From: Ruminococcus sp.
GTDB taxonomy: Bacteria; Bacillota; Clostridia; Oscillospirales; Ruminococcaceae
Direction: 5' to 3'
DNA: 64,000 nt
Assembly (NCBI GenBank): GCA_017519145.1
Contig: JAFWTA010000030.1
Location: 124,001-188,000 of the forward strand
Part shown: positions 1 through 64,000 of the stretch, piece by piece
Numbering within the stretch: the stretch's first letter is position 1
Layout of the letters: every line of letters starts with the position of its first letter
Program-made: the position numbers and the translations under genes
Notes under the pieces: model-generated
Database searches by the model: none
Told to the model about the DNA's origin: nothing
Seen by the model: the letters and a program-made list of their open reading frames with translations, nothing else

Positions 1-255
1 CAGATCGTTGAGGAGACTCTTCAGAAAGCTAATCTTGACGGCAAAGGTATTACAACACATAAGCTTCGTCATACAGCAGCAACTCTTATGTACCAGTATG
101 GTGATGCAGATGTACTTACTTTAAAGGAACTCCTCGGACACGCGAGTATTTCTACAACCGAAATATATACCCATCTCAACGACGAAAACGTCAGGAATGC
201 TATTGAGAGCAATCCGCTTTCCAAAGTTACATCACAAAATGATGATGATAAATAA
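1..255 (+). CDS. Tyrosine recombinase/integrase, C-terminal part (5' end outside window)
   Basis: The first 84 codons read in frame from base 1 to a TAA stop at 253-255. The peptide carries the C-terminal catalytic half of a tyrosine recombinase: HKLRHT (the H-x-x-R box), then LLGHASISTTEIYTH, which supplies the second His and the Tyr nucleophile. Such enzymes cut and rejoin DNA through a 3'-phosphotyrosine; members include XerC/XerD-type housekeeping recombinases and integrases of mobile elements. The N-terminal part lies upstream, so neither subtype nor mobility can be judged. The tail is Asp-rich and no attachment-site repeat is visible next to it. Confidence 0.88.
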   Translation, partial: QIVEETLQKANLDGKGITTHKLRHTAATLMYQYGDADVLTLKELLGHASISTTEIYTHLNDENVRNAIESNPLSKVTSQNDDDK

Positions 256-278
256 AATGCAAAAGAGCTTTTTTACTG

Positions 279-307
279 TTGCAAAATCGTTTGATTTGTA
301 GTATAAT
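279..307 (+). promoter_or_regulatory. SigA-type promoter for asnB
   Basis: TTGCAA at 279-284 and TATAAT at 302-307 are separated by exactly 17 bp. The asnB start codon is about 43 nt downstream of the -10 box. Confidence 0.75.
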
Positions 308-350
308 ATTTGGGGAGATTTAGTAGATATAAAATCGGAGGAACGCATAT

Positions 351-2222
351 ATGTGTGGAATCGTAGGTTTTACGAATAATATTGACAATTCTGACGAAGT
401 TCTCGAAAAAATGATGGACCGTATAAGACACAGGGGTCCTGACGCTGAAGGCAAATATGTTGACGATGACATTGCTCTCGGTCACAGAAGACTGAGTATC
501 ATTGATATAAGCTCAAGCGGTGATCAGCCCATCTTCAATGAAGACGGTTCTCTCGTTATCATCTTTAACGGTGAGATCTATAACTATATGGAGATACGCG
601 AAAAGCTCGTCGAATCAGGTCACAGCTTTAAAACAAATACCGATACCGAGGTACTTATCCACGGATATGAACAATACGGTGAAAAGCTTCTCAATATGCT
701 TCGCGGAATGTTCTCATTTGTGATCTGGAACAAGAACAAAAAGGAGCTTTTCGGTGCAAGGGACTTCTTCGGGATCAAGCCTATGTACTATGCAAATATG
801 AATGGTACTCTTATGTTTGGCTCGGAAATAAAAAGCTTCCTTGAACATCCTAAGTTTGTAAAAGAGCTTAATACTGATGCGCTTGAGAACTATCTCACCT
901 TCCAGTACTCCCCTACTTCCGAAACTTTCTTTAAAAATGTTTACAAGCTTCCGCCTGCTCATTATTTCCGCTTCAAGGATGGAAAATTCGAGGCTAAGCG
1001 TTACTGGGACGTAAAATTCAACGCTGACGGAAAGCCGCAGCTCGATGAATGGGTTAACAGGATATCCGATACCTTCCATAACTCCGTTGCGGCACATAAA
1101 ATTGCCGATGTTGAAGTCGGCTCATTCCTCTCCAGCGGCGTTGATTCAAGCTATGTAGCTGCAATCGCCGATGTTGACAAGACCTTTACGGTCGGATTCG
1201 GCAGCGATGAAAAATATAACGAGATAGGCTGGGCAAAGAACTTCTCAGCTGCTATCGGAAAAGAAAATACCAGCAAGGTCATCACTCCCGAGGAATACTG
1301 GGACAGCCTTTCTATGATACAGTATCACATGGATGAACCTCTTGCAGACCCATCTGCTGTGGCGCTTTACTTTGTATGCAACATTGCCTCGGATAAGCTG
1401 AAAGTAGTTCTTTCTGGCGAAGGTGCAGATGAGATCTTCGGCGGTTATAATGTTTACAGTGATCCTGACGGCACACTTTATGACAAGCTGCCCCGTCCTA
1501 TAAAAAGAGGCATCGGCAAAATAGCTTCAAAGCTTCCGGCAAGACGCGGCGTTAACTTCTTCGTCCGCAAGGGCAAGGATGTTGAAGAGCGATTTATAGG
1601 TAATGCCTATATGTTTACCCCCGCTGACAGAAAGGCACTTCTGAAAATAACTACAGAAGCTCCCGATCCTACTGAAATAACAGCTCATTTTTACAAAAAC
1701 GTAAAGGGCAAGGATGACGTAACAAAAATGCAGTACCTTGACCTTCATATGTGGATGGCAGGAGATATCCTCCTAAAGGCTGATAAAATGAGTATGGCAA
1801 ATTCTCTGGAGCTCAGAGTCCCCTTCCTCGATAAAGAGGTGATGGCTCTTGCCGAAAAGATACCTACTAAATACAGAGTTACTCATGATAAAGGCACTGA
1901 CGAGACCAAGTACATTACAAAATACGCTATGCGTCTCGCAGCTAAAAAAGACACTCCCGAGCAGACTGCGAAAACAGCAGCCAAAAAGAAGCTGGGCTTC
2001 CCTGTTCCCATCAGAGTATGGCTGAAGGAAGACAAGTATTATGAGCTGGTAAAAAGCTATTTTGAGGGCGAAAGCTCACAGAAATTCTTCAATACCGCTC
2101 CCCTGATGAAGCTTCTTGACGACCACCGTTCAGGTAAGGCAGATAACAGCCGCAAGATATGGACTGTTTTCATCTTCCTTGTATGGTATAAGGTCTATTT
2201 TGAGAATGACGGAAAATATTGA
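351..2222 (+). CDS. asnB: Asparagine synthase (glutamine-hydrolysing)
   Basis: Converts aspartate, glutamine and ATP to asparagine and glutamate in the cytoplasm. The 623-residue protein starts MCGIVGF, so Cys2 becomes the N-terminal nucleophile of the class II glutaminase domain (about residues 2-200). The synthetase domain follows, with the PP-loop FLSSGVDSS near residue 260 and the conserved VVLSGEGADEIFGGY block near 350. Length matches the AsnB family. The start is fixed by the essential MCG and a GGAGG ribosome-binding site about 9 nt upstream. It is the first gene after a strong promoter and is followed 15 nt later by the HD-domain gene, so the two are probably co-transcribed, possibly with pyrB. 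Confidence 0.95.
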   Translation: MCGIVGFTNNIDNSDEVLEKMMDRIRHRGPDAEGKYVDDDIALGHRRLSIIDISSSGDQPIFNEDGSLVIIFNGEIYNYMEIREKLVESGHSFKTNTDTEVLIHGYEQYGEKLLNMLRGMFSFVIWNKNKKELFGARDFFGIKPMYYANMNGTLMFGSEIKSFLEHPKFVKELNTDALENYLTFQYSPTSETFFKNVYKLPPAHYFRFKDGKFEAKRYWDVKFNADGKPQLDEWVNRISDTFHNSVAAHKIADVEVGSFLSSGVDSSYVAAIADVDKTFTVGFGSDEKYNEIGWAKNFSAAIGKENTSKVITPEEYWDSLSMIQYHMDEPLADPSAVALYFVCNIASDKLKVVLSGEGADEIFGGYNVYSDPDGTLYDKLPRPIKRGIGKIASKLPARRGVNFFVRKGKDVEERFIGNAYMFTPADRKALLKITTEAPDPTEITAHFYKNVKGKDDVTKMQYLDLHMWMAGDILLKADKMSMANSLELRVPFLDKEVMALAEKIPTKYRVTHDKGTDETKYITKYAMRLAAKKDTPEQTAKTAAKKKLGFPVPIRVWLKEDKYYELVKSYFEGESSQKFFNTAPLMKLLDDHRSGKADNSRKIWTVFIFLVWYKVYFENDGKY

Positions 2223-2237
2223 TTTACAGGAGATAAT

Positions 2238-2906
2238 ATGCCAAGTATAGTTACTTATAAGTATATAAAACAAAATCCCGATATTATGGAGTATATCCGC
2301 CGCGCCGACAAGGCTCTCGAAGCGCTGGGATATACAGAGCACTCATTTCCCCATGTGGAAAAGGTTGCTCATACCTCGGCAATGATACTTGAAACACTGG
2401 GATATGATGAGAGGACTGTGGAACTTGCAAGGATCGCTTCCATAATGCACGATATAGGCAATGTTATTAACAGAGTCGATCACGCTCAGAGCGGTGCTGT
2501 TATGGCGTTCAGACTGCTCGATAACCTGAGTATGCCCGCAGACGAGATATGCTCTATCATTTCCGCTATCGGTAATCATGATGAAGGTACAGGTCAGCCC
2601 CTTGACGCTATATCGGCTGCTATGATAATCGGCGACAAGACCGATGTAAGAAGAAGCCGTGTCCGCAACCATGATCTGCTCACCTTTGATATCCATGACC
2701 GAGTAAATTACGCCGTAGTCAAATCAAACGTAAGGTTCAACGACAGCAGGACCTCTATTATTCTTGAACTCCAGATCGATACGGAAATATCTTCTGTGCT
2801 TGAATATTTTGAGATATTTATGGAGCGTATGCTGCTGTGCAGAAGAGCTTCTAAGTTTCTTGGAGTGCAGTTTGAAATGATGATAAATGACAGTAAAATA
2901 CTGTAA
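2238..2906 (+). CDS. HD-domain phosphohydrolase, function unassigned
   Basis: A 222-residue cytoplasmic protein of the HD superfamily, metal-dependent phosphohydrolases acting on nucleotides or phosphodiesters. Visible metal-ligand candidates are His39 or His45, the His71-Asp72 pair in IMHDIGN, His114 in GNHDE and Asp133 in IIGDKTD. The C-terminal third has a beta-rich look and no recognised second domain. It is spaced 15 nt after asnB and 22 nt before pyrB, with an AGGAGA ribosome-binding site. The context suggests co-expression with amino-acid and pyrimidine synthesis, but no substrate can be assigned. Confidence 0.82.
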   Translation: MPSIVTYKYIKQNPDIMEYIRRADKALEALGYTEHSFPHVEKVAHTSAMILETLGYDERTVELARIASIMHDIGNVINRVDHAQSGAVMAFRLLDNLSMPADEICSIISAIGNHDEGTGQPLDAISAAMIIGDKTDVRRSRVRNHDLLTFDIHDRVNYAVVKSNVRFNDSRTSIILELQIDTEISSVLEYFEIFMERMLLCRRASKFLGVQFEMMINDSKIL

Positions 2907-2928
2907 ATAATATAACGGAGGTTCAAAT

Positions 2929-4011
2929 ATGTTTTCAGAGTATCAGCATCTAATCGATCTGAATGATTATCCTGTTTCATGGTGGAAGAGTGTGGTAGAG
3001 CTCGGAGAAAAGATATACCACTCCCCTGCTGATTATGCTCATGTATGCGATGGAAAGATCATGGCTACACTTTTCTATGAGCCGTCCACAAGAACACAGA
3101 TGTCTTTCCAGACAGCTATGATAAGACTTGGCGGACAGATAATCGGCTTTGATAATCCTGCAAATTCATCTGTTGCCAAGGGGGAGACAATAAAGGATAC
3201 AACCAAGATAGTCAGCAACTATGCGGACGTACTTGTTATTCGTCATCCTGTTGCAGGCGCAGCTAAGGCAGCTTCTCTCACCTCCGACTGCTCTGTTATA
3301 AACGCAGGTGACGGCGGACATCTCCATCCTACACAGACTCTCACCGATCTGCTCACTCTGAAAATCGAGAAAAAAACATTATCAGGTCTTACGATCGGAA
3401 TGTGCGGAGATCTTCTTAACGGAAGGACCGTTCATTCACTCTGCAAGGCTCTTAGTATGTTTGAGAACAATAAATTTGTGTTTATATCTACTTCTGAGCT
3501 CGGTATGCCTGCCTATATCAAGGATATCATAAAGGCAAACGGAAGCAGCTTCACTGAGGTCAACACGCTGGAGGAGGCGATCGGAAGCCTTGATGTGCTT
3601 TATATGACAAGAATACAGCAGGAGCGCTTTGCAAGCGAGGAAGAATACCTTGCTCAGAAGAATACCTATGTTCTCGACAAGAAAAAGATGCTTCTTGCCG
3701 CTAAGGATATGATCGTTATGCATCCCCTGCCGAGAGTTGACGAGATCACAGTTGAAGTAGATGACGACGAGAGAGCAATGTACTTCAAACAGGCTAAATA
3801 CGGTATGTATGTCCGTATGGCTCTTATAATGACTATACTCAAGGAGAAAAAGCCTTCGGAGACTCTGAAAGGTAAAGTATTTACCGGAGTAAGATGCAGT
3901 AATCCGAGATGTATCACTAATCATGAGGAGTATCTTCCCAAGAGTTTCCGTTCAAGTGGAGATGAAACTCTCCTTGAATGCGAATACTGCGACGAAAGAA
4001 AACTTATATAA
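2929..4011 (+). CDS. pyrB: Aspartate carbamoyltransferase with a fused PyrI-type zinc-binding tail
   Basis: Catalyses carbamoyl phosphate + aspartate to N-carbamoyl-aspartate, the committed step of pyrimidine synthesis. The catalytic part (about residues 1-310) shows the carbamoyl-phosphate loop EPSTRT (residues 51-56), HPTQTLTDLL and HPLPRVDE. The last ~45 residues are not part of a normal PyrB. They hold Cys323, Cys328, Cys351 and Cys354 in the order and spacing C-x4-C-x22-C-x2-C, almost that of the E. coli regulatory subunit PyrI (Cys109, 114, 138, 141). The PyrI nucleotide-binding domain itself is absent. The start has CGGAGG 9 nt upstream. A strong terminator follows immediately, so pyrB ends the transcription unit. 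Confidence 0.95.
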   Translation: MFSEYQHLIDLNDYPVSWWKSVVELGEKIYHSPADYAHVCDGKIMATLFYEPSTRTQMSFQTAMIRLGGQIIGFDNPANSSVAKGETIKDTTKIVSNYADVLVIRHPVAGAAKAASLTSDCSVINAGDGGHLHPTQTLTDLLTLKIEKKTLSGLTIGMCGDLLNGRTVHSLCKALSMFENNKFVFISTSELGMPAYIKDIIKANGSSFTEVNTLEEAIGSLDVLYMTRIQQERFASEEEYLAQKNTYVLDKKKMLLAAKDMIVMHPLPRVDEITVEVDDDERAMYFKQAKYGMYVRMALIMTILKEKKPSETLKGKVFTGVRCSNPRCITNHEEYLPKSFRSSGDETLLECEYCDERKLI

Positions 4012-4019
4012 GACAGTTA

Positions 4020-4054
4020 TTCCGTACAGAAAAACATCTGTACGGAATTTTTTT
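4020..4054 (+). terminator. Rho-independent terminator after pyrB
   Basis: An 11-bp perfect stem (TTCCGTACAGA paired with TCTGTACGGAA) with a 6-nt loop is followed by seven T residues. It begins 9 nt after the pyrB stop. Confidence 0.92.
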
Positions 4055-4300
4055 GCTTATTTCAAAAAATTTTTTGAAAGGATTCCGCACCTCACCTGTT
4101 ACAATTTGATCTTTACAGGTATTATTTGTGGACTTATACCTTCCCTTTTTCTGTCGGATGATCAAAACTTCGGTGTAAAGCTTGCCAAGCTTACAGATCA
4201 TTTTGCTGCTTTCAGTATAATCTCCGTTGCTTCCGTTCTTGCTCTTCTCGTTGTATCATGGATGTTATCGTCGGTAATATATGAGCATAAAGAGTTATGA
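4055..4300 (+). other. Possible small two-helix membrane ORF or gene remnant
   Basis: Between two terminators a frame stays open to a TGA at 4298-4300 and encodes two convincing hydrophobic segments: NLIFTGIICGLIPSLFL and, after a polar loop, FAAFSIISVASVLALLVVSW. No ATG or GTG start is in this frame after the terminator. A TTG near 4107 is possible but has no good ribosome-binding site. The frame extends back through the terminator into pyrB, where it is only a shadow. It may be a decayed membrane-protein gene or a small protein with a non-canonical start. Nothing else is visible in this ~290-base stretch. Confidence 0.25.
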
Positions 4301-4308
4301 TAAAATAA

Positions 4309-4338
4309 AAACAGGCAGATGTGATCATCTGCCTGTTT
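4309..4338. terminator. Bidirectional terminator between converging units
   Basis: A perfect 13-bp stem (AAACAGGCAGATG and its complement) with a TGAT loop is flanked by T-rich tracts on both strands. It mainly serves the minus-strand FkbM gene ending at 4342. Confidence 0.88.
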
Positions 4339-4341
4339 CTT

Positions 4342-5430
4342 TTACAATGTAGCGTATAAATTGGTTTCCCACGCAGGGATATACAGCTGATGCCTGATAT
4401 ACAGCTTATACGATGGATTGAGCTTCTTGATAAGTAATGGCAGCTCAAATATATCCTCGTTTCTGTGGTACAACGAAACCATCATTTTAGGAGCGTAGTG
4501 CGAGATGGTACGGGCTGCTCCCCAGATAGCCTCTCTCTCGAAGCCTTCAACATCCATTTTTATTATTGTTGCAGGCTTTTTGGCAAGAACACTGTCAACG
4601 GAAAGTGCGCTTACCATATTATCAGATGAAGCGCTTATTGCCGACTGGCGTCCTGCCTTCGCAGAGAACGGAAGCTCTGTATCAACGCACCATGCCGCAG
4701 CATTATATGCATAAACGTGAGGCATTCCGTCAACAAATTTCGCCAGCTTCTTGAAATTCTTCTTGTCGGGCTCGAGGGCATATATAGAAACATACTTGCC
4801 GTGAGTAAACTCAAGAACTTCCTTTATAGTATCGCCGTTATATGCTCCGAGATCCACATAGACCTCATTGAGATTGGGCTTTATTATCTTCTTGTATATC
4901 TCAGCCTTCGGAGTTGTGACAGCGGAGAGGTACTCGATCTTGCCGCTGATCTTGAAGTTGATTATATTGGCGTATACTTTTCGCGAATAATCATCTGCGA
5001 GACTGTCGTATACCTGCTGTATCTTGTCAGCGTGCTCCATGCAGTACTCATATGTAAAGATACCGCCGCCTATTACAGGAACATCGGGCACATACAATGT
5101 GTGCTTGGAAGCAATGGCATGAACTTTGTCCACTATCTCCTGATAGCCTGCAGCAAAAGCAAGCACCACAACGAAATCATCAACAGCTTCTTCTATCTCT
5201 GATAGCTTATGGACTCTGTAACCCTCAAAAGAATGTCCGCGCACAAAATCATCGCTTGCAAAAATACCTGCTACAGTTATTTTTTTGTTACGGAAAACAG
5301 ACATGATCTTCAATGCTCCGTCGCCCATACCGTAAATGAATATGGGGCGCTTTTCAGCCTTCAGTCTGTCCCAGCTGGATTGTTTTTCTGTTATAAACGA
5401 GAGCATTCTCCCAATCACCTCTGAAATCAA
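4342..5430 (-). CDS. FkbM-family SAM-dependent methyltransferase
   Basis: 362 residues. The N-terminal ~130 residues look like a small nucleotide-fold domain (IFIYGMGDGALKIM, then IFASDDF) as seen in sugar- or nucleotide-modifying proteins. The FkbM domain follows, with the SAM motif VYVDLGAYNGDTIKE near residue 187 and the acidic post-motif IIKMDVEGFEREAI near 284. FkbM enzymes methylate hydroxyl groups on polysaccharides or secondary metabolites; the acceptor here is unknown. Its start overlaps the stop of the PH-domain gene by 4 nt, so the two are translationally coupled. No glycosyltransferases lie nearby to indicate the polymer. Confidence 0.85.
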   Translation of the reverse strand: MISEVIGRMLSFITEKQSSWDRLKAEKRPIFIYGMGDGALKIMSVFRNKKITVAGIFASDDFVRGHSFEGYRVHKLSEIEEAVDDFVVVLAFAAGYQEIVDKVHAIASKHTLYVPDVPVIGGGIFTYEYCMEHADKIQQVYDSLADDYSRKVYANIINFKISGKIEYLSAVTTPKAEIYKKIIKPNLNEVYVDLGAYNGDTIKEVLEFTHGKYVSIYALEPDKKNFKKLAKFVDGMPHVYAYNAAAWCVDTELPFSAKAGRQSAISASSDNMVSALSVDSVLAKKPATIIKMDVEGFEREAIWGAARTISHYAPKMMVSLYHRNEDIFELPLLIKKLNPSYKLYIRHQLYIPAWETNLYATL

Positions 5431-5849
5431 AAATCTCCGTCGTGGTCATTCATATCACCGTAATCATCGTAGTGATCGTTACCTGAATGGAAGCCCATCA
5501 TATCTCTTCCTCTTATGCCGTACTTATCTCTCATAACAGTAAGGTATTTATCAATGAGCTCTGAGACCTTTCTGACATTTTTTATACAGTGGACCTCTTT
5601 TGAAGGAGTATCAGCATCGCGGCTGTAGATGATTATAGTACCGCAGTTGAACAGACGCTGAAAGAACGGATACTTTACCTTTTTATCGGTTATCTTGTAA
5701 AGATCTATCTCATCCTCATCAATACTTAGGAACCCTGTTCTTGTAACGAATTTTGATTCGGTAAGGTAATAACGCGTGAAAGTAAGAGGCAGACCGAAAA
5801 GTGAACGTTTTTTATCTGTCCATACATAGTCGAAAGCATTTTTTTTCAT
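5427..5849 (-). CDS. Bacterial PH-domain protein (YdbS/DUF304-like) with His/Asp-rich tail
   Basis: About 140 residues. YYLTESKFVTRTGFLSIDEDEIDLYKITD followed by the QRLFNCGTIIIYS segment is typical of the bacterial PH (bPH2) fold found in membrane-associated proteins, but no transmembrane helix is present. The last ~25 residues (GFHSGNDHYDDYGDMNDHD) are rich in His, Asp and Gly and could bind metal. I place the start at the ATG at 5847-5849 because GGAGG lies 8 nt before it; a TTG 15 nt upstream overlaps that ribosome-binding site. It is the first gene of the pair with the FkbM methyltransferase. Confidence 0.7.
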   Translation of the reverse strand: MKKNAFDYVWTDKKRSLFGLPLTFTRYYLTESKFVTRTGFLSIDEDEIDLYKITDKKVKYPFFQRLFNCGTIIIYSRDADTPSKEVHCIKNVRKVSELIDKYLTVMRDKYGIRGRDMMGFHSGNDHYDDYGDMNDHDGDF

Positions 5850-6006
5850 AACCTGATCCTCCAATCTGTTAATAAGCAGACCTCTGTACTACTATTTTAC
5901 CACATAACGCCCCAATAGTCAACTATATTCTTTAAGAAAACTGTTAAAACCGCAGATCATATAACTTATTAAAATGCAGTTTTTTCGTAAAAATACAAAA
6001 AAAGGC

Positions 6007-6035
6007 TTTACAAAAACGTTTTTATATGGTATAAT
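6007..6035 (+). promoter_or_regulatory. SigA-type promoter for rpsO-pnp
   Basis: TTTACA at 6007-6012 and TATAAT at 6030-6035 with a 17-bp spacer. Confidence 0.85.
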
Positions 6036-6041
6036 ATTATC

Positions 6042-6123
6042 ACCGTGTACTTGGTCCGGGGCTTGTCCTCGACTTTCACCCCCCACTGAGTTAGCGGAAT
6101 ATTTTATTTAAGAGGTGCTTCAA
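6042..6123 (+). promoter_or_regulatory. G/C-rich 5' leader of rpsO, possible S15 autoregulatory site
   Basis: About 80 nt between the predicted transcription start and the rpsO start are much more G/C-rich than the flanks (a GGTCCGGGGC block and a run of six C), and G and C blocks can pair around 6055-6086. In several bacteria S15 represses its own mRNA through a structured leader. The location fits, but I could not confirm a known S15-binding fold. Confidence 0.4.
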
Positions 6124-6390
6124 ATGTTATTGAAGGATGAAAAGACAGCTGTTATTGAGGCTAACAGAACACACGAAAACGACACAGGATCTCCTGAGGT
6201 TCAGATCGCTATCCTCACAAGAAGGATCAACGACCTTACAAACCACCTCAAGACCCACAAGAACGATCACCACTCAAGAAGAGGTCTTCTCAAGATGGTT
6301 GGTCACAGACGTAACCTTCTCGGCTATCTCAAGAAGAAGGATATCAACAGATACCGTGCTATCGTAGAGAAGCTCGGTCTCCGTAAGTAA
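6124..6390 (+). CDS. rpsO: 30S ribosomal protein S15
   Basis: Primary 16S rRNA-binding protein of the small subunit platform. The 88-residue sequence has the family signatures [14 protein letters not shown] and [24 protein letters not shown] and ends in [11 protein letters not shown]. The start is the ATG at 6124: AGAGGTG at 6111-6117 is its ribosome-binding site, and the GTG inside that site is too close to serve as a start. The length equals that of B. subtilis S15 to within one residue. It is followed by pnp, the arrangement also found in E. coli. Confidence 0.97.
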
Positions 6391-6401
6391 TCACGAGTAC
6401 G

Positions 6402-6433
6402 AAGGCAGCGGGGTGTTTATACCCTTCTGCCTT
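6402..6433 (+). terminator. Stem-loop after rpsO (terminator or attenuator)
   Basis: AAGGCAG pairs with CTGCCTT, with an inner GGGT/ACCC pairing. Only a short T tract follows, so partial read-through into pnp is likely. Confidence 0.55.
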
Positions 6434-6458
6434 TACGTCTATCAGAGTGCAGGGATTA

Positions 6459-6514
6459 GAAGTCAGAGGTAAGGGTCGGAAAATCTTGTTTACAGGCTTT
6501 TACCTCTAACTTCT
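6459..6514 (+). promoter_or_regulatory. Long stem-loop in the rpsO-pnp intergenic region (possible RNase processing site)
   Basis: A 15-nt arm at 6459-6473 pairs with 6500-6514 with a single mismatch, leaving a 26-nt loop. In E. coli the stem-loop between rpsO and pnp is cut by RNase III and allows PNPase to repress its own synthesis. Position and shape here are analogous; the sequence homology is not claimed. Confidence 0.55.
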
Positions 6515-6560
6515 AAAGGCTCTCCTCTGATAAAAAATAATCAAATTGGAGGCAGATTAT

Positions 6561-8675
6561 ATGTTTGAAAACTACAGAACATTTGAAACGACATATGCGG
6601 GCAGACCGCTTATCGTCGAGACAGGCAAGACCTGCGGACTTTCCAACGGTTCCTGCTGGGTAAGATACGGCGAAACAGTCGTAATGGCTAACGTAACTGC
6701 AAGCGCAAAGCCCAGAGAGGGTATCGATTTCTTCCCTCTTTCCGTTGACTATGAAGAGAGACTCTACTCCGTCGGCAGGATCCCCGGCTCTTTCACAAAG
6801 CGTGAGGGCAAGCCCTCAGAAAAGGCTATCCTTACATCCCGCTGCGTTGACAGACCTATCCGTCCTCTCTTCCCCAAGGATATGAGAAACGACGTTTCGG
6901 TAGTTATGACAGTTCTCGCAGTAGAGCCTGATAACTCTCCCGAGATCGCAGGTATGATCGCTACTTCAATAGCTATCTCCATTTCGGATATTCCTTGGAA
7001 CGGTCCTATTGCAGGCATCAATGTTGGTCTCGTTGACGGTGAGATTGTTCTCAATCCTACTCTTGAACAGAGAGCTAAAACAGACCTTACTCTTACAGTT
7101 GCAGGTACTGCTGAAAAGATCGTTATGATCGAAGCAGGCGCTAACGAGGTTCCCGAGGACACAATGCTTGAGGCTATCCTCAAGGGTCATGAAGAGATCA
7201 AGAAGATGGTCGCTTTCATCAGTGATATCCGTGCTCAGATCGGTAAGCCCAAGTTCACATTCGAGTCAATGGAAGTTGACCACGATATGTTTGATGCTAT
7301 CGAAGCATTTGCAGCTGACCGCGTAAAGGTCGCACTTGATACAAACGACAAGAACGTGCGTGATGAGAGACTTGCTCCTATCGTTGACGATATCCACGCA
7401 AACTTCGATGAAAAGTATCCCGAGCAGATACCCATGATCGACGAGTGCATCTACAAGCTTCAGAAGAAGATCGTTCGTACATGGCTCTATGAGGGCAAGC
7501 GTGTTGACGGCCGCGGAATTGACGAGATCCGTCCTCTTGCTGCTGAAGTCGGCGTTCTCCCCCGTGTACACGGTTCAGGTCTCTTCACAAGAGGTCAGAC
7601 GCAGGTACTTACCATCGCAACTCTCGGACCTGTCAGCGATTCACAGAAGATCGACGGTCTCGATGAGGAAGATTCAAAGAGATATATGCACCAGTACAAC
7701 TTCCCGAGCTACTCCGTTGGCGAGACAAAGCCCAGCAGAGGTCCCGGACGTCGTGAGATCGGTCACGGTGCTCTTGCAGAGAGAGCTCTTGCTCCTGTTA
7801 TTCCTCCTGTTGAGGAATTCCCCTATGCACTCAGACTGGTTTCAGAGGTGCTTTCTTCAAACGGTTCCACATCACAGGGTTCTATCTGCGGTTCAACACT
7901 TGCTCTTATGGATGCAGGCGTTCCGATCAAGGCACCCGTTGCAGGTATCTCATGCGGACTTATTACTCTTCCCGACAGCGATGAATTTATGACAATGGTA
8001 GATATCCAGGGTCTTGAGGACTTCTTCGGCGACATGGATTTCAAGGTTGGCGGTACTCACAAGGGTATCACAGCTATTCAGGTCGATATCAAGGTTGATG
8101 GACTTACACCCGCTATCATCAAGGAAGCATTTGAGAAGACCAGAAAGGCTCGTCTCTATATCCTCGATGAGATCATGCTCAAGGCTATCCCCGAGAGCAG
8201 ACCTACTGTAAACAAGTACGCTCCCAAGATGCTCCAGACAAAGATCCCCGTTGATAAGATCCGCGAAGTCATCGGTCAGGGCGGTAAGGTCATCCAGAAG
8301 ATCTCCGCAGACTGTGATGTCAAGATCGACATCAGCGATGATGGTAATGTATTCATCAGCGGTGTAGATGGTGATAATGCAAACAAGGCTCTTCAGATAA
8401 TCCACACTATCGCTAACGATCCCGAGGTAGGCGCTATCTACAAGGGTAAGGTAGTAAGGATAATGGACTTTGGTGCTTTCGTTGAGATCGCTCCCGGCAA
8501 GGACGGTCTGGTACACATCTCCAAGCTGGACAAGCAGAGAGTCGAGAAGGTCGAGGATGTAGTTTCCATTGGCGACGAGATCGTTGTTAAGGTTACTGAG
8601 ATCGACCGTCAGGGCAGAATAAACCTCTCCCGTAAGGACGCTCTCGCTGAGATCGAAGCAAAGAAGAAAAACTAA
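6561..8675 (+). CDS. pnp: Polyribonucleotide nucleotidyltransferase (PNPase)
   Basis: 3'-to-5' phosphorolytic exoribonuclease and RNA degradosome component. About 704 residues with the full domain set: first RNase PH domain (from [15 protein letters not shown]), the helical linker, second RNase PH domain ([12 protein letters not shown], then [11 protein letters not shown] and the [18 protein letters not shown] core), a KH domain ([16 protein letters not shown] near 560) and an S1 domain ([20 protein letters not shown] near 625). The start is the ATG at 6561, 9 nt after GGAGG at 6548-6552; an in-frame TTG at 6546 overlaps that site. It is co-transcribed with or attenuated after rpsO. Confidence 0.97.
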
Positions 8676-8685
8676 ACGTATTACA

Positions 8686-8720
8686 AATACCGTGTACATA
8701 TTTGTACACGGTATTATTTT
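8686..8720 (+). terminator. Rho-independent terminator after pnp
   Basis: A perfect 13-bp stem (AATACCGTGTACA and complement) with a 4-nt loop, followed by an A/T-rich tail containing TTTT. Confidence 0.88.
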
Positions 8721-8726
8721 AATAAT

Positions 8727-9242
8727 ATGGGAAATAAATACAATTACGGAAACAATATATATAACGTCTTACATGATCCGCTCCATAAATACTCCTTTAG
8801 CCGGGGTGAAGTTATAGCAATTATCTGCTGCGTAAATTTCTTATGGTTAGCTATTGTTGTTGCGGCTTATTATCATTCTATTCAAATGCGCTTATTTATG
8901 GGCGTCGTCATTTACCTTCCTTCATTTATTTACAATTATTTTGCGATCAGGAAGCTGCGCACCATAACTACTGTCATTAAAAAAGGCGATAGATTCCCTG
9001 CGGAAATACTTAGCTATCATAGATCAAGCTCGTCAAGGAATGGAATAACTCATTACAAATATTCGATTGAGGTCTCCTATGGTAAGCGAAAAAGAGTTGT
9101 TTCGGAGGGATATACTGATGATCCGTGTTACAGTCTGGCAAGTACAAAATGCACAGTTTATATATATCATGGAAAGTGCTTTGTCTCAGACTTCAAAGTA
9201 CGAACCTCAGGTGATCTTTTTACAGATATTCCTGAAAGATAA
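8727..9242 (+). CDS. Hypothetical membrane protein with two N-terminal helices
   Basis: 171 residues. Two hydrophobic helices (EVIAIICCVNFLWLAIVVAAYY and LFMGVVIYLPSFIYNYFA) are followed by an extracytoplasmic or cytoplasmic beta-rich domain of about 95 residues (from IKKGDRFPAEILSYH) resembling the small soluble domain of DUF3592-type membrane proteins. I do not recognise a function. The ATG at 8727 is only ~7 nt past the pnp terminator and has no Shine-Dalgarno sequence, so the message may be leaderless or the start misplaced. It sits between two strong terminators and so should have its own promoter. Confidence 0.6.
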   Translation: MGNKYNYGNNIYNVLHDPLHKYSFSRGEVIAIICCVNFLWLAIVVAAYYHSIQMRLFMGVVIYLPSFIYNYFAIRKLRTITTVIKKGDRFPAEILSYHRSSSSRNGITHYKYSIEVSYGKRKRVVSEGYTDDPCYSLASTKCTVYIYHGKCFVSDFKVRTSGDLFTDIPER

Positions 9243-9276
9243 AAAACACAGGTACTTTTGTACCTGTGTTTTCTTT
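9243..9276. terminator. Bidirectional terminator
   Basis: AAAACACAGGTAC pairs perfectly with GTACCTGTGTTTT around a 4-nt loop, with T-rich tails on both strands. It lies between the plus-strand membrane gene and the end of the V-ATPase operon. Confidence 0.88.
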
Positions 9277-9927
9277 TTAGTGATAATTATGGCTCTGTTT
9301 TAGTACCATATCCTTTACTTTCATGAGAGAGGTCGTTGTACTTCTTTCGTTTTCTGAAAGTTTCATGGTTATAAACTTGATAGTCTCCTCATAATCAGGA
9401 ATCATTATATGCTCCAGTGCATTTACTCGCCTGCGGGTCTTTTCGATCTCGTCTGCCATAAGCTGACAAGCTTTTTCTATCTCCGCAAGCCTTATCATCT
9501 TTGGGAAGACTGCACTGAGCGCGCTTACCGCACCGTCAAGGTCGATAGATGTGAAAGCCATACCATATGAGTATATGTCATTTGAGTCATCTGTCCTGAA
9601 TTTTGTCTTGAATTCGGGGATATATACACTCATTACATTTTTTTCACTGACTTCCAGTTCAACTTCCTGTTTTGGAAGCATTAGAGCTGTTTCGAGTACC
9701 TCCTTCTGCATTACAGAGCCTGCAACTGCCATATAGCGGTTAGCTTCATTTATAGCCTGTTCGACTTCAGTACGCAGCTGTCGGTTCTCCTTTATGAGAA
9801 TCATGAACTGCCTCATAAGCTCATCACGTTTATCTTTGAGCAGCTTGTGACCTCTCCTCGCTGAAGCAAGCTTCTTTTTCAGCTTGCTGAGCTCCATTCT
9901 GGTGGGATTAACATTCAGTCTTGCCAA
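9277..9927 (-). CDS. ntpD: V-type ATP synthase subunit D (central stalk)
   Basis: Central rotor shaft of the V1 head, coupling A3B3 catalysis to membrane ring rotation. The 216-residue protein begins MARLNVNPTRMELSKLKKKL, the hallmark of subunit D, with long N- and C-terminal coiled-coil helices (about 1-80 and 150-200). It is the last gene of the nine-gene operon and follows ntpB by 10 nt. Confidence 0.95.
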   Translation of the reverse strand: MARLNVNPTRMELSKLKKKLASARRGHKLLKDKRDELMRQFMILIKENRQLRTEVEQAINEANRYMAVAGSVMQKEVLETALMLPKQEVELEVSEKNVMSVYIPEFKTKFRTDDSNDIYSYGMAFTSIDLDGAVSALSAVFPKMIRLAEIEKACQLMADEIEKTRRRVNALEHIMIPDYEETIKFITMKLSENERSTTTSLMKVKDMVLKQSHNYH

Positions 9928-9937
9928 TCAGCTCACC

Positions 9938-11314
9938 TCATTTCTGAGTATCATAGTACTTGATCAGATACTCCTCTCTGATTCTGCGGAGCTCACTTCT
10001 TGGCAGGAGCCTCAGAAGCTCCCAGCCTATTGAAAGCGTATCCTCAATGCTTCTGTTGTTCTCAAAGCCCTGAGAAACATATCTTTTCTCAAACTCATCC
10101 GCAAATTTAGCATAGAGCAGATCAGTAGGCGTAAGTGCCGCTTCACCAAGTACGACCATAAGCTCCTTGGCATCCTTTCCTCTTGCGTATGCAGAGAAAA
10201 GCTGGTTCATGGTATCGGAGTGGTCTGCTCTTGTCTTGCCTTCACCTATGCCCTTATCTTTCAGACGAGAAAGCGAAGGAAGAACATCTACAGGAGGATT
10301 GATACCTTTTCTGTAAAGCTCACGGGAGAGTATTATCTGTCCCTCTGTGATATAACCTGTAAGGTCGGGGATAGGATGAGTTTTATCATCCTCCGGCATA
10401 GTAAGGATCGGTATCATGGTGATACTGCCCTCTTTGCCGTTCTGACGTCCTGCACGCTCGTAAATAGTTGCCAGATCGGTATACATATATCCGGGATAAC
10501 CTCTTCGTCCGGGAACCTCCTTTCGGGCTGCGGATACCTCACGAAGAGCATCTGCGTAGTTTGTGATATCGGTGAGGATGACCAGAACGTGCATTCCCTT
10601 TTCAAATGCCAGATACTCTGCGGCAGTAAGCGCCATTTTGGGAGTTGCCAGTCGCTCGATAGCCGAGTCATTTGCAAGGTTAATGAATAAAACAGTTCTG
10701 TCAAGTGCTCCTGTACTTCTGAAGCTCTGCACAAAGTACTCAGACTCCTCAAATGTAATACCCATAGCAGCAAATACAACAGCAAACTGTTCATCTTTGC
10801 CGCGCACCTTAGCCTGTCTTGCTATCTGAGCGGCAAGCTGAGCGTGAGGAAGTCCGCTTGCCGAGAAGATAGGCAGCTTCTGTCCTCTAACAAGGGTGTT
10901 AAGTCCGTCAATTGCGGAAACTCCGGTCTGTATAAACTCCTGAGGATACTGTCTCGCAACCGGATTCATAGGAAGTCCGTTGACATCGAGTCTCATTTCG
11001 GGGATTATCTCGGGACCATCATCAATAGGTCTGCCGAGTCCGTCAAAAACTCGTCCCAGCATATCCTCTGAAACACCAAGCTCCATCTGATGTCCCGAAA
11101 ACACGACGCTGCTGTCCTGAAGATTGATACCTGCGGCGTTCTCAAAGAGCTGGACAAGTGCATTTGTACCGTCTATCTCAAGAACACGGCAGCGGCGCTT
11201 CTCGCCGTTTTTAAGTCTTATCTCAGCAAGCTCACCGTATGTTACGTTTTCAACGTCCTTAACAAGAAGCAGAGGACCTGCCGCTTCCTCGATTGTTCTG
11301 TATTCTCTTGGCAT
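9938..11314 (-). CDS. ntpB: V-type ATP synthase subunit B (non-catalytic)
   Basis: 458 residues, the nucleotide-binding but non-catalytic B subunit of the A3B3 head. The sequence [39 protein letters not shown] (a degenerate P-loop without GKT) and [18 protein letters not shown] are characteristic. The absence of the GKT motif distinguishes it from subunit A. Its ATG overlaps the ntpA stop by one base (TGATG), a translational-coupling arrangement. Confidence 0.97.
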
Positions 11315-13083
11315 CAGTCTTCCTCCTTGTCAAGCAGGTCGTTGAGCTCAGAGGAGATCTCCACTGAAAGCTTTTCAAACTCTGCGTCGGTTTTATCTTC
11401 TTCTATATACTTGAAACGTCCTATTTTTTCTCTTACAGCAAGATTTGCAACTTCTTCGATATCAGCACCCTTAGCTACCGCATCAGCCGCCTCATCATTA
11501 AAGTTGAGTATCAGCTTCATCATATAAAGCTGCTTTTTAAGACTTGTATAGGTATCTACCTCGTGGAATGCAAGCTGATGCAGGAAATCCTCACGGATAG
11601 AACGTGCAGTCTCCATTTTCAGTCTGTCTTTTGCCGACAGAGCATCCATACCAACAAGCTTGACAATTTCCTTCAGCTCAGCTTCATCGTGAAGTATCTC
11701 CATAAATCTCGCTCTTGACTTCATCCAGTCCTTGGATACGTTATTATCGTACCAGTTTGCAAGTGAGTCAGCATAGAGTGAATAGCTGGTGAGCCAGTTA
11801 ATAGCAGGGAAATGTCTCTGATACGCCAGATTAGCATCAAGTCCCCAGAAAACCTTTACGATACGGAGAGTTGCCTGCGAAACAGGCTCGGATATATCAC
11901 CGCCTGGAGGAGATACAGCTCCAATAACAGAAAGAGCTCCTTCCCTGCCCTCGGTACCATTTGAGATAACTCGTCCTGCACGCTCATAGAACTGAGCAAG
12001 ACGGCTTCCGAGATATGCAGGATAGCCTTCATCGCCGGGCATTTCCTCAAGACGACCCGACATTTCACGAAGTGCCTCAGCCCAACGTGATGTGGAGTCA
12101 GCCATAAGAGCTACAGAATAGCCCATATCACGGTAATACTCAGCTATGGTGATACCTGTATAAACAGATGCTTCACGGGCTGCAACAGGCATATCAGATG
12201 TATTAGCGATAAGCACTGTTCTCTCCATAAGTGATTTGCCTGTATGAGGATCTATAAGCTCGGGGAACTCATTAAGAACATCAGTCATCTCATTTCCGCG
12301 CTCTCCGCAGCCGATATAAACAATGATATCAGCCTCTGCCCACTTCGCAAGCTGATGCTGAGTTACTGTCTTGCCGCTTCCGAAAGGTCCGGGGATAGCT
12401 GCAACGCCTCCCTTTGCTATTGGGAAAAGACAGTCAACAACTCGCTGTCCTGTAACCAAAGGCATATCAGGCGAGAGCTTTTTCTTGTAGGGTCTGCCGC
12501 GTCTTACAGGCCACTTCTGTATAAGGGAAAGTTCCTTGTCACCCTTGGATGTTTCGATAGTGCAGACGAAGTCATTGGCATGAAATTCGCCCTCTGAGAT
12601 CTTTTTCACTGTGCCCTCGATACCGTTCGGAACCATGATCTTATGCAGAACAATATCAGTCTCGGGAACTGTTCCGATGATATCTCCGCCTGTGACCTTA
12701 TCTCCTGCCTTAACAGTTGGAGTAAATTTCCAAAGCGGTTCTCTTTTCAAAGAAGGAACCTCAACGCCTCTCTGGAGATTGTTTCCGCAGACCTTTCTGA
12801 TATCGTCAAGGGGACGCTGTATTCCGTCAAAGATGCTTCCGATAAGACCGGGACCAAGCTCAACGCTCATGGGCTCACCAGTGGATTCAACTCCCTCACC
12901 TGTTCCGAGTCCTGAGGTCTCCTCGTAAACCTGTATGGAGGCACGATCACCGTGCATCTCTATTATTTCGCCGATAAGACGTTTTTCACTAACTCTTACA
13001 ACGTCAAACATATTGGCGTCGCGCATACCTTCTGCAACGACCAGTGGTCCTGAAATTTTTACTACTGTACCTTTGCTGTTCAT
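11314..13083 (-). CDS. ntpA: V-type ATP synthase catalytic subunit A
   Basis: Catalytic ATPase subunit, 589 residues. The Walker A loop [11 protein letters not shown] is near residue 232, followed by [15 protein letters not shown] (GER glutamate), [30 protein letters not shown] and the [12 protein letters not shown] loop. The ~90-residue bulge domain typical of V/A-type A subunits, but missing from F-type beta, lies near 110-200. It follows ntpF by about 21 nt and is coupled to ntpB. Confidence 0.97.
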
Positions 13084-13104
13084 TTATGCAAATCCGCCTC
13101 TTTC

Positions 13105-13416
13105 CTAATTCAGTATATCTGAGCCGACAGCTTTCTCTACCGCCTCATGAAGCGCTCTCATTCCGTCTCCCGTATTTCCCTCTATGGCAGGGATAAGAAC
13201 TATAGACGGAAGCTTGCTGCTTCTGTATTTTGCTATTGTATCGCTCACAAGTGCGGCAGCAGGCTCTGTGATATATATCACAGCAAAATCATTCGCTGCA
13301 AGCCTTGAAATGAGCTTGGTTATTTTATCCGGTTCAGTCTCGCGGAATACGGAAAGCCCAAGTGCAGCAAAGCCTGATACACTGGCACTGTCGCCGATAA
13401 CTGCTGCTTTATACAT
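13105..13416 (-). CDS. ntpF: V-type ATP synthase subunit F
   Basis: 103 residues. Small central-stalk subunit that binds D and activates ATPase. The Rossmann-like start YKAAVIGDSASVSGFAALGLSVF and the FAVIYITEPAA strand fit the family. The start codon overlaps the end of ntpC by 8 nt. Confidence 0.92.
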   Translation of the reverse strand: MYKAAVIGDSASVSGFAALGLSVFRETEPDKITKLISRLAANDFAVIYITEPAAALVSDTIAKYRSSKLPSIVLIPAIEGNTGDGMRALHEAVEKAVGSDILN

Positions 13417-14350
13417 ATAGCTTTCTCATCCTTTCCGTGATAGTTTCCTTATCAGCGCCGAATTCCTTGCATACTGACAGTATCCTGAGATTTTTTATCT
13501 CGGCTTCCTTAGCTATGAAGTATGCAGCAAGGGGCTCAGAGCCAAAAGCAAGCATTCTCGCTGATTCTGCAAGCTCCATAAGCACATCATCGCACCACTT
13601 TTCAAACTTTGCGGCAGACTCTTTCAGACGTGCAGCTCCGTCACTGTAAGCTGTGGTCTCAAGATAAGAGAAAAGCTGCTCAGAACCGGCAAGTGAAGCT
13701 TTGATAAGTGCATCTTTTTCAAGCTCGGGACTGCCGCAAACAGCGTTCTCCATGAACTGCGCAGATTTTCCCAGCAGACAACACCTGTATGCAGTCTTGA
13801 TATCTGCACAGGCAGTTATAAGCTGTGCATACCTCTGCATGAACTCGCTTCCGAAAGAGCTTGCACTTTTCTGCATTGCTTCAAGTGCCGCTCTGTCAAT
13901 GAGAGAGTCCGAGAGCTGTCCGTCAAGAGTCCGTGTCACAAGCTCATACGCTTCTGAAGCTGTCTTCCTCATGTATTCGGGGAGACCGCTTGGATCCTTT
14001 GTGCTTACAGCATCAGTGAGCTCTTTAAGTCCTACATTTGACGGTGATATATAGTAATGCTCGGGATCTCTGTTCGAGATAACAGCCTTCAGAACTGCTT
14101 TAAGATTATGAAAGTCATTTCTGTAAAGAAGGATCTCCAGTTCTCTGCATTCGGGGGCATATTCTTTGAGCATCGCCCAGACATCGTTAAGATCATCAGG
14201 TTTAGCTGTACCGCTCTTTGATGCGGAAATTGAACTTATCTCAGCTTTGGAGCGTGCATTGATCATCTGCTCTATGTCACTTTTACTCAGAAGGGTGGTC
14301 TCCATAGCTCTGACAGCACCAACCGCATTTGCATATTTTGTTCCGTTCAT
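13409..14350 (-). CDS. ntpC: V-type ATP synthase subunit C (d subunit of the rotor)
   Basis: 313 residues, mostly helical, the AC39/subunit-d family that sits as a funnel on the membrane ring and connects it to the D/F shaft. Recognisable pieces are the NAVGAVRAMETTLLSKSDIEQMI start and LLYRNDFHNLKAVLKA. Order and spacing in the operon (8 nt after ntpE, overlapping ntpF) support the assignment. Confidence 0.9.
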   Translation of the reverse strand: MNGTKYANAVGAVRAMETTLLSKSDIEQMINARSKAEISSISASKSGTAKPDDLNDVWAMLKEYAPECRELEILLYRNDFHNLKAVLKAVISNRDPEHYYISPSNVGLKELTDAVSTKDPSGLPEYMRKTASEAYELVTRTLDGQLSDSLIDRAALEAMQKSASSFGSEFMQRYAQLITACADIKTAYRCCLLGKSAQFMENAVCGSPELEKDALIKASLAGSEQLFSYLETTAYSDGAARLKESAAKFEKWCDDVLMELAESARMLAFGSEPLAAYFIAKEAEIKNLRILSVCKEFGADKETITERMRKLYV

Positions 14351-14358
14351 GCTATCAC

Positions 14359-14952
14359 CTACCTGAACAGTATCCTTGCGGCGGTATCCCTGATATCTTC
14401 CTTTTCAGCCTCAATTATTGCGCGGAAGCAGCAATTCTCAGATATAAGACCATAGCTGAGTATGAAGCCGTCCTCGATATCCGCTGGAACATTTGACAGC
14501 TGTATGCTGCCGTTGTTTTTCTCTGCCATTTCTTTAAGCGATTTCTCAAAATCCGCGGGAACTCGTTTTAGATCAGCTTCACACAGACCAAGAACACCCT
14601 TATCCTGCTGCAAGTGGCGCCTTATAAGCCTTAGAAGCAGTTCAAAGTACTCTTTTTCCGGAAGATTCTTTAGCTTTAAGATAGTCTTTTCGATAGTATC
14701 ATCTATGATCTCTACCTTGCAGGCAAGTATCTTTCGCTTCATAGAAGCGTCGACAGAAGCGCAGGAGTTCTCAAAATCCTTCTCAGCCTGAGCTTTTGCA
14801 TTTCTGAGGTGATCCTCATAAGCCTTCTGTGCCTTTTCATCGCCCTCTGCTTTTATAGCTGCTGCTCTGCTTTCTGCGGCTTTGAGTATGCTGTCTTCAG
14901 TCTCTTTCTGCTGCTGTTCAATGAGAGTTAAGATCTCGTCAAGTCCTGACAT
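14359..14952 (-). CDS. ntpE: V-type ATP synthase subunit E (peripheral stalk)
   Basis: About 197 residues. Forms the peripheral stator with the G/H-type subunit. The N-terminal ~90 residues are a charged coiled coil (QQQKETEDSILKAAESRAAAIKAEG begins it), followed by a globular C-terminal domain that contacts subunit B. The start is the ATG at 14950-14952, 8 nt after GGAGG; an in-frame start 24 nt upstream would overlap the ribosome-binding site. Confidence 0.9.
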   Translation of the reverse strand: MSGLDEILTLIEQQQKETEDSILKAAESRAAAIKAEGDEKAQKAYEDHLRNAKAQAEKDFENSCASVDASMKRKILACKVEIIDDTIEKTILKLKNLPEKEYFELLLRLIRRHLQQDKGVLGLCEADLKRVPADFEKSLKEMAEKNNGSIQLSNVPADIEDGFILSYGLISENCCFRAIIEAEKEDIRDTAARILFR

Positions 14953-14965
14953 AATCCTACCTCCA

Positions 14966-17405
<2,440 letters not shown>

Positions 17406-17437
17406 ATTTTACATCACTCTCCTTTCAGGTACATATA

Positions 17438-17746
17438 TCAGAAAAACCTGCTGATTATCTCATCGACAGCCTTATCTGTATTTGAACCTGCAAGTTTTTT
17501 TATTTCGCTGATCTTATCAGAGCATTCAGCCTCTGCCTTTTTTCTGTAGCTTTCAAGCTTTGAGTCATAAGACTGTCTCAGCTTGGATACTTCGGAAGTT
17601 GCATCACTTATTCTTTTCTGGATAGCAAGTGATGAGCTTCCCGAGGCAGAACTGATGATGTCTTCGCGCCTGCGCCTTGCTTCGGCATTTTTCTTTTCCG
17701 AAAGCGCTTCGGCTTCAAGTATCTTTTTTACAGCTTCTGAAGCCAT
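17438..17746 (-). CDS. V-type ATP synthase subunit G/H-like peripheral stalk protein
   Basis: About 102 residues, almost entirely a charged Ala/Glu/Lys-rich coiled coil (EAEALSEKKNAEARRRRED), matching the small stator helix that pairs with subunit E. I place the start at the ATG at 17744-17746 because AGGAGGT is 7 nt upstream. It is the first gene after the operon promoter, the usual position of this subunit. Confidence 0.85.
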   Translation of the reverse strand: MASEAVKKILEAEALSEKKNAEARRRREDIISSASGSSSLAIQKRISDATSEVSKLRQSYDSKLESYRKKAEAECSDKISEIKKLAGSNTDKAVDEIISRFF

Positions 17747-17792
17747 AGTATTACCTCCTATAAAAATGACCAACAGTCATTTGGTATATCAA

Positions 17793-17821
17793 AGTATAAC
17801 ACTTTAACAACAAAAAGTCAA
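17793..17821 (-). promoter_or_regulatory. SigA-type promoter of the V-ATPase operon
   Basis: On the minus strand TTGACT (17816-17821) and TATACT (17793-17798) are 17 bp apart, about 47 nt upstream of the first gene. Confidence 0.85.
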
Positions 17822-17858
17822 TAGATATAATGTTAATAAAATCTAACATTAAACAGAA

Positions 17859-17887
17859 AGGGAGCTACCCCCTACAGACAGCTCCCT
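17859..17887 (-). terminator. Probable terminator after the NUDIX gene
   Basis: An 8-bp stem AGGGAGCT/AGCTCCCT with a 13-nt loop, followed on the minus strand by TTTCTGTTT. It lies downstream of the hisS-aspS-NUDIX unit; the T tract is imperfect. Confidence 0.55.
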
Positions 17888-17979
17888 AATAAGATTATTC
17901 AATTTATATTTAATATTATACCCGATACTAAATAAAAAGTCAATAATAATCGTATAATTTTTTGTGATTTTACTTGACT

Positions 17980-18438
17980 TTATACGCCAAATATCTCAAA
18001 CGTCTCGTCTTTCAAAGAAATGGAATTGTAGCTTCCACGTTCAAGTGTGTTTTCCTTCCGATCTATATATGCACTGAGTATCGCACGGCTCATATTAGTT
18101 ATATCGCTGCGCTTAACAGCATCTTCAGGTGAAAGCAATAAAACCTCGCTGTTTTCGTATCCGTCAGATCGCGGCTCACCCGAGATGTACTTCAGTCTGA
18201 AAACAATGATCCACTGCTCTTTCCTGAACTGTACAGCAAATACCGACTCGGCTTCAGCAATGACGCCTGTTTCTTCGAGCAGCTCGCGCTTAACAGCGTC
18301 AGATGGAAGCTCTCCTTCCTTGACATATCCGCCCGGAATAAGTATTCTTTCTTTGGCGGCGCCATAGGTGTGGCGTACAAAAAGTATATTCCCGTCAATA
18401 TCAAGTATACCGCATACAGCGTAGAAACGATTACTCAT
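17980..18438 (-). CDS. NUDIX hydrolase
   Basis: 152 residues. The NUDIX box is complete: G-x5-E-x7-REL-x-EE-x-GV, in GGYVKEGELPSDAVKREL then LEETGV (about residues 36-58), which binds Mg2+ and hydrolyses nucleoside diphosphate-X substrates. Substrate is unknown. The gene overlaps the end of aspS by 8 nt, implying coupled translation and possibly a housekeeping role beside tRNA charging. Confidence 0.9.
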   Translation of the reverse strand: MSNRFYAVCGILDIDGNILFVRHTYGAAKERILIPGGYVKEGELPSDAVKRELLEETGVIAEAESVFAVQFRKEQWIIVFRLKYISGEPRSDGYENSEVLLLSPEDAVKRSDITNMSRAILSAYIDRKENTLERGSYNSISLKDETFEIFGV

Positions 18439-20212
18439 TGTCCTCTTTCTTAACTACGCTGATGCCGAGAACATCAAGGCTCTCATCGTCAACAGTGGAA
18501 GGACACTCTGACATAAGCTCGCTTGCATTCTGCACCTTTGGGAATGCAGTTACATCGCGAAGACTGTCAGCCTTGCACATGATCATAGCGATACGATCAA
18601 GTCCGATTCCCATACCACCATGAGGCGGAGCGCCGTATCTGTATGCGTCAACAAGGAATCCGAACTTAGCCTGTATCTCTTCATCTGTCATGCCGAGAGC
18701 TTCAAACATCTTCTGCTGGAGCTCATAATCAGTTATACGCATAGAACCGCTCGAAAGCTCTGTGCCGTTAAGAACAAGGTCCCAAGCCTTTGCACGAACA
18801 TTTGCGGGATCAGTGTCGAGATAACCGAGGCACTCCTCCATAGGCATAGTAAAGGGATGATGTGCTGCTACCCAAGTATTATTATCATCGTCATGCTCAA
18901 AGAAAGGCATCTCTGTTATCCAGAGGAAATTATACTGATCCTCGGGGATAACGTCGAGCTTCTTAGCGCATATAAGTCTTATTGCACCAAGTGTTGCGAG
19001 AACAGTCTTTGTCTTGTCAGCACAGATGAGAACGAGATCTCCCTCATGTGCATCAACAGCGGCACAGATCTTTTCAAGATCACCGTCTGCAAGGAACTTC
19101 TTGAATGAGCAGTTAGGCTCATCAGCCCATCGGATGTAAGCAAGTCCCTTTGCACCGATACCCTTTGCGTGCTCAACGAGCTTGTCTATCTCCTTGCGAG
19201 TATAAGTTGCTGCGCCGTTCTTTATATTGATCGCACGAACAGAACCACCATCTTCGATAGCATTCTTGAACACAACAAAGTCAATGTTCTTAACTGTTTC
19301 GGTGATATCCTGTATCTCAAAACCGAAACGAGTATCAGGCTTATCAGAACCGTATCTGTTCATAGCGTCAGCAAATGTGAGACGAGGAAGAGGCACGGGG
19401 ATATCCACTCCGAGAACCTCCTTGAAAAGACGCTGGATATATCCCTCAACACACTCCTGTATGTCATCTGCATCAACAAAGGACATTTCAAGGTCTATCT
19501 GTGTGAACTCGGGCTGACGGTCAGCTCTGAGATCTTCGTCACGGAAGCAGCGTGCAAGCTGAATGTAACGGTCAAAGCCTGATACCATCAGAAGCTGCTT
19601 ATAGATCTGAGGCGACTGAGGCAGAGCATAGAACTTGCCCTGATGAACTCTTGAAGGGATAAGATAGTCTCTTGCACCCTCGGGAGTAGACTTCATCATC
19701 ATAGGAGTCTCTATTTCAAGGAAACCGTTTTCATAGAAGTAGTCGCGGGTAACCTTAGCGATCTGATGGCGCTTAATAATATTCTCCTGAAGAGGAGCAC
19801 GTCTGAGGTCAAGGTAACGGTACTTCAGACGAAGCTCGTCATTTACCTTTGTCTCGTCTGTTATCTCGAAAGGAGTTGTCTGAGCCTTTGCAAGTATCCT
19901 GAGGTCACTTACAAAGATCTCCACATGACCTGTCTTGAGCTTATCGTTTTTGCTCTCACGCTCACGAACTTCGCCCTTCGCCATGAGAACATACTCACTT
20001 CTGCATGAAGCTGCCTTTTCAAAAAGCTCCTTATCAGTTTCGTCATTGAAAAGAAGCTGAACAACGCCTGTTCTGTCACGGAGAACAATAAAGATAACTC
20101 CGCCCTTATTTCTTATCCTGTCAACAAAACCGCCTACAACTACTTCCTGTCCGATCTCTGTGACCTCTCCGCAGTAGTGTGTGCGCTTCAGACCTTTCAT
20201 ACTGTCTGCCAT
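18431..20212 (-). CDS. aspS: Aspartyl-tRNA synthetase
   Basis: Class II synthetase charging tRNA-Asp, 593 residues. An N-terminal OB-fold anticodon domain (from VVVGGFVDRIRNKGGVIFI) precedes the catalytic core: motif 2 FRDEDLRADRQPEFTQID near residue 218 and motif 3 GGMGIGLDRIAMI near 530, with the bacterial GAD insert between (about 290-400). No obvious feature tells discriminating from non-discriminating type. It lies one base after the hisS stop, with a GGAGG site inside the hisS end. Confidence 0.97.
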   Translation of the reverse strand: MADSMKGLKRTHYCGEVTEIGQEVVVGGFVDRIRNKGGVIFIVLRDRTGVVQLLFNDETDKELFEKAASCRSEYVLMAKGEVRERESKNDKLKTGHVEIFVSDLRILAKAQTTPFEITDETKVNDELRLKYRYLDLRRAPLQENIIKRHQIAKVTRDYFYENGFLEIETPMMMKSTPEGARDYLIPSRVHQGKFYALPQSPQIYKQLLMVSGFDRYIQLARCFRDEDLRADRQPEFTQIDLEMSFVDADDIQECVEGYIQRLFKEVLGVDIPVPLPRLTFADAMNRYGSDKPDTRFGFEIQDITETVKNIDFVVFKNAIEDGGSVRAINIKNGAATYTRKEIDKLVEHAKGIGAKGLAYIRWADEPNCSFKKFLADGDLEKICAAVDAHEGDLVLICADKTKTVLATLGAIRLICAKKLDVIPEDQYNFLWITEMPFFEHDDDNNTWVAAHHPFTMPMEECLGYLDTDPANVRAKAWDLVLNGTELSSGSMRITDYELQQKMFEALGMTDEEIQAKFGFLVDAYRYGAPPHGGMGIGLDRIAMIMCKADSLRDVTAFPKVQNASELMSECPSTVDDESLDVLGISVVKKEDNE

Positions 20213-20213
20213 T

Positions 20214-21548
20214 TTACTTATCCTCCCCTGTGAATGCGAACATAGACTGATTTTCCTCGTCTATAACATCGAGTACTTTGTTGAAATACTCGTTTTCAAA
20301 GTTTGCAGTGAATTTTTCATTGAGAAGCATTTCCTTCTCCTCGCCGCTCTCCATTTCCTTGAGGCGGGCTTTTCCGTCATTGAGCTCATTATCGCCGATA
20401 ACCATTGTATAAACTGCGCCGATCTTGTTGGCATATTTCATCTGAGCCTTTATTCCTCTGCCCATAAGGTCATACTCGGCACGATAACCGAATTCGCGGA
20501 GATCCTTTACGAGCTCCATAGCCTTTTCGAGAGCAGCATCGCCCATAGTTGCAAAATAGATGTCGCACTTTTTGGGAGCAAGGTAATCACACTCCTGTTT
20601 GTCCATAACAAGGAGAAGTCTCTCGATGCCCATACCAAAACCGAGAGCAGGAGTAGGCTGTCCGCCGAGCTGCTCAATGAGTCCGTCGTAACGTCCGCCG
20701 CCGCAGACTGTTCCCTGTGCGCCTATCTCTGTGGTTATGAACTCGAAAACAGTCTTGGTGTAGTAATCGAGACCGCGTACTATCTTAGGATCTACAATGT
20801 AGGAAACATCAGCATTATCAAGGTATTTTTTCAGCTTTGTGAAGTGGTCGCTGCATTCCTCACACAGATAATCGAGAATAACCGGAGCGTCCTTGGCTAT
20901 TTCGCGATCCTCAGGGCTCTTGCAGTCAAGAAGTCTCATAGGATTCTTGACAAGGCGCTCCTTGCAGGTATCGCAGAGCTCGTCTTTATGCGGCTCGAAA
21001 TAAGCTCTCAGAGCCTCGTGGTATTTAGCACGGCAAGCCGGGCAGCCGATAGAGTTGATGTGGAGCTCTATCTTCTTCAGTCCAAGTCTGTCAAGGATAT
21101 TCTTTGCAAGACTGATCACCTCAGCGTCAGCAGCGGGTGAAGAGCTTCCTGCCATTTCCAGTCCGAACTGGTGGAATTCACGGAGTCTGCCTGCCTGTGG
21201 TCTTTCGTGACGGAAGCAGGAAATGATGTAGAATATCCTCTGAGGCATAGCCTCATTGAGGAGTCCGTTCTGAAGCATTGCACGGATAGCGCCTGCGGTT
21301 CCCTCGGGACGGAGAGTAAATTCAGTCTCCTTAGCTTTTACTGTATACATCTCTTTCTGAACAACGTCAGTTGTTTCGCCGACAGAACGTAAAAAGAGGT
21401 CTGTATTCTCAAAGGTTGGGAAACGCAGCTCACCGAAGCCGAAACTCTCAGCAGTTTCGCGTGCTATCTTCTCTATGGTATACCACTTGTGGATATCCTT
21501 CGGAAGAACATCTTCGGTTCCATTTGGGCGTTTGATATTAATAGCCAT
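20214..21548 (-). CDS. hisS: Histidyl-tRNA synthetase
   Basis: Class II synthetase, about 444 residues. RPNGTEDVLP starts the family, motif 1-2 region contains FTLRPEGTAGAIRAML and YIISCFRHERPQAGRLREFHQFG, and the histidine-specific loop is RGLDYYTKTVFEF with GGGRYDGLIEQLGG. The anticodon-binding domain is at the C-terminus (about 340-440), followed by a short acidic tail. The ATG at 21546-21548 suits the AAGGAAAGG ribosome-binding site better than a TTG 9 nt earlier. hisS-aspS adjacency is common in Firmicutes. Confidence 0.97.
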   Translation of the reverse strand: MAINIKRPNGTEDVLPKDIHKWYTIEKIARETAESFGFGELRFPTFENTDLFLRSVGETTDVVQKEMYTVKAKETEFTLRPEGTAGAIRAMLQNGLLNEAMPQRIFYIISCFRHERPQAGRLREFHQFGLEMAGSSSPAADAEVISLAKNILDRLGLKKIELHINSIGCPACRAKYHEALRAYFEPHKDELCDTCKERLVKNPMRLLDCKSPEDREIAKDAPVILDYLCEECSDHFTKLKKYLDNADVSYIVDPKIVRGLDYYTKTVFEFITTEIGAQGTVCGGGRYDGLIEQLGGQPTPALGFGMGIERLLLVMDKQECDYLAPKKCDIYFATMGDAALEKAMELVKDLREFGYRAEYDLMGRGIKAQMKYANKIGAVYTMVIGDNELNDGKARLKEMESGEEKEMLLNEKFTANFENEYFNKVLDVIDEENQSMFAFTGEDK

Positions 21549-21582
21549 ATATTTCAAGCCTTTCCTTGTGTTATTACATGAA

Positions 21583-21608
21583 AATTGTCCCTTGATGAAG
21601 GGACAATT
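21583..21608 (-). terminator. Terminator or attenuator between mgsA and hisS
   Basis: A perfect 11-bp stem AATTGTCCCTT with a 4-nt loop, ending in TTTT on the minus strand. It may end the minD-mgsA transcript with some read-through to hisS. Confidence 0.65.
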
Positions 21609-21613
21609 AAATA

Positions 21614-22015
21614 TCAGATGCTCGGATTACCGACCTCACGCCAATCAAGGTCTCCTCTTTCAAGGGCGAGTATCAGCGCTTCAGCGGTAGCGATATTTGT
21701 TGCAACAGGAACGTTATGAACGTCACAAAGTCTCAGGAGGTTCATTCCGTGTACATCAGCTGCCTTAGGATTGATAGGATCTCTGAAGAACAGAAGAACA
21801 TCGACCTCGTTGCACGAAAGAAGTGCAAGTATCTGTTCAGCTCCGCCCTGTCCGCTGAGATATCTCTTTATCGGAAGTCCCGTAGCTTCGCTTACCTGCT
21901 TGCCTGTAGTGTTGGTAGCAATGAGTGTATGCTTGGATAAAATTCCGCAGTAAGCGCTGCAGAACTGGACCATAAGCTCTTTTTTAGCGTCATGCGCAAT
22001 AATTGCGATCTTCAT
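21614..22015 (-). CDS. mgsA: Methylglyoxal synthase
   Basis: Converts dihydroxyacetone phosphate to methylglyoxal and phosphate, a glycolytic bypass releasing phosphate. About 133 residues with the MGS-like fold: IAIIAHDAKKELMVQFC, LIATNTTGKQV, LSGQGGAEQI (phosphate loop), VDVLLFFRDPI with the catalytic Asp region and PVATNIATAEALI. The start is the ATG at 22013-22015 (AAAGGA upstream). It follows minD by about 36 nt. Confidence 0.93.
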   Translation of the reverse strand: MKIAIIAHDAKKELMVQFCSAYCGILSKHTLIATNTTGKQVSEATGLPIKRYLSGQGGAEQILALLSCNEVDVLLFFRDPINPKAADVHGMNLLRLCDVHNVPVATNIATAEALILALERGDLDWREVGNPSI

Positions 22016-22051
22016 ATATATGTCCTTTCCCCGCAAAGCGGAATATTTTCA

Positions 22052-22789
22052 TTATACAGTTTTAACTGTAAGCGGAACGAATTCTCCGCCAAGTCTCTTT
22101 GAGATAGCATCAAATGCTCTGAGAGCTTCGCTGTCGGTCGGGATAGGATTACCCTTTCCTGTAGCAACCGTCATCTTGAAGTCATCGGGTATAACACCTA
22201 TAAGCTGAACGCCTACCTTATCGATGATCTCATCAAGGTTAGAAATGAGCTCACTTCCGATGATCTTTTTGCTTATCTTATTAATGATAAGGCGCTGGCT
22301 CTTGTTGCCTCTGTTATAGAATTCATCTGACATGAGACTTGCGTCTCTGATGCAGACAGGATCAGGTGTAGAGATAACAAGTATAAGGTTAGCCTGCTCA
22401 ACTATATCGAAAACGTGTGAATTAATTCCTGCGCCTGTATCGATAATGATATATTCAAAGTATTTCTTTACAGAGCGGCAGATCTCAACGATCTGTTCAG
22501 CATTAACTGCGGTCAGAGTCTTAGGAGCACAAAGGATATTCAGATTTGTAGCCATAGGGATCTGAGCAACTGCATCAAGAGCAGACTTCTTTCCGCTGAG
22601 GACATCGCCCAGGTCATACTTGATATTATCCTCAACTCCGAAAATGATATCGAGACATCTGAGACCGAAGTCCAGTTCAATGATGAGAGTCCTGTGACCC
22701 TGTTTTGCGAGAGTATAACCAAGACCTGCACATACGGTAGACTTTCCAGTACCGCCTTTTCCTGAGGTAATAGCAATAATTTTAGACAT
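22052..22789 (-). CDS. minD: Septum site-determining ATPase MinD
   Basis: ParA-type ATPase that places the division site by recruiting MinC to the membrane. About 245 residues. The deviant Walker A SGKGGTGKST is at residues 9-18, switch I/II at ELDFGLRCLDIIFG and YIIIDTGAGI. The C-terminus (AFDAISKRLGGEFVPL) is a short amphipathic helix fitting a membrane-targeting sequence, somewhat shorter than in E. coli. The start is the ATG at 22787-22789, after a GGAAAGG site. minC and minE are not next to it in this window. Confidence 0.9.
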   Translation of the reverse strand: MSKIIAITSGKGGTGKSTVCAGLGYTLAKQGHRTLIIELDFGLRCLDIIFGVEDNIKYDLGDVLSGKKSALDAVAQIPMATNLNILCAPKTLTAVNAEQIVEICRSVKKYFEYIIIDTGAGINSHVFDIVEQANLILVISTPDPVCIRDASLMSDEFYNRGNKSQRLIINKISKKIIGSELISNLDEIIDKVGVQLIGVIPDDFKMTVATGKGNPIPTDSEALRAFDAISKRLGGEFVPLTVKTV

Positions 22790-22884
22790 TTCGTTTCCTT
22801 TCCGATATCCGCAAGCCAAAGCAGTGTTGCTGCATAAACGGCACCGGACTCTGATAATTATTAATAATAATAATCCTACTGTAC

Positions 22885-22913
22885 ATTATAACACATAATT
22901 ACCTAAATGTCAA
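22885..22913 (-). promoter_or_regulatory. SigA-type promoter for minD-mgsA
   Basis: Minus-strand TTGACA (22908-22913) and TATAAT (22885-22890), spacer 17 bp: a fully consensus promoter. Confidence 0.9.
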
Positions 22914-22982
22914 AGAACTTTTTGAAACAAAAGATAAAATTGTGCAAATATGCTCTTTTTAGGGTTTACAATTGTATATTTC

Positions 22983-23489
22983 TTACAAAGAGTTTTTGAT
23001 TTCAGCCATAATTTTATTTACGGTCTTTTCAATATTGCAGCCATTCTCATCAATGACGATATCGGCATACTTTTCATAAAGCGGAACTCTTTCTTTGTAC
23101 AATGCACTCAGAGATTGTCCTTTGCGGATAACAACTCCCCTGTTTTTTATGTTCCCGAGACGGTATTTGAGCTTGTTATAGTCAAGTTTCAGGTAAACCA
23201 CAATACTTTTATCGGAAAGATTAGCCATAGCCTCTTTACCGTAAACAACGCTTCCGCCGGTAGCAATGACCGAATTATCAGCAGAAAACGTACTTAGTAT
23301 CCTGTTCTCGGTCTCTATAAATCCATCAATTCCTTTTTCAGCAATGATGTCTTTAAGAAGCTTTTTCTCTTTCTTCTGTATGACCAGATCGGTATCCACG
23401 AAGCTGTATCCCAGCAGCTTTGCGAGGATAACTCCCACGGTACTTTTTCCGACTCCGGGCATACCAATAAGTATAATATTTTTATGCAC
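22983..23489 (-). CDS. aroK: Shikimate kinase
   Basis: Phosphorylates shikimate in the aromatic amino-acid pathway. 168 residues with Walker A GMPGVGKST (9-17), the shikimate-binding DTD in SFVDTDLVIQ, GGSVVYG (the GGG-like loop), the lid Arg region NIKNRGVVIR and the adenine-site ERVPLYEKYAD. Translation starts at a GTG (23487-23489), 7 nt after GGAGAG. The gene stands alone between its own promoter and the minD unit, apart from other aro genes. Confidence 0.92.
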   Translation of the reverse strand: MHKNIILIGMPGVGKSTVGVILAKLLGYSFVDTDLVIQKKEKKLLKDIIAEKGIDGFIETENRILSTFSADNSVIATGGSVVYGKEAMANLSDKSIVVYLKLDYNKLKYRLGNIKNRGVVIRKGQSLSALYKERVPLYEKYADIVIDENGCNIEKTVNKIMAEIKNSL

Positions 23490-23522
23490 TTTATACTCTC
23501 CACATATGTTTGATACATTATT

Positions 23523-23551
23523 ATTTTAACTCACATTGTGCAAAATGTCAA
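23523..23551 (-). promoter_or_regulatory. SigA-type promoter for aroK
   Basis: Minus-strand TTGACA (23546-23551) and TAAAAT (23523-23528), spacer 17 bp. Confidence 0.82.
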
Positions 23552-23600
23552 TAGATAATTCAGCCATATATTGCGATATTATTTTTTTATATACTGTTTA

Positions 23601-23629
23601 TTGACAAAAAAGAGGTTATATGATAACAT
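23601..23629 (+). promoter_or_regulatory. SigA-type promoter for the radical SAM gene
   Basis: TTGACA at 23601-23606 and TAACAT at 23624-23629, spacer 17 bp, about 22 nt before the start codon. Confidence 0.78.
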
Positions 23630-23650
23630 ATTTTCACAAGGAGTGGTCAT

Positions 23651-24589
23651 ATGAGCAGAAATCCGTTTACTTTTTCATGCGATAATAAGCGATATCACAC
23701 GCTAAATTACTACAATAAAGCAAGATTTGGTCAGAAGATACATAAAGCTGTTATCGACTGCGGTCTTACCTGCCCCAATATCGACGGCAGCAAAGGCACA
23801 GGCGGCTGTATTTTCTGCGATGGCGGCAGCGGATATTTTACTCATTCCGATGCAGATATAACAGCTCAGCTCACACTTGAAAAGGAAAGGATCTGCAGAA
23901 AGTTCGGCGATAGCGCTCGGTTTATCGCATACTTTCAGGCAAATACAAATACATATGCTCCTGCTGATACGCTCAGACAATACTACGAAGCTGCACTTAC
24001 CTTTCCCAATGTCTGCGGTATCTCCATAGGCACGCGCGGAGACTGCCTTTCTGATGAAGTTATGAGTATACTAATTGAATTAAACGAAATAACCGATCTG
24101 ACAGTGGAATTAGGAATGCAGACCTGTCACGACCAGACAATAAAGCTGATAAACAGATGCTGTACGCACAGTGAGTTTCTGGAAGGTTTTTATAAGCTTA
24201 AAAGTGCAGGCATACGGACCTGTCTCCATATTATAAACGGGCTTCCCGGTGAAAACGAAGAAATGATGCTGCAAACTGCACATGAGCTTGCAAGACTTGC
24301 CCCCGAAGCTGTAAAAATACAGATGCTACATGTCATAAAAGGCACAGAGCTGGAAAAATGGTATAACCGCGGCACGTTACGCCTTCTTGATCGCGACGAA
24401 TACATCAATATCGTTGTAAAACAGCTCGAGCTGCTTCCTCCGCAAACTGTTATAGAGCGGATCACAGGCGACGGAGATAAGCGAAAGCTCATCGCTCCCG
24501 ACTGGACAAAGGATAAGATAGCAGTTCTAGGAGGGATTGACAAAAGGCTCGTCGAGCTGGATACATGGCAGGGCAAGCTATATAAATAG
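23651..24589 (+). CDS. Radical SAM protein, TIGR01212/YhcC family
   Basis: 312 residues. The cluster-binding motif is of the unusual YhcC type: CPNIDGSKGTGGCIFCD (about residues 40-56), with a further upstream Cys in IDCGLTC. RYHTLNYYNKARFGQKIHK at the start and EMQTC-like LGMQTCHDQT are characteristic. Members are oxygen-independent-coproporphyrinogen-oxidase relatives whose reaction is not settled; a role in RNA or cofactor modification is possible but not shown. Ribosome-binding site AAGGAG is 9 nt upstream. Confidence 0.88.
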   Translation: MSRNPFTFSCDNKRYHTLNYYNKARFGQKIHKAVIDCGLTCPNIDGSKGTGGCIFCDGGSGYFTHSDADITAQLTLEKERICRKFGDSARFIAYFQANTNTYAPADTLRQYYEAALTFPNVCGISIGTRGDCLSDEVMSILIELNEITDLTVELGMQTCHDQTIKLINRCCTHSEFLEGFYKLKSAGIRTCLHIINGLPGENEEMMLQTAHELARLAPEAVKIQMLHVIKGTELEKWYNRGTLRLLDRDEYINIVVKQLELLPPQTVIERITGDGDKRKLIAPDWTKDKIAVLGGIDKRLVELDTWQGKLYK

Positions 24590-24594
24590 AATAT

Positions 24595-24627
24595 AACAGG
24601 CAGAGGTTATCCTCTGCCCGTTGTTTT
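24595..24627. terminator. Bidirectional terminator between converging genes
   Basis: A 12-bp stem (AACAGGCAGAGG, one mismatch) with TTAT loop and a TTGTTTTTAT tail on the plus strand; it also serves lysA on the minus strand. Confidence 0.8.
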
Positions 24628-25925
24628 TATATATCGTTTCTGATAATATCTTCAAGGGTTTCTCTCTTGACAGCAATGCGCGATTTACCGTCTTTCACAA
24701 AAACTACCGCAGGCTTCTGGAGCCTGTTGTAATTTGAAGACATAGAGTAATTATAGGCACCTGTGGCGCAAACAGCGATTATATCGCCCGACTCAGCGTG
24801 CTGAAGCGGCATATTCTCGCCGATAAGATCTCCGCTCTCACAGCACTTTCCTGCAATAGTCACCTTTTCAGTCTTTTCCTGATCGGCCTTATTCGCAACA
24901 ATAGCTGTATACTCCGAGCCGTAAAGAATGTATCTGGGACTGTCGGCCATGCCGCCGTCTACGGATATATAAGTCCTGATATCGGGAATCTCCTTGCGAG
25001 CACCAACAGTATAGAGTGTTATTCCCGCAGGTGCAGCAATTGAGCGTCCGGGCTCGATGAACATCTTAGGAAGCTTTACTCCAAGGCTCTCGCACTCACT
25101 CTTAACGATCTGAGACACACGTTCAAGATAAGTTTCAAACGGCGAAGGATCATCCTTATCGGTATACATGATACCAAATCCGCCGCCGAGGTTAAGTCCG
25201 TCGATCTCATAGCCAAGCTCATTCTTTATCTTTGCGATGAAACTAAGCATTACCTTTGCAGCCTCTTCAAAAGGGGCAATGTCGAAGATCTGTGAGCCGA
25301 TATGACAATGCAGACCATAGAGATTTACATTTTTACAATTTACAGCTTCCTTTACAGCGTCAAAAGCTTCGCCTGTTTCAAGAGCAAAACCAAATTTACT
25401 GTCGATCTGACCTGTTTTTACAAAATCATGTGTATGAGCGTCGATACCGGGCTTGATCCTGAACATAATATTCTGGCAAACGCCCTGTGTCTCGGCGATC
25501 TTTTCAAGTCTGTGAAGTTCACTTATATTGTCGACGATTATATGTCCGACTCCATTTTCGACTGCAAAACAGAGCTCCTCATCGGTCTTGTTATTGCCGT
25601 GGAATCCCACCTTTTCCATAGGAAATCCAGCCTTGAGAGCGGTATAAAGCTCTCCAATGGAAACTGCATCAAGACCGTCACCCTCGTCAGCAACTATCCT
25701 GCACATTTCCATGCACGAGAAAGCCTTGCTTGCGTAGTGTACCTCGCCCTGACCGTTGTAGTACTTGTTCATGCTGTCATGAAAACGGCGGAGACTTTTT
25801 CTTATCATCTGCTCGTCCATGACATAAAGCGGTGTGCCGTATTCTTTTACAAGCTCCACCGTGTCAGCTCCGCCGATGGTGAGATGTCCCTCGGAGTTGA
25901 CATTGAGATTTTCGGATACAAACAT
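24627..25925 (-). CDS. lysA: Diaminopimelate decarboxylase
   Basis: PLP enzyme making lysine from meso-diaminopimelate, the last step of lysine synthesis. About 432 residues with an alanine-racemase-like barrel: PLP lysine in HYASKAFSC near 69, GLHCHIGSQIFD, the phosphate loop GGGFGIMY, EPGRSIAAPAG, and the substrate-site Cys in GKCCESGDLIGEN from the partner subunit. I prefer the ATG at 25923-25925, which is 8 nt after AAAGGA; an upstream ATG at 25934 overlaps that site. It ends the lon-engB-lysA run. Confidence 0.95.
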   Translation of the reverse strand: MFVSENLNVNSEGHLTIGGADTVELVKEYGTPLYVMDEQMIRKSLRRFHDSMNKYYNGQGEVHYASKAFSCMEMCRIVADEGDGLDAVSIGELYTALKAGFPMEKVGFHGNNKTDEELCFAVENGVGHIIVDNISELHRLEKIAETQGVCQNIMFRIKPGIDAHTHDFVKTGQIDSKFGFALETGEAFDAVKEAVNCKNVNLYGLHCHIGSQIFDIAPFEEAAKVMLSFIAKIKNELGYEIDGLNLGGGFGIMYTDKDDPSPFETYLERVSQIVKSECESLGVKLPKMFIEPGRSIAAPAGITLYTVGARKEIPDIRTYISVDGGMADSPRYILYGSEYTAIVANKADQEKTEKVTIAGKCCESGDLIGENMPLQHAESGDIIAVCATGAYNYSMSSNYNRLQKPAVVFVKDGKSRIAVKRETLEDIIRNDI

Positions 25926-25949
25926 TTTTAACATCCTTTCGGGTATAAT

Positions 25950-26558
25950 TTATTCGTCAGCGACGTCATTGTCGTCTGCGATATCCTCAACGATCTGTCT
26001 GAGTTCTTCGACTCCCTCGAATGTCTGTGATGAAAAAGGTATAGTATGTATATCCTCAAAGCACGGTATTTCATCCTTGAAAGCTTCAAGTCTCTTTGCA
26101 CGCTCGGTCTTGTTGAGCTTGTCTGCCTTGGTCAGAACGAGCACAAAAGGCATCTCCGTATCAATGAGGTAATTTACCATCTGAACGTCGTCTTTTGTGG
26201 GAGCGTGACGCATATCAACAAGCATGAATACAAGACGGATATCTCTGTCAGAGCTGAGATACCCCTCAATAAGCCCTGACCAGCGCTCTTTCTCGGATTT
26301 AGATACTTTTGCATAGCCGTAGCCGGGAAGGTCTACAAAGTAGATATTTTCCAGCCCGTAAAAATTGATGGTTGCGGTTTTTCCGGGGACAGAGCTAACT
26401 CTTGCAAGATTTTTCCTGTTGAAAAGCTTATTGATAAGCGTAGATTTTCCCACATTGGAATGTCCCGCAAAGGCTATCTCTATCCTTTCGGGAGCGGGGA
26501 TCTGTGAGAATTTGCCATATGCGGCGGTAAACTCCGCTTTGTTGTAATTAAGTTTCAC
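25950..26558 (-). CDS. engB: Ribosome biogenesis GTPase YsxC/EngB
   Basis: Essential GTPase in late 50S assembly, 202 residues. G1 GHSNVGKSTLIN, G2 region PGKTATINFY, G3 DLPGYGYAKV and G4 TKADKLN are all present. The start is GTG (26556-26558) with AAGGAGG 7 nt upstream. It is 21 nt downstream of lon, an order also seen in B. subtilis. Confidence 0.95.
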   Translation of the reverse strand: MKLNYNKAEFTAAYGKFSQIPAPERIEIAFAGHSNVGKSTLINKLFNRKNLARVSSVPGKTATINFYGLENIYFVDLPGYGYAKVSKSEKERWSGLIEGYLSSDRDIRLVFMLVDMRHAPTKDDVQMVNYLIDTEMPFVLVLTKADKLNKTERAKRLEAFKDEIPCFEDIHTIPFSSQTFEGVEELRQIVEDIADDNDVADE

Positions 26559-26579
26559 GGCGTTACCTCCTTACGATGT

Positions 26580-28922
26580 TTATTTTATAAGAGCTGTATC
26601 AAGAACGTCGGTAAGTTCCTCTGCATACACAAAGGTGATCGCGTTCTTTACAACTTCGTCAACTTCTTCGAGATCGGGCTTGTTTGCAGCAGGGATTATA
26701 ACAGTTTTTATCCCCGACTTGTATGCAGCCATGGTCTTTTCACGGAGTCCACCGATAGGGAGCACCTTTCCGTGTAGTGTGACCTCACCGGTCATTGCAA
26801 CATCAGACCTGACTTTGCGTCCGGAAAGTGCAGAGACAAGAGCTGTTGTCATTGTCACACCTGCAGATGGACCGTCCTTTGGAACAGCTCCCTCGGGAGC
26901 GTGTATGTGCAGATCCACATTCTTGTAAAAATCCGGATCAATCCCGTATTTGTCGGCAATACTGCGGACATAGCTGACCGCGATCTTTGAGCTCTCCTTC
27001 ATCACCTCGCCAAGTGAACCCGTAAGCTCGATCTTGCCTGTGCCCTTCATAGTAATGACCTCAATGGGCATGAGCACTCCGCCCACAGACGTCCAAGCCA
27101 GACCGTTTACAACTCCGACCTGATCTTCCTTTGAAGAAAGGTCCCCAAGATACTTGCGTATTCCGAGATAGCCGTTTATGTCCTTGGCTTTTACAGTCAC
27201 ACGCTTTACTTCTTCGGCAGCAATACGCTTTGCTGTCTTTCTGCAAAGTGATGCAATGCTTCTTTCAAGGGAACGAACACCTGCTTCCTTGGTGTAATAC
27301 TGTATAAGTTCGTCGATGGCATCATCGCTTATCTTCAGCTGCGAAGCCTTCAGACCGTGCTCCTTGAGCTGCTTGGGAATAAGATGCTCCTTGGCGATGT
27401 GGAACTTTTCTTCAGCTGTATAGCTGGGAAGCTCGATCACTTCCATTCTGTCGAGAAGCGGAGCAGGAATAGCTCCAACATTGTTGGCTGTTGTAATGAA
27501 TACAGCCTTGCTGAGGTCAAACGGCACCTCAATAAAGTGGTCGCGGAAAGCGTTATTCTGCTCAGCATCGAGGACCTCAAGCATAGCGGATGAGGGGTCA
27601 CCCTTTATATCGCTGCAAAGCTTGTCAATTTCATCAAAAAGAATAAGCGGATTAGCTGAGCCTGCCTGAGAGATAGCCGTAATGATACGTCCGGGCATAG
27701 CTCCTACATAAGTCTTTCTGTGGCCTCTGATATCAGCTTCATCACGGACACCGCCGAGAGATACTCTCGCGTATTTTCTTCCCATAGCCTTCGCGATGGA
27801 CTTGGCGATAGAGGTTTTTCCGATACCGGGAGGGCCTGCAAGACAAATGATCTGACCCTTTATTTCGGGATTGAGCATATGGACCGCAAGGAATTCAAGG
27901 ATACGCTCCTTGACCTTTTTAAGCCCGTAATGATCTTTTTCAAGAACTGCTTCAGCCTTTTCCATGGAAAGCTTTGCCTTTGTGTACTTTCCCCATGGAA
28001 GATCAAGTACTGTGTCAAGATAATTCTTTATAACGAAAGCTTCCTGTGATGACGGGGGCAGTTTTGTCAGCTTGTCAGCTTCCTTCAGAAGTTTCTCTTT
28101 GCTCTTTTCATCCAGCTTCAGTTCCATTATATCGTTGATGTATCCGAAAGCTTCTTCACCCTCATCCTCGCCGAGCTGTTCCTGAATAACTCTGAGCTGC
28201 TCACGAAGGTAGAACTCACGCTGTCCTTTGTCGATACTGTTCTTTGTCTGCTCGTTTATGAGATTTTCAAGCTCAAGTATCTCCACCTCGGAAGTAAGGC
28301 AGGCAAAAAGCACGGAAAGCTTGTTGATAACATTGGTCTCTTCAAGGAGAGTCTGCTTGTCCCTGTAATTGAGGTTGCAGTTGAAGGTGACCGTCTCAAA
28401 AAGCTTTATCGGAGAATCCTGAGTCATAATGGATGTCAGAAGCTCCTTAGGCATTCTCGGGAAGAATGACGCATATCTCTCGAAAACATCCTTTACCGAA
28501 CGTATAAGAGCCTCAGCTTCCACTTCATCCACCTTAGCTCTCGAATATGTTGGGGTCCTCTTGACCTCAGCCTTCAGGACTTCACCGTCATCTATAAGGC
28601 GAACCAGATTAGCTTTATAAACGCCCTCAACAAGAACTTTCATGATGTTGTCAGGGAGCTTCAGGACCTGTTTTATTTCAGCAACAACACCGACCTTGTA
28701 AAGATCAGATGCCTTGGGATTTTCAATATACGCTTCATGCTGGGTAACGAGAAAAAGCTTGCCGCCCTCTTTGAGGGCTCTCTCCACAGCAGCCATTGAT
28801 TTGCTTCTCGAAACATCAAAGTGCATGACCATTTTCGGGAAAGCAACAAGTCCTCTCATTGCAACAGTATAGAGGATATTAGCCTCTTCTATGTTCTTAT
28901 CGCTTTTTATTGTCTGTTCCAT
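26580..28922 (-). CDS. lon: ATP-dependent protease Lon
   Basis: AAA+ serine protease for damaged and regulatory proteins, 780 residues. Order: N-terminal LON substrate domain (to ~205), coiled-coil linker, AAA+ module with Walker A GPPGIGKTSIAK near 358 and Walker B LILFDEIDKL, then the protease domain with the Ser-Lys dyad: Ser in PKDGPSAGVTM and Lys in GGLREKTMAAYK. No membrane-anchoring insert is seen, so it is the cytoplasmic LonA type. It starts the lon-engB-lysA unit. Confidence 0.97.
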   Translation of the reverse strand: MEQTIKSDKNIEEANILYTVAMRGLVAFPKMVMHFDVSRSKSMAAVERALKEGGKLFLVTQHEAYIENPKASDLYKVGVVAEIKQVLKLPDNIMKVLVEGVYKANLVRLIDDGEVLKAEVKRTPTYSRAKVDEVEAEALIRSVKDVFERYASFFPRMPKELLTSIMTQDSPIKLFETVTFNCNLNYRDKQTLLEETNVINKLSVLFACLTSEVEILELENLINEQTKNSIDKGQREFYLREQLRVIQEQLGEDEGEEAFGYINDIMELKLDEKSKEKLLKEADKLTKLPPSSQEAFVIKNYLDTVLDLPWGKYTKAKLSMEKAEAVLEKDHYGLKKVKERILEFLAVHMLNPEIKGQIICLAGPPGIGKTSIAKSIAKAMGRKYARVSLGGVRDEADIRGHRKTYVGAMPGRIITAISQAGSANPLILFDEIDKLCSDIKGDPSSAMLEVLDAEQNNAFRDHFIEVPFDLSKAVFITTANNVGAIPAPLLDRMEVIELPSYTAEEKFHIAKEHLIPKQLKEHGLKASQLKISDDAIDELIQYYTKEAGVRSLERSIASLCRKTAKRIAAEEVKRVTVKAKDINGYLGIRKYLGDLSSKEDQVGVVNGLAWTSVGGVLMPIEVITMKGTGKIELTGSLGEVMKESSKIAVSYVRSIADKYGIDPDFYKNVDLHIHAPEGAVPKDGPSAGVTMTTALVSALSGRKVRSDVAMTGEVTLHGKVLPIGGLREKTMAAYKSGIKTVIIPAANKPDLEEVDEVVKNAITFVYAEELTDVLDTALIK

Positions 28923-29192
28923 AAAATCACCGCATTTCTATATGGTATCATATTCATCCTACTGACCGATAATGTCGGTTTCTTTATATTATACAATAAA
29001 AATAAAAAAAATTCAACCCCCTGCGTTCTTCTTAAGCTGAATGATGATATATCATTTTTCTATGCCGATTAAATAATTAAAGCGATAAGGTTATTTAATA
29101 TATTATTTAAGCAGTTTTGTCTTATATGCCATGCGAATATTTGCGATAGTTTGGCTATTATCTCCATTTTTTGCGAACTTTAAGAAATAATC
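28923..29192. other. Divergent intergenic region, lon side
   Basis: With the promoters listed separately, the ~445-base gap between lon and the TrpR-like gene holds a lon leader with an ACCGAC-ATTA-TCGGT-like small hairpin (around 28961-28979) and otherwise A/T-rich sequence. I see no RNA gene or ORF in it. Confidence 0.5.
28988..29016 (-). promoter_or_regulatory. SigA-type promoter for lon
   Basis: Minus-strand TTGAAT (29011-29016) and TATAAT (28988-28993), spacer 17 bp made almost wholly of T. Confidence 0.78.
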
Positions 29193-29221
29193 TTTACTTT
29201 TTGTTGAGAATGTGGTATGAT
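29193..29221 (+). promoter_or_regulatory. Upstream promoter P1 of the TrpR-like gene
   Basis: TTTACT at 29193-29198 and TATGAT at 29216-29221 with a 17-bp spacer. Just downstream are an ATACAC/GTGTAT inverted repeat and an imperfect hairpin (GCTCAGACACTA with TAGTGTGAGC, 29238-29273). Confidence 0.6.
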
Positions 29222-29285
29222 ATACACAAAGGTGTATGCTCAGACACTATTGCTTTTTTAAGGTAGTGTGAGCTTAGAAAAAAAG

Positions 29286-29323
29286 ACTTTACTTTTACGG
29301 AATAATGTGTTAAAATGTAAAGT
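29286..29323 (+). promoter_or_regulatory. Promoter P2 of the TrpR-like gene with flanking operator-like repeat
   Basis: TTTACT (29288-29293) and TAAAAT (29311-29316) are 17 bp apart. The inverted repeat ACTTTAC (29286-29292) and GTAAAGT (29317-29323) brackets the promoter exactly: one arm covers the -35 box, the other abuts the -10 box. This is a plausible site for autoregulation by the encoded DNA-binding protein. Confidence 0.55.
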
Positions 29324-29367
29324 AAGAAATTGTTGCATACGCCTTTACGGCAGATTGGAGAATTACT

Positions 29368-29670
29368 ATGATCGACAAAATCAAATCCGAAAGCATGGAT
29401 CTGCTTTTTGAAGCAATACTTACCCTTGATTCCGTTGACGACTGCTATAAGTTTTTTGACGACCTCTGTACAAGCATTGAGCTAAAAGCCTTTGCTCAGC
29501 GTCTTCACGTTGCAAAGCTCCTCGACGAGCACAGAGTCTATAACAGTATCGTTACCGAAACAGGTGCAAGTACAGCCACAATAAGCAGAGTAAACCGCTC
29601 TTTGAAGGACGGCAACGACGGATATAATATCGTTTTTGACAGATTAAAGAAAAAAAATCTGCTGAAGTAA
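29368..29670 (+). CDS. TrpR-like transcriptional regulator, YerC/YecD family
   Basis: 100 residues, all helical, matching the Trp-repressor-like fold: FFDDLCTSIELKAFAQRLHVAKLL followed by the helix-turn-helix VTETGASTATISRVNRSL (about 61-80). YerC/YecD proteins are small cytoplasmic repressors of uncertain ligand; some sit near his or purine genes. Here it follows two promoters with a candidate operator and precedes the cellulase gene, which makes control of carbohydrate genes possible but unproven. Ribosome-binding site TGGAG is 8 nt upstream. Confidence 0.88.
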   Translation: MIDKIKSESMDLLFEAILTLDSVDDCYKFFDDLCTSIELKAFAQRLHVAKLLDEHRVYNSIVTETGASTATISRVNRSLKDGNDGYNIVFDRLKKKNLLK

Positions 29671-29685
29671 TACGGCTATGTCGTG

Positions 29686-29709
29686 AAAGCTCCGAGGCGG
29701 GAGTTTTTG
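29686..29709 (+). terminator. Weak terminator after the TrpR-like gene
   Basis: CTCC/GGAG-based short stem with a GTTTTT tail. The stem is small, so read-through to the GH9 gene is possible. Confidence 0.4.
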
Positions 29710-29745
29710 CGATAGATAGAATTACAACTTGAAAGGAAGATCTAA

Positions 29746-32577
29746 ATGAAAAAGGCGAAGATATTCAAAAGATCATTAGCCTGCCTTTCTGCAGCTGCTA
29801 CCATTTTGTCAAGCAGCATGGTGACAAATGTTAATGCCGCTGTTATCACGGAAGGCAAACCCAACAACTATGACAATTTTGCTGAGGCACTTCAGCTTGC
29901 GTTATGTTTCTATGACGCAAACAAGTGCGGCGATGAGGTGGCTGATGACGGCTATTACTCATGGAGAGGCAATTGTCATGTAAAGGATGCTGAGATACCG
30001 CTCCAGCCTATGAATCCTATGCCCGAGCTTTACGGCGAGGCTAAGAATGACGGCTCACAGAACGGTAAAGAGCAGGAGAAAAAAGAAGACGAACAGCCCA
30101 AGGGCGAGGGCGACGGTGACGGCGGTCTCAGTGCTGCAAAGGGTCTCTACGAAGGCGTTAATATGTCTTCAAAGTTCATCGAGGCGAACCGCAAATACCT
30201 CGATCCCGATGGCGATGGAAAGCTTGACCTCACAGGCGGCTGGCACGACGCCGGTGACCACGTTAAGTTCGGACTTCCCGGAAGCTTCTCCGCTTCAACA
30301 GTTGGCTGGGGCTACTATGAATTCAGAGATGCATATAAGGAAATGGGCCTCGATAAGCACGTTGAGGACGAGATGCGCTGGATCAACGACTACTTCATGA
30401 AAGCTACTTTCCTTGATGATGACGGAAACGCTATCGCATACTGCTATCAGGTCGGAGAGGGTAATAACGACCACAACTACTGGTGCGCTCCTGAGCTTCA
30501 GGTCGATGATACTGTTGTTGCTTCATCAAGCTGTGCAGTAAAAAGACCCGCTTACTTCGCAACCGCTGAAATGCCCGCTCCAGATCAGTGTGCAGGCGCT
30601 GCAGCTTCACTGGCTATAAATTACCTTAACTTCAAGGATACAGATGCGGACTATGCTGCTAAGAACCTCAAATACGCAAGGGCACTTTATGAGCTTGCTG
30701 TTGCTACACACGAAGAGTCATGGACTCCCGGTTCAACTCCCAGCTCACTTGTACTCGGCTACGATGGCGGATTCTATCACTCAAGCTATGACTACGATGA
30801 GCTCTCATGGGCAGCTGTATGGCTTTACTACGCTGCTGTTGCTGAGGACGAGACTCAGAAGGATGCCGCTTACGACAAGTATATCAAGGCTATCATCGAT
30901 GTTGATGAAACTACTACAAACGACAAGGGTGCTCACCCCTACACAGGTTATATGAAGCGTATCATTACAGATACAGGCAACTGCTGGCAGAACATCTGGG
31001 TACACTGCTGGGATACAGTTTGGGGCGGCGTTTTCGCTAAGCTTGCTCCTGTTACCAACACTGCCCGTGACTGGTACATCTTCCGTTACAACCTCGAGTT
31101 CTGGTCAGGCTGCAACGCTGAGGTTGATGCTTCCGAATGGGGCTATGAGCCTGTAAGAGGTCATAAGTACTTCGGAATGGATGACTACCTCTGGAACACT
31201 CCTATGACCTGCGATCAGATCCCTGATCTCCCCAACAGTGACACAAGCAGCGACTTTATCGCTAAGTCTCCTAAGGGATGGGCAGTCGTTTCAGGCTACG
31301 GTTCTGCACGTTATAACACGGCTGCCGGTCTCTGTGCCTGCGTATACGCGAAAACAACAGGCGACGATACATTCCTCCCCTGGGCAAAGGCACAGATGGA
31401 ATATATCCTCGGTAAGAACCCTATGGGTTATGCTTACGAGGTAGGTTATGGAAATAATTTTGCTTCACAGCCTCACCACCGTTCATCACACTGCTCAGGC
31501 AAGCAGAGCATGGAAGATCCTACAGTACAGGTTCACACCCTCTGGGGCGCTCTCGTAGGCGGTCCTGACCTCAAGGATTTCCATAACGATGTCACAAAGG
31601 ACTATATCTATAACGAAGTTACAGATGACTATAACGCAGGCTTCTGCGGCGACCTTGCAGGTCTGTACCACTTCTACGGTGCAAAGGGCAAGGAGCTCGA
31701 AAAGGAAAACCACATCAATCCTGATTTCGATATGTCAGCTAACGCTATAGGCTACGATCAGGTCGATAAGGACGGCAATCCCCTTCCTGTTGGTATCTAC
31801 GCTGCAGGCGGTAAGAACCAGGAGCAGGACAGCAGTGTTCAGCTCAAGGTAGTTATCTACAACAGAACTATCAATCCTCCGAAATTTGAAAGTGATCTCA
31901 GAGCAAGATATTACTTCAATATTTCTGAGCTTACCGAGGCAGGCTACGATGTAGATTACATCGTTCCCAGAATCGACTACGATCAGGAGAAGAGCTATTC
32001 AAACGGAAAGAACGAAGCTAAGTTCACAGGTCCTTTCAAGTACGACGATGACGGTAACTACTACATCGACATCCAGTGGAAGAATTGCGACTTCTACGGA
32101 AGCCGTGTATTCCAGTTTGCTCTTACCACAAAGATGGACGAAGATAAGTGCGTATATCCTCACTGGGATTCAACAAACGATTACAGCTATGCTGATCTCG
32201 TATCTTTCGCTGATGATAACGAAGCAGCAGCTATCACTGATAAGATCACTCTCTACGCTGACGGCGAGCTTATCTGGGGCGTTGAGCCAGACGGCACAAA
32301 GCCTAAGGAGGAAAAGAAGGAAAATACTTCCGCTGACCCCTCAGTTACAAAGAAAGTACTTTACGGTGATACTAACTGTGACGGTACTGTTGATCTGGCA
32401 GATGCTATCCTTATCATGCAGACACTTGCAAGCCCCAACAAGTACACTGTTACTGAGCAGGGCAGACTCAACGGCGACGTCGACAATACGACTGTGGGTC
32501 TTACTTCAAATGACGCTATGTTCATTCAGGAATTCTTACTGAAGAAGAGAGCTAATCTCGCCCCTGCAGCTAAGTAA
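29746..32577 (+). CDS. Secreted GH9 cellulase with CBM3c-like module and type I dockerin
   Basis: 943 residues. A signal peptide (KK-rich start, hydrophobic core, VNAA near 29-32) directs export. The GH9 catalytic domain (about 38-660) shows catalytic Asp168/Asp171 in GGWHDAGDHVKFG, PHHRSSHCSG, and general acid Glu624 in NEVTDDYNAGF. A CBM3c-like module follows (about 675-850; VQLKVVIYNRTINPP to WGVEPDG), as in processive endoglucanases. The C-terminus is a dockerin (about 868-935) with two Ca-binding repeats beginning GDTNCDGTVDLADA and GDVDNTTVGLTSNDA, so the enzyme should dock on a cohesin scaffold. Between YYSWRGNC (~77) and the catalytic Asp motif is an ~80-residue insertion, including a highly charged Lys/Glu/Gly stretch (~100-127), where most GH9 enzymes have about a dozen residues. 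AGGAAG ribosome-binding site upstream. Confidence 0.96.
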   Translation: MKKAKIFKRSLACLSAAATILSSSMVTNVNAAVITEGKPNNYDNFAEALQLALCFYDANKCGDEVADDGYYSWRGNCHVKDAEIPLQPMNPMPELYGEAKNDGSQNGKEQEKKEDEQPKGEGDGDGGLSAAKGLYEGVNMSSKFIEANRKYLDPDGDGKLDLTGGWHDAGDHVKFGLPGSFSASTVGWGYYEFRDAYKEMGLDKHVEDEMRWINDYFMKATFLDDDGNAIAYCYQVGEGNNDHNYWCAPELQVDDTVVASSSCAVKRPAYFATAEMPAPDQCAGAAASLAINYLNFKDTDADYAAKNLKYARALYELAVATHEESWTPGSTPSSLVLGYDGGFYHSSYDYDELSWAAVWLYYAAVAEDETQKDAAYDKYIKAIIDVDETTTNDKGAHPYTGYMKRIITDTGNCWQNIWVHCWDTVWGGVFAKLAPVTNTARDWYIFRYNLEFWSGCNAEVDASEWGYEPVRGHKYFGMDDYLWNTPMTCDQIPDLPNSDTSSDFIAKSPKGWAVVSGYGSARYNTAAGLCACVYAKTTGDDTFLPWAKAQMEYILGKNPMGYAYEVGYGNNFASQPHHRSSHCSGKQSMEDPTVQVHTLWGALVGGPDLKDFHNDVTKDYIYNEVTDDYNAGFCGDLAGLYHFYGAKGKELEKENHINPDFDMSANAIGYDQVDKDGNPLPVGIYAAGGKNQEQDSSVQLKVVIYNRTINPPKFESDLRARYYFNISELTEAGYDVDYIVPRIDYDQEKSYSNGKNEAKFTGPFKYDDDGNYYIDIQWKNCDFYGSRVFQFALTTKMDEDKCVYPHWDSTNDYSYADLVSFADDNEAAAITDKITLYADGELIWGVEPDGTKPKEEKKENTSADPSVTKKVLYGDTNCDGTVDLADAILIMQTLASPNKYTVTEQGRLNGDVDNTTVGLTSNDAMFIQEFLLKKRANLAPAAK

Positions 32578-32604
32578 AATAAGCGTAATTTTGCAGCTTA
32601 AAGT

Positions 32605-32640
32605 AAAATACCGAGCCTTATTCAAGGCTCGGTATTTTTG
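32605..32640 (+). terminator. Strong terminator after the cellulase gene
   Basis: Perfect 15-bp stem (AAAATACCGAGCCTT and complement) with a 4-nt loop and T-rich tail. Confidence 0.93.
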
Positions 32641-32651
32641 TGATCTAAAAA

Positions 32652-32670
32652 CCCCCGACATAGTCGGGGG
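32652..32670 (-). terminator. Terminator of the phosphofructokinase gene
   Basis: CCCCCGAC/GTCGGGGG stem; on the minus strand it is followed by TTTTT. It lies 6 nt beyond the stop codon. Confidence 0.85.
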
Positions 32671-32676
32671 GCATTT

Positions 32677-33894
32677 TTATATAACGAAATTTAGAGGCAT
32701 TCCGTTTTTCATGATCGCATGAAGCTCTCCCTGAATAAGAGGCATGAGATAATCATATGCCGGAGGGAGCACGTTGTTCCCCGCTTCGTTTATCCACTCG
32801 CGAGGGAAAAACTTCTCTGAGTTTGCTGCCTTTGAAGCATCAACAGTGTCGATTCTGTAGCTATAAGGCATATTGGATTCACGAACAAAAGTCATCATAC
32901 AGCCCGAAGCACCCTTTAATGCAGCTTTCACAGCAGCCATGCCGATCGCTTCAGATGACTGTATATCTTCCAGCGAAGCTATGTGAGAACTGCATCGCTG
33001 CATAACATTTAGTTCTATTGATCGAACCTTGCATCCTATCTCAGCAGCTACGAGCTTTTCAAGGAACTTTCCAATACCAGCCAGATAAACATGACCGAAC
33101 ACATCCTTCTGTCCCGACTGGAACTCTTCTGCAGCAAACTTGCCCTCAGCAGTCTTTACTCCCTCGGAAACCACTACAATAACAGCTCTGTGTTTTGTCA
33201 TTTGATCCTTAACATCTGAAAGAAACCTCTCTATGCTGAATGTGGTCTCGGGAAGATATATGAGATGAGGCGCACTTTCACCGTTTGCGCGAATACAGCA
33301 GGCAGCTGCTGCAAGCCAGCCTGCATGACGTCCCATTGTCTCTATAATTGTTACAGAAGGTATACTGTAAACATTGCTGTCACGGGTGATTTCCTGAACA
33401 GTAGCTGCAACATATTTAGCAGCAGAACCAAATCCGGGAGAGTGATCCGTTTCGCAAAGATCATTATCGATGGTTTTGGGAATTCCGATTATCTTTATAT
33501 CCTCAATGTTGTTATCCTTGAGATATGCAGAGTACTTTGCAACTGTATCCATGGAATCATTTCCGCCGATATAGAAGAAAGCGCCAATATCACGGCTGCG
33601 GAGCACTTCTGTAATGCGCTCATATACCTCTGATTTTTCCTTGTAATTCGGGAGCTTCTTTCGACATGAACCAAGGACAGCGGACGGAGTTCTCAGAAGA
33701 AGCTGATAGCTTACATCGCTGTTGACCTTTTCTTCCAGATCAACCATTTCATCGTTGATTATGCCCTCTATACCGTTTAAAACTCCGAAGATCTTATCTA
33801 TCTTCTCGGATTTCTGCGCTGCGCTGAAAACTCCCGCTAAAGAAGCATTTATTGCGCAGGTAGGACCGCCTGACTGAGCAACTGCTATATTCAT
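32677..33894 (-). CDS. pfp: 6-phosphofructokinase, pyrophosphate-dependent type
   Basis: Phosphorylates fructose 6-phosphate. 405 residues of the PfkA superfamily, longer than E. coli PfkA. Two positions that decide the phosphoryl donor point to PPi: GGNDSMDT has Asp where ATP enzymes have Gly (E. coli 104), and PKTIDNDL has Lys where they have Gly (E. coli 124). The substrate block ETMGRHAGWLAAA is intact. A PPi enzyme saves ATP and is reversible, useful to an anaerobe living on cellulose. Odd feature: the only good ribosome-binding site (GAGAGGA) is ~27 nt before the ATG with a hairpin in between. Confidence 0.93.
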   Translation of the reverse strand: MNIAVAQSGGPTCAINASLAGVFSAAQKSEKIDKIFGVLNGIEGIINDEMVDLEEKVNSDVSYQLLLRTPSAVLGSCRKKLPNYKEKSEVYERITEVLRSRDIGAFFYIGGNDSMDTVAKYSAYLKDNNIEDIKIIGIPKTIDNDLCETDHSPGFGSAAKYVAATVQEITRDSNVYSIPSVTIIETMGRHAGWLAAAACCIRANGESAPHLIYLPETTFSIERFLSDVKDQMTKHRAVIVVVSEGVKTAEGKFAAEEFQSGQKDVFGHVYLAGIGKFLEKLVAAEIGCKVRSIELNVMQRCSSHIASLEDIQSSEAIGMAAVKAALKGASGCMMTFVRESNMPYSYRIDTVDASKAANSEKFFPREWINEAGNNVLPPAYDYLMPLIQGELHAIMKNGMPLNFVI

Positions 33895-33905
33895 GATAAA
33901 CCAAT

Positions 33906-33929
33906 CGGCTAAAAAGCCGTTCCTCTCAT
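33906..33929 (-). promoter_or_regulatory. Hairpin between Shine-Dalgarno and start of the phosphofructokinase gene
   Basis: On the minus strand GAGAGGA is followed by CGGCTTTTTAGCCG, a 5-bp stem with a TTTT loop, then 11 nt to the ATG with no other purine-rich site. Folding the hairpin would bring the ribosome-binding site to about 13 nt from the start. Confidence 0.5.
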
Positions 33930-33954
33930 AATATTTGCCATAGGCATCAATATT

Positions 33955-33983
33955 ATTATATCATAGCTATATAAGCATTTCAA
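33955..33983 (-). promoter_or_regulatory. SigA-type promoter for the phosphofructokinase gene
   Basis: Minus-strand TTGAAA (33978-33983) and TATAAT (33955-33960), spacer 17 bp. Confidence 0.82.
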
Positions 33984-34067
33984 GGAGAAGAACCGCCAAA
34001 AAAGAAGCACAATAAATCGCAATATTTGATAATAATAGCAATAATTGCCCATTAAATGAAAAAATTA

Positions 34068-34856
34068 TTAAATCAGCCCAAAATTCTTCAGTGCCTTTGC
34101 AATGCCATCCTCTTCTATAGGTGTCGTTATATATGAAACGTAGGGATAGATCTTTTCGGCACCGCCCATGGCGATACTGTTGGGGACTGCCTGAAGCATG
34201 GGAAGATCGTTCATACTATCACCGATAGCATATGCCCTTTCCATGGGAATATCGAGCAGCTTCAATATTGTCTCGATGCCTGTCGCCTTTGAAAAGCCAA
34301 GAGGCACGTTCTCAAAAAATCCGCCGCCTCTGTCGATGATAGAATAACTTTTGCTTATCTCACGCCTAAAAAGCTCCATGTCACTATCCTCATTCTGCCA
34401 GATGACAAACTTATCAAATCCAAAATCTTCATCTTCTACTCTGCCGCTGACATCAATGCCGCTGTCAACAAAGACCTCCATGAAGTATCTCAGACCATCT
34501 GTCATTGTTGCTTTATCATCGAAATAATAACCGTCAGAATGCTCGTATACCGGCGTAACTTTGCATTCTCTGAGAAGCTGAGCGATCCTGAGACACTCAT
34601 CCTTAGGCACAGTTCTCTTCAGGAGTACCTTTCCGCCATATTCAATATAAGTTCCGCATCCGCATATATAACCGTCAAAACCAAGTTCTTTTACCCTCGG
34701 GCTTATATTAAAAGCTGTTCTTCCCGAGTTGATAAAAGTGAGGTTGCCTGCTCTGCGAGTTTCTTTTATAGCCTCACGGGTGCTATCGGGTATGATAGCT
34801 CTTTCGTCTTCTGTGACGATGGTTCCGTCAATATCGAAGAAGATGATGGATCTCAT
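34068..34856 (-). CDS. HAD-superfamily Cof-type sugar-phosphate phosphatase
   Basis: 262 residues. Motif I FFDIDGTIV (nucleophile Asp7 or so), motif II INSGRT, the C2 cap in the middle, and motif III/IV GIETILKLL then AIGDSMNDLPML. The family dephosphorylates sugar phosphates, flavin or PLP-type compounds; the substrate cannot be read from sequence. Ribosome-binding site AAGGAG 8 nt upstream. It stands alone downstream of no clear partner; the sequence between it and the PFK promoter (about 85 bases) shows nothing. Confidence 0.88.
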   Translation of the reverse strand: MRSIIFFDIDGTIVTEDERAIIPDSTREAIKETRRAGNLTFINSGRTAFNISPRVKELGFDGYICGCGTYIEYGGKVLLKRTVPKDECLRIAQLLRECKVTPVYEHSDGYYFDDKATMTDGLRYFMEVFVDSGIDVSGRVEDEDFGFDKFVIWQNEDSDMELFRREISKSYSIIDRGGGFFENVPLGFSKATGIETILKLLDIPMERAYAIGDSMNDLPMLQAVPNSIAMGGAEKIYPYVSYITTPIEEDGIAKALKNFGLI

Positions 34857-34908
34857 TAAAACACTCCTTAAATAATAGTAAGCTTTCCTTAAAAAAGCAA
34901 AATATGTA

Positions 34909-34937
34909 TTGATTATTTACGCACAATATGTTATAAT
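34909..34937 (+). promoter_or_regulatory. SigA-type promoter for the CobO-like gene
   Basis: TTGATT at 34909-34914 and TATAAT at 34932-34937, spacer 17 bp, about 21 nt before the ATG. Confidence 0.8.
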
Positions 34938-34958
34938 ACATTTATGAGGTGATATTAT

Positions 34959-35474
34959 ATGTTACATATTTATTATGGTAATGGCAAGGGAAAAACCACT
35001 GCCGCCGTAGGTCTGACTATCCGTGCAGTTGGTTCGGGAATGAAGACCGCTTTTTTTCAGTTTTTGAAAAACGGCTCTTCGTCAGAGATATCAATACTTG
35101 AAACCCTTGAAAATGTTACCGTTGTCAGCTGCGAGGAATGTAAAAAATTCACTTTTGCAATGAATGACCTTGAAAAGAACGAAGTAACTCTTTGCCATAA
35201 CGAAATGCTGAAAAAAGCGTCCGAGCTTCTCAAAAGCAACGAAGTGCAGCTCGTTGTTCTCGATGAATTCATAGATGCATATAATAAAAAGCTCATAGAT
35301 ATTGAGCTTGCCGATAATTTTATAAGCAATGATATGTCCGATGGAGAGATAGTCATGACAGGAAGAAACCCTTCTGACAAGCTAAAAAAACGTGCAGATT
35401 ATCTCACGGAAATGAATGCTGTTAAGCATCCTTTTGATAACGGTATAACCGCTCGCAAGGGAATAGAATATTAA
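34959..35474 (+). CDS. cobO: Cob(I)alamin adenosyltransferase, CobO/BtuR type
   Basis: 171 residues. Transfers the adenosyl group of ATP to cob(I)alamin or corrinoid to form adenosylcobalamin. Walker A GNGKGKTTAAVG (residues 8-19), QFLKNGSSSE, the Walker-B-like VQLVVLDEFIDAY and the end MTGRNPSDKLKKRADYLTEM-type region (ADYLTEMNAVKHPFDNG) are diagnostic. It is monocistronic between its promoter and a strong terminator. No cobalamin riboswitch fits in the short leader. Other cobalamin genes are not in the window. Confidence 0.9.
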   Translation: MLHIYYGNGKGKTTAAVGLTIRAVGSGMKTAFFQFLKNGSSSEISILETLENVTVVSCEECKKFTFAMNDLEKNEVTLCHNEMLKKASELLKSNEVQLVVLDEFIDAYNKKLIDIELADNFISNDMSDGEIVMTGRNPSDKLKKRADYLTEMNAVKHPFDNGITARKGIEY

Positions 35475-35508
35475 GCTGCCGCAGTAAAAGCTGCGGCAGC
35501 TTTTTTAT
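35473..35508. terminator. Bidirectional terminator
   Basis: 12-bp perfect stem AAGCTGCCGCAG with a 6-nt loop and TTTTTT tail; overlaps the stop codon of the CobO-like gene. Confidence 0.92.
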
Positions 35509-35726
35509 TTGAGTTCCTTGAGTTCTCCGAGTATAGCCATGTCTTCTTCATTGATCTTGAGATTTGAGATTATAGTTTTATTATCAGGAGATATGACCTT
35601 GATTTCGATAACAGTTCCCTCTCGGACCTCTCCCACAGCTGCCCTGAAAAACGGAGGCAGTTTAGGGTGGTTTTCCAGAAATCTATCGAGCAGGGATTTA
35701 AGCTTGAATGCATTCATCGGATTCAT
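35505..35726 (-). CDS. Small conserved-looking hypothetical protein
   Basis: 73 residues, no membrane segment or signal peptide. An N-terminal helix (AFKLKSLLDRFLENHPKLPPFF) precedes a beta-rich part (EGTVIEIKVISPDNKTIISNLKI) and a helical Leu/Glu tail. The start ATG has GAGGTG 6 nt upstream, which supports it as a real gene. I do not recognise the family and the neighbours give no hint of function. Confidence 0.68.
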   Translation of the reverse strand: MNPMNAFKLKSLLDRFLENHPKLPPFFRAAVGEVREGTVIEIKVISPDNKTIISNLKINEEDMAILGELKELK

Positions 35727-35870
35727 TTATTTCACCTCATGAATATTATAGCATATAACACGCGATAAAGCAAGCGGTGCTGTGATAAATTGGCTTTTTG
35801 TAAAGCATTGCCGTGGAACACGGGGAAATCGGCTCACCGCTTATAGCATAATACTCATAATAATGCTTGA

Positions 35871-36383
35871 CTACGTTTCTTTCTTATTTTCTTTTTCAAT
35901 AAGCTTTCTGCTAATTAGGAACTGAGCGCATAATCCTGTGAACGCACCTGCGATACAGCCCGTTATAATCAGGAATGGGTATATAGATAATACAGCAAAG
36001 GATCGCATAACCATAACAGCAACGATCATCTGACCTGTATTATGGAGTATTGCTCCTATTATACTGCTGAGCCATATGTATTTCAGCGGAACAATACGCT
36101 TAACTATAAGCATTCCCGTCAGGCAGCATATTGCTCCTGCCAGACTGTACATTATAGCTGAGATATTGCCTCCAAATATCGAACCAAGAAGAACTCTTGC
36201 CAAAACTATCATGGCGGTCTCTTTAGCACTGTATTTATAGACCGCATATACCGTTATGATATTAGCAAGTCCGAGTTTTGCTCCGGGAATAGGGATAATG
36301 TCTATCCTGAGCTCAATAATGAATATTATGAGTGCAAGAGCTGTGAGCAGAGCAAGTCTTGCAAGCTTATGTGCTTTCATCAC
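35871..36383 (-). CDS. Gx-transporter family membrane protein (HepS component I-like)
   Basis: 170 residues with five or six transmembrane helices; PIPGAKLGLANIITVYAVY and RVLLGSIFGG are the signature of the family often labelled heptaprenyl diphosphate synthase component I or Gx transporter, related to ECF-type substrate-binding subunits. It overlaps the NusG-II gene by 4 nt and is the last of a three-gene operon with apbE. In flavin-related operons such proteins are thought to move a flavin or quinone-related compound; that role is inferred here. Confidence 0.82.
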   Translation of the reverse strand: MMKAHKLARLALLTALALIIFIIELRIDIIPIPGAKLGLANIITVYAVYKYSAKETAMIVLARVLLGSIFGGNISAIMYSLAGAICCLTGMLIVKRIVPLKYIWLSSIIGAILHNTGQMIVAVMVMRSFAVLSIYPFLIITGCIAGAFTGLCAQFLISRKLIEKENKKET

Positions 36384-36739
36384 TCACCTGCCCCCTCATC
36401 CGAAAACCTTATGACAAGCTTGTGCGGAAGACATACAATAGGGATATTTTCCGAGCGGAGCTCCCCTGTTTTTATACAGGTATGATCGGGACAGTCCGAA
36501 TCAACTATGCTTATACGTCCGTCTTTTATCTGTATATCGTTCCAGCCGCCGTCAGGAAAATCCACCCTGAAAGTCCTGTCATCTTCCTCTGACAGGTCAA
36601 GATGATAGATCACTTTGTTGTTCTGAACTATATCTACCCATGTACTCTCAGAAGGCTTCAGACCAATTACAGCAAGAACTACGGCAGCTGCAAATATAAT
36701 TATTACAGCACCAATGAGAACTTTCACTCCCTTAGTCAA
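36380..36739 (-). CDS. NusG domain II-containing membrane-anchored protein
   Basis: 119 residues: one N-terminal transmembrane helix (VLIGAVIIIFAAAVVLAVIGL), then an extracytoplasmic beta domain of the NusG domain II type, with DCPDHTCIKTGEL and PIVCLPHKLVIRF (two Cys that could form a disulfide). Despite the name it is not a transcription factor. The gene overlaps apbE by 8 nt and the Gx-transporter gene by 4 nt. This trio recurs beside flavin-dependent electron-transfer genes. Confidence 0.85.
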   Translation of the reverse strand: MTKGVKVLIGAVIIIFAAAVVLAVIGLKPSESTWVDIVQNNKVIYHLDLSEEDDRTFRVDFPDGGWNDIQIKDGRISIVDSDCPDHTCIKTGELRSENIPIVCLPHKLVIRFSDEGAGE

Positions 36740-37775
36740 GCGAGATCACCTCTGCTTCCATTCCGCTTATATTAGTAAAGCTGTCAGCAATACCCTCTGA
36801 ATAATATATCTTACGATCATCTGTTACAAGTATAAGCTCAAAAGAAGGATCGGTTTCAAGAAGCTCTTTTGCGCCGTCATATCCGGCAACGAAAAGTGCT
36901 GTCGAAAGTGCATCACAATCAAGTCCGCAGTCGCCTATTACAGTAACAGAAACAAGTCCGTTGTCAGCAGGATAGCCGTCTTCAGGATCAAGAATATGCC
37001 AGTAAACCGTTCCGTCATCCGCAGTAAAATATCTCTCGTAATTTCCGGATGTAATAACTGCTTTATCGTTTATCTCTATTATACACATATCGGTATCAGG
37101 AGCAAAAGGATCGCGTACCGATACCTTCCATTTACTTCCGTCAGGTTTGGTTCCAAGTGCCTGTACATTTCCTCCGAGACTAACGATCGCGGAGCTGACA
37201 CCATTTTCCTCCATTGTCCTCATAATCTCGTCCCCTGTGTAGCCCTTTGCAAGAGCACCGAGATCTATCTCTGTACTCTTTGGAAGTTTTACTGTATTTC
37301 CTTGAATGTTTACCTTTTTATAATCCACCTCACGCAGAAGGCCTTGCAGCTTCTTATCGTCGGGCACCTTGTAATCTCCTGTGGTAAATCCCCATTCCTT
37401 GAGGACCGGATACAATGTAATATCAAGCGATCCGTGAGTGCGATCGCCCATTTCAATTGCCCTTTTGATTATTATCGCTGTATCATCACTTACCTCGATT
37501 TCCGAGCCCTCGCTGTGATCAACTGCCCATATATCACTGGTATCCCTTGTAACAGAAAGTACCTCTTCGAGCTGCAAAATGCGCTTTTCTGCTTCGCTGA
37601 GAGCGATATCAGCGCTGCTTCCATAGGCTTTCATGTTCATAAAAGTATCCATTGCAAATACATCTCTTGACTTTGATGTCATATCGACCTCAGAAACAGT
37701 TTTTTTCTGTGAACATCCGCTTATCAAAAGAATCCCCGACAGGGCTGCCGTGAGAACAAACATCTTTTTTACCAT
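36732..37775 (-). CDS. apbE: FAD:protein FMN transferase, lipoprotein
   Basis: 347 residues. Transfers FMN from FAD to Thr/Ser of target proteins outside the cytoplasmic membrane. The N-terminus is a lipoprotein signal with lipobox LLISGC (Cys near 21). ApbE landmarks: MDTFMNMKAYG, IDLGALAKGYTGDEI, SSAIVSLGGNVQALG, and near the end DCDALSTALFVAG, where the Mg2+-binding Asp/Thr lie. Targets could be RNF/Nqr-type subunits or extracellular flavoproteins; none is encoded in this window. First gene of the operon. Confidence 0.92.
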   Translation of the reverse strand: MVKKMFVLTAALSGILLISGCSQKKTVSEVDMTSKSRDVFAMDTFMNMKAYGSSADIALSEAEKRILQLEEVLSVTRDTSDIWAVDHSEGSEIEVSDDTAIIIKRAIEMGDRTHGSLDITLYPVLKEWGFTTGDYKVPDDKKLQGLLREVDYKKVNIQGNTVKLPKSTEIDLGALAKGYTGDEIMRTMEENGVSSAIVSLGGNVQALGTKPDGSKWKVSVRDPFAPDTDMCIIEINDKAVITSGNYERYFTADDGTVYWHILDPEDGYPADNGLVSVTVIGDCGLDCDALSTALFVAGYDGAKELLETDPSFELILVTDDRKIYYSEGIADSFTNISGMEAEVISLD

Positions 37776-37804
37776 ATTATAGCTCCTAACACATACTTGA
37801 TATT

Positions 37805-37833
37805 ATTATATCACAAGTTGTTAGTATTTGCAA
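37805..37833 (-). promoter_or_regulatory. SigA-type promoter for the apbE operon
   Basis: Minus-strand TTGCAA (37828-37833) and TATAAT (37805-37810), spacer 17 bp, about 28 nt before apbE. Confidence 0.82.
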
Positions 37834-37855
37834 CCATAATTTCATGACAGCAGCA

Positions 37856-37890
37856 AAAAAGCCACAACAGACTTATCTGTGTGGCTTTTT
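37856..37890 (-). terminator. Terminator of gpmI
   Basis: AAAAAGCCAC/GTGGCTTTTT outer stem with inner CAGA/TCTG pairing, and TTTTTT on the minus strand. Confidence 0.88.
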
Positions 37891-37900
37891 ATACATTTTA

Positions 37901-39421
37901 TTACTTCTTGAGCAGGCTCTTTCCTGTCATTTCAGCAGGCTGAGGTACTCCCATGATATCAAGCATTGTAGGAGCAAGATCAGCAAGAACGCCGCCTTCG
38001 ATAAGCTCTCCCTCAACACCTACAGCAATAAGCGGAACAGGGTTAGTTGTGTGTGCAGTAAAAGGACTGCCATCGGGCTCCATCATCTTATCAGCATTAC
38101 CGTGATCGGCAGTGATAAGAGCTGCACCGCCCTTGGCAAGGATCTTCTCGACCATTCTTCCAACGCAGGTGTCTGTAGCCTCAACAGCCTTTACAGCTGC
38201 ATCGAATATACCTGTATGACCAACCATATCGCAGTTGGCATAGTTGAGTATAATTACATCATACTTGTCAGAGTCGATAGCTTCGCAAACAGCATCGCAA
38301 ACTTCATAAGCACTCATCTCGGGCTTGAGGTCAAACGTAGGAACATCAGGAGACTTGATAAGGATTCTATCCTCTCCTTCGAACTGCTTCTCCTCACCGC
38401 CATTGAAGAAGAATGTAACATGAGCATACTTCTGTGTTTCAGCGATACGAAGCTGTGTTTTCCCAAGCTTAGAAAGGTATTCACCCATAGTCATTGTGAG
38501 CTGCTCGGGAGGATATGCAACAGATACATTGGGCATTGTTGCGTCATACTGAGCCATGCAAACGAACTTCACAGGGAAGAAGCCGTTTCTTCTCTCAAAT
38601 CCGTTGAAGTCAGGATCAACAAATGAACGTGTGATCTGTCTTGCACGGTCAGGACGGAAGTTAAAGAAGATAACGCTGTCATCAGCCTTTATCTGAGCGC
38701 CGCCGTCAATGACTGTAGGAAGCATGAACTCGTCGGTAACTTCATTTGCATATGAGTTCTTGATCGCCTGTACAGGATCTGTCTCCTTAACACCTTCGCC
38801 GTAAACCAGTGCAGAATAAGCCTTTTCAACTCTATCCCAAGCGTTATCTCTGTCCATTGCATAGAATCGTCCGGAAATGGTAGCTACCTTGCCGAGACCT
38901 ATCTTGTTAAGCTCTGCAACAGTTTCTTCCATGTACTCAGCAGCTGACGAAGGGGGAACGTCTCTTCCGTCAAGGAACGCGTGAATGTAAACCTTGTCAA
39001 GCCCGTTCTTTTTAGCCATTTCTACGATACCGAAAAGGTGCTCCATGTGGCTGTGAACACCACCGGGTGAAAGGAGTCCCATAAGGTGAAGTGCGCTGTT
39101 CTTTTCCTTGCAGCTGTTCATAGCGTCAAGGATAGCCTTATTGCTCTCAAATGTGCCGTCCTTGATATCCTTGGATATCTTGACCAACATCTGGTAAACG
39201 ATACGGCCTGCGCCGATATTTGTGTGTCCTACCTCGGAGTTGCCCATCTGTCCGTCGGGAAGTCCGACATCGAGACCGCTTGCGCCGATAATAGTATTGG
39301 GGCACTCAGCCATGTATTTGTCAAGATTCGGCTTCTTGGCTGCAGCAATAGCGTTGCCGTATGTATCGGGGTTATAGCCGAAACCGTCCATGATTATAAG
39401 TGCTACGGGTTTTTTTGACAT
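37901..39421 (-). CDS. gpmI: 2,3-bisphosphoglycerate-independent phosphoglycerate mutase
   Basis: Interconverts 3- and 2-phosphoglycerate using two Mn2+ ions; alkaline-phosphatase superfamily. 506 residues. Metal and nucleophile motifs: LIIMDGFGYNP, GQMGNSEVGHTNIGAGR (Ser nucleophile near 62), HAFLDGRDVPPSSA, SGRFYAMDRD, NYANCDMVGHTG and ITADHGNADKM. Ribosome-binding site AAGGAG 7 nt upstream. Part of the local glycolysis cluster, though separated from tpiA by a membrane-protein gene. Confidence 0.96.
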   Translation of the reverse strand: MSKKPVALIIMDGFGYNPDTYGNAIAAAKKPNLDKYMAECPNTIIGASGLDVGLPDGQMGNSEVGHTNIGAGRIVYQMLVKISKDIKDGTFESNKAILDAMNSCKEKNSALHLMGLLSPGGVHSHMEHLFGIVEMAKKNGLDKVYIHAFLDGRDVPPSSAAEYMEETVAELNKIGLGKVATISGRFYAMDRDNAWDRVEKAYSALVYGEGVKETDPVQAIKNSYANEVTDEFMLPTVIDGGAQIKADDSVIFFNFRPDRARQITRSFVDPDFNGFERRNGFFPVKFVCMAQYDATMPNVSVAYPPEQLTMTMGEYLSKLGKTQLRIAETQKYAHVTFFFNGGEEKQFEGEDRILIKSPDVPTFDLKPEMSAYEVCDAVCEAIDSDKYDVIILNYANCDMVGHTGIFDAAVKAVEATDTCVGRMVEKILAKGGAALITADHGNADKMMEPDGSPFTAHTTNPVPLIAVGVEGELIEGGVLADLAPTMLDIMGVPQPAEMTGKSLLKK

Positions 39422-39535
39422 AAAAATTCTCCTTTAAAGATAAGTTTAAATATCTATATGTGCCGGCATATGTCGGCCACGCAATAAACGTACTCCCCTC
39501 TTGGAAAATACGATTTCTGCCGTTAGTTATAATGC

Positions 39536-40309
39536 TCACGACCAGAACAAACATAGTCCTGAGCTTTCATCAAATGCACAGCCAAAACTGCCGCTCTTAT
39601 ATACAACAGCATCTGTGCTAAGATCAAGTTTCTGTTCATCACTGAGCCATATGAAAACATGATGCGGAATACTCAAATAGTCCGAAATAACAGTTACATG
39701 ATAATTGATATCCTGTTCATAAAGTTCAATGTCAGTTTTATTATCAAAATTGTATTCACTAAAAGTCTTTTCTTTCTTGATATTTTCAAGACCATTAGCT
39801 TTAGCTCCGGAGATATACTCTTTTATTTGCTCTTTATCACATCGCATGACAAGATAAGCGTAAGGATGATAATCCTGTGCCGGAAATGACATTTCTGTAC
39901 GAAAGAAGTATTCGTCACAGTTATCCGGAAGATGCTGCGGAAGGATCTTTTTCCATTCACTGTCTGATCTTATGCCATATCCAAAAACTGCTCTCTTTAC
40001 GGGATAAAGATGCTTATTATTCTTGAACGATACTCCTATTATCGGAGAAGCCAAAATGATAACAGCAAATAATATAGTGATAATGCGAACAATTATAAGA
40101 GGCGATCTGAAAGTACCATCCTTGCGATTTTTGCGAAATAAGATGACAAGAAAGAAATTAGCCGCAAGGAAGGGGAATAAAAACATTTCTGTTATTCCAT
40201 AAGCAGAAAACACAAGGAAACAGCCGCCAAGGAAGAAGAAAAAAAGTACAAATAAAACATTAATATAGAAATATACCGATCTATTTGCTCTTGCTTTATT
40301 ATTAGCCAT
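39536..40309 (-). CDS. Hypothetical membrane protein
   Basis: 257 residues. Three hydrophobic helices in the first ~95 residues (YINVLFVLFFFFLGGCFLVF, FLFPFLAANFFLVILF, IITILFAVIILASPIIGV), then a soluble domain of about 150 residues rich in Tyr, Asp and Lys (from YPVKRAVFGYGIRSDSEW). No motif recognised. It has its own consensus promoter and a GGTGA ribosome-binding site. Its base composition is more A/T-rich than the glycolytic genes around it, consistent with an accessory gene. Confidence 0.72.
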   Translation of the reverse strand: MANNKARANRSVYFYINVLFVLFFFFLGGCFLVFSAYGITEMFLFPFLAANFFLVILFRKNRKDGTFRSPLIIVRIITILFAVIILASPIIGVSFKNNKHLYPVKRAVFGYGIRSDSEWKKILPQHLPDNCDEYFFRTEMSFPAQDYHPYAYLVMRCDKEQIKEYISGAKANGLENIKKEKTFSEYNFDNKTDIELYEQDINYHVTVISDYLSIPHHVFIWLSDEQKLDLSTDAVVYKSGSFGCAFDESSGLCLFWS

Positions 40310-40366
40310 AGAATCACCTTTTCAAAAGATTGGGTAAAGAAAAAGACTTTGTCCTTCTATGACAAT

Positions 40367-40395
40367 AGTATAGCACAGCAAACATTATTTGTCAA
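40367..40395 (-). promoter_or_regulatory. SigA-type promoter for the hypothetical membrane gene
   Basis: Minus-strand TTGACA (40390-40395) and TATACT (40367-40372), spacer 17 bp. Confidence 0.82.
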
Positions 40396-40450
40396 TATAA
40401 AATTATCGTTTTTCGATACTTTTATATCGATTATCAAAAACTATAATATT

Positions 40451-40485
40451 TATTCTCCCGACTGAACAAGACAGTCGGGAGAATA
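40451..40485 (-). terminator. Terminator after tpiA
   Basis: Perfect 14-bp stem TATTCTCCCGACTG with a 7-nt loop, downstream of tpiA on the minus strand. The tail is A/T-rich rather than a clean T run. Confidence 0.75.
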
Positions 40486-40501
40486 AGAGATATCAGATTT
40501 A

Positions 40502-41278
40502 TCAGCCGTTTACAGCTGCCTGAACGATAACATTGAAATCTTCAGCCTTCAGTGAAGCACCGCCGATGAGACCGCCGTCGATGTCGGGCTTAGCAAGAAG
40601 CTCAGCAGCATTCTTTGCGTTCATAGATCCGCCGTACTGGATCGTTACAGCGTCTGCTGTAGCCTGATCGAAGAGCTTAGCAAGCTGAGCACGGATAAAG
40701 CCGCATACTTCCTCAGCCTGATCAGGAGTAGCTGTAAGACCTGTACCGATAGCCCATACAGGCTCGTATGCGATAACAACATTCTTTACCTGCTCTGCTG
40801 TGAGTGACCAGAGATCAAGCTTGATCTGACGAGCGATAACTTCCTCAGTGATGTTGCACTCGCGCTCCCACTTGAGCTCACCAACACATACGATGGGCTT
40901 GAGACCAGCCTCGAGAGCAGCGATAGTTCTCTTGTTAACTGTCTCATCTGTCTCGCCGAAGTACTGTCTTCTCTCGCTGTGACCGATTACAACGTACTCA
41001 ACACCGAGCTCTGTGAGCATATCAGCTGAGATCTCGCCTGTGAAAGCACCGCTCTTCTCAAAGTGTACGTTCTCAGCACCGATCTTAACATTGCTGCCTG
41101 CTGTTGTGTTGATAGCTGTCTCGAGGTTTGTGAAAGGAACAAAAGCAATAACCTCGATCTTGCCCTCAGCATTAGCTACGAGAGGCTTGATAGCCTCGAG
41201 AAGTGCCTTAGCCTCGGGACGAGTCTTGTTCATTTTCCAGTTTCCGGCAATAATTGCCTTTCTGAGATCCTTGTTCAT
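40502..41278 (-). CDS. tpiA: Triosephosphate isomerase
   Basis: Glycolytic isomerase of dihydroxyacetone phosphate and glyceraldehyde 3-phosphate. 258 residues, TIM barrel: GNWKMNKT (Asn/Lys), VIGHSERRQYFGE (catalytic His), VIAYEPVWAIGTG (catalytic Glu), IQYGGSMNAKNA and DGGLIGGASL. Ribosome-binding site AAGGAG. It follows the 70-residue membrane protein by 18 nt, likely the same transcript as pgk. Confidence 0.97.
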   Translation of the reverse strand: MNKDLRKAIIAGNWKMNKTRPEAKALLEAIKPLVANAEGKIEVIAFVPFTNLETAINTTAGSNVKIGAENVHFEKSGAFTGEISADMLTELGVEYVVIGHSERRQYFGETDETVNKRTIAALEAGLKPIVCVGELKWERECNITEEVIARQIKLDLWSLTAEQVKNVVIAYEPVWAIGTGLTATPDQAEEVCGFIRAQLAKLFDQATADAVTIQYGGSMNAKNAAELLAKPDIDGGLIGGASLKAEDFNVIVQAAVNG

Positions 41279-41296
41279 GGTATATAACTCCTTTTA

Positions 41297-41509
41297 TCAG
41301 AATTTTAATTCGTCGTCATCATCGTCGTCGTAATACGGAAGCATATCTGCGTCTTTGTCGCCGAAATTGTTGCCGCTGTTGTTTCCGATAGCAATGCCCT
41401 TCTTTATAGGAGAAAGAACAAAACCTAAAACAACTCCGAGAAGAAAACAAACGACGGAAAGAAGAATAAGAGTTGTCTTATCCTCCTGTGCTCTTGTAAT
41501 GAGTTTCAT
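41297..41509 (-). CDS. Small single-pass membrane protein with acidic C-terminus
   Basis: 70 residues: a charged N-terminus, one transmembrane helix (TLILLSVVCFLLGVVLGFVL), then a Gly/Asn-rich linker and a tail of six consecutive Asp. A GAGGTG ribosome-binding site 7 nt upstream and placement between pgk and tpiA support it as a real gene. Function unknown; the tail could bind a divalent cation or a basic partner. Confidence 0.7.
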   Translation of the reverse strand: MKLITRAQEDKTTLILLSVVCFLLGVVLGFVLSPIKKGIAIGNNSGNNFGDKDADMLPYYDDDDDDELKF

Positions 41510-41533
41510 AATAACACCTCATTTATTACAATA

Positions 41534-41557
41534 AGGGCGAATATTTCTATCCGCCCT
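41534..41557 (-). terminator. Attenuator-like hairpin downstream of pgk
   Basis: AGGGCG..ATA and TAT..CGCCCT pair around a short loop between pgk and the small membrane gene. No strong T tract, so partial termination is more likely. Confidence 0.45.
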
Positions 41558-41570
41558 ATTGATAATGTAA

Positions 41571-42791
41571 TTACTTTTCAGCGATAGCTGCAACGCCGGG
41601 AAGCACCTTACCCTCGAGGTATTCGAGTGAAGCACCGCCACCTGTTGAGATGTGGCTCATCTTATCAGCAAATCCGAGCTGGATAGCAGCTGTAGCAGAA
41701 TCGCCGCCGCCGATGATAGTTGTAGCGTCAGCCTCAGCAAGTGCCTCGCAAACTGCTACTGTACCCTTTCTGAGTGTGGGGTTCTCGAAAACGCCCATAG
41801 GTCCGTTCCATACAACAGTCTTTGCAGTCTTTGCAGCCTCTGCAAAGATAGCAGCTGTCTTAGGACCGATATCAAGACCCATCTTATCAGCAGGGATCTT
41901 GTCAGCGTCAACATACTCTACGCTGATCTCTGCATCGATAGGATCAGGGAATGAAGCTGCAATAGCTGTATCAACAGGAAGAAGTATCTTCTTACCGAGC
42001 TTCTCAGCCTTAGCAAGCATTTCCTTACAGTAGTCAAGCTTCTCCTCATCAACCAGTGACATACCGATGGAGCCGCCCTGTGCCTTGATAAATGTATAAG
42101 CCATACCGCCGCCGATGATAAGTGTGTCACACTTCTCAAGGAGGTTAGAAATAACATTGAGCTTATCAGCTACCTTAGCTCCGCCGAGGATAGCAACGAA
42201 AGGTCTCTCGGGAACCTCAACTGCATTGCCGAGATACTGGATCTCCTTCTGCATGAGGTAACCAACAGCTGTCTCCTTAACGAACTTTGTAACGCCTGCT
42301 GTTGAAGCGTGAGCTCTGTGAGCAGAACCGAAAGCGTCCATAACGAAAACTTCGCCGTCAACGAGGTCAGCGAGCTCCTTAGAGAACTCCTCACCGTTCT
42401 TTGTCTCTTCGTTTCCACGGAAACGTGTATTCTCGAGAACAACGATCTCGCCGTCGTTCATAGCAGCAACAGCCTTCTTAGCGTTGTCGCCTACAACTGT
42501 GTCATCAGCTGCAAATGTAACCTTTGTGCTTACCAGCTCAGCAAGTCTTGCTGCTGCAGGAGCAAGTGAGAACTTAGCCTCAGGACCATTCTTGGGCTTG
42601 CCGAGATGTGAGCAAAGAACAACCTTTGCACCGTTCTCAACGAGCTTATTGATAGTGGGAAGAGCAGCCTGGATTCTGTTATCATTTGTGATAACGCCGT
42701 CCTTCATAGGAACGTTGAAGTCTACTCTAACGAGTACCTTTCTGCCCTTAACGTTAATGTCTTCTACAGTAACCTTGTTTAATCCTGCCAT
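41571..42791 (-). CDS. pgk: Phosphoglycerate kinase
   Basis: First ATP-yielding step of glycolysis. 406 residues with [54 protein letters not shown], the nucleotide site NGPMGVFE and [10 protein letters not shown] near the C-terminus, then [13 protein letters not shown]. The start has AAGGATG with adequate spacing. First gene of the pgk-(small membrane protein)-tpiA unit. Confidence 0.97.
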
Positions 42792-42830
42792 GGGTATGAC
42801 ATCCTTTCGTAATAAGATACATTGGTCGCT

Positions 42831-42889
42831 GTTGTTATATTATTAACAACGTACATTTCTATTTTACACTATTTCAAGATTTTTTGCAA
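42831..42889 (-). promoter_or_regulatory. SigA-type promoter and leader hairpin for pgk
   Basis: Minus-strand TTGCAA (42884-42889) and TAAAAT (42861-42866), spacer 17 bp. The leader contains an inverted repeat GTTGTTA/TAACAAC (around 42831-42849). Confidence 0.72.
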
Positions 42890-43011
42890 GTCTTTCCGTA
42901 ATATTTTTCATGATAAACATGAAAACTTTTTGTTACGAGGCATAATATATCAAAAATGCACCCTTTTGAATGATTTTTCTCCGACAAAAGAAGATAAAAA
43001 GCTGTTTTTTA

Positions 43012-43040
43012 TTGACATAGTCCTCCGTATCATGTATAAT
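43012..43040 (+). promoter_or_regulatory. Consensus SigA promoter for the TrmO gene
   Basis: TTGACA at 43012-43017 and TATAAT at 43035-43040, spacer 17 bp. Confidence 0.88.
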
Positions 43041-43066
43041 TTGAGTAAATAAAACGTATTTCGAAG

Positions 43067-43531
43067 ATGAAGCAAATGGGAAACATCATCATGTTGCCCA
43101 TAGGCTATGTTAAAAACAATGTTTCTGAAAAGAAATACACAGCATGGGGCGACGATATATCATCTATCATACTTAAATCCGAATACTGTACGGGTCTGAC
43201 AGGACTTGAGGACTTTTCCCACGCGACAATACTGTTTTACCTTGACAAAGCCGACTATATCAAAGAAAGACATTTGCAGAGAAGACCTCAGAACCGCGAG
43301 GAAATGCCGGCAGTTGGTATATTTTCGCAACGCTGCAAGGACAGAGCTAATCAAATCGGAATAACTTCGGTTGAAATAATATCTGTATCAGATGATAAGC
43401 TTGTCGTAAAAGGACTTGACGCAGTGGACGGAACACCCGTTCTTGATATAAAGCCCTATTATCCTGTTTATGATAAAAAGGAAGCCAAAGTGCCCGAATG
43501 GGTGGATAAATTAATAGAAAAGTATTTCTGA
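43067..43531 (+). CDS. trmO: tRNA (t6A37) N6-methyltransferase, TrmO/TsaA family
   Basis: 154 residues or slightly fewer. The family methylates N6-threonylcarbamoyladenosine 37 of tRNA using SAM. Signatures: PIGYVKNN start, LTGLEDFSHATILFYLDKA, RRPQNREEMPAVGIFSQRCKDRANQIGIT (shown here in part) and LDAVDGTPVLDIKPYYP. Three in-frame ATGs (43067, 43076, 43091) compete and none has a clean ribosome-binding site; homology favours one of the later two. Confidence 0.87.
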   Translation: MKQMGNIIMLPIGYVKNNVSEKKYTAWGDDISSIILKSEYCTGLTGLEDFSHATILFYLDKADYIKERHLQRRPQNREEMPAVGIFSQRCKDRANQIGITSVEIISVSDDKLVVKGLDAVDGTPVLDIKPYYPVYDKKEAKVPEWVDKLIEKYF

Positions 43532-43544
43532 ATATATAAAACGA

Positions 43545-43577
43545 ACCCGAAAACAAGTTTTTGCTTTCGGGTCATTT
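43545..43577. terminator. Bidirectional terminator between trmO and oadB
   Basis: ACCCGAAA pairs with TTTCGGGT, followed by CATTTTTAT on the plus strand; the loop is A/T-rich. Confidence 0.82.
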
Positions 43578-43585
43578 TTATATTA

Positions 43586-44806
43586 TCACTTAAATACTGC
43601 AAGCAGGAATCCAGCTGCGATAGCAGAACCGATAACACCTGCTACGTTTGGTCCCATAGCGTGCATGAGCAGGAAGTTTGAGGGATTAGCCTTCTGACCT
43701 TCCATCTGCGATACACGGGCAGCCATAGGAACGGCTGAAACACCTGCAGAACCGATAAGAGGATTGATCTTGCCGCCTGAAAGCTTATACATGATCTTTC
43801 CGACGAGAAGTCCGCCGATAGTTGAGAATGCAAATGCTGTAAGACCAAGAACGATGATCTTTATGGTCTCAAGTGAGAGGAATCTGTCAGCAGCTGTTGT
43901 TGCGCCAACGGAAATTCCAAGGAAAACAGTTACGATGTTCATAAGAGCATTCTGAACTGTGTCTGAAAGTCTCTCTGTAACTCCACATTCTCTCCAGAGA
44001 TTACCAAGCATAAGACAGCCTACGAGAGGAGCTGTTGAAGGGAGAAGAAGAATTACGAACATAGCAACGATTATAGGGAAGATGATCTTCTCTGTCTTTG
44101 TTACGACACGAGTCTGCTCCATCTTTACTTCTCTTTCCTTCTTTGTGGTGAGAAGTCTCATGAGAGGAGGCTGTATCATGGGGATAAGAGCCATGTAAGA
44201 GTAAGCTGCGATAGCTATAGGTCCGAGGAGCTCAGGAGCCAGCTTAGTTGTAAGGAAGATAGCTGTAGGACCATCTGCACCGCCGATGATACCGATAGAT
44301 GCGGCCTGATTTCCACTGAATCCAAGGCATACAGCTCCAAAGAACGCAAGGAATACACCCATCTGAGCAGCAGCTCCGAGGAGAAGGCTCTTAGGATTTG
44401 AGATAAGAGGACCGAAATCTGTCATAGCGCCAACACCCATGAATATGAGTGAAGGATAGATACCTGCCTTGACGCCTATGTAGAGAATATCAAGAAGTCC
44501 GCCATGAGCCATGATCGCTCCGTAGCTGTGGTAATCCTGATGCTCAGGGTCAAGGAAGTTGTCCCAGAGGTCCATGTGATAAAGTGCATCGGAAGTATCT
44601 CCGCCTGTGAAGTAAGACAGATTTACAAGGAGACAGCCGAATGCGATACCAACAAGAAGAAGAGGCTCAAACTTCTTCTTGATACCAAGATAAAGGAGGA
44701 CGCAGGAAATAAGGATCATTATAAGATTCTTCCAGCCTCCATCAATGAGAAAGCTGTGGAATCCCGAGCTTTCCCAGAGAGTCTTTAGGGTTTCAAGTAT
44801 ATCCAT
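43586..44806 (-). CDS. oadB: Na+-translocating decarboxylase subunit beta
   Basis: 406 residues, about ten transmembrane helices; the channel and pump part of oxaloacetate-type decarboxylases, which decarboxylates carboxybiotin and exports Na+. The essential Asp motif GIIGGADGPTAIF (equivalent to Asp203 of Klebsiella OadB) and the C-terminal GLVSAVPMAARV-like segment (GSAGVSAVPMAARVSQ) are intact. Last gene of the four-gene operon, 12 nt after the biotin-carrier gene. Confidence 0.94.
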   Translation of the reverse strand: MDILETLKTLWESSGFHSFLIDGGWKNLIMILISCVLLYLGIKKKFEPLLLVGIAFGCLLVNLSYFTGGDTSDALYHMDLWDNFLDPEHQDYHSYGAIMAHGGLLDILYIGVKAGIYPSLIFMGVGAMTDFGPLISNPKSLLLGAAAQMGVFLAFFGAVCLGFSGNQAASIGIIGGADGPTAIFLTTKLAPELLGPIAIAAYSYMALIPMIQPPLMRLLTTKKEREVKMEQTRVVTKTEKIIFPIIVAMFVILLLPSTAPLVGCLMLGNLWRECGVTERLSDTVQNALMNIVTVFLGISVGATTAADRFLSLETIKIIVLGLTAFAFSTIGGLLVGKIMYKLSGGKINPLIGSAGVSAVPMAARVSQMEGQKANPSNFLLMHAMGPNVAGVIGSAIAAGFLLAVFK

Positions 44807-44818
44807 TTCAAGTCCTCC

Positions 44819-45220
44819 TTATGCGATAACAACCAGAGGAGCGCCTGTATCTACAACAGAACCCTTGCTTGTAACTACCTGAGCAACGGTACCGTCCTTA
44901 GGAGCTACTATCTCATTTTCCATCTTCATAGCCTCGAGGATAACGAGGATCTGACCAGCCTTAACAGCATCGCCCTTTGCAACGTCAACTCTGATGATGT
45001 TTCCGGGCATAGGAGCTGTTACCGTCTCGCCTGCTGCAAGATCAACAGGTGCTGCAGGTGCAGGAGCGGGAGCAGCTGCGGCAGCAGGTGCAGCAGCAAC
45101 AGGAGCAGCGGCTGCTGCGGGAGCGGGTGCAAGTGCCTCATATTCATCAAGCAGAACAGCTTTTCCCTGCTCTACCTCAACTTCATAGGTTTTGCCGTTA
45201 AGAGTTACTTTATACTTCAT
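44819..45220 (-). CDS. Biotin carrier protein of the decarboxylase
   Basis: 133 residues. A short N-terminal domain (KYKVTLNGKTYEVEVEQG), an Ala/Pro-rich flexible linker (about 31-60) and a C-terminal biotinyl domain with the biotinylation lysine in EAMKMENEIVAP (near 99). It shuttles the carboxyl group from OadA to OadB. The separate carrier instead of an OadA-fused domain is common in Clostridia. Confidence 0.93.
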   Translation of the reverse strand: MKYKVTLNGKTYEVEVEQGKAVLLDEYEALAPAPAAAAAPVAAAPAAAAAPAPAPAAPVDLAAGETVTAPMPGNIIRVDVAKGDAVKAGQILVILEAMKMENEIVAPKDGTVAQVVTSKGSVVDTGAPLVVIA

Positions 45221-45222
45221 GA

Positions 45223-45606
45223 TTATTTGACCTCCTTAATGGAAATAAAGTGCAGCTCATTGAGCGGCTTCTGCATTTTATCGGCAACTATAGCCATTAT
45301 CATTGCAGCTTCCTTATCAGGAACGTCAAAGAGCTTAACATGACCTGCTGAACCGGGAGCAAGAGGGAGCTCCTTTTCGGCTTCCGGAGCAGTCTCGGGA
45401 ACTGCCTTCTTTGCAGCTTCTGCATTAGCGCTTTCCTTTGCATTCTTTGACTTGAAGTAAGCACCTGTGCAATAAAGAACTATCATCAGAAAAACAAGTC
45501 CGCAGAAAACTACACAGTAACCGAATACAGCAGTTATAGCCGCATCGCCGATAGACATTTCCTTTACGTTTTCGGCAGCAGCAATAAAAAAGTTTGAATC
45601 AAACAT
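45223..45606 (-). CDS. oadG: Decarboxylase gamma/delta-type membrane subunit
   Basis: 127 residues. One N-terminal transmembrane helix (TAVFGYCVVFCGLVFLMIVLYC), an acidic Pro/Ala/Glu linker and a C-terminal domain ending LNELHFISIKEVK, where a small regulatory or Zn-binding role is known for OadG relatives. It anchors the alpha subunit to OadB. Position between oadA and the carrier gene is the usual one. Confidence 0.85.
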   Translation of the reverse strand: MFDSNFFIAAAENVKEMSIGDAAITAVFGYCVVFCGLVFLMIVLYCTGAYFKSKNAKESANAEAAKKAVPETAPEAEKELPLAPGSAGHVKLFDVPDKEAAMIMAIVADKMQKPLNELHFISIKEVK

Positions 45607-45618
45607 AACTCTGCCTCC

Positions 45619-47016
45619 TTACATTTCCTCAATGGTGTAAACAGCTTCGTTTTCTTCCTTAGCCTTGCGGTCCTTGAGGAAATTGAGTGTCTGGTCGGGA
45701 TAGCAGATGTAGCTCATTACATCCTCTTCGCTGCGGCAGAGATCTCCGAGAGCTTCTCTTGCAGCAGTGAACTCCTCGCCTGTTCTCTTCTGGTCTTCGA
45801 TACGGCAGTCAACAGCTTCACTGTCTCCGAGTACCTTTTCAACGAGCTCCTGTGCGATAGGTGCAGGAGGATTACCGTACTCGCCCTTTATGTAGTTCTT
45901 GATCTCCTTGGAGATATTCTTGTATCTTTCGCCAACAAGCACATTTGTTACAGCCTGATTTCCTACCATCTGAGAGAGAGGTGTAACAAGCGGAGGATAG
46001 CCCATGTCTGCTCTTACCTTCGGGATCTCGGCAAGAGCCTCATCAAATCTGTCCATTGCGTGCATATCTGTGAGGTTAGCGATCATGTTTGAAAGCATAC
46101 CGCCGGGAACCTTGTAAACCAGTGCCTGAGCATCTGTACCGAGGCTCTTGGGATTGAGCTGACCGTTGTCGATGTACTTCTGCTTGATGGGCTTGAAATA
46201 ATCGTTTACCTTATTGATGATGTCCTCGTCAAGACCTGTCTCGATACCGTACTGGCTGAGAGCATAGAACATACTCTCTGTAGCAGGCTGTGAAGTACCG
46301 CCTGAGAAGCATGATGTTGCACAGTCGATAACATCGATACCGGACTCAATAGCCTTTGTGAGAGTCATGTAAGCCATACCTGTTGTGCAGTGAGTATGGA
46401 GAATAAGAGTCATATCACCGATAGCATCCTTGATGCCCTTGATAAGGTGCTCAGCCTCATAAGGAGACATGGTGCCTGCCATATCCTTGAGGCAGATGGT
46501 ATCAAAGCCCATTTTCTGGAGCTCCTTACACATCTCGATATACTTGTCTACTGTATGTACAGGGCTCTGAGTATATGAGATACATCCTGAAGCTATAGTC
46601 TTTTCTGTTGCATACTTCTTTGTAGCATTAAGAGCTGTCTCAATGTTTCTGAAGTCATTGAGAGCATCGAAAATACGGATAACATCGATGCCGTTCTTTA
46701 TAGACAGTTCAATGAACTTTTCAACTACATCGTCGTGATAGTGCTTATATCCCAGAAGGTTCTGACCTCTGAGAAGCATCTGAAGTCTGCTGTTGGGAAG
46801 ATTTTTCCTCAGATTGCGAAGCCTCTCCCACGGGTCTTCACCGAGATAACGAAGACAGGAGTCAAATGTTGCTCCGCCCCAGCACTCGATAGAATAGTAG
46901 CCTGCCTTGTCCATATCAGAGAGAATACCCTCATAATCGGAATATGGCAGACGCGTAGCCATCAGTGACTGATTGGCGTCACGCAATACGGTTTCTGTCA
47001 GTTGCACTTTTTTCAT
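45619..47016 (-). CDS. oadA: Oxaloacetate decarboxylase alpha subunit (carboxyltransferase)
   Basis: About 465 residues; transfers the carboxyl of oxaloacetate to biotin. TETVLRDANQSLMATRL starts the HMGL-like TIM barrel; Zn2+ ligands in LHTHCTTGMAY, the catalytic Lys in CLKDMAGTMSP, ECWGGATFDSCLR and LLRGQNLLGY are the family's. The C-terminal biotin domain is missing because it is a separate gene here. The start is the ATG at 47014-47016, 7 nt after GAGGAGG; a TTG lies 6 nt upstream. It opens the operon. A pyruvate carboxylase partner reading is possible but oadB and oadG argue for the Na+ pump. Confidence 0.94.
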   Translation of the reverse strand: MKKVQLTETVLRDANQSLMATRLPYSDYEGILSDMDKAGYYSIECWGGATFDSCLRYLGEDPWERLRNLRKNLPNSRLQMLLRGQNLLGYKHYHDDVVEKFIELSIKNGIDVIRIFDALNDFRNIETALNATKKYATEKTIASGCISYTQSPVHTVDKYIEMCKELQKMGFDTICLKDMAGTMSPYEAEHLIKGIKDAIGDMTLILHTHCTTGMAYMTLTKAIESGIDVIDCATSCFSGGTSQPATESMFYALSQYGIETGLDEDIINKVNDYFKPIKQKYIDNGQLNPKSLGTDAQALVYKVPGGMLSNMIANLTDMHAMDRFDEALAEIPKVRADMGYPPLVTPLSQMVGNQAVTNVLVGERYKNISKEIKNYIKGEYGNPPAPIAQELVEKVLGDSEAVDCRIEDQKRTGEEFTAAREALGDLCRSEEDVMSYICYPDQTLNFLKDRKAKEENEAVYTIEEM

Positions 47017-47082
47017 GTACAAGCCTCCTCAAAATAAATCTGCATAGCAGAAAAAATATACTGAAAATTTGATCGGTAAAAG

Positions 47083-47131
47083 AATGTATTTTCAACATTC
47101 CTTAAAAAAATCCCAATCAAAATTTATTATA
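47083..47131 (-). promoter_or_regulatory. Promoter and leader hairpin of the oad operon
   Basis: Minus-strand TATAAT at 47126-47131 is clear; the -35 (TGGAAT) is weak. A leader inverted repeat GAATGT/ACATTC lies at 47083-47101, about 70 nt before oadA. Confidence 0.5.
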
Positions 47132-47218
47132 ACATATCACAGAATAAAATTCCACTATTTTTTCAGAAATTATAATTATTTTTTTATTTTACTCAAAACA
47201 ACCTGTTTTACATAACCA

Positions 47219-47246
47219 AAGAGCAGACCTTTACAGATCTGCTCTT
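47219..47246 (-). terminator. Terminator of the GTPase-NYN gene
   Basis: 9-bp stem AAGAGCAGA/TCTGCTCTT with a 10-nt loop just after the minus-strand gene ending at 47250. T tract is modest. Confidence 0.65.
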
Positions 47247-47249
47247 ATT

Positions 47250-49817
47250 TCACATTGAGTCGATAAACTCTTTTATTGAACGCTCCGCGGCTTCGTATCT
47301 CTTTCTGAATTCCGTGGCAGAGATCCTCATAGCACCGTTTCCGAGAATTATCATCTGCTCAAGGCCATCGGAGGTAGCTACTCTTACCCTGTGTTTCTTT
47401 GAAAGCTCATGAGTAACTCTCTCTATATAGGAATCCGCTGTCTCCGACTCTTTTGTATATACTATATTAATATTGCAGTATTTCTCAACTTCGCGGTGCT
47501 TGCCCTTTACTCTGTAAGCATCAAATACAAGTATGAGCTCACAGCCGGCATAGCCCTGATAGTTGCACATACGGTTGATAAGCTCCCCCCTTGCCGCATC
47601 AAGATTGTCCTCTGCTATTTTTTTCAAGTCTTCCCATGCAAAGATAATATTGTATCCGTCCACAAGAAGATAATCAGGTCCCTCATATTTTGGAAGCCTT
47701 ACCTTTTTGTCGTCAATGGATACAACCTTTGTCTTCTTGAAGGCTTTATGAGGATCACGGTTGATCTTGCCGTAGGTTCGCTCGAATATTTCCATGAGCT
47801 CTTCATCACTGACAGCCTTTTCAATAAACCTCTGAGCTTTGTTTTTTCTTGCCTCGGGAGCCTCATCATCTTCGTTCTCATCAAGACTAAGCGGCAGATG
47901 CATATGATCGTACACCACATCCCATTTCACGAGATAACCTGCTCCGTGTGAACAGAATACGGAATCTGCGCTGTTTTCAATATCATTATCAGCCGAATAA
48001 CCTATTGAGCTTATTATTTCATCGGCGTTGTGACATTCCTTGTATCCTCCAAGAGAAAGTGACAGCTTGCCTTTTCCGTGAGTATAGGCAATTATATCTG
48101 CCTGATAGCTGCTCATTTCCGACACAGGAGCACTTCCCCTGATCACAGAACTCTCACCTATACTTTCAGGAGTTTCAAACTCGGCGCACATACGCTGAAG
48201 ATCAGATATCGTTCTTCCCACATTTTCTGTCGGAACTTCGATCTCATAGTCATAATACGGCTCCAGAAGCACAGACTCTGCCATTCTGAGTCCCTGCCTT
48301 ATGGCGCGGTAAGTAGCCTGTCGGAAGTCGCCTCCCTCGGTATGCTTCAGATGAGCCTTTCCTTTTACAAGAGTCAGCTTTATATCTGTTACCGGAGAGC
48401 CGGTAAGAACTCCAAGGTGAGTTTTTTCTTTGATATGTGTAAGAATAAGCCTCTGCCAATTCCTGTCAAGTTCATCTTCGGGACACACAGTATCGATTAC
48501 TATGCCGCTTCCCCGAGGCAATGGTTCCAAAAGAATGTGTGCCTCGGCATAATGGCGCAGCGGTTCATAATGGCCGACACCCTCTACAGTATTCCGAATT
48601 GTTTCCCTGTAGGTGACCGCTCCGTCCATGAATCCGATATCGAAGCCGAATTTTTCAGCGATAAGCCTTGTAAGCACCTCTGTCTGAACTGCTCCCATAA
48701 GCTGAATGTGTATCTCTCTATTCTGTTCATTCCATAGAATATGCAGCTGAGGGTCCTGATCCTCAAGCATACGAAGCTCCTTCAAGGCTTCATATACGTT
48801 CTTGCCATCGGGCAAAGAAACACGGTAAGTCATTACAGGTTCAAGGGAGGCGCCATCAGAGTTCTTTTCTGCGCCAATGCCCTGACCTGCATATGTGCCT
48901 GTGAGTCCGGTTACAGCAAGCACCTCACCTGCTTCGGCTGATTCTGCCGTTCTGAACTTCTCTCCGGTATAGAATCTTATAGAACTTACCTTTGCGTTGA
49001 TGACATTTCCATCCTGATCGCTATAGCTCAGATCATCACGCATTTTCAGCCCGCCGCCGGTTATCTTCATATGTGTAAGACGGCTGCCTTTGGAGTCATA
49101 GGATATCTTATAGACCTTAGCACCGAACTCATCGCCGTATTTCTTCTCCATAGTATATCTGCTCAAAACTTCGATAAACTCCTCCACGCCCTGCATTTTC
49201 AATGCAGAGCCAAAGAAGCACGGAAATATCTGCCTGTGTGCAATTGCTTCGGATATAATACTGTCGCTCAGGGCTCCTGAGACAAGATATTGTTCCATCA
49301 GTTCTTCGCAGCAGGTCGCACAGTCCTCGGCAATACTATCGGTGTCACCTGTGAAGTCTACGCACTTATCGGAAAGTTCCTTTCTAAGCCTTTCTGTAAG
49401 ATGAGCTTTGTCGGCACCGATAAGATCCATCTTGTTTACAAAAATAAAAACAGGGATATTGTATTTGCAGAGAAGTTTCCATAAAGTTGTGGTGTGGCTC
49501 TGGACACCGTCAGTTCCGCTGATAACAAGGACCGCGTAGTCAAGCACCTGCATTGTCCTCTCTGTTTCTGTGGAAAAGTCAACGTGCCCGGGAGTATCAA
49601 GCAGAGTAAACGAAGTTCCAGCCGCAGAAAACTCTGCCTGAGAAGAAAAAATTGTAATTCCCCTCTCACGCTCTATTGAATTTGTATCAAGTGTGGAATT
49701 GCCGCGGTCTACTCTTCCGAGACTGCGGATAGCTCCCGATGTATAAAGCATTGCTTCCGCAAGAGTTGTCTTTCCCGAATCAACATGAGCGGTTATGCCT
49801 ATAATAATGTTTTTCAT
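47250..49817 (-). CDS. EF-G/Tet(M)-like translation GTPase fused to NYN (YacP/Rae1-like) nuclease domain
   Basis: 855 residues against about 640 for Tet(M)/Tet(O). Residues 1-650 form a five-domain EF-G-like factor: G1 AHVDSGKTT (10-18), G2 ERGITI, G3 DTPGHVDF, G4 NKMD, then domains II-V, including YEIEVPTENVGRTISDL and GYLVKWDVVYDHMHL near the end. After a charged linker (~650-715) comes an NYN/PIN-like domain (717-855) with LLVDGYNIIFAW (Asp720), LILVFDAYRV (Asp766), ESETADSYIE (Asp795) and VATSDGLEQ (Asp817), matching the YacP family. B. subtilis YacP (Rae1) is a ribosome-associated endonuclease that cuts mRNA at the A site, the same place Tet(M)-like factors occupy. The fusion therefore suggests a GTPase that delivers an A-site nuclease. 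Tetracycline protection is possible but not demonstrated. Confidence 0.88.
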   Translation of the reverse strand: MKNIIIGITAHVDSGKTTLAEAMLYTSGAIRSLGRVDRGNSTLDTNSIERERGITIFSSQAEFSAAGTSFTLLDTPGHVDFSTETERTMQVLDYAVLVISGTDGVQSHTTTLWKLLCKYNIPVFIFVNKMDLIGADKAHLTERLRKELSDKCVDFTGDTDSIAEDCATCCEELMEQYLVSGALSDSIISEAIAHRQIFPCFFGSALKMQGVEEFIEVLSRYTMEKKYGDEFGAKVYKISYDSKGSRLTHMKITGGGLKMRDDLSYSDQDGNVINAKVSSIRFYTGEKFRTAESAEAGEVLAVTGLTGTYAGQGIGAEKNSDGASLEPVMTYRVSLPDGKNVYEALKELRMLEDQDPQLHILWNEQNREIHIQLMGAVQTEVLTRLIAEKFGFDIGFMDGAVTYRETIRNTVEGVGHYEPLRHYAEAHILLEPLPRGSGIVIDTVCPEDELDRNWQRLILTHIKEKTHLGVLTGSPVTDIKLTLVKGKAHLKHTEGGDFRQATYRAIRQGLRMAESVLLEPYYDYEIEVPTENVGRTISDLQRMCAEFETPESIGESSVIRGSAPVSEMSSYQADIIAYTHGKGKLSLSLGGYKECHNADEIISSIGYSADNDIENSADSVFCSHGAGYLVKWDVVYDHMHLPLSLDENEDDEAPEARKNKAQRFIEKAVSDEELMEIFERTYGKINRDPHKAFKKTKVVSIDDKKVRLPKYEGPDYLLVDGYNIIFAWEDLKKIAEDNLDAARGELINRMCNYQGYAGCELILVFDAYRVKGKHREVEKYCNINIVYTKESETADSYIERVTHELSKKHRVRVATSDGLEQMIILGNGAMRISATEFRKRYEAAERSIKEFIDSM

Positions 49818-49853
49818 AATTGCTCCCAGAAATGTAATATTGCTTTTATTTTA

Positions 49854-49882
49854 GCATAAAAACTCAGATTTGTCCATAGATA
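49854..49882 (+). promoter_or_regulatory. Candidate sporulation sigma-E promoter for yunB
   Basis: GCATAAA (49854-49860), 14-bp spacer, CATAGATA (49875-49882), close to the sigma-E consensus KMATATT-N14-CATACAMT. No good SigA promoter is evident here. Confidence 0.45.
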
Positions 49883-49932
49883 CGCACACAAAAGGCAATG
49901 AATGAATATAATAATAAAAAAGGAGCTTTATT

Positions 49933-50589
49933 ATGAGAAAAAAATACAGAAAACGATATTCTCGGTACAGGATAGTGATCTTGATATGTATAATTATAAT
50001 AGTATTCTTTATAGCTTTTATCAAAACAGAAAAGGCTTTGAAACCGGTAGCTAAACTAAGAGCTGAGCAATTCGCTCAGAAGATCGCTGACGAAGTTACA
50101 GCATCAGCCGTATCGGACTATCTCATTGAAAACAGATTTACATATGAAGATTTTGCCGTTGTACTGTACAACGATGAAAAATCTCCTGTTTCGGTTGAAG
50201 CAATACCGTTTACGATAAACAAAGTGCAATCTGAGCTGACTGCCGCAATAAACAAACGCCTTGACTCATCAGGAAACAAGTCAGCGGAAATACCGCTCGG
50301 ATCTCTGACAGGGTCACCTGTTTTTACGGGAAAAGGTCCAAAAATAAAAATAAGGGTATGTCCTGTAGGAAGCGCTGAGGTAAAGCTGAAAAGCTCATTC
50401 AGTCAGGCAGGCATCAACCAGACCTGTCACAGTATATCAGCTTGTGTAACCGTAAAAATGACCTCATCCGTGCCAATTTACAGCTTTAATGTAAGAGTTG
50501 AGTTTGAATTCATCCTTGCAGAAAGCGTTATAGTTGGAAATGTTCCGGATATTTCGCCGTATTTAGCACAAAAAGAAATGCCGTATTAA
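49933..50589 (+). CDS. yunB: Sporulation protein YunB
   Basis: 218 residues: basic N-terminus, one transmembrane helix (IVILICIIIIVFFIAFI, about 14-30), then an extracytoplasmic domain. AEQFAQKIADEVTASAVSDYL, PLGSLTGSPVFTGKGPKIKIRV and VPIYSFNVRVEFEFILAES are typical of YunB, a mother-cell sporulation protein under sigma-E in B. subtilis. Its presence supports descent from a spore-forming lineage and possible spore formation. AAGGAG ribosome-binding site. It stands alone with its own terminator. Confidence 0.9.
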   Translation: MRKKYRKRYSRYRIVILICIIIIVFFIAFIKTEKALKPVAKLRAEQFAQKIADEVTASAVSDYLIENRFTYEDFAVVLYNDEKSPVSVEAIPFTINKVQSELTAAINKRLDSSGNKSAEIPLGSLTGSPVFTGKGPKIKIRVCPVGSAEVKLKSSFSQAGINQTCHSISACVTVKMTSSVPIYSFNVRVEFEFILAESVIVGNVPDISPYLAQKEMPY

Positions 50590-50607
50590 GCAATACGGCA
50601 TTATCTT
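50577..50607. terminator. Terminator after yunB
   Basis: Perfect 11-bp stem AATGCCGTATT with AAGC loop; the yunB stop codon is inside it. TTATCTTT follows. Confidence 0.8.
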
Positions 50608-51245
50608 TACTTATTTCCCTCTGCGCATACCCATTTTTCACCGTCCTTGGTATGAACAGCAACATTCTTGAAGCCTGCTTTTTCAAGAAGCTCCCTGAAC
50701 TGTGCAAGAGTGGGATTGAAAAGCTCATATTTCCTGATCCCCTCAAGATCGTTTTCATCAAGATCGGCATCTCCGTATATTTCAGACACTATAAGAAACT
50801 TGCCGCCCTCTCTGAGCACTCTGTAAACTTCCTTCAGATTTTCCTGCGGATCAGGCCAGAAATAAAAGCTTTCCACAGTGATTATCTTGTCAAACGAATC
50901 ATTATCAAAAGGAAGCTCCTCGACAGACGCCTCTATGATCCTGACCTTGCCGCTTTCGATATTTTCCTTGTTGCGCTGTAATGAAAGCTCTACGGACAGC
51001 GCAGAGTAATCAATTCCCCAGACTGTTCCATCGCTTATTTTCTCTGCTATCCTGCGAACAGTCTCTCCGCCGCCGCATCCTATATCAAGTACAGAGTCGC
51101 CGGAGTCAAAGCGAAAATGCTCCAGCGCCCATCCCGTTACTTCATAATGTCTTTTGTTCATGCCCTCAAGCATCTCGGCTCCTGCCTCACCATGAGGTTT
51201 GCGCGGATTGCCGAGTTCTGTTACAGAAACTTTTTTCTCATTCAT
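50607..51245 (-). CDS. Class I SAM-dependent methyltransferase
   Basis: 212 residues. SAM motif I SVLDIGCGGGETVRRIAE (near 53), motif II acidic VWGIDYSALSVEL, post-motif ELPFDNDSFDKIITVESFYFWPD and KEVYRVLREGGKFLIVSE. It resembles UbiE/small-molecule methyltransferases; acceptor unknown. The start overlaps the preceding HAD gene's end by 8 nt, so the two are coupled. Confidence 0.88.
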   Translation of the reverse strand: MNEKKVSVTELGNPRKPHGEAGAEMLEGMNKRHYEVTGWALEHFRFDSGDSVLDIGCGGGETVRRIAEKISDGTVWGIDYSALSVELSLQRNKENIESGKVRIIEASVEELPFDNDSFDKIITVESFYFWPDPQENLKEVYRVLREGGKFLIVSEIYGDADLDENDLEGIRKYELFNPTLAQFRELLEKAGFKNVAVHTKDGEKWVCAEGNK

Positions 51246-52053
51246 TTCTAATCCTCCTTAAAAGCCATTTCGCCACACCATCATTATCGTTGCTGTCAAT
51301 AACTGCTGTAGCTCTCTCTTTCAGTTCCGAAGCTGCATTTGCAACAGCATACGCCTCGTCGGCACATTCAAACAGATCCTTGTCGTTCAGAGCGTCCCCG
51401 AATACAACAAGCTTTTCACAGCCAAGCTGCTTTTTCAGCCGACGAGCTGCCGACGACTTTGATGTTGCAAGAGGCATTATCTCCAGCCATTGTTCCTTTG
51501 AATATATATCCCTCTGAAATATACAGTGATAGGCATTCTTATACTTTTCATACAGCGGTAGCAGCCTCTCATACTCGTCAATACAAGCAAGATAAAAAAT
51601 GTCCCCCTTGAACAGCTCCTCAGCAGAACGGACAGGATTTGTTCTCCTGTCACCTTTTCTCGACTCCACAAAATCCGCCATGCCTTTTGTCATCTTATCG
51701 GGAATAAAGGAGAACTTTTCAGCCCCTCCACGAAGGGAATACACATTCGGATAAATGTCACCCGCAAGCATTTCATCTATGATACCGTTTACATCCTTGC
51801 CGAAAAAGCTGCTTATCAGCCTTTTATTGGTAACGCTATCAACAACAAATGCTCCGTTATATACAATAGCAGGAAGTGATACGTTTATGCCCGATGTAAC
51901 CTTTGAGGCAGTGCTCCACGAACGAGCTGTTGCATAGGAAAAGATCATTCCATGGTTCACAAGCTCATTAATTACCTTATTGGTGTATTCCGATGTCCTC
52001 TGACTGCTGTTAAGAAGCGTACCGTCAAGGTCGGACAAATAAAGTGTTTTCAT
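51238..52053 (-). CDS. HAD-superfamily Cof-type phosphatase
   Basis: About 271 residues. Motif I LSDLDGTLLN, motif II YATARS, central C2 cap, Lys of motif III in the RLKKQLGCEK region and motif IV VVFGDALNDKDLFE. Substrate not predictable. The ATG at 52051-52053 follows GGGAG by 6 nt; an in-frame start 18 nt earlier overlaps that site. It is a second, distinct Cof-type gene in the window (the other is at 34068-34856). Confidence 0.88.
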   Translation of the reverse strand: MKTLYLSDLDGTLLNSSQRTSEYTNKVINELVNHGMIFSYATARSWSTASKVTSGINVSLPAIVYNGAFVVDSVTNKRLISSFFGKDVNGIIDEMLAGDIYPNVYSLRGGAEKFSFIPDKMTKGMADFVESRKGDRRTNPVRSAEELFKGDIFYLACIDEYERLLPLYEKYKNAYHCIFQRDIYSKEQWLEIMPLATSKSSAARRLKKQLGCEKLVVFGDALNDKDLFECADEAYAVANAASELKERATAVIDSNDNDGVAKWLLRRIRNE

Positions 52054-52070
52054 TTGATTCTCCCAATACA

Positions 52071-52099
52071 AAAAGGCTGACGTATAGCGGCAGCCTTTT
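52071..52099 (-). terminator. Terminator of glmS
   Basis: AAAAGGCTG/CAGCCTTTT stem with a partial inner CG pairing and TTTTT on the minus strand. Confidence 0.82.
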
Positions 52100-52107
52100 G
52101 TGATAAA

Positions 52108-53946
52108 TTATTCAACAGTAACGCTCTTTGCAAGGTTTCTCGGCTTATCAACATCGTATCCCTTAGCTACGGATACATAGTATCCGAGGAGCTGGAGCGG
52201 GATAACGGAAAGGCTTCCTGCAAAATGCGCATCAGTCTGGGGGATATACACTGTGAAGTCAGCAAGATCCTCCATGCTGTAATTTCCGTAGGTAGTAAGA
52301 CCCATAAGTGAAGCACCTCGGCTCTTTACCTCGACCATATTGCTGACAGTCTTCTCGTAAAGCTCCTGCTGTGTGAGTACACCGATAACAGGGATACCCT
52401 CCTCGATAAGGCTGATAGGACCATGCTTGAGCTCACCGGCAGCATATGCCTCGGAATGGATATAGCTGATCTCCTTCATCTTGAGGCTTCCCTCGAGACC
52501 GATAGCGTAGTCGATGCCGCGTCCGATAAAGAATGCGTCCTTAGCGCCTGCAAGCTTGTTTGCATACCACTGGATACGCTCCTTGTCCTCAAGGATCTTC
52601 TCGATCTTGTCAGGGATAGTGTAAAGCTCCTCAAGAAGCTCCCCACACTTCTCCTCTGTCATTTCTCCGCGTGCAACAGCAAACTGCATAGCAAGAAGAT
52701 ATCCTGCGATGAGCTGTGTGCTGTAAGCCTTTGTAGTAGCAACAGAGATCTCGGGACCTGCCAGTGTATAGAATACATTGTCTGCTTCACGGGCAATGGA
52801 CGAACCAACAACATTAACTATGCCGAGTGTCTTTATGCCCTTTTCCTTAGCCTCTCTGAGAGCAGCAAGGCTGTCGGCAGTCTCTCCCGACTGGCTGATG
52901 ATTATAACAAGGCTGTCCTTGACAAGAGTCATCTTTCTGTATCTGAACTCAGATGCAAGCTCTACTCTTACAGGGATAGATGTGAAGTCCTCGATAACAT
53001 ACTGAACAGCCATACCAACGTGATACGCACTTCCGCAGGCAACGATATAGATCTGACTGATCTTCTGCATCTCCTCATCTGTAAGTCCGATATCAGAGAA
53101 GTCTATCCTGCCGTCCTTAACTACAGAGTGGATCGTATCACGAACCACCTTGGGCTGCTCATGGATCTCCTTGAGCATGAAGTGCTCGTAGCCGCCCTTT
53201 TCAGCAGCCTCTGCATCCCACTTGATCTCTGTGAGAGACTTCTCGATCTCTTCACGGTCGATATTGTAGAATGTAACGCCGCCCTTGACAAGCTTAGCGA
53301 TCTCCATATTGCCTATATAGTAAACATTTCTTGTGTACTTGAGTATTGCAGGAACATCCGATGCAACATATGTCTCACCGTCAGCGATACCGATGATCAT
53401 GGGGCTGTCCTTACGGGCTGTATAGATTTCACCCGGATAGTCCTTGAACATAACACAGAGCGCATAAGAACCTCTGATGCGGATCATTGCTCTTGCGATG
53501 GAGTCAACAGGACCAAGACCATACTTTTTGAAGTAGTAGTCGATAAGCTTTACAGCCACTTCAGTATCAGTCTGTGAGTAGAACTCATAACCGCTCTTGG
53601 TAAGCTTTTCGCGAAGCTCCTGATAGTTTTCGATTATACCGTTGTGAACAGCAATAACGTTCTCGTCATCACTGCTGTGGGGGTGTGCATTTACAGCAGA
53701 AGGCTCACCGTGAGTTGCCCAGCGGGTATGACCGATTCCGCAGCTTCCCTTTACCGCGTCGCCGTCGTTGGTCATTTCCTTCAGGACTTTGAGCTTGCCC
53801 TTTGCTTTGACTACTTCTGTCTCCTTCTCTCCGTCACGGACAGCAATACCTGCCGAGTCATATCCTCTGTATTCAAGCTTTGAAAGACCGTCAAGCAGTA
53901 TGGGAGCTGCCTGTTTGCTTCCTGTAAAGCCGACTATTCCGCACAT
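52108..53946 (-). CDS. glmS: Glutamine-fructose-6-phosphate aminotransferase (isomerizing)
   Basis: Makes glucosamine 6-phosphate for cell-wall synthesis. About 612 residues. Start MCGIVGFTGSKQAAPILLDGL gives Cys2 as glutaminase nucleophile (class II glutamine amidotransferase, 2-240), followed by two SIS domains (IVACGSAYHVGM; SQSGETADSLAAL; VATTKAYSTQL; FFIGRGIDYAIGLEGSLKMKE), and the C-terminal PRNLAKSVTVE. The true start is the ATG at 53944-53946, 8 nt after GGAGGA. The leader from the promoter is only ~80 nt, so no glmS ribozyme fits. Confidence 0.97.
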   Translation of the reverse strand: MCGIVGFTGSKQAAPILLDGLSKLEYRGYDSAGIAVRDGEKETEVVKAKGKLKVLKEMTNDGDAVKGSCGIGHTRWATHGEPSAVNAHPHSSDDENVIAVHNGIIENYQELREKLTKSGYEFYSQTDTEVAVKLIDYYFKKYGLGPVDSIARAMIRIRGSYALCVMFKDYPGEIYTARKDSPMIIGIADGETYVASDVPAILKYTRNVYYIGNMEIAKLVKGGVTFYNIDREEIEKSLTEIKWDAEAAEKGGYEHFMLKEIHEQPKVVRDTIHSVVKDGRIDFSDIGLTDEEMQKISQIYIVACGSAYHVGMAVQYVIEDFTSIPVRVELASEFRYRKMTLVKDSLVIIISQSGETADSLAALREAKEKGIKTLGIVNVVGSSIAREADNVFYTLAGPEISVATTKAYSTQLIAGYLLAMQFAVARGEMTEEKCGELLEELYTIPDKIEKILEDKERIQWYANKLAGAKDAFFIGRGIDYAIGLEGSLKMKEISYIHSEAYAAGELKHGPISLIEEGIPVIGVLTQQELYEKTVSNMVEVKSRGASLMGLTTYGNYSMEDLADFTVYIPQTDAHFAGSLSVIPLQLLGYYVSVAKGYDVDKPRNLAKSVTVE

Positions 53947-54028
53947 AATCTGTTCCTCCAAATATATTTTCTGTTATTATTGGTTCCAACCTATTCATAC
54001 AGCGGTCATAAAACGCCATATTACATCT

Positions 54029-54057
54029 ATTATACTACAATCAAACGCGTTTGTCAA
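54029..54057 (-). promoter_or_regulatory. Consensus SigA promoter for glmS
   Basis: Minus-strand TTGACA (54052-54057) and TATAAT (54029-54034), spacer 17 bp. Confidence 0.9.
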
Positions 54058-54062
54058 CCGTG

Positions 54063-54539
54063 TTATCTCCTCACGTTCGGACGATTCGGAGGAGGCGGTG
54101 ATGTCCTTGCAACAGGACTCTTTTCTGTCTTGACACCAAGATAGGTATCATCGCTGATTCTGAGTTTAAAGCTGTTATCCTTGCGGTAATTGGCAGCGCC
54201 TGTCTGCTTGTGGACCGATTTCATGCTTGCCTTCATCATGGAAACCGCAATAAAAGCAGCAACAAGTCCGATAATAAGGCAAATGATAAACGACTTTACA
54301 GGATTATACTCTCTGTCGGAAGATCTCGAATCATATGATGAGCTGTAACTCGCATCGTCATCATCATACTCGATATCATCAATGTCTATATCGTCAATAT
54401 CATCTCCGATATATTCAAATTCATAGTCCGCAAAGGCGGTAGTTCCCACAGCAACACTGTTAAGGCTGCCTGCTGCCATAGGAACTGCAAAAAGGAGGAA
54501 CATTGAGGCTGCTGCCGCAGCAAATCTTTTAATAATCAT
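54063..54539 (-). CDS. TPM-less YdjH-like membrane protein with Asp-rich segment
   Basis: 158 residues: signal peptide (MIIKRFAAAAASMFLLFAVP), an acidic Asp/Ile/Tyr stretch (DDIDDIDIDDIEYDDDD), a transmembrane helix (SFIICLIIGLVAAFIAVSMM), and a cytoplasmic part (VHKQTGAANYRKDNSFKLRISDDTYLGVKTEKSP) ending in a Pro/Arg tail. The post-helix segment resembles the C-terminus of TPM-domain proteins such as B. subtilis YdjH, but the TPM domain itself is absent, replaced by the short acidic stretch. It ends the SPFH/zinc-ribbon operon, 12 nt after the preceding gene. Confidence 0.7.
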   Translation of the reverse strand: MIIKRFAAAAASMFLLFAVPMAAGSLNSVAVGTTAFADYEFEYIGDDIDDIDIDDIEYDDDDASYSSSYDSRSSDREYNPVKSFIICLIIGLVAAFIAVSMMKASMKSVHKQTGAANYRKDNSFKLRISDDTYLGVKTEKSPVARTSPPPPNRPNVRR

Positions 54540-54551
54540 ACATCTTCCTCC

Positions 54552-55634
54552 TTAAAGTCCAAGAAGCATCGAAATGCCGAAGCAAACAGCAGTTACACCT
54601 GCCGCTATGGCAAAGAACCACTTTGTCGCCGCTCCTGAATCTACGGGCAGGTCACCTACAAATTTGCCTGTCTGTCCGTTCATCGCAAAGGTATATTTAT
54701 TGCCGTTCCATGTGGTATTGAGCAGCCAGACGGGATAGAGCGCGTACTTTGCTTTACCGTTGTTAAGCTTGATATTGCCGCTCTCTCTTGTAAAAGAGTC
54801 ATATCCGTTGACCGTACTGTCAAAAATCTGCTGAGTGGTCTTCTTTATACGCTCATTAGCTCGGGCAATGCTGTCCTCTGCTGAAACATCGTACCTGTCA
54901 GCAAGATATCCTGAGAGGTAAGCGGTCTGAAAATCAACTGCCTCATTGAAGTTGAACGGCTCGATGGACTCCATAAGCTCATCCTGCATCTTTGTAGAAC
55001 CGTCAACCGGAACAAGCTCGAAACCAACATTTCCCTCACGCTTGACCGAATAATACTTTCTCTCGATATAATTAAAATTGTTATCGCTCCATCTGCGAAT
55101 TTTTTCAGCCTTATAGAGCATACTTGCGTCGGCATCGGCATCAAAAAGCCAAACAGGCACATAAAGTCCCTTTATCTCGTCGATATGGTTCTGATCCTTG
55201 AACACCTTTGGAAGAAGCTTTCTGCCCTCAAGGTGCTTGTTAAGAGCTTTTTTGGCGGCTTCCTTGTCGAATTTGAATGGAATTACATAGTCAGGCTTCA
55301 GATCACCCGAAAAATTTCCTGACATTACAACCGGATTGTCGCAATAAGGGCACTTTGAAGCGGCTGTAGTAGAGTCGGTTATTATCTCACCGCCGCAGGA
55401 TTTACAGGTATAAATACGCATACCCTCGGTCTCGCCGTCTTTCCAGTCGCCGCCTGCTGTTGTATCCCAGTTCATCTCATCGGGCTTGGCATTTTCAAGA
55501 GTGCTGTCGTGATCCTTCAGTGACTCAACGTCAAATTCCGACTCACAAAAGGGACACTTCATCTTCTGAGTGCCGCTGTCAAATTCAAGTTTTCCTGCAC
55601 AGGCAGGACATTTATATTCAATAATATCAGACAT
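54552..55634 (-). CDS. Zinc-ribbon membrane protein, YdjG-like (copy 1)
   Basis: 360 residues. Two N-terminal zinc ribbons: YKCPACAGKLEF..KMKCPFC (about 8-30) and YTCKSCGGEI..SKCPYC (about 75-97), a long middle domain beginning DYVIPFKFDKEAAKKAL, and a C-terminal transmembrane helix (WFFAIAAGVTAVCFGISMLL). The FAMNGQTGKFVGDLPV block just before the helix recurs in copy 2. B. subtilis YdjG works with YdjH and the SPFH protein YdjI at the membrane. Second of two paralogues in this operon. Confidence 0.8.
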   Translation of the reverse strand: MSDIIEYKCPACAGKLEFDSGTQKMKCPFCESEFDVESLKDHDSTLENAKPDEMNWDTTAGGDWKDGETEGMRIYTCKSCGGEIITDSTTAASKCPYCDNPVVMSGNFSGDLKPDYVIPFKFDKEAAKKALNKHLEGRKLLPKVFKDQNHIDEIKGLYVPVWLFDADADASMLYKAEKIRRWSDNNFNYIERKYYSVKREGNVGFELVPVDGSTKMQDELMESIEPFNFNEAVDFQTAYLSGYLADRYDVSAEDSIARANERIKKTTQQIFDSTVNGYDSFTRESGNIKLNNGKAKYALYPVWLLNTTWNGNKYTFAMNGQTGKFVGDLPVDSGAATKWFFAIAAGVTAVCFGISMLLGL

Positions 55635-55671
55635 TCATTTCACCTCTGTTATTACATATATATCATTATTT

Positions 55672-56937
55672 TTACTTCTCAGTACGCTTTTCCCAACTGA
55701 TAAAGTCCTTTACACTCCATATCTTCTGATCTTTAAGATCCTTTGAATTATGGTATTTTTTCTTCTTTTTAAGATGTTTCCCAGCCATAACTGCTAAAGC
55801 AATGCTCACCGGCAGCCATATGATTTGAAAAATTGACATTATCTTTAAAGCCATTCTCCACTCCCCTGCTGCTTTGGCAAATGGAATGAAAAAGTATGCA
55901 AAAATTAATGCTTGTATCAGAACAGCGATCAGAAGGCATGGAAAAAGCACTCGCCTTTTCTTCGGTATACCGTCAACACGCATTTTTCCTGTCTGCCCGT
56001 TCATAGCAAAGATATAGTCCTCTAAATTATATGTTACGGTCAGTAACCAGACAGGGACAACATAATACGAGAGCTTCCTGTAGCTTGTATTTTCAAAGTC
56101 AAGCTTAACACCTTCGAGACTGTCAATAAGATCCTCTGTTGAGGAAACTTTTGGCTTTTTCTGATCAGATTTGAATTTATAATCGACCTTTTTCTGAGAA
56201 TAATAGATATCCTTGATCTCTTTATCAGCAGTTTTCATTGCATTTTCCGCACCAATGATATATCTGCTGGCAGGAAATCCCGCAAGACATGATTCCGTAA
56301 ACTTCTCCGCTTCATCGAATTTATAAGGCAGAATAGTATAAAATACTTCCCTGCTTATATCCGTATCGTTTGCAAGGATAGGGTAATCCTTAGTCCAGAG
56401 AGGTTTGTACGAAGGATCGGTATTTCCCTCGCCGCACAGACAGCTGTAGAGCCACACAGGAATATAACAGCCGACAACCTCCTTCACTGCATCAATGTCT
56501 TTAAACGGCTTCGGAACTTTTCTTATCCGCGAGATATATTCCTGATATTTTTCAATGAATTCTGCTTTAGTGATTTTAAAAGGAATGACCTTATCGGGAC
56601 GGATATCGCCGTCAAAATCCGATGTGATCACAACATCATGCTTACAGAACGGACACTTAGCTGTTCCGTAATAAGCTTTTGTTGATATTTTTCCTCCGCA
56701 GGAAGGACAGTCAAATTCTTCGAGATATTCCTGATCATAAGGCTCCCAGACATATTTCGTTCTGTCTATCCAGTTAAAATCCGAAAGTTTTTCATCAGTG
56801 ACCTCGGTAAAATGAGTACGAATATATTCCAGATCGTAGGTATTACTGCAAAAGCGGCATTTAAGCTTCTCATTGGTAATGCTGTACTTCATCGGAGCTC
56901 CGCAGGACGGACACGAATAAACTCTGGTTTCTTCCAT
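55672..56937 (-). CDS. Zinc-ribbon membrane protein, YdjG-like (copy 2)
   Basis: 421 residues, the same plan as its neighbour: YSCPSCGAPMKY..LKCRFC and FDCPSCGGKI..AKCPFC zinc ribbons, DKVIPFKITKAEFIEKY, FAMNGQTGKMRVDGIP, then two C-terminal hydrophobic helices (about 333-355 and 365-390) and a Lys-rich cytoplasmic tail. It is more A/T-rich and more diverged than copy 1 and has a longer tail. Spacing is 37 nt to copy 1 and 58 nt after the SPFH gene. Confidence 0.8.
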   Translation of the reverse strand: MEETRVYSCPSCGAPMKYSITNEKLKCRFCSNTYDLEYIRTHFTEVTDEKLSDFNWIDRTKYVWEPYDQEYLEEFDCPSCGGKISTKAYYGTAKCPFCKHDVVITSDFDGDIRPDKVIPFKITKAEFIEKYQEYISRIRKVPKPFKDIDAVKEVVGCYIPVWLYSCLCGEGNTDPSYKPLWTKDYPILANDTDISREVFYTILPYKFDEAEKFTESCLAGFPASRYIIGAENAMKTADKEIKDIYYSQKKVDYKFKSDQKKPKVSSTEDLIDSLEGVKLDFENTSYRKLSYYVVPVWLLTVTYNLEDYIFAMNGQTGKMRVDGIPKKRRVLFPCLLIAVLIQALIFAYFFIPFAKAAGEWRMALKIMSIFQIIWLPVSIALAVMAGKHLKKKKKYHNSKDLKDQKIWSVKDFISWEKRTEK

Positions 56938-56995
56938 TTCTTGATCCTATAATCTGAAACAGGCGGACGCTAAGGTCCGCCCGTTATGTATTATT

Positions 56996-58339
56996 TTACT
57001 TTACGATATCGTCATCAGTGAAAGGATCTCCGCACTCAGCGCAGAACTTAGGAGGATTGAACGGATCCTCAGGCTCCCAGCCGCACTTGTCGCACTTATA
57101 GAGAGGTGCGCCCTCGGGCTTCTTCTTTCCGCACTCTGAGCAGAACTTACCCTTGTTTACGGCACCGCATTCGCAGGTCCAGCCGTCAGGTGTAAGCTGT
57201 ACAGGCTTTGGCTTGCCGCATGAGGGGCAGAACTTTCCTGTATTTGTAGCTCCGCAGGCACACTTCCATGAATCAGCCGCAGGTGCTCCGCCTGTGGGAG
57301 GAGTGGGCTGAACAGGCTGCTGAGGCTGGTTCTGCTGAGCCATGCCAAAGAGTCCCTGAGCGTTAGCGCCGCCCATCTGCTGAGCCATGCCCATACCAAA
57401 GAGGCCCATAGCAGCGCCGTTGGGATTATTAGCTGCATTCTGCATAGCCTGAGCCTGAGCCTCGACCAGAGTAGCAGCAGCGTTGCCGGGATCGCGGTTC
57501 CAAGCTCTGTCCTCAAACTCCTGAATTCTCTTTGTGTCTTCCTCAGAGATAGTTGCAGAGTTGATGTTTACAGTCCAGATCTTGAGACCTCTCTTCTCGT
57601 TCCAGATAGGATTGACCTCTGTCTCGATAGCTGCCTTTACCTCGCGCTGCCTGCCGGGAAGCTCATCATATCTGATGCCTGATGCAGAAATAGCTGCAAA
57701 TGCAGGCTGGAGTGAATCAAGGAACTCGCTCTTGAGCTGATTGTCAAGCTCAGCGCGCATATAGCGGTCTGTTACGTTTCCGCAAACATTTACATAGAAA
57801 AGAACGGGATCAGCGATCTTGTATGAGTAGATACCGTTGCAGCGAACGCCTACAGTGAAGCTTCTTCCAAGATCCTGATAAGACATTCTGAAAGGAACGG
57901 GGTTCTGTGTACCGAACTTATTATCAAGGATCTCCTTCATGTTGAAGAAGTAAACTCTCTGATCCTTTGCAGCAGTTCCGCCGTACTTGATACGTTCCCA
58001 CATCTCCTTGAATGTAGCTTTAAGACCTGCACCGAAAGTGCTTGAGAAAATACTGGGTGCCGTACCTGTTTCGTACTTGTATACGCCCGGCTCTGTGGCG
58101 ATCTCGGTAACAACGCCCTGATCTACCATGATCATAGCCTGACCTTCGTGTACAACAATGCCGCTTCCGTCAGAGATAACATTATCGTTACCCTTTGTAT
58201 TGGAAGAATGTTTACCCAGCTGCTTCTTACCTCTTACAACGAGGCAATCTGTAGGAATTGATTCGCAAACGAAGAATTCCAGCCATGAATCAGCCAGTGT
58301 CTGACTTGCTCCAACGAGAGCTGCCTTGATAAGTCCCAT
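56996..58339 (-). CDS. SPFH-domain protein with three C-terminal zinc ribbons, YdjI-like
   Basis: 447 residues. The N-terminal ~290 residues are the SPFH/virion-core-like domain (ESIPTDCLVVRGKKQLGK; IMVDQGVVTEIATEPGVYKYE; RCNGIYSYKIADPVLFYVNVCG), a membrane-scaffold family. A Gln/Ala/Met/Pro-rich linker (~300-365) follows, then zinc ribbons WKCACGATNTGKFCPSCG, WTCECGAVNKGKFCSECG and YKCDKCGW..FCAECGDPF. B. subtilis YdjI recruits PspA to the membrane with YdjG/YdjH; no PspA gene lies here. First gene of the operon. Confidence 0.85.
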   Translation of the reverse strand: MGLIKAALVGASQTLADSWLEFFVCESIPTDCLVVRGKKQLGKHSSNTKGNDNVISDGSGIVVHEGQAMIMVDQGVVTEIATEPGVYKYETGTAPSIFSSTFGAGLKATFKEMWERIKYGGTAAKDQRVYFFNMKEILDNKFGTQNPVPFRMSYQDLGRSFTVGVRCNGIYSYKIADPVLFYVNVCGNVTDRYMRAELDNQLKSEFLDSLQPAFAAISASGIRYDELPGRQREVKAAIETEVNPIWNEKRGLKIWTVNINSATISEEDTKRIQEFEDRAWNRDPGNAAATLVEAQAQAMQNAANNPNGAAMGLFGMGMAQQMGGANAQGLFGMAQQNQPQQPVQPTPPTGGAPAADSWKCACGATNTGKFCPSCGKPKPVQLTPDGWTCECGAVNKGKFCSECGKKKPEGAPLYKCDKCGWEPEDPFNPPKFCAECGDPFTDDDIVK

Positions 58340-58386
58340 AATTTTAGCTCCTTTCGGGAAATAATCCCTATAAAAATAATATTTAG

Positions 58387-58444
58387 CGGAAAAACAAGAA
58401 TTTTCCGTTATCTGTCAGCTGATCTTGAACTAACATAATAGAAT
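58387..58444 (-). promoter_or_regulatory. Promoter region and leader hairpin of the SPFH operon
   Basis: Minus-strand TATAAT near 58439-58444 with a weak -35. The leader holds a CGGAAAA/TTTTCCG inverted repeat (58387-58408). Confidence 0.45.
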
Positions 58445-58525
58445 TATAACATATTTTAAAGTAAAATGCACTACCCTTTTGTCAATTTTTTATGCTTTTG
58501 AATATATTTTTATTTTTTAACAATA

Positions 58526-58867
58526 TTACTTCCAGTCTTTCCAGACATCAGGGCAGTAACCGATAGTTGCTTTTTTACCGTTTCTCACAACAGGAGTTCG
58601 GATAAGCTTGGGATTTTCCAGTATTTTCTCCTCCTTATCCTCCTCTGAAAGGTAATTGATGAGCGCAAGCAGATCCTTATCCTTGCAGGAAGTATCAATA
58701 AGAGCCTCCGTGCCGCCGACAGCCTGCTTGACGTTATTGAATTCGCCGCGGCTCATACCCTTTTCCTTCATATCTATAAACTGGTACTTGATACCGCGTT
58801 CTTTGAAGTAACGCTCCGCCTTTTTACTGTCAAAGCATTTTTTTGTACCGAATATCTGTATATTCAT
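58526..58867 (-). CDS. ArsC/Spx-family thioredoxin-fold protein
   Basis: 113 residues. IFGTKKCFDSKKAERYFKERGI is the ArsC/Spx/YffB N-terminus with a single Cys11 (no CxxC), and IRTPVVRNGKKATIGY the conserved C-terminal loop with Arg. Members are arsenate reductases, Spx regulators or orphan reductases; no ars operon is near, so true arsenate reduction is unlikely. The start (58865-58867) is 3 nt after the GH3 stop, with its GGAGG inside the GH3 end, so translation is coupled to the beta-glucosidase gene. Confidence 0.85.
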   Translation of the reverse strand: MNIQIFGTKKCFDSKKAERYFKERGIKYQFIDMKEKGMSRGEFNNVKQAVGGTEALIDTSCKDKDLLALINYLSEEDKEEKILENPKLIRTPVVRNGKKATIGYCPDVWKDWK

Positions 58868-58870
58868 CCA

Positions 58871-61648
58871 TCAATCCTCCGATGCGAATGCTATATCCAT
58901 ATTATCAACAGTCCTCAGCAGCTCGAACTCCACACTGTGAAGATCAAGTCCGCTCTGTGCAAAATAAAGCCTTATAGCTGTAAATTTCGAGAAAAACGGT
59001 ATTTCCTTGGTGTAGGAAACAGGCTTACCCTCGGTACCGTTCCATGTGAAAGTACCGCACGGTGTTCCCATGGCAATAAAAGTAAGCGGTATCTGCGCAA
59101 GACTGCTCTGTGTAGATGATGCTGTGATAGTCACTTTATAAAATCCCGGATTATTTACCACTACCGCGAATGAGTAATTCTCTCCCTGAACGCTCTTTAC
59201 TCCTGTGAGATCAAGGGTGAACTTCTCTCCAAGATCGTAAAATTCAACGGGTTCATCGCCGCCTCCCTCGCTGTCGGCGCGGTTTATTATCTCAACCGTA
59301 TCATCCTCGCCCATTATGCGCTTCATAGCATGAGTATCGAGAAGTACACGGAGAACGTTTGCGGCATTGCGCTGAAGCTCTGCTCTTGAAAGTGTGCCGT
59401 CAGCCAGAGCTTTTTCAATATCAGGGTCGGCGCATGAGCTGTCCGAGCAAACCATGTAAACATCGTTCTGAGCCTTTGCCATAGGGACGTAATTACTCCT
59501 GCGGGGTTCTTCCCCGCGGTAATTGACATTAGCCCACCAGTCTGTCATGGTGAAGCCCTTAAATCCCCACTGATCCCTGAGAACAGTGGTATTGAGATCG
59601 AAGTTTCCTGCGGTCCATACTCCGTTCAGCGAGCCGTATGTGGTCATTATTGTCTTTGCGCCGCCAAGCTTTACAGCCATCTCAAAGCCTCTGAGATAGA
59701 TCTCGCGCAGAGCTCGCTCTGACACAACAGAATCGACTGTATGTCTGTTAGTCTCCTGATTATTCGCACAGAAATGTTTTATGGTTCCCGTAACACCTGC
59801 ACTGTGAAGTCCTCTGAGCTCAGCGGATGCCATCTGTCCGGTAAGGAAAGGATCCTCAGAGAAATACTCAAAGTTTCTGCCGTTGAGAGGATGACGATGA
59901 ATGTTCATGCCGGGACCGAGAAGACAATCCACCTTATTTGCTACCATCTCAACGCCCATAAATCCGAATAGCTCCTCGATAAGCTCCTTGTTGAATGTTG
60001 AAGCAATAAGAGTTCCGTTGGGTAGACTGAAAGCCTTGGTGCCGCAGTCCAGTCTCATTCCCGAGGGACCATCGTCACAGCAGCCTGCCGGGACGCCGAA
60101 AGCATTCAGTTCATCGGAAACTCCGCCGAAAGCAGATGCCGTTCCCGCTGTGACGCGCGGGCTTCCCATGCCCTCTCCTCTTATGATGCAAGAAAGATCA
60201 TGGTCGGAAAGCTGTGCGATAAACTCGTTCATAGAGCATTTACCGTTCTTGACATCAGCAAGCTTGAGACCCTTGCCGCCTGTATATTCTATCTCTTCTG
60301 GAATGCTTTCAAAAAGCCGCTGCTTTTCGTCCACGAGACTGAGAGGAGCCTTTTCCTTTACGGGCTGCAAGCCGCTGTCAGAAGGAACTGCCTTTATCCT
60401 GTCAAATTCAGTCACAGGAGCAAGTGCCTGTTCGCACTTTTCTATTACTACATCATTATCAAGTACAAAACCAAAATGCTCGGTGCAGTTTCTTACGTCG
60501 CTTCCGATATGGAAAGTGTACTTTCCCTTTTCAAGAATCCAGCAATATGCTGTATCGGAGCCGTTATTATCATCATATGAAGCTATATCTGTGTGGTTGA
60601 TCTTGATTTTAAGTGACTGTGACTCACCGGGAGCCAGTTCCTTTGTCTTCTCAAAACCACAGAGTACTCTTGCAGGCTTGCCAAGTCTGCCCTGAGGAGC
60701 CTCACAGTAGACCTGAACTACCTCCTTGCCCTTGTACCTGCCCGTATTTGTTACATTAACTTCAATTATGGTCTCATTGTCCTTGTTTTCGCCATTTTTC
60801 ACTGCAATTTCAAAGGTGGTATAAGACAAGCCGAATCCGAATGGATAGAGGACGCTGTCCTTTGCAAAGGTCTCGAACCAGCGATATCCCACGAAAACAT
60901 CCTCGGTGTATAGCTCCCTGTCTTTATTTCCGAAATAGGGATCAGAGGGGTAGTCCGACACCTTTCTCGCTGCTGTATCGGGAAGCTTGCCTGAGGGGCT
61001 GACTTTTCCGATAAGTACATCAGCTGTACCCGTGCCGCCTGTCATACCGCCCTGCCATACATATAGAAGCGCATCAGGAGCGCATTCCTCTATATCGTTA
61101 AGATCCATGAGTCCGCCCACATTGAGCAGGACAATGACCTTGTCAAAATGCTTTCTGACCTTTCTGAGCATATCGAGTTCCGTATCGGTAAGAAGATAGG
61201 AGCCCGCTTCAATACGAAGATCCTGCTCCTCGCCAGCTGTTCTGCCGATAATAACTATTGCTCTGCTGCTAACAGAAGCAGCCTTCCTGACTACTTCATC
61301 GTCAAGGGGCATCTCCTTCTGGGACCACGGCTCTCCGCCCCAGCCTGCGCCCAGTTCCACAGGATTTTCCTCGTCCCATTTACGGTAAACATCAAGGAGT
61401 TCCGTATTTACTCTGACTCCTGCTTCAAGAAGTCCGTCCACAATGCCTGTCACCTTGGAAACATTTACCATTCCGCCCGAGCCTGTACCACTCTTATAAT
61501 AATGAAGCTGTATGCGGCCGAAGACAGAAACAGTTTCACTCATATCAAGCGGAAGAGCATTTTTTTCGTTCTTCAGCATAACAATGCCCTCAGCAACAGT
61601 GCTGACAGCCTTTTCTATATATTTATTCCAGTCGAGTACAATTTTCAT
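58871..61648 (-). CDS. GH3 beta-glucosidase with reversed domain order
   Basis: 925 residues, no signal peptide, so intracellular. The order is inverted relative to most GH3 enzymes: the alpha/beta sandwich normally at the C-terminus comes first (about 10-260; EGIVMLKNEKNALPL, IIGRTAGEEQDLR with acid/base candidate Glu140/141, YPFGFGLSYTTFEI), then a fibronectin-like domain (~275-390), then the TIM barrel (about 470-790; DDGPSGMRLD, IKHFCANNQETNRH, FTMTDWW with nucleophile Asp703), and a small C-terminal beta domain. This arrangement is known from Ruminococcus albus and Butyrivibrio beta-glucosidases. It likely splits cellobiose imported after cellulase action. GGAGG site upstream. Confidence 0.93.
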   Translation of the reverse strand: MKIVLDWNKYIEKAVSTVAEGIVMLKNEKNALPLDMSETVSVFGRIQLHYYKSGTGSGGMVNVSKVTGIVDGLLEAGVRVNTELLDVYRKWDEENPVELGAGWGGEPWSQKEMPLDDEVVRKAASVSSRAIVIIGRTAGEEQDLRIEAGSYLLTDTELDMLRKVRKHFDKVIVLLNVGGLMDLNDIEECAPDALLYVWQGGMTGGTGTADVLIGKVSPSGKLPDTAARKVSDYPSDPYFGNKDRELYTEDVFVGYRWFETFAKDSVLYPFGFGLSYTTFEIAVKNGENKDNETIIEVNVTNTGRYKGKEVVQVYCEAPQGRLGKPARVLCGFEKTKELAPGESQSLKIKINHTDIASYDDNNGSDTAYCWILEKGKYTFHIGSDVRNCTEHFGFVLDNDVVIEKCEQALAPVTEFDRIKAVPSDSGLQPVKEKAPLSLVDEKQRLFESIPEEIEYTGGKGLKLADVKNGKCSMNEFIAQLSDHDLSCIIRGEGMGSPRVTAGTASAFGGVSDELNAFGVPAGCCDDGPSGMRLDCGTKAFSLPNGTLIASTFNKELIEELFGFMGVEMVANKVDCLLGPGMNIHRHPLNGRNFEYFSEDPFLTGQMASAELRGLHSAGVTGTIKHFCANNQETNRHTVDSVVSERALREIYLRGFEMAVKLGGAKTIMTTYGSLNGVWTAGNFDLNTTVLRDQWGFKGFTMTDWWANVNYRGEEPRRSNYVPMAKAQNDVYMVCSDSSCADPDIEKALADGTLSRAELQRNAANVLRVLLDTHAMKRIMGEDDTVEIINRADSEGGGDEPVEFYDLGEKFTLDLTGVKSVQGENYSFAVVVNNPGFYKVTITASSTQSSLAQIPLTFIAMGTPCGTFTWNGTEGKPVSYTKEIPFFSKFTAIRLYFAQSGLDLHSVEFELLRTVDNMDIAFASED

Positions 61649-61681
61649 AATATATCCTCCTGTTAAGAATATTATGATTAC

Positions 61682-61710
61682 ATTATATCAAATTCAGCAG
61701 CTCATTTCAA
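61682..61710 (-). promoter_or_regulatory. SigA-type promoter for the GH3 gene
   Basis: Minus-strand TTGAAA (61705-61710) and TATAAT (61682-61687), spacer 17 bp. Confidence 0.82.
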
Positions 61711-61753
61711 GTCTTTTAGTTGTATTTACACAAAATATTAATAATTACAGTAT

Positions 61754-61786
61754 AAAAAAACTGACGAGGCTTCTGCCCCGCCAGTT
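61754..61786 (-). terminator. Terminator of the rubrerythrin gene
   Basis: Imperfect 11-bp stem (ACTGGCGGGGC with GCCTCGTCAGT) followed by seven T residues on the minus strand. Confidence 0.85.
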
Positions 61787-61799
61787 GTATATGTATCAA

Positions 61800-62351
61800 T
61801 TAACCGAAGTATCTCTTTAGAAGTCCCTCGAAAGCCTTACCGTGACGAGCCTCGTCCTTCGCCATCTCGTGAACTGTGTCGTGGATAGCGTCAAGGTTTA
61901 GCTCCTTAGCTCTCTTAGCGAGCTTCAGCTTGCCCTCTGTAGCGCCGTGCTCGGCAGCAACTCTCTTTTCAAGATTTTCCTTTGTTGAAGATGAGAGAAC
62001 TTCACCAAGAAGCTCTGCAAACTTTGCAGCGTGCTCAGCTTCCTCAAATGCAGCCTTTTCCCAGTAAGCACCGATCTCAGCATAGCCTTCACGGTAAGCA
62101 ACTCTTGCCATTGCAAGATACATACCTACCTCTGAACACTCACCTGTGAAGTTGGAACGGAGTCCCTCGATGATCTCGGGATCTGTTACAGCCTTTGCAA
62201 CGCCAAGCTCATGCTCGCAGGCAAATACAAGCTTCTCGCCTACTTCCTTCTCTATAAACTTAGATCCTGGTACGCCGCACTGAGGGCACTTCTCAGGGGG
62301 TGCATCTCCTTCGTGAACGTATCCGCATACAGGACAGACATATTTCTTCAT
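61800..62351 (-). CDS. Reverse rubrerythrin (peroxide reductase)
   Basis: 183 residues. An N-terminal rubredoxin-type iron site ([12 protein letters not shown] and [10 protein letters not shown]) precedes the four-helix diiron domain with Glu/His ligands in [33 protein letters not shown] and [17 protein letters not shown]. The domain order is the reverse of classical rubrerythrin, as in clostridial revRbr/NADH peroxidase enzymes that detoxify H2O2 and O2 in anaerobes. GGAGG ribosome-binding site. Near an NrdD-like small protein and a Crp/Fnr regulator, suggesting an oxygen-stress cluster. Confidence 0.94.
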
Positions 62352-62378
62352 AATAGTATACCTCCATTGTTTTGATTA

Positions 62379-62416
62379 TAATTGAGTCCCCGCGAGAGTT
62401 TTTTCTTCCGCGGACG
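62379..62416 (-). terminator. G/C-rich hairpin between the NrdD-like gene and rubrerythrin
   Basis: On the minus strand GTCCCCG..CGCG pairs with CGCGGGGAC around an A-rich loop. There is no T tract, so it may be an attenuator or mRNA end protector instead. Confidence 0.45.
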
Positions 62417-62423
62417 GGGACGA

Positions 62424-62690
62424 TCATACTGAATGCTTTACTCTGTCGTGTTCCTCAGCTCGCTTTCCGTTGTTGAAGCGGTCAAGAGTACCTACAAGAT
62501 AGCCTGTGATCCTCCTGATCCTGTCAAAAGGGATATCCTTTGCAAAATCGTACCGGAGATCAACGTAGTCGCCGTCAGTCTTTACAGTCATACCGATAAT
62601 TTCCCTATCGCTGTACTTTTTTCTGCCGTAATCGATATATGCGTCGATCTCATCCTGAGAAAGCTGTTCGCCTATAACATTTACATTCAT
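62424..62690 (-). CDS. Small protein resembling the NrdD glycyl-radical C-terminus
   Basis: 88 residues, no Cys. The last 30 residues read RRITGYLVGTLDRFNNGK then RAEEHDRVKH, which lines up with the C-terminal end of anaerobic ribonucleotide reductase NrdD (E. coli RRVCGYLGS..FNAGK..RRVKH) including the radical-bearing Gly (here Gly63) followed by Tyr. The first ~57 residues are not NrdD-like and lack its four zinc cysteines. It may be a free-standing radical domain like YfiD/GrcA for PFL, or a degenerate relative. CGGAGG ribosome-binding site 8 nt upstream. It is divergent from the Crp/Fnr gene and upstream of reverse rubrerythrin. Confidence 0.75.
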   Translation of the reverse strand: MNVNVIGEQLSQDEIDAYIDYGRKKYSDREIIGMTVKTDGDYVDLRYDFAKDIPFDRIRRITGYLVGTLDRFNNGKRAEEHDRVKHSV

Positions 62691-62716
62691 TGTAATGACC
62701 TCCGTTTAGTATAGTA

Positions 62717-62745
62717 TTGACTTTTGTCTGAATATATTGTATCAT
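62717..62745 (+). promoter_or_regulatory. SigA-type promoter for the Crp/Fnr gene
   Basis: TTGACT at 62717-62722 and TATCAT at 62740-62745, spacer 17 bp. It overlaps the upstream region of the divergent NrdD-like gene. The downstream position of its start site excludes translation from an in-frame ATG at 62737. Confidence 0.78.
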
Positions 62746-62763
62746 AAAGAAAAAGAAAAATCT

Positions 62764-62777
62764 GTTGCATCTGCAAC
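62764..62777. promoter_or_regulatory. Perfect palindrome, likely operator
   Basis: GTTGCA-TC-TGCAAC lies about +12 to +25 from the predicted Crp/Fnr-gene start and 3 nt before its ribosome-binding site. The 2-nt centre makes an RNA hairpin unlikely, so a dimeric DNA-binding protein is the better explanation. Confidence 0.55.
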
Positions 62778-62793
62778 AATGGAGGATATTTTT

Positions 62794-63462
62794 ATGTTAC
62801 CGGAAGATAACGTATTATTTAAAGGTATAGATCAGAATGACTGCCGCCGCATGATAAGCTGCTTCAACGCTGATATAAGGAAATTCAAATCGGGCAGCAG
62901 GATAATGGACTACTCCGACAACCCCGACAAGCTCGGCATCGTTCTCAGCGGTACTGCCGTAATGGTACGATATGATGTTAACGGTGTCCGCTCAATAATG
63001 GAGTCTCTCGGCGAACAGAGCGTATTCGGTGTTTACTTCACCTTTACCGCATCACAGCGCAGCGGCATTGAGATCATGGCAGAGACAGACTGTGAGGTAA
63101 TGTTTGTAAGACGTTCGGAAATAACGAAAAGATGTGAGAATGCCTGCCAGTGCCACTCAAAGGTGGTGGAAAACCTCCTTGACCTCATGTCTGAAAAGGC
63201 GATATCTCTCAATGAGCGAATAGAAGTGCTCAGTCAGCGCTCCATAGAGGATAAGCTAATAAGCTGCCTAAGGATAATCGAGGAGAAGACCCCTGAGGGG
63301 AAAAGTCCTCAGATACCGTTCTCGACTACTGCCCTTTCGGACTACCTCTGTGTTAACAGAAGCGCTCTCCAGCGAGAGATCACACGGCTCAAAAATGCAG
63401 GTATCCTTACAATATCAAAGAGAAAATTCAAACTCATCAGAAATCATGACTCTGACAATTGA
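62794..63462 (+). CDS. Crp/Fnr-family transcriptional regulator
   Basis: 222 residues. A cyclic-nucleotide-binding-type beta barrel (about 10-125; GIVLSGTAVMVRYDVNG), a long dimer helix and a winged helix (TTALSDYLCVNRSALQREITRLKNAGILTI, about 180-210, quoted in part as the recognition region). Four Cys-rich FNR-type cluster ligands are not evident. The ATG at 62794 follows GGAGG by 8 nt. Lies next to rubrerythrin and the NrdD-like gene, and has a palindrome in its own leader, so redox- or stress-linked autoregulation is plausible. Confidence 0.9.
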   Translation: MLPEDNVLFKGIDQNDCRRMISCFNADIRKFKSGSRIMDYSDNPDKLGIVLSGTAVMVRYDVNGVRSIMESLGEQSVFGVYFTFTASQRSGIEIMAETDCEVMFVRRSEITKRCENACQCHSKVVENLLDLMSEKAISLNERIEVLSQRSIEDKLISCLRIIEEKTPEGKSPQIPFSTTALSDYLCVNRSALQREITRLKNAGILTISKRKFKLIRNHDSDN

Positions 63463-63487
63463 CATACAATTGTAAATGTGCTATAAT
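63459..63487 (+). promoter_or_regulatory. Consensus SigA promoter for uppP
   Basis: TTGACA at 63459-63464 (overlapping the Crp/Fnr stop codon) and TATAAT at 63482-63487, spacer 17 bp. TACAATTGTA, a 10-bp palindrome, sits inside the spacer. Confidence 0.87.
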
Positions 63488-63524
63488 TTACCTTGTATCT
63501 TAACTGAAAGGAACTATATAATAT

Positions 63525-64000
63525 ATGATCTGGGAGATAATCAAAACAATAATACTCGGAATAGTCGAGGGAGTTACAGAATGGCTCCCCATCAGCAGTA
63601 CAGGACATCTTATCCTTGTGGAAGAATTCCTGAACCTTGACAAGTCCGAAGAATTCAAGGAAATGTTCGACGTTGTGATACAGCTTGGTGCAATAATGGC
63701 TGTTGTAGTCATTTTCTGGAAAAAGCTCTGGCCCTTCGGCAGAAAGAACAACGCCCATCCGCTCAACAAGACGCCCTTCGGCAAGATGATAAAGACAGAT
63801 ATCTTCATGATGTGGTTCAAGGTGCTTGTAGCCTGTCTGCCGGCGGCAGTTATAGGTCTTCTCCTTGACGACTGGATAGACGAACATCTCTATAATCCAT
63901 GGACGGTTGCCGTTGCTCTTATCTTTTTCGGTATCGCGTTCATCATCATCGAAAACTGGAACAATGGCAAGAAGCCAAAAATAAACACCATTGCAGAGCT
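63525..64000 (+). CDS. uppP: Undecaprenyl-diphosphatase (5' part; 3' end outside window)
   Basis: The first 158 codons are present. UppP/BacA recycles the lipid carrier undecaprenyl pyrophosphate and can confer bacitracin tolerance. [31 protein letters not shown] holds the conserved E-G-x-T-E-W-x-P-x-S-S-T-G-H active-site motif, of which the key residues are Glu, Ser and His near 15-29. [15 protein letters not shown] and [15 protein letters not shown] are further family helices. GAAAGGA ribosome-binding site 8-9 nt upstream. Confidence 0.95.

Follow-up and report, generated by a model that had tools for sequence, protein, structure and literature searches.

A Ruminococcus translational GTPase fused to a YacP/Rae1-type NYN domain, suggested to be a housekeeping factor in place of free yacP

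One gene was analyzed in a window of 64,000 nucleotides of Ruminococcus sp. DNA, the window being the whole stretch under study. A single 855-codon open frame occupies positions 47250-49817 exactly and is read on the minus strand (49817 -> 47250); the longest plus-strand ORF listed inside the same interval has 219 aa. An earlier sequence-only reading had described one 855-residue frame joining a ribosome-type GTPase to a nuclease domain, naming no strand. The frame is borne out, as are the G motifs reported in it, AHVDSGKTT, DTPGHVDF and NKMD, all of which are present. The features of the locus are distributed as follows:

47250..49817, minus strand: whole gene, translational GTPase, linker and NYN_YacP nuclease, 855 aa
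49823..49827, minus strand: GGGAG, possible ribosome-binding site upstream of the ATG, read by eye
49152..49811, minus strand: G domain, residues 3-222, with AHVDSGKTT, DTPGHVDF and NKMD (PF00009)
48894..49124, minus strand: domain II, residues 232-308, below the Pfam cut-off (PF22042, 22.2 bits against 27)
48636..48842, minus strand: domain III, residues 326-394, below the Pfam cut-off (PF14492, 20.6 bits against 27)
48279..48620, minus strand: domain IV, residues 400-513 (PF03764)
48321..48356, minus strand: tip of domain IV loop III, residues 488-499, AHLKHTEGGDFR, a subfamily signature; Tet(M) is of the SPVSTPADFR type there
48027..48272, minus strand: domain V, residues 516-597 (PF00679)
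47898..48026, minus strand: subfamily tail, residues 598-640, SVFCSHGAGYLVKW...MH (from the alignment)
47676..47897, minus strand: linker, residues 641-714, with the motif ELxxIFxxTYG (from the alignment)
47262..47675, minus strand: NYN_YacP nuclease domain, residues 715-852 (PF05991; YacP, PDB 5mq8/5mq9)
47658..47660, minus strand: codon of Asp720, corresponding to Rae1 Asp7
47520..47522, minus strand: codon of Asp766, corresponding to Rae1 Asp53
47433..47435, minus strand: codon of Asp795, corresponding to Rae1 Asp81
47367..47369, minus strand: codon of Asp817, corresponding to Rae1 Asp104

Residues 1-597 form an EF-G/Tet(M)-type factor. The Pfam families GTP_EFTU (residues 3-222, 6.7e-51), EFG_IV (400-513) and EFG_C (516-597) are matched, and domains II and III match their models only below cut-off; with G1, G3 and G4 motifs together with domains IV and V, the protein was classed as a translational GTPase. 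By sequence, the front half is closest among solved structures to Tet(M) and Tet(O), the back half to YacP/Rae1 (5mq8, 5mq9). NYN_YacP (PF05991) matches residues 717-852 at 7.1e-49, with 166.4 bits against a cut-off of 24.6, which places the assignment of the C-terminal part to this family well beyond its threshold.

The sequence-only reading had also placed four acidic residues as in the YacP family. Asp720, Asp766, Asp795 and Asp817 do align with Asp7, Asp53, Asp81 and Asp104 of YacP/Rae1, which we take to be the catalytic residues of Rae1, and they are kept in 80/80 rows of the alignment of relatives described below. Over the 135 positions aligned with 5mq8/5mq9, 59 are identical (43.7%). 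The match of the window copy ends at position 138 or 145 of the 166 positions of the profile, short of a full-length domain, so that the C-terminal piece of Rae1 is missing from it; some fused copies in other genomes reach positions 163-166. In the part of Rae1 concerned, the substitution R166P was found as an efp suppressor and was classed by the authors with Rae1 loss of function (a passage of PMC6613710). The absence of these positions could mean that part of the docking passed to the GTPase.

The distribution of fused and free forms was established in three sets of genomes. A separate yacP, the presence of which the sequence-only reading had considered, was not found in the source genome (assembly 94.44% complete), where the fusion is the one NYN_YacP. 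Within its own family, 56/118 genomes have an above-cut-off NYN_YacP: 53 in frames of at least 842 aa and the remaining three (G006, G009, G083) in frames of 202-348 aa. In the class sample (the class being taken as Clostridia from its named relatives) such a match is present in 191/293 genomes; frame lengths are 160-216 aa in one group and at least 618 aa in another, with six between. These 293 genomes comprise 103 with the fusion, 87 with free yacP, one genome (G398) being counted in both groups, and two unassigned (G301, G400). The 103 include 99 in frames of at least 600 aa; four more, in frames of 295-376 aa (G161, G272, G288, G349), were counted as (broken) fusions because the GTPase is present in the same genome. 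Neither form was detected in 102 to 104 of the 293, the higher figure including the two unassigned genomes, so the function is dispensable.

Under independence 30.6 genomes of the class sample would be expected to hold both forms, against the one observed (Fisher 3.8e-19, kinship ignored). Fused-only and free-only genomes occur side by side, with no genome having both forms, in five families (f22, f23, f27, f28, f47); G398 belongs to a sixth, f51. The phylum sample of 249 genomes, which partly overlaps the class sample, contains no genome with both forms. It has 16 genomes with above-cut-off frames of at least 842 aa, and four frames of 269-349 aa; a single genome, G605, has two copies, both of them free. 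Candidate second yacP genes in family f27 (extra matches in G237, G290 and G324) were rejected, scoring about 21 bits, below cut-off. A genome with the fusion almost never has free yacP as well.

The GTPase of this subfamily also occurs unfused. Free yacP is present in 13/19 genomes with the unfused GTPase and in 73/171 of the rest (p 0.05, with no correction for kinship), so the case for a functional tie of the two before fusion is weak; six genomes with the unfused GTPase lack any match to NYN. The underlying tally of genomes with the GTPase counts 122 of 125, G159, G219 and G246 having been dropped together with a second row of G294 (404-463 bits, other Tet-type).

Two trees, both built with FastTree, bear on the origin of the fusion. 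The GTPase tree has 57 rows: 28 fused, 23 unfused, three of Tet(M), Tet(S) and Tet(O/W/32/O), one TetB(P) and two EF-G-type proteins of the source genome. L153, with a broken frame, was dropped; L142, cut by a contig end, and L132, with a short start, were retained; Tet(Q), Tet(T), Tet(36) and OtrA lie outside this tree. Fused and unfused relatives form one clade (support 0.985), which contains none of the four resistance proteins included. Inside it the fused rows cluster together with one unfused intruder, a Ligilactobacillus copy (L112; node support 0.88). The NYN tree has 58 domains (32 fused, two in broken or cut frames and 24 free) and 170 columns. A single split separates fused from free with support 0.93, or 0.94 without two long branches; the placement of L150 and L151 is unstable. 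One copy, L099 of G325, is free yet falls among the fused domains; its flank contains no rlmB, and it may have split off from the fusion. Fused genomes outside the class are outside the rows of the trees. Within these rows, the two topologies fit one fusion event, followed by loss of the NYN domain in Ligilactobacillus and occasional splitting.

The linker was compared as well. The motif ELxxIFxxTYG is present in 79/79 close relatives, in 14/28 diverse fusions and in 0/23 unfused rows, the other 14 diverse fusions having at most a looser counterpart. It had looked invariant in 41 rows, but as a general hallmark it was rejected on this count; being found in only 14/28 diverse fusions, it is no general hinge and gives no argument against a joining for dosage. 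That joining, in which two independent activities (an EF-G-like recycling or back-translocating factor, and a Rae1 that works without it) would share a frame for dosage only, agrees with the occurrence of each half alone, with G398, which has fused and free yacP, with the Ligilactobacillus copy that sits inside the fused clade without NYN, and with a linker of about 75 residues whose motif half of the diverse fusions do without. An operon could already give co-regulation, and the fusion persists without free yacP in 102/293 class genomes, across many families; we consider dosage alone an unlikely explanation. The linker result leaves the weighing of all readings unchanged, since the main evidence is the exclusion between fusion and free yacP.

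The front half was compared with known translational GTPases. Its best NCBIfam match is the tetracycline-protection model NF012153 (tet_protect), whose cut-off of 775 bits it misses with 417.7. On this model 877.4 bits are reached by the Tet(M) of L154, 457.6, 422.0 and 374.0 by unfused members of the subfamily and 308.6 by a divergent fusion. The EF-G model TIGR00484 gives 279.3 bits against a cut-off of 659.4. Besides the fusion, two genes of EF-G length (693 and 705 aa) in the source genome have an EF-G domain IV, three in all.

In the subfamily the tip of domain IV reads H-x-K-H-T-x-G-G-D-F. His489 is found in 27/28 fused and 22/23 unfused rows, Lys491 in 27/28 and 21/23, His-Thr at 492-493 in 51/51, and Gly-Gly at 495-496 in 27/28 and 23/23. 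All four resistance proteins have Y/F-S-P-V/A-S-T-P-A-D-F there, and a proline at the position of Tet(M) P509 occurs in 4/4 of them against 0/51 subfamily rows. According to a passage of PMC7456112, Pro509 lies at the tip of loop III and overlaps tetracycline. Against an argument built on the tip, Tet(M) can tolerate S508A/P509A/V510A, as reported in a passage of PMC4750697. A second signature follows domain V, SVFC..G.G..V.W...MH with variations; this tail is present in fused and unfused relatives and absent from the three Tet rows and the EF-G rows shown. By sequence, the GTPase half falls into a subfamily distinct from both EF-G and the tetracycline-protection proteins.

The surroundings of the gene were also considered. 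Upstream, 115 bases separate it from a divergent yunB, which leaves little room for a leader peptide; attenuation of the kind annotated before a tet(M) was therefore set aside. Of nine neighbour proteins, none turned up in 20 diverse loci with the fusion or in 20 with the unfused gene, where the flanks covered some 3 kb; they are present in 0-4 of 44 middle-distance loci and in 1-21 of 36 close loci. The neighbour genes look like housekeeping genes. An acquired, mobile resistance gene is not supported for the window copy. Record names vary: one fused relative is a "translation factor GTPase family protein", other relatives are entered as "TetM/TetW/TetO/TetS family", and the unfused copies of Ligilactobacillus are mostly annotated as Tet. 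In the data examined, the other unfused copies come without annotation.

In the reading of PMC4342817, the protein would protect ribosomes from tetracycline and have gained an RNase domain, domain IV expelling the drug and NYN helping. This reading has in its favour the solved structures nearest to the front half, the best NCBIfam match, the names of some relatives and the tolerance of loop III in Tet(M). The failed cut-off, the separate grouping and the absence of the drug-clashing residues of loop III leave drug protection unsupported, and the presence of a single copy, on a contig at least 343 kb long, close to the divergent yunB upstream and among housekeeping-like neighbours, also speaks against it; we regard this reading as improbable. 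Of the sequence-only proposal, the fusion of a ribosome-type GTPase to a YacP/Rae1-type NYN domain stands, and its Tet(M) and drug-protection part is not supported.

The position of the gene relative to rlmB, a 23S rRNA methyltransferase gene, separates the two forms. In the best-scoring 24 of the 87 genomes with free yacP, rlmB adjoins yacP in 19/24 loci; within the flanks available, no fused gene lies beside it (0/6, 0/20 and 0/80 loci, 0/106 in all). The rlmB of the source genome (L164) is on another contig than the fusion and has no yacP-like frame beside it. The neighbourhood of free yacP, together with the report in part of PMC6613710 that yacO and rae1 mutations are not additive, would suit an NYN half that matures rRNA or tRNA, an earlier proposal cited in a passage of PMC4342817, with the GTPase half as an assembly factor. 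Characterised Rae1 depends on translation and destabilises mRNAs (passages of PMC10100781) and has a cut site in S1025 (passages of PMC11780869), and the GTPase has an EF-G-type domain IV; maturation of stable RNA is a very improbable role.

Conservation was examined in relatives retrieved from the contig collection, where at least 595 pattern matches contained at least 591 relatives, of which 80 were kept; the closest among the matches listed carry the name Ruminococcus flavefaciens. The fusion is intact as one frame, with no internal stop, in 79/80 (the exception is L043), and NYN frames of 841-953 aa are present in 95/293 class genomes, the source genome included. An assembly or frame artefact joining two genes, a risk that the sequence-only reading had itself named and for which no evidence was found, is practically excluded by these two counts. 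The alignment has 80 rows, the window protein and 79 loci, L043 being left out for its stops. All 80/80 rows agree at the four Asp, at Asn723 and, in the tip, at Ala488, His489 and Lys491 to Arg499. Compared with the near relative L041, the GTPase half has dN 0.065 and dS 1.08 (dN/dS about 0.06) and the NYN half dN 0.019 and dS 0.55 (about 0.03); compared with L002, in a protein-guided alignment, dS is high to saturated. Both halves look to be under purifying selection.

Our preferred reading, which we hold with slightly more confidence than doubt, is that the fusion is the Rae1/YacP of the cell, a ribosome-dependent mRNA endonuclease carried on its own GTPase, neither EF-G nor Tet(M), fused once according to the sampled trees and acting at stalled ribosomes. 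On a stalled ribosome whose A site is empty, the GTPase half would bind to the factor site, insert domain IV and hydrolyse GTP. It would then leave or shift, and the tethered NYN domain, on its linker of about 75 residues, would enter in its place and cut the mRNA within or beside the A site; the truncated message that results would be left to rescue by tmRNA. A tmRNA is encoded in the source genome (157 bits). Tet(M)-type factors bind the A site, as stated in a passage of PMC7456112. Successive steps are likelier than simultaneous ones because both parts need this site. The delivery of a nuclease to stalled ribosomes, proposed in the sequence-only reading, is indirectly supported by the near absence of genomes with both fusion and free yacP; its coupling to drug protection finds no support. 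Several points count against the preferred reading: GTPase and Rae1 would be competitors for one A site, the C-terminal piece of NYN is missing, only some of the fusions have the linker motif, and roughly one class genome in three has neither form.

A bolder version, possible although we think it doubtful, would make the protein a one-protein bacterial counterpart of eukaryotic no-go decay. The GTPase would sense the empty stalled A site, and GTP hydrolysis would hand the site to the tethered nuclease, whose cut would prepare the message for tmRNA rescue. If so, the free Rae1 of other Firmicutes would be a relative that finds the ribosome without such a partner. A natural fusion standing in for free Rae1 in 102/293 class genomes points to a translational GTPase as a working partner of Rae1.

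The fusion architecture is not new, since a passage of PMC4342817 (Atkinson 2015) already reports that "Tet" proteins of ten clostridial species acquired a YacP-like NYN domain and that this may be an RNase-based resistance mechanism. The replacement of yacP and the non-Tet character were not found in the open-licence literature searched. Our results suggest that a housekeeping factor took the place of the free nuclease. A gene recorded as tetracycline resistance in some entries is probably a housekeeping factor, which matters for counts of resistance genes.

Five known systems can be set beside the window protein. B. subtilis Rae1/YacP (PDB 5mq8, 5mq9) shares the NYN_YacP domain, with the four Asp and Asn723 aligned and the identity of 43.7% over 135 positions; it is a free protein encoded beside yacO/rlmB (a passage of PMC6613710), whereas the window copy is fused, lies elsewhere in the genome and lacks the last 20-30 or so profile positions. 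Tet(M) and Tet(O) (PDB 3j9y, 4v6v) are likewise EF-G-type factors, with 30.4% identity between residues 1-592 and the Tet(M) of L154, but the fusion differs in its domain IV tip, its C-terminal tail, its separate clade and its sub-cut-off score. The two other factors of the source genome, L157 and L158, called EF-G and a second EF-G-like factor from domain match and length, have the same domain IV family; their loop III, HEVDSSEMAF and HPVDSSEMAF, differs from that of the fusion, with the first His (489) and the last Phe in common. The unfused GTPases of the subfamily, from Ligilactobacillus (L112), class genomes (L114-L133), Paenibacillus (L160) and Subdoligranulum (L163), share the tip signature and have no NYN domain; L112 and L114-L133 are 39.5-46.9% identical to the window protein. 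Finally, the fusions of which a passage of PMC4342817 speaks have the same architecture and very probably belong to the same protein family: they were filed there as Tet, with a guess of RNase-based resistance, whereas here the GTPase half does not pass the tests for Tet, and genomes have the fusion instead of free yacP.

The gene neighbourhood of the fusion in the window was considered on both sides, and comprises the following features:

43067-43531, + strand: gene whose product matches the N-terminal domain of TrmO (tRNA methyltransferase), near the carboxylase-type cluster
43586-47022, - strand: carboxylase-type cluster, immediately downstream of the fusion
45619-47022, - strand: member of this cluster with PYC_OADA and HMGL-like matches in the domain search
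49933-50589, + strand: sporulation protein YunB gene (PF09560)

The biotin-carrier and remaining subunit labels within the cluster were assigned by eye. The cluster is present near the fusion in 17-18 of the 36 close loci and in 2-4 of the 44 middle-distance loci. On the other side yunB and the fusion are divergently oriented, with 115 bases separating their starts; yunB is close to the fusion in 21/36 and 3/44 of these loci, respectively.

Among relatives, a Ligilactobacillus salivarius plasmid copy annotated as tetracycline resistance (L112:5977-7920) has no NYN domain. As this copy falls within the fused clade, its NYN domain was likely lost secondarily. A free NYN (L099:1483-2004, genome G325), with no rlmB in the flank of its locus, clusters with fused NYNs, and G325 also carries an unfused GTPase, which belongs to the other clade; this locus may be the product of a split fusion. 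Among the 293 class genomes, G398 alone combines the fusion with a free yacP that scores above the cut-off. Two divergent fusions (L150 and L151) lie on long branches, and the domain IV tip signature of L151 lacks the Gly-Gly and the first His. In Agathobacter rectalis, a fusion (L161:4971-7772) is found on a record labelled as a 251-kb plasmid; it is adjoined by a BrnT/CopG toxin-antitoxin pair and is named in its record as a member of the TetM/TetW/TetO/TetS family.
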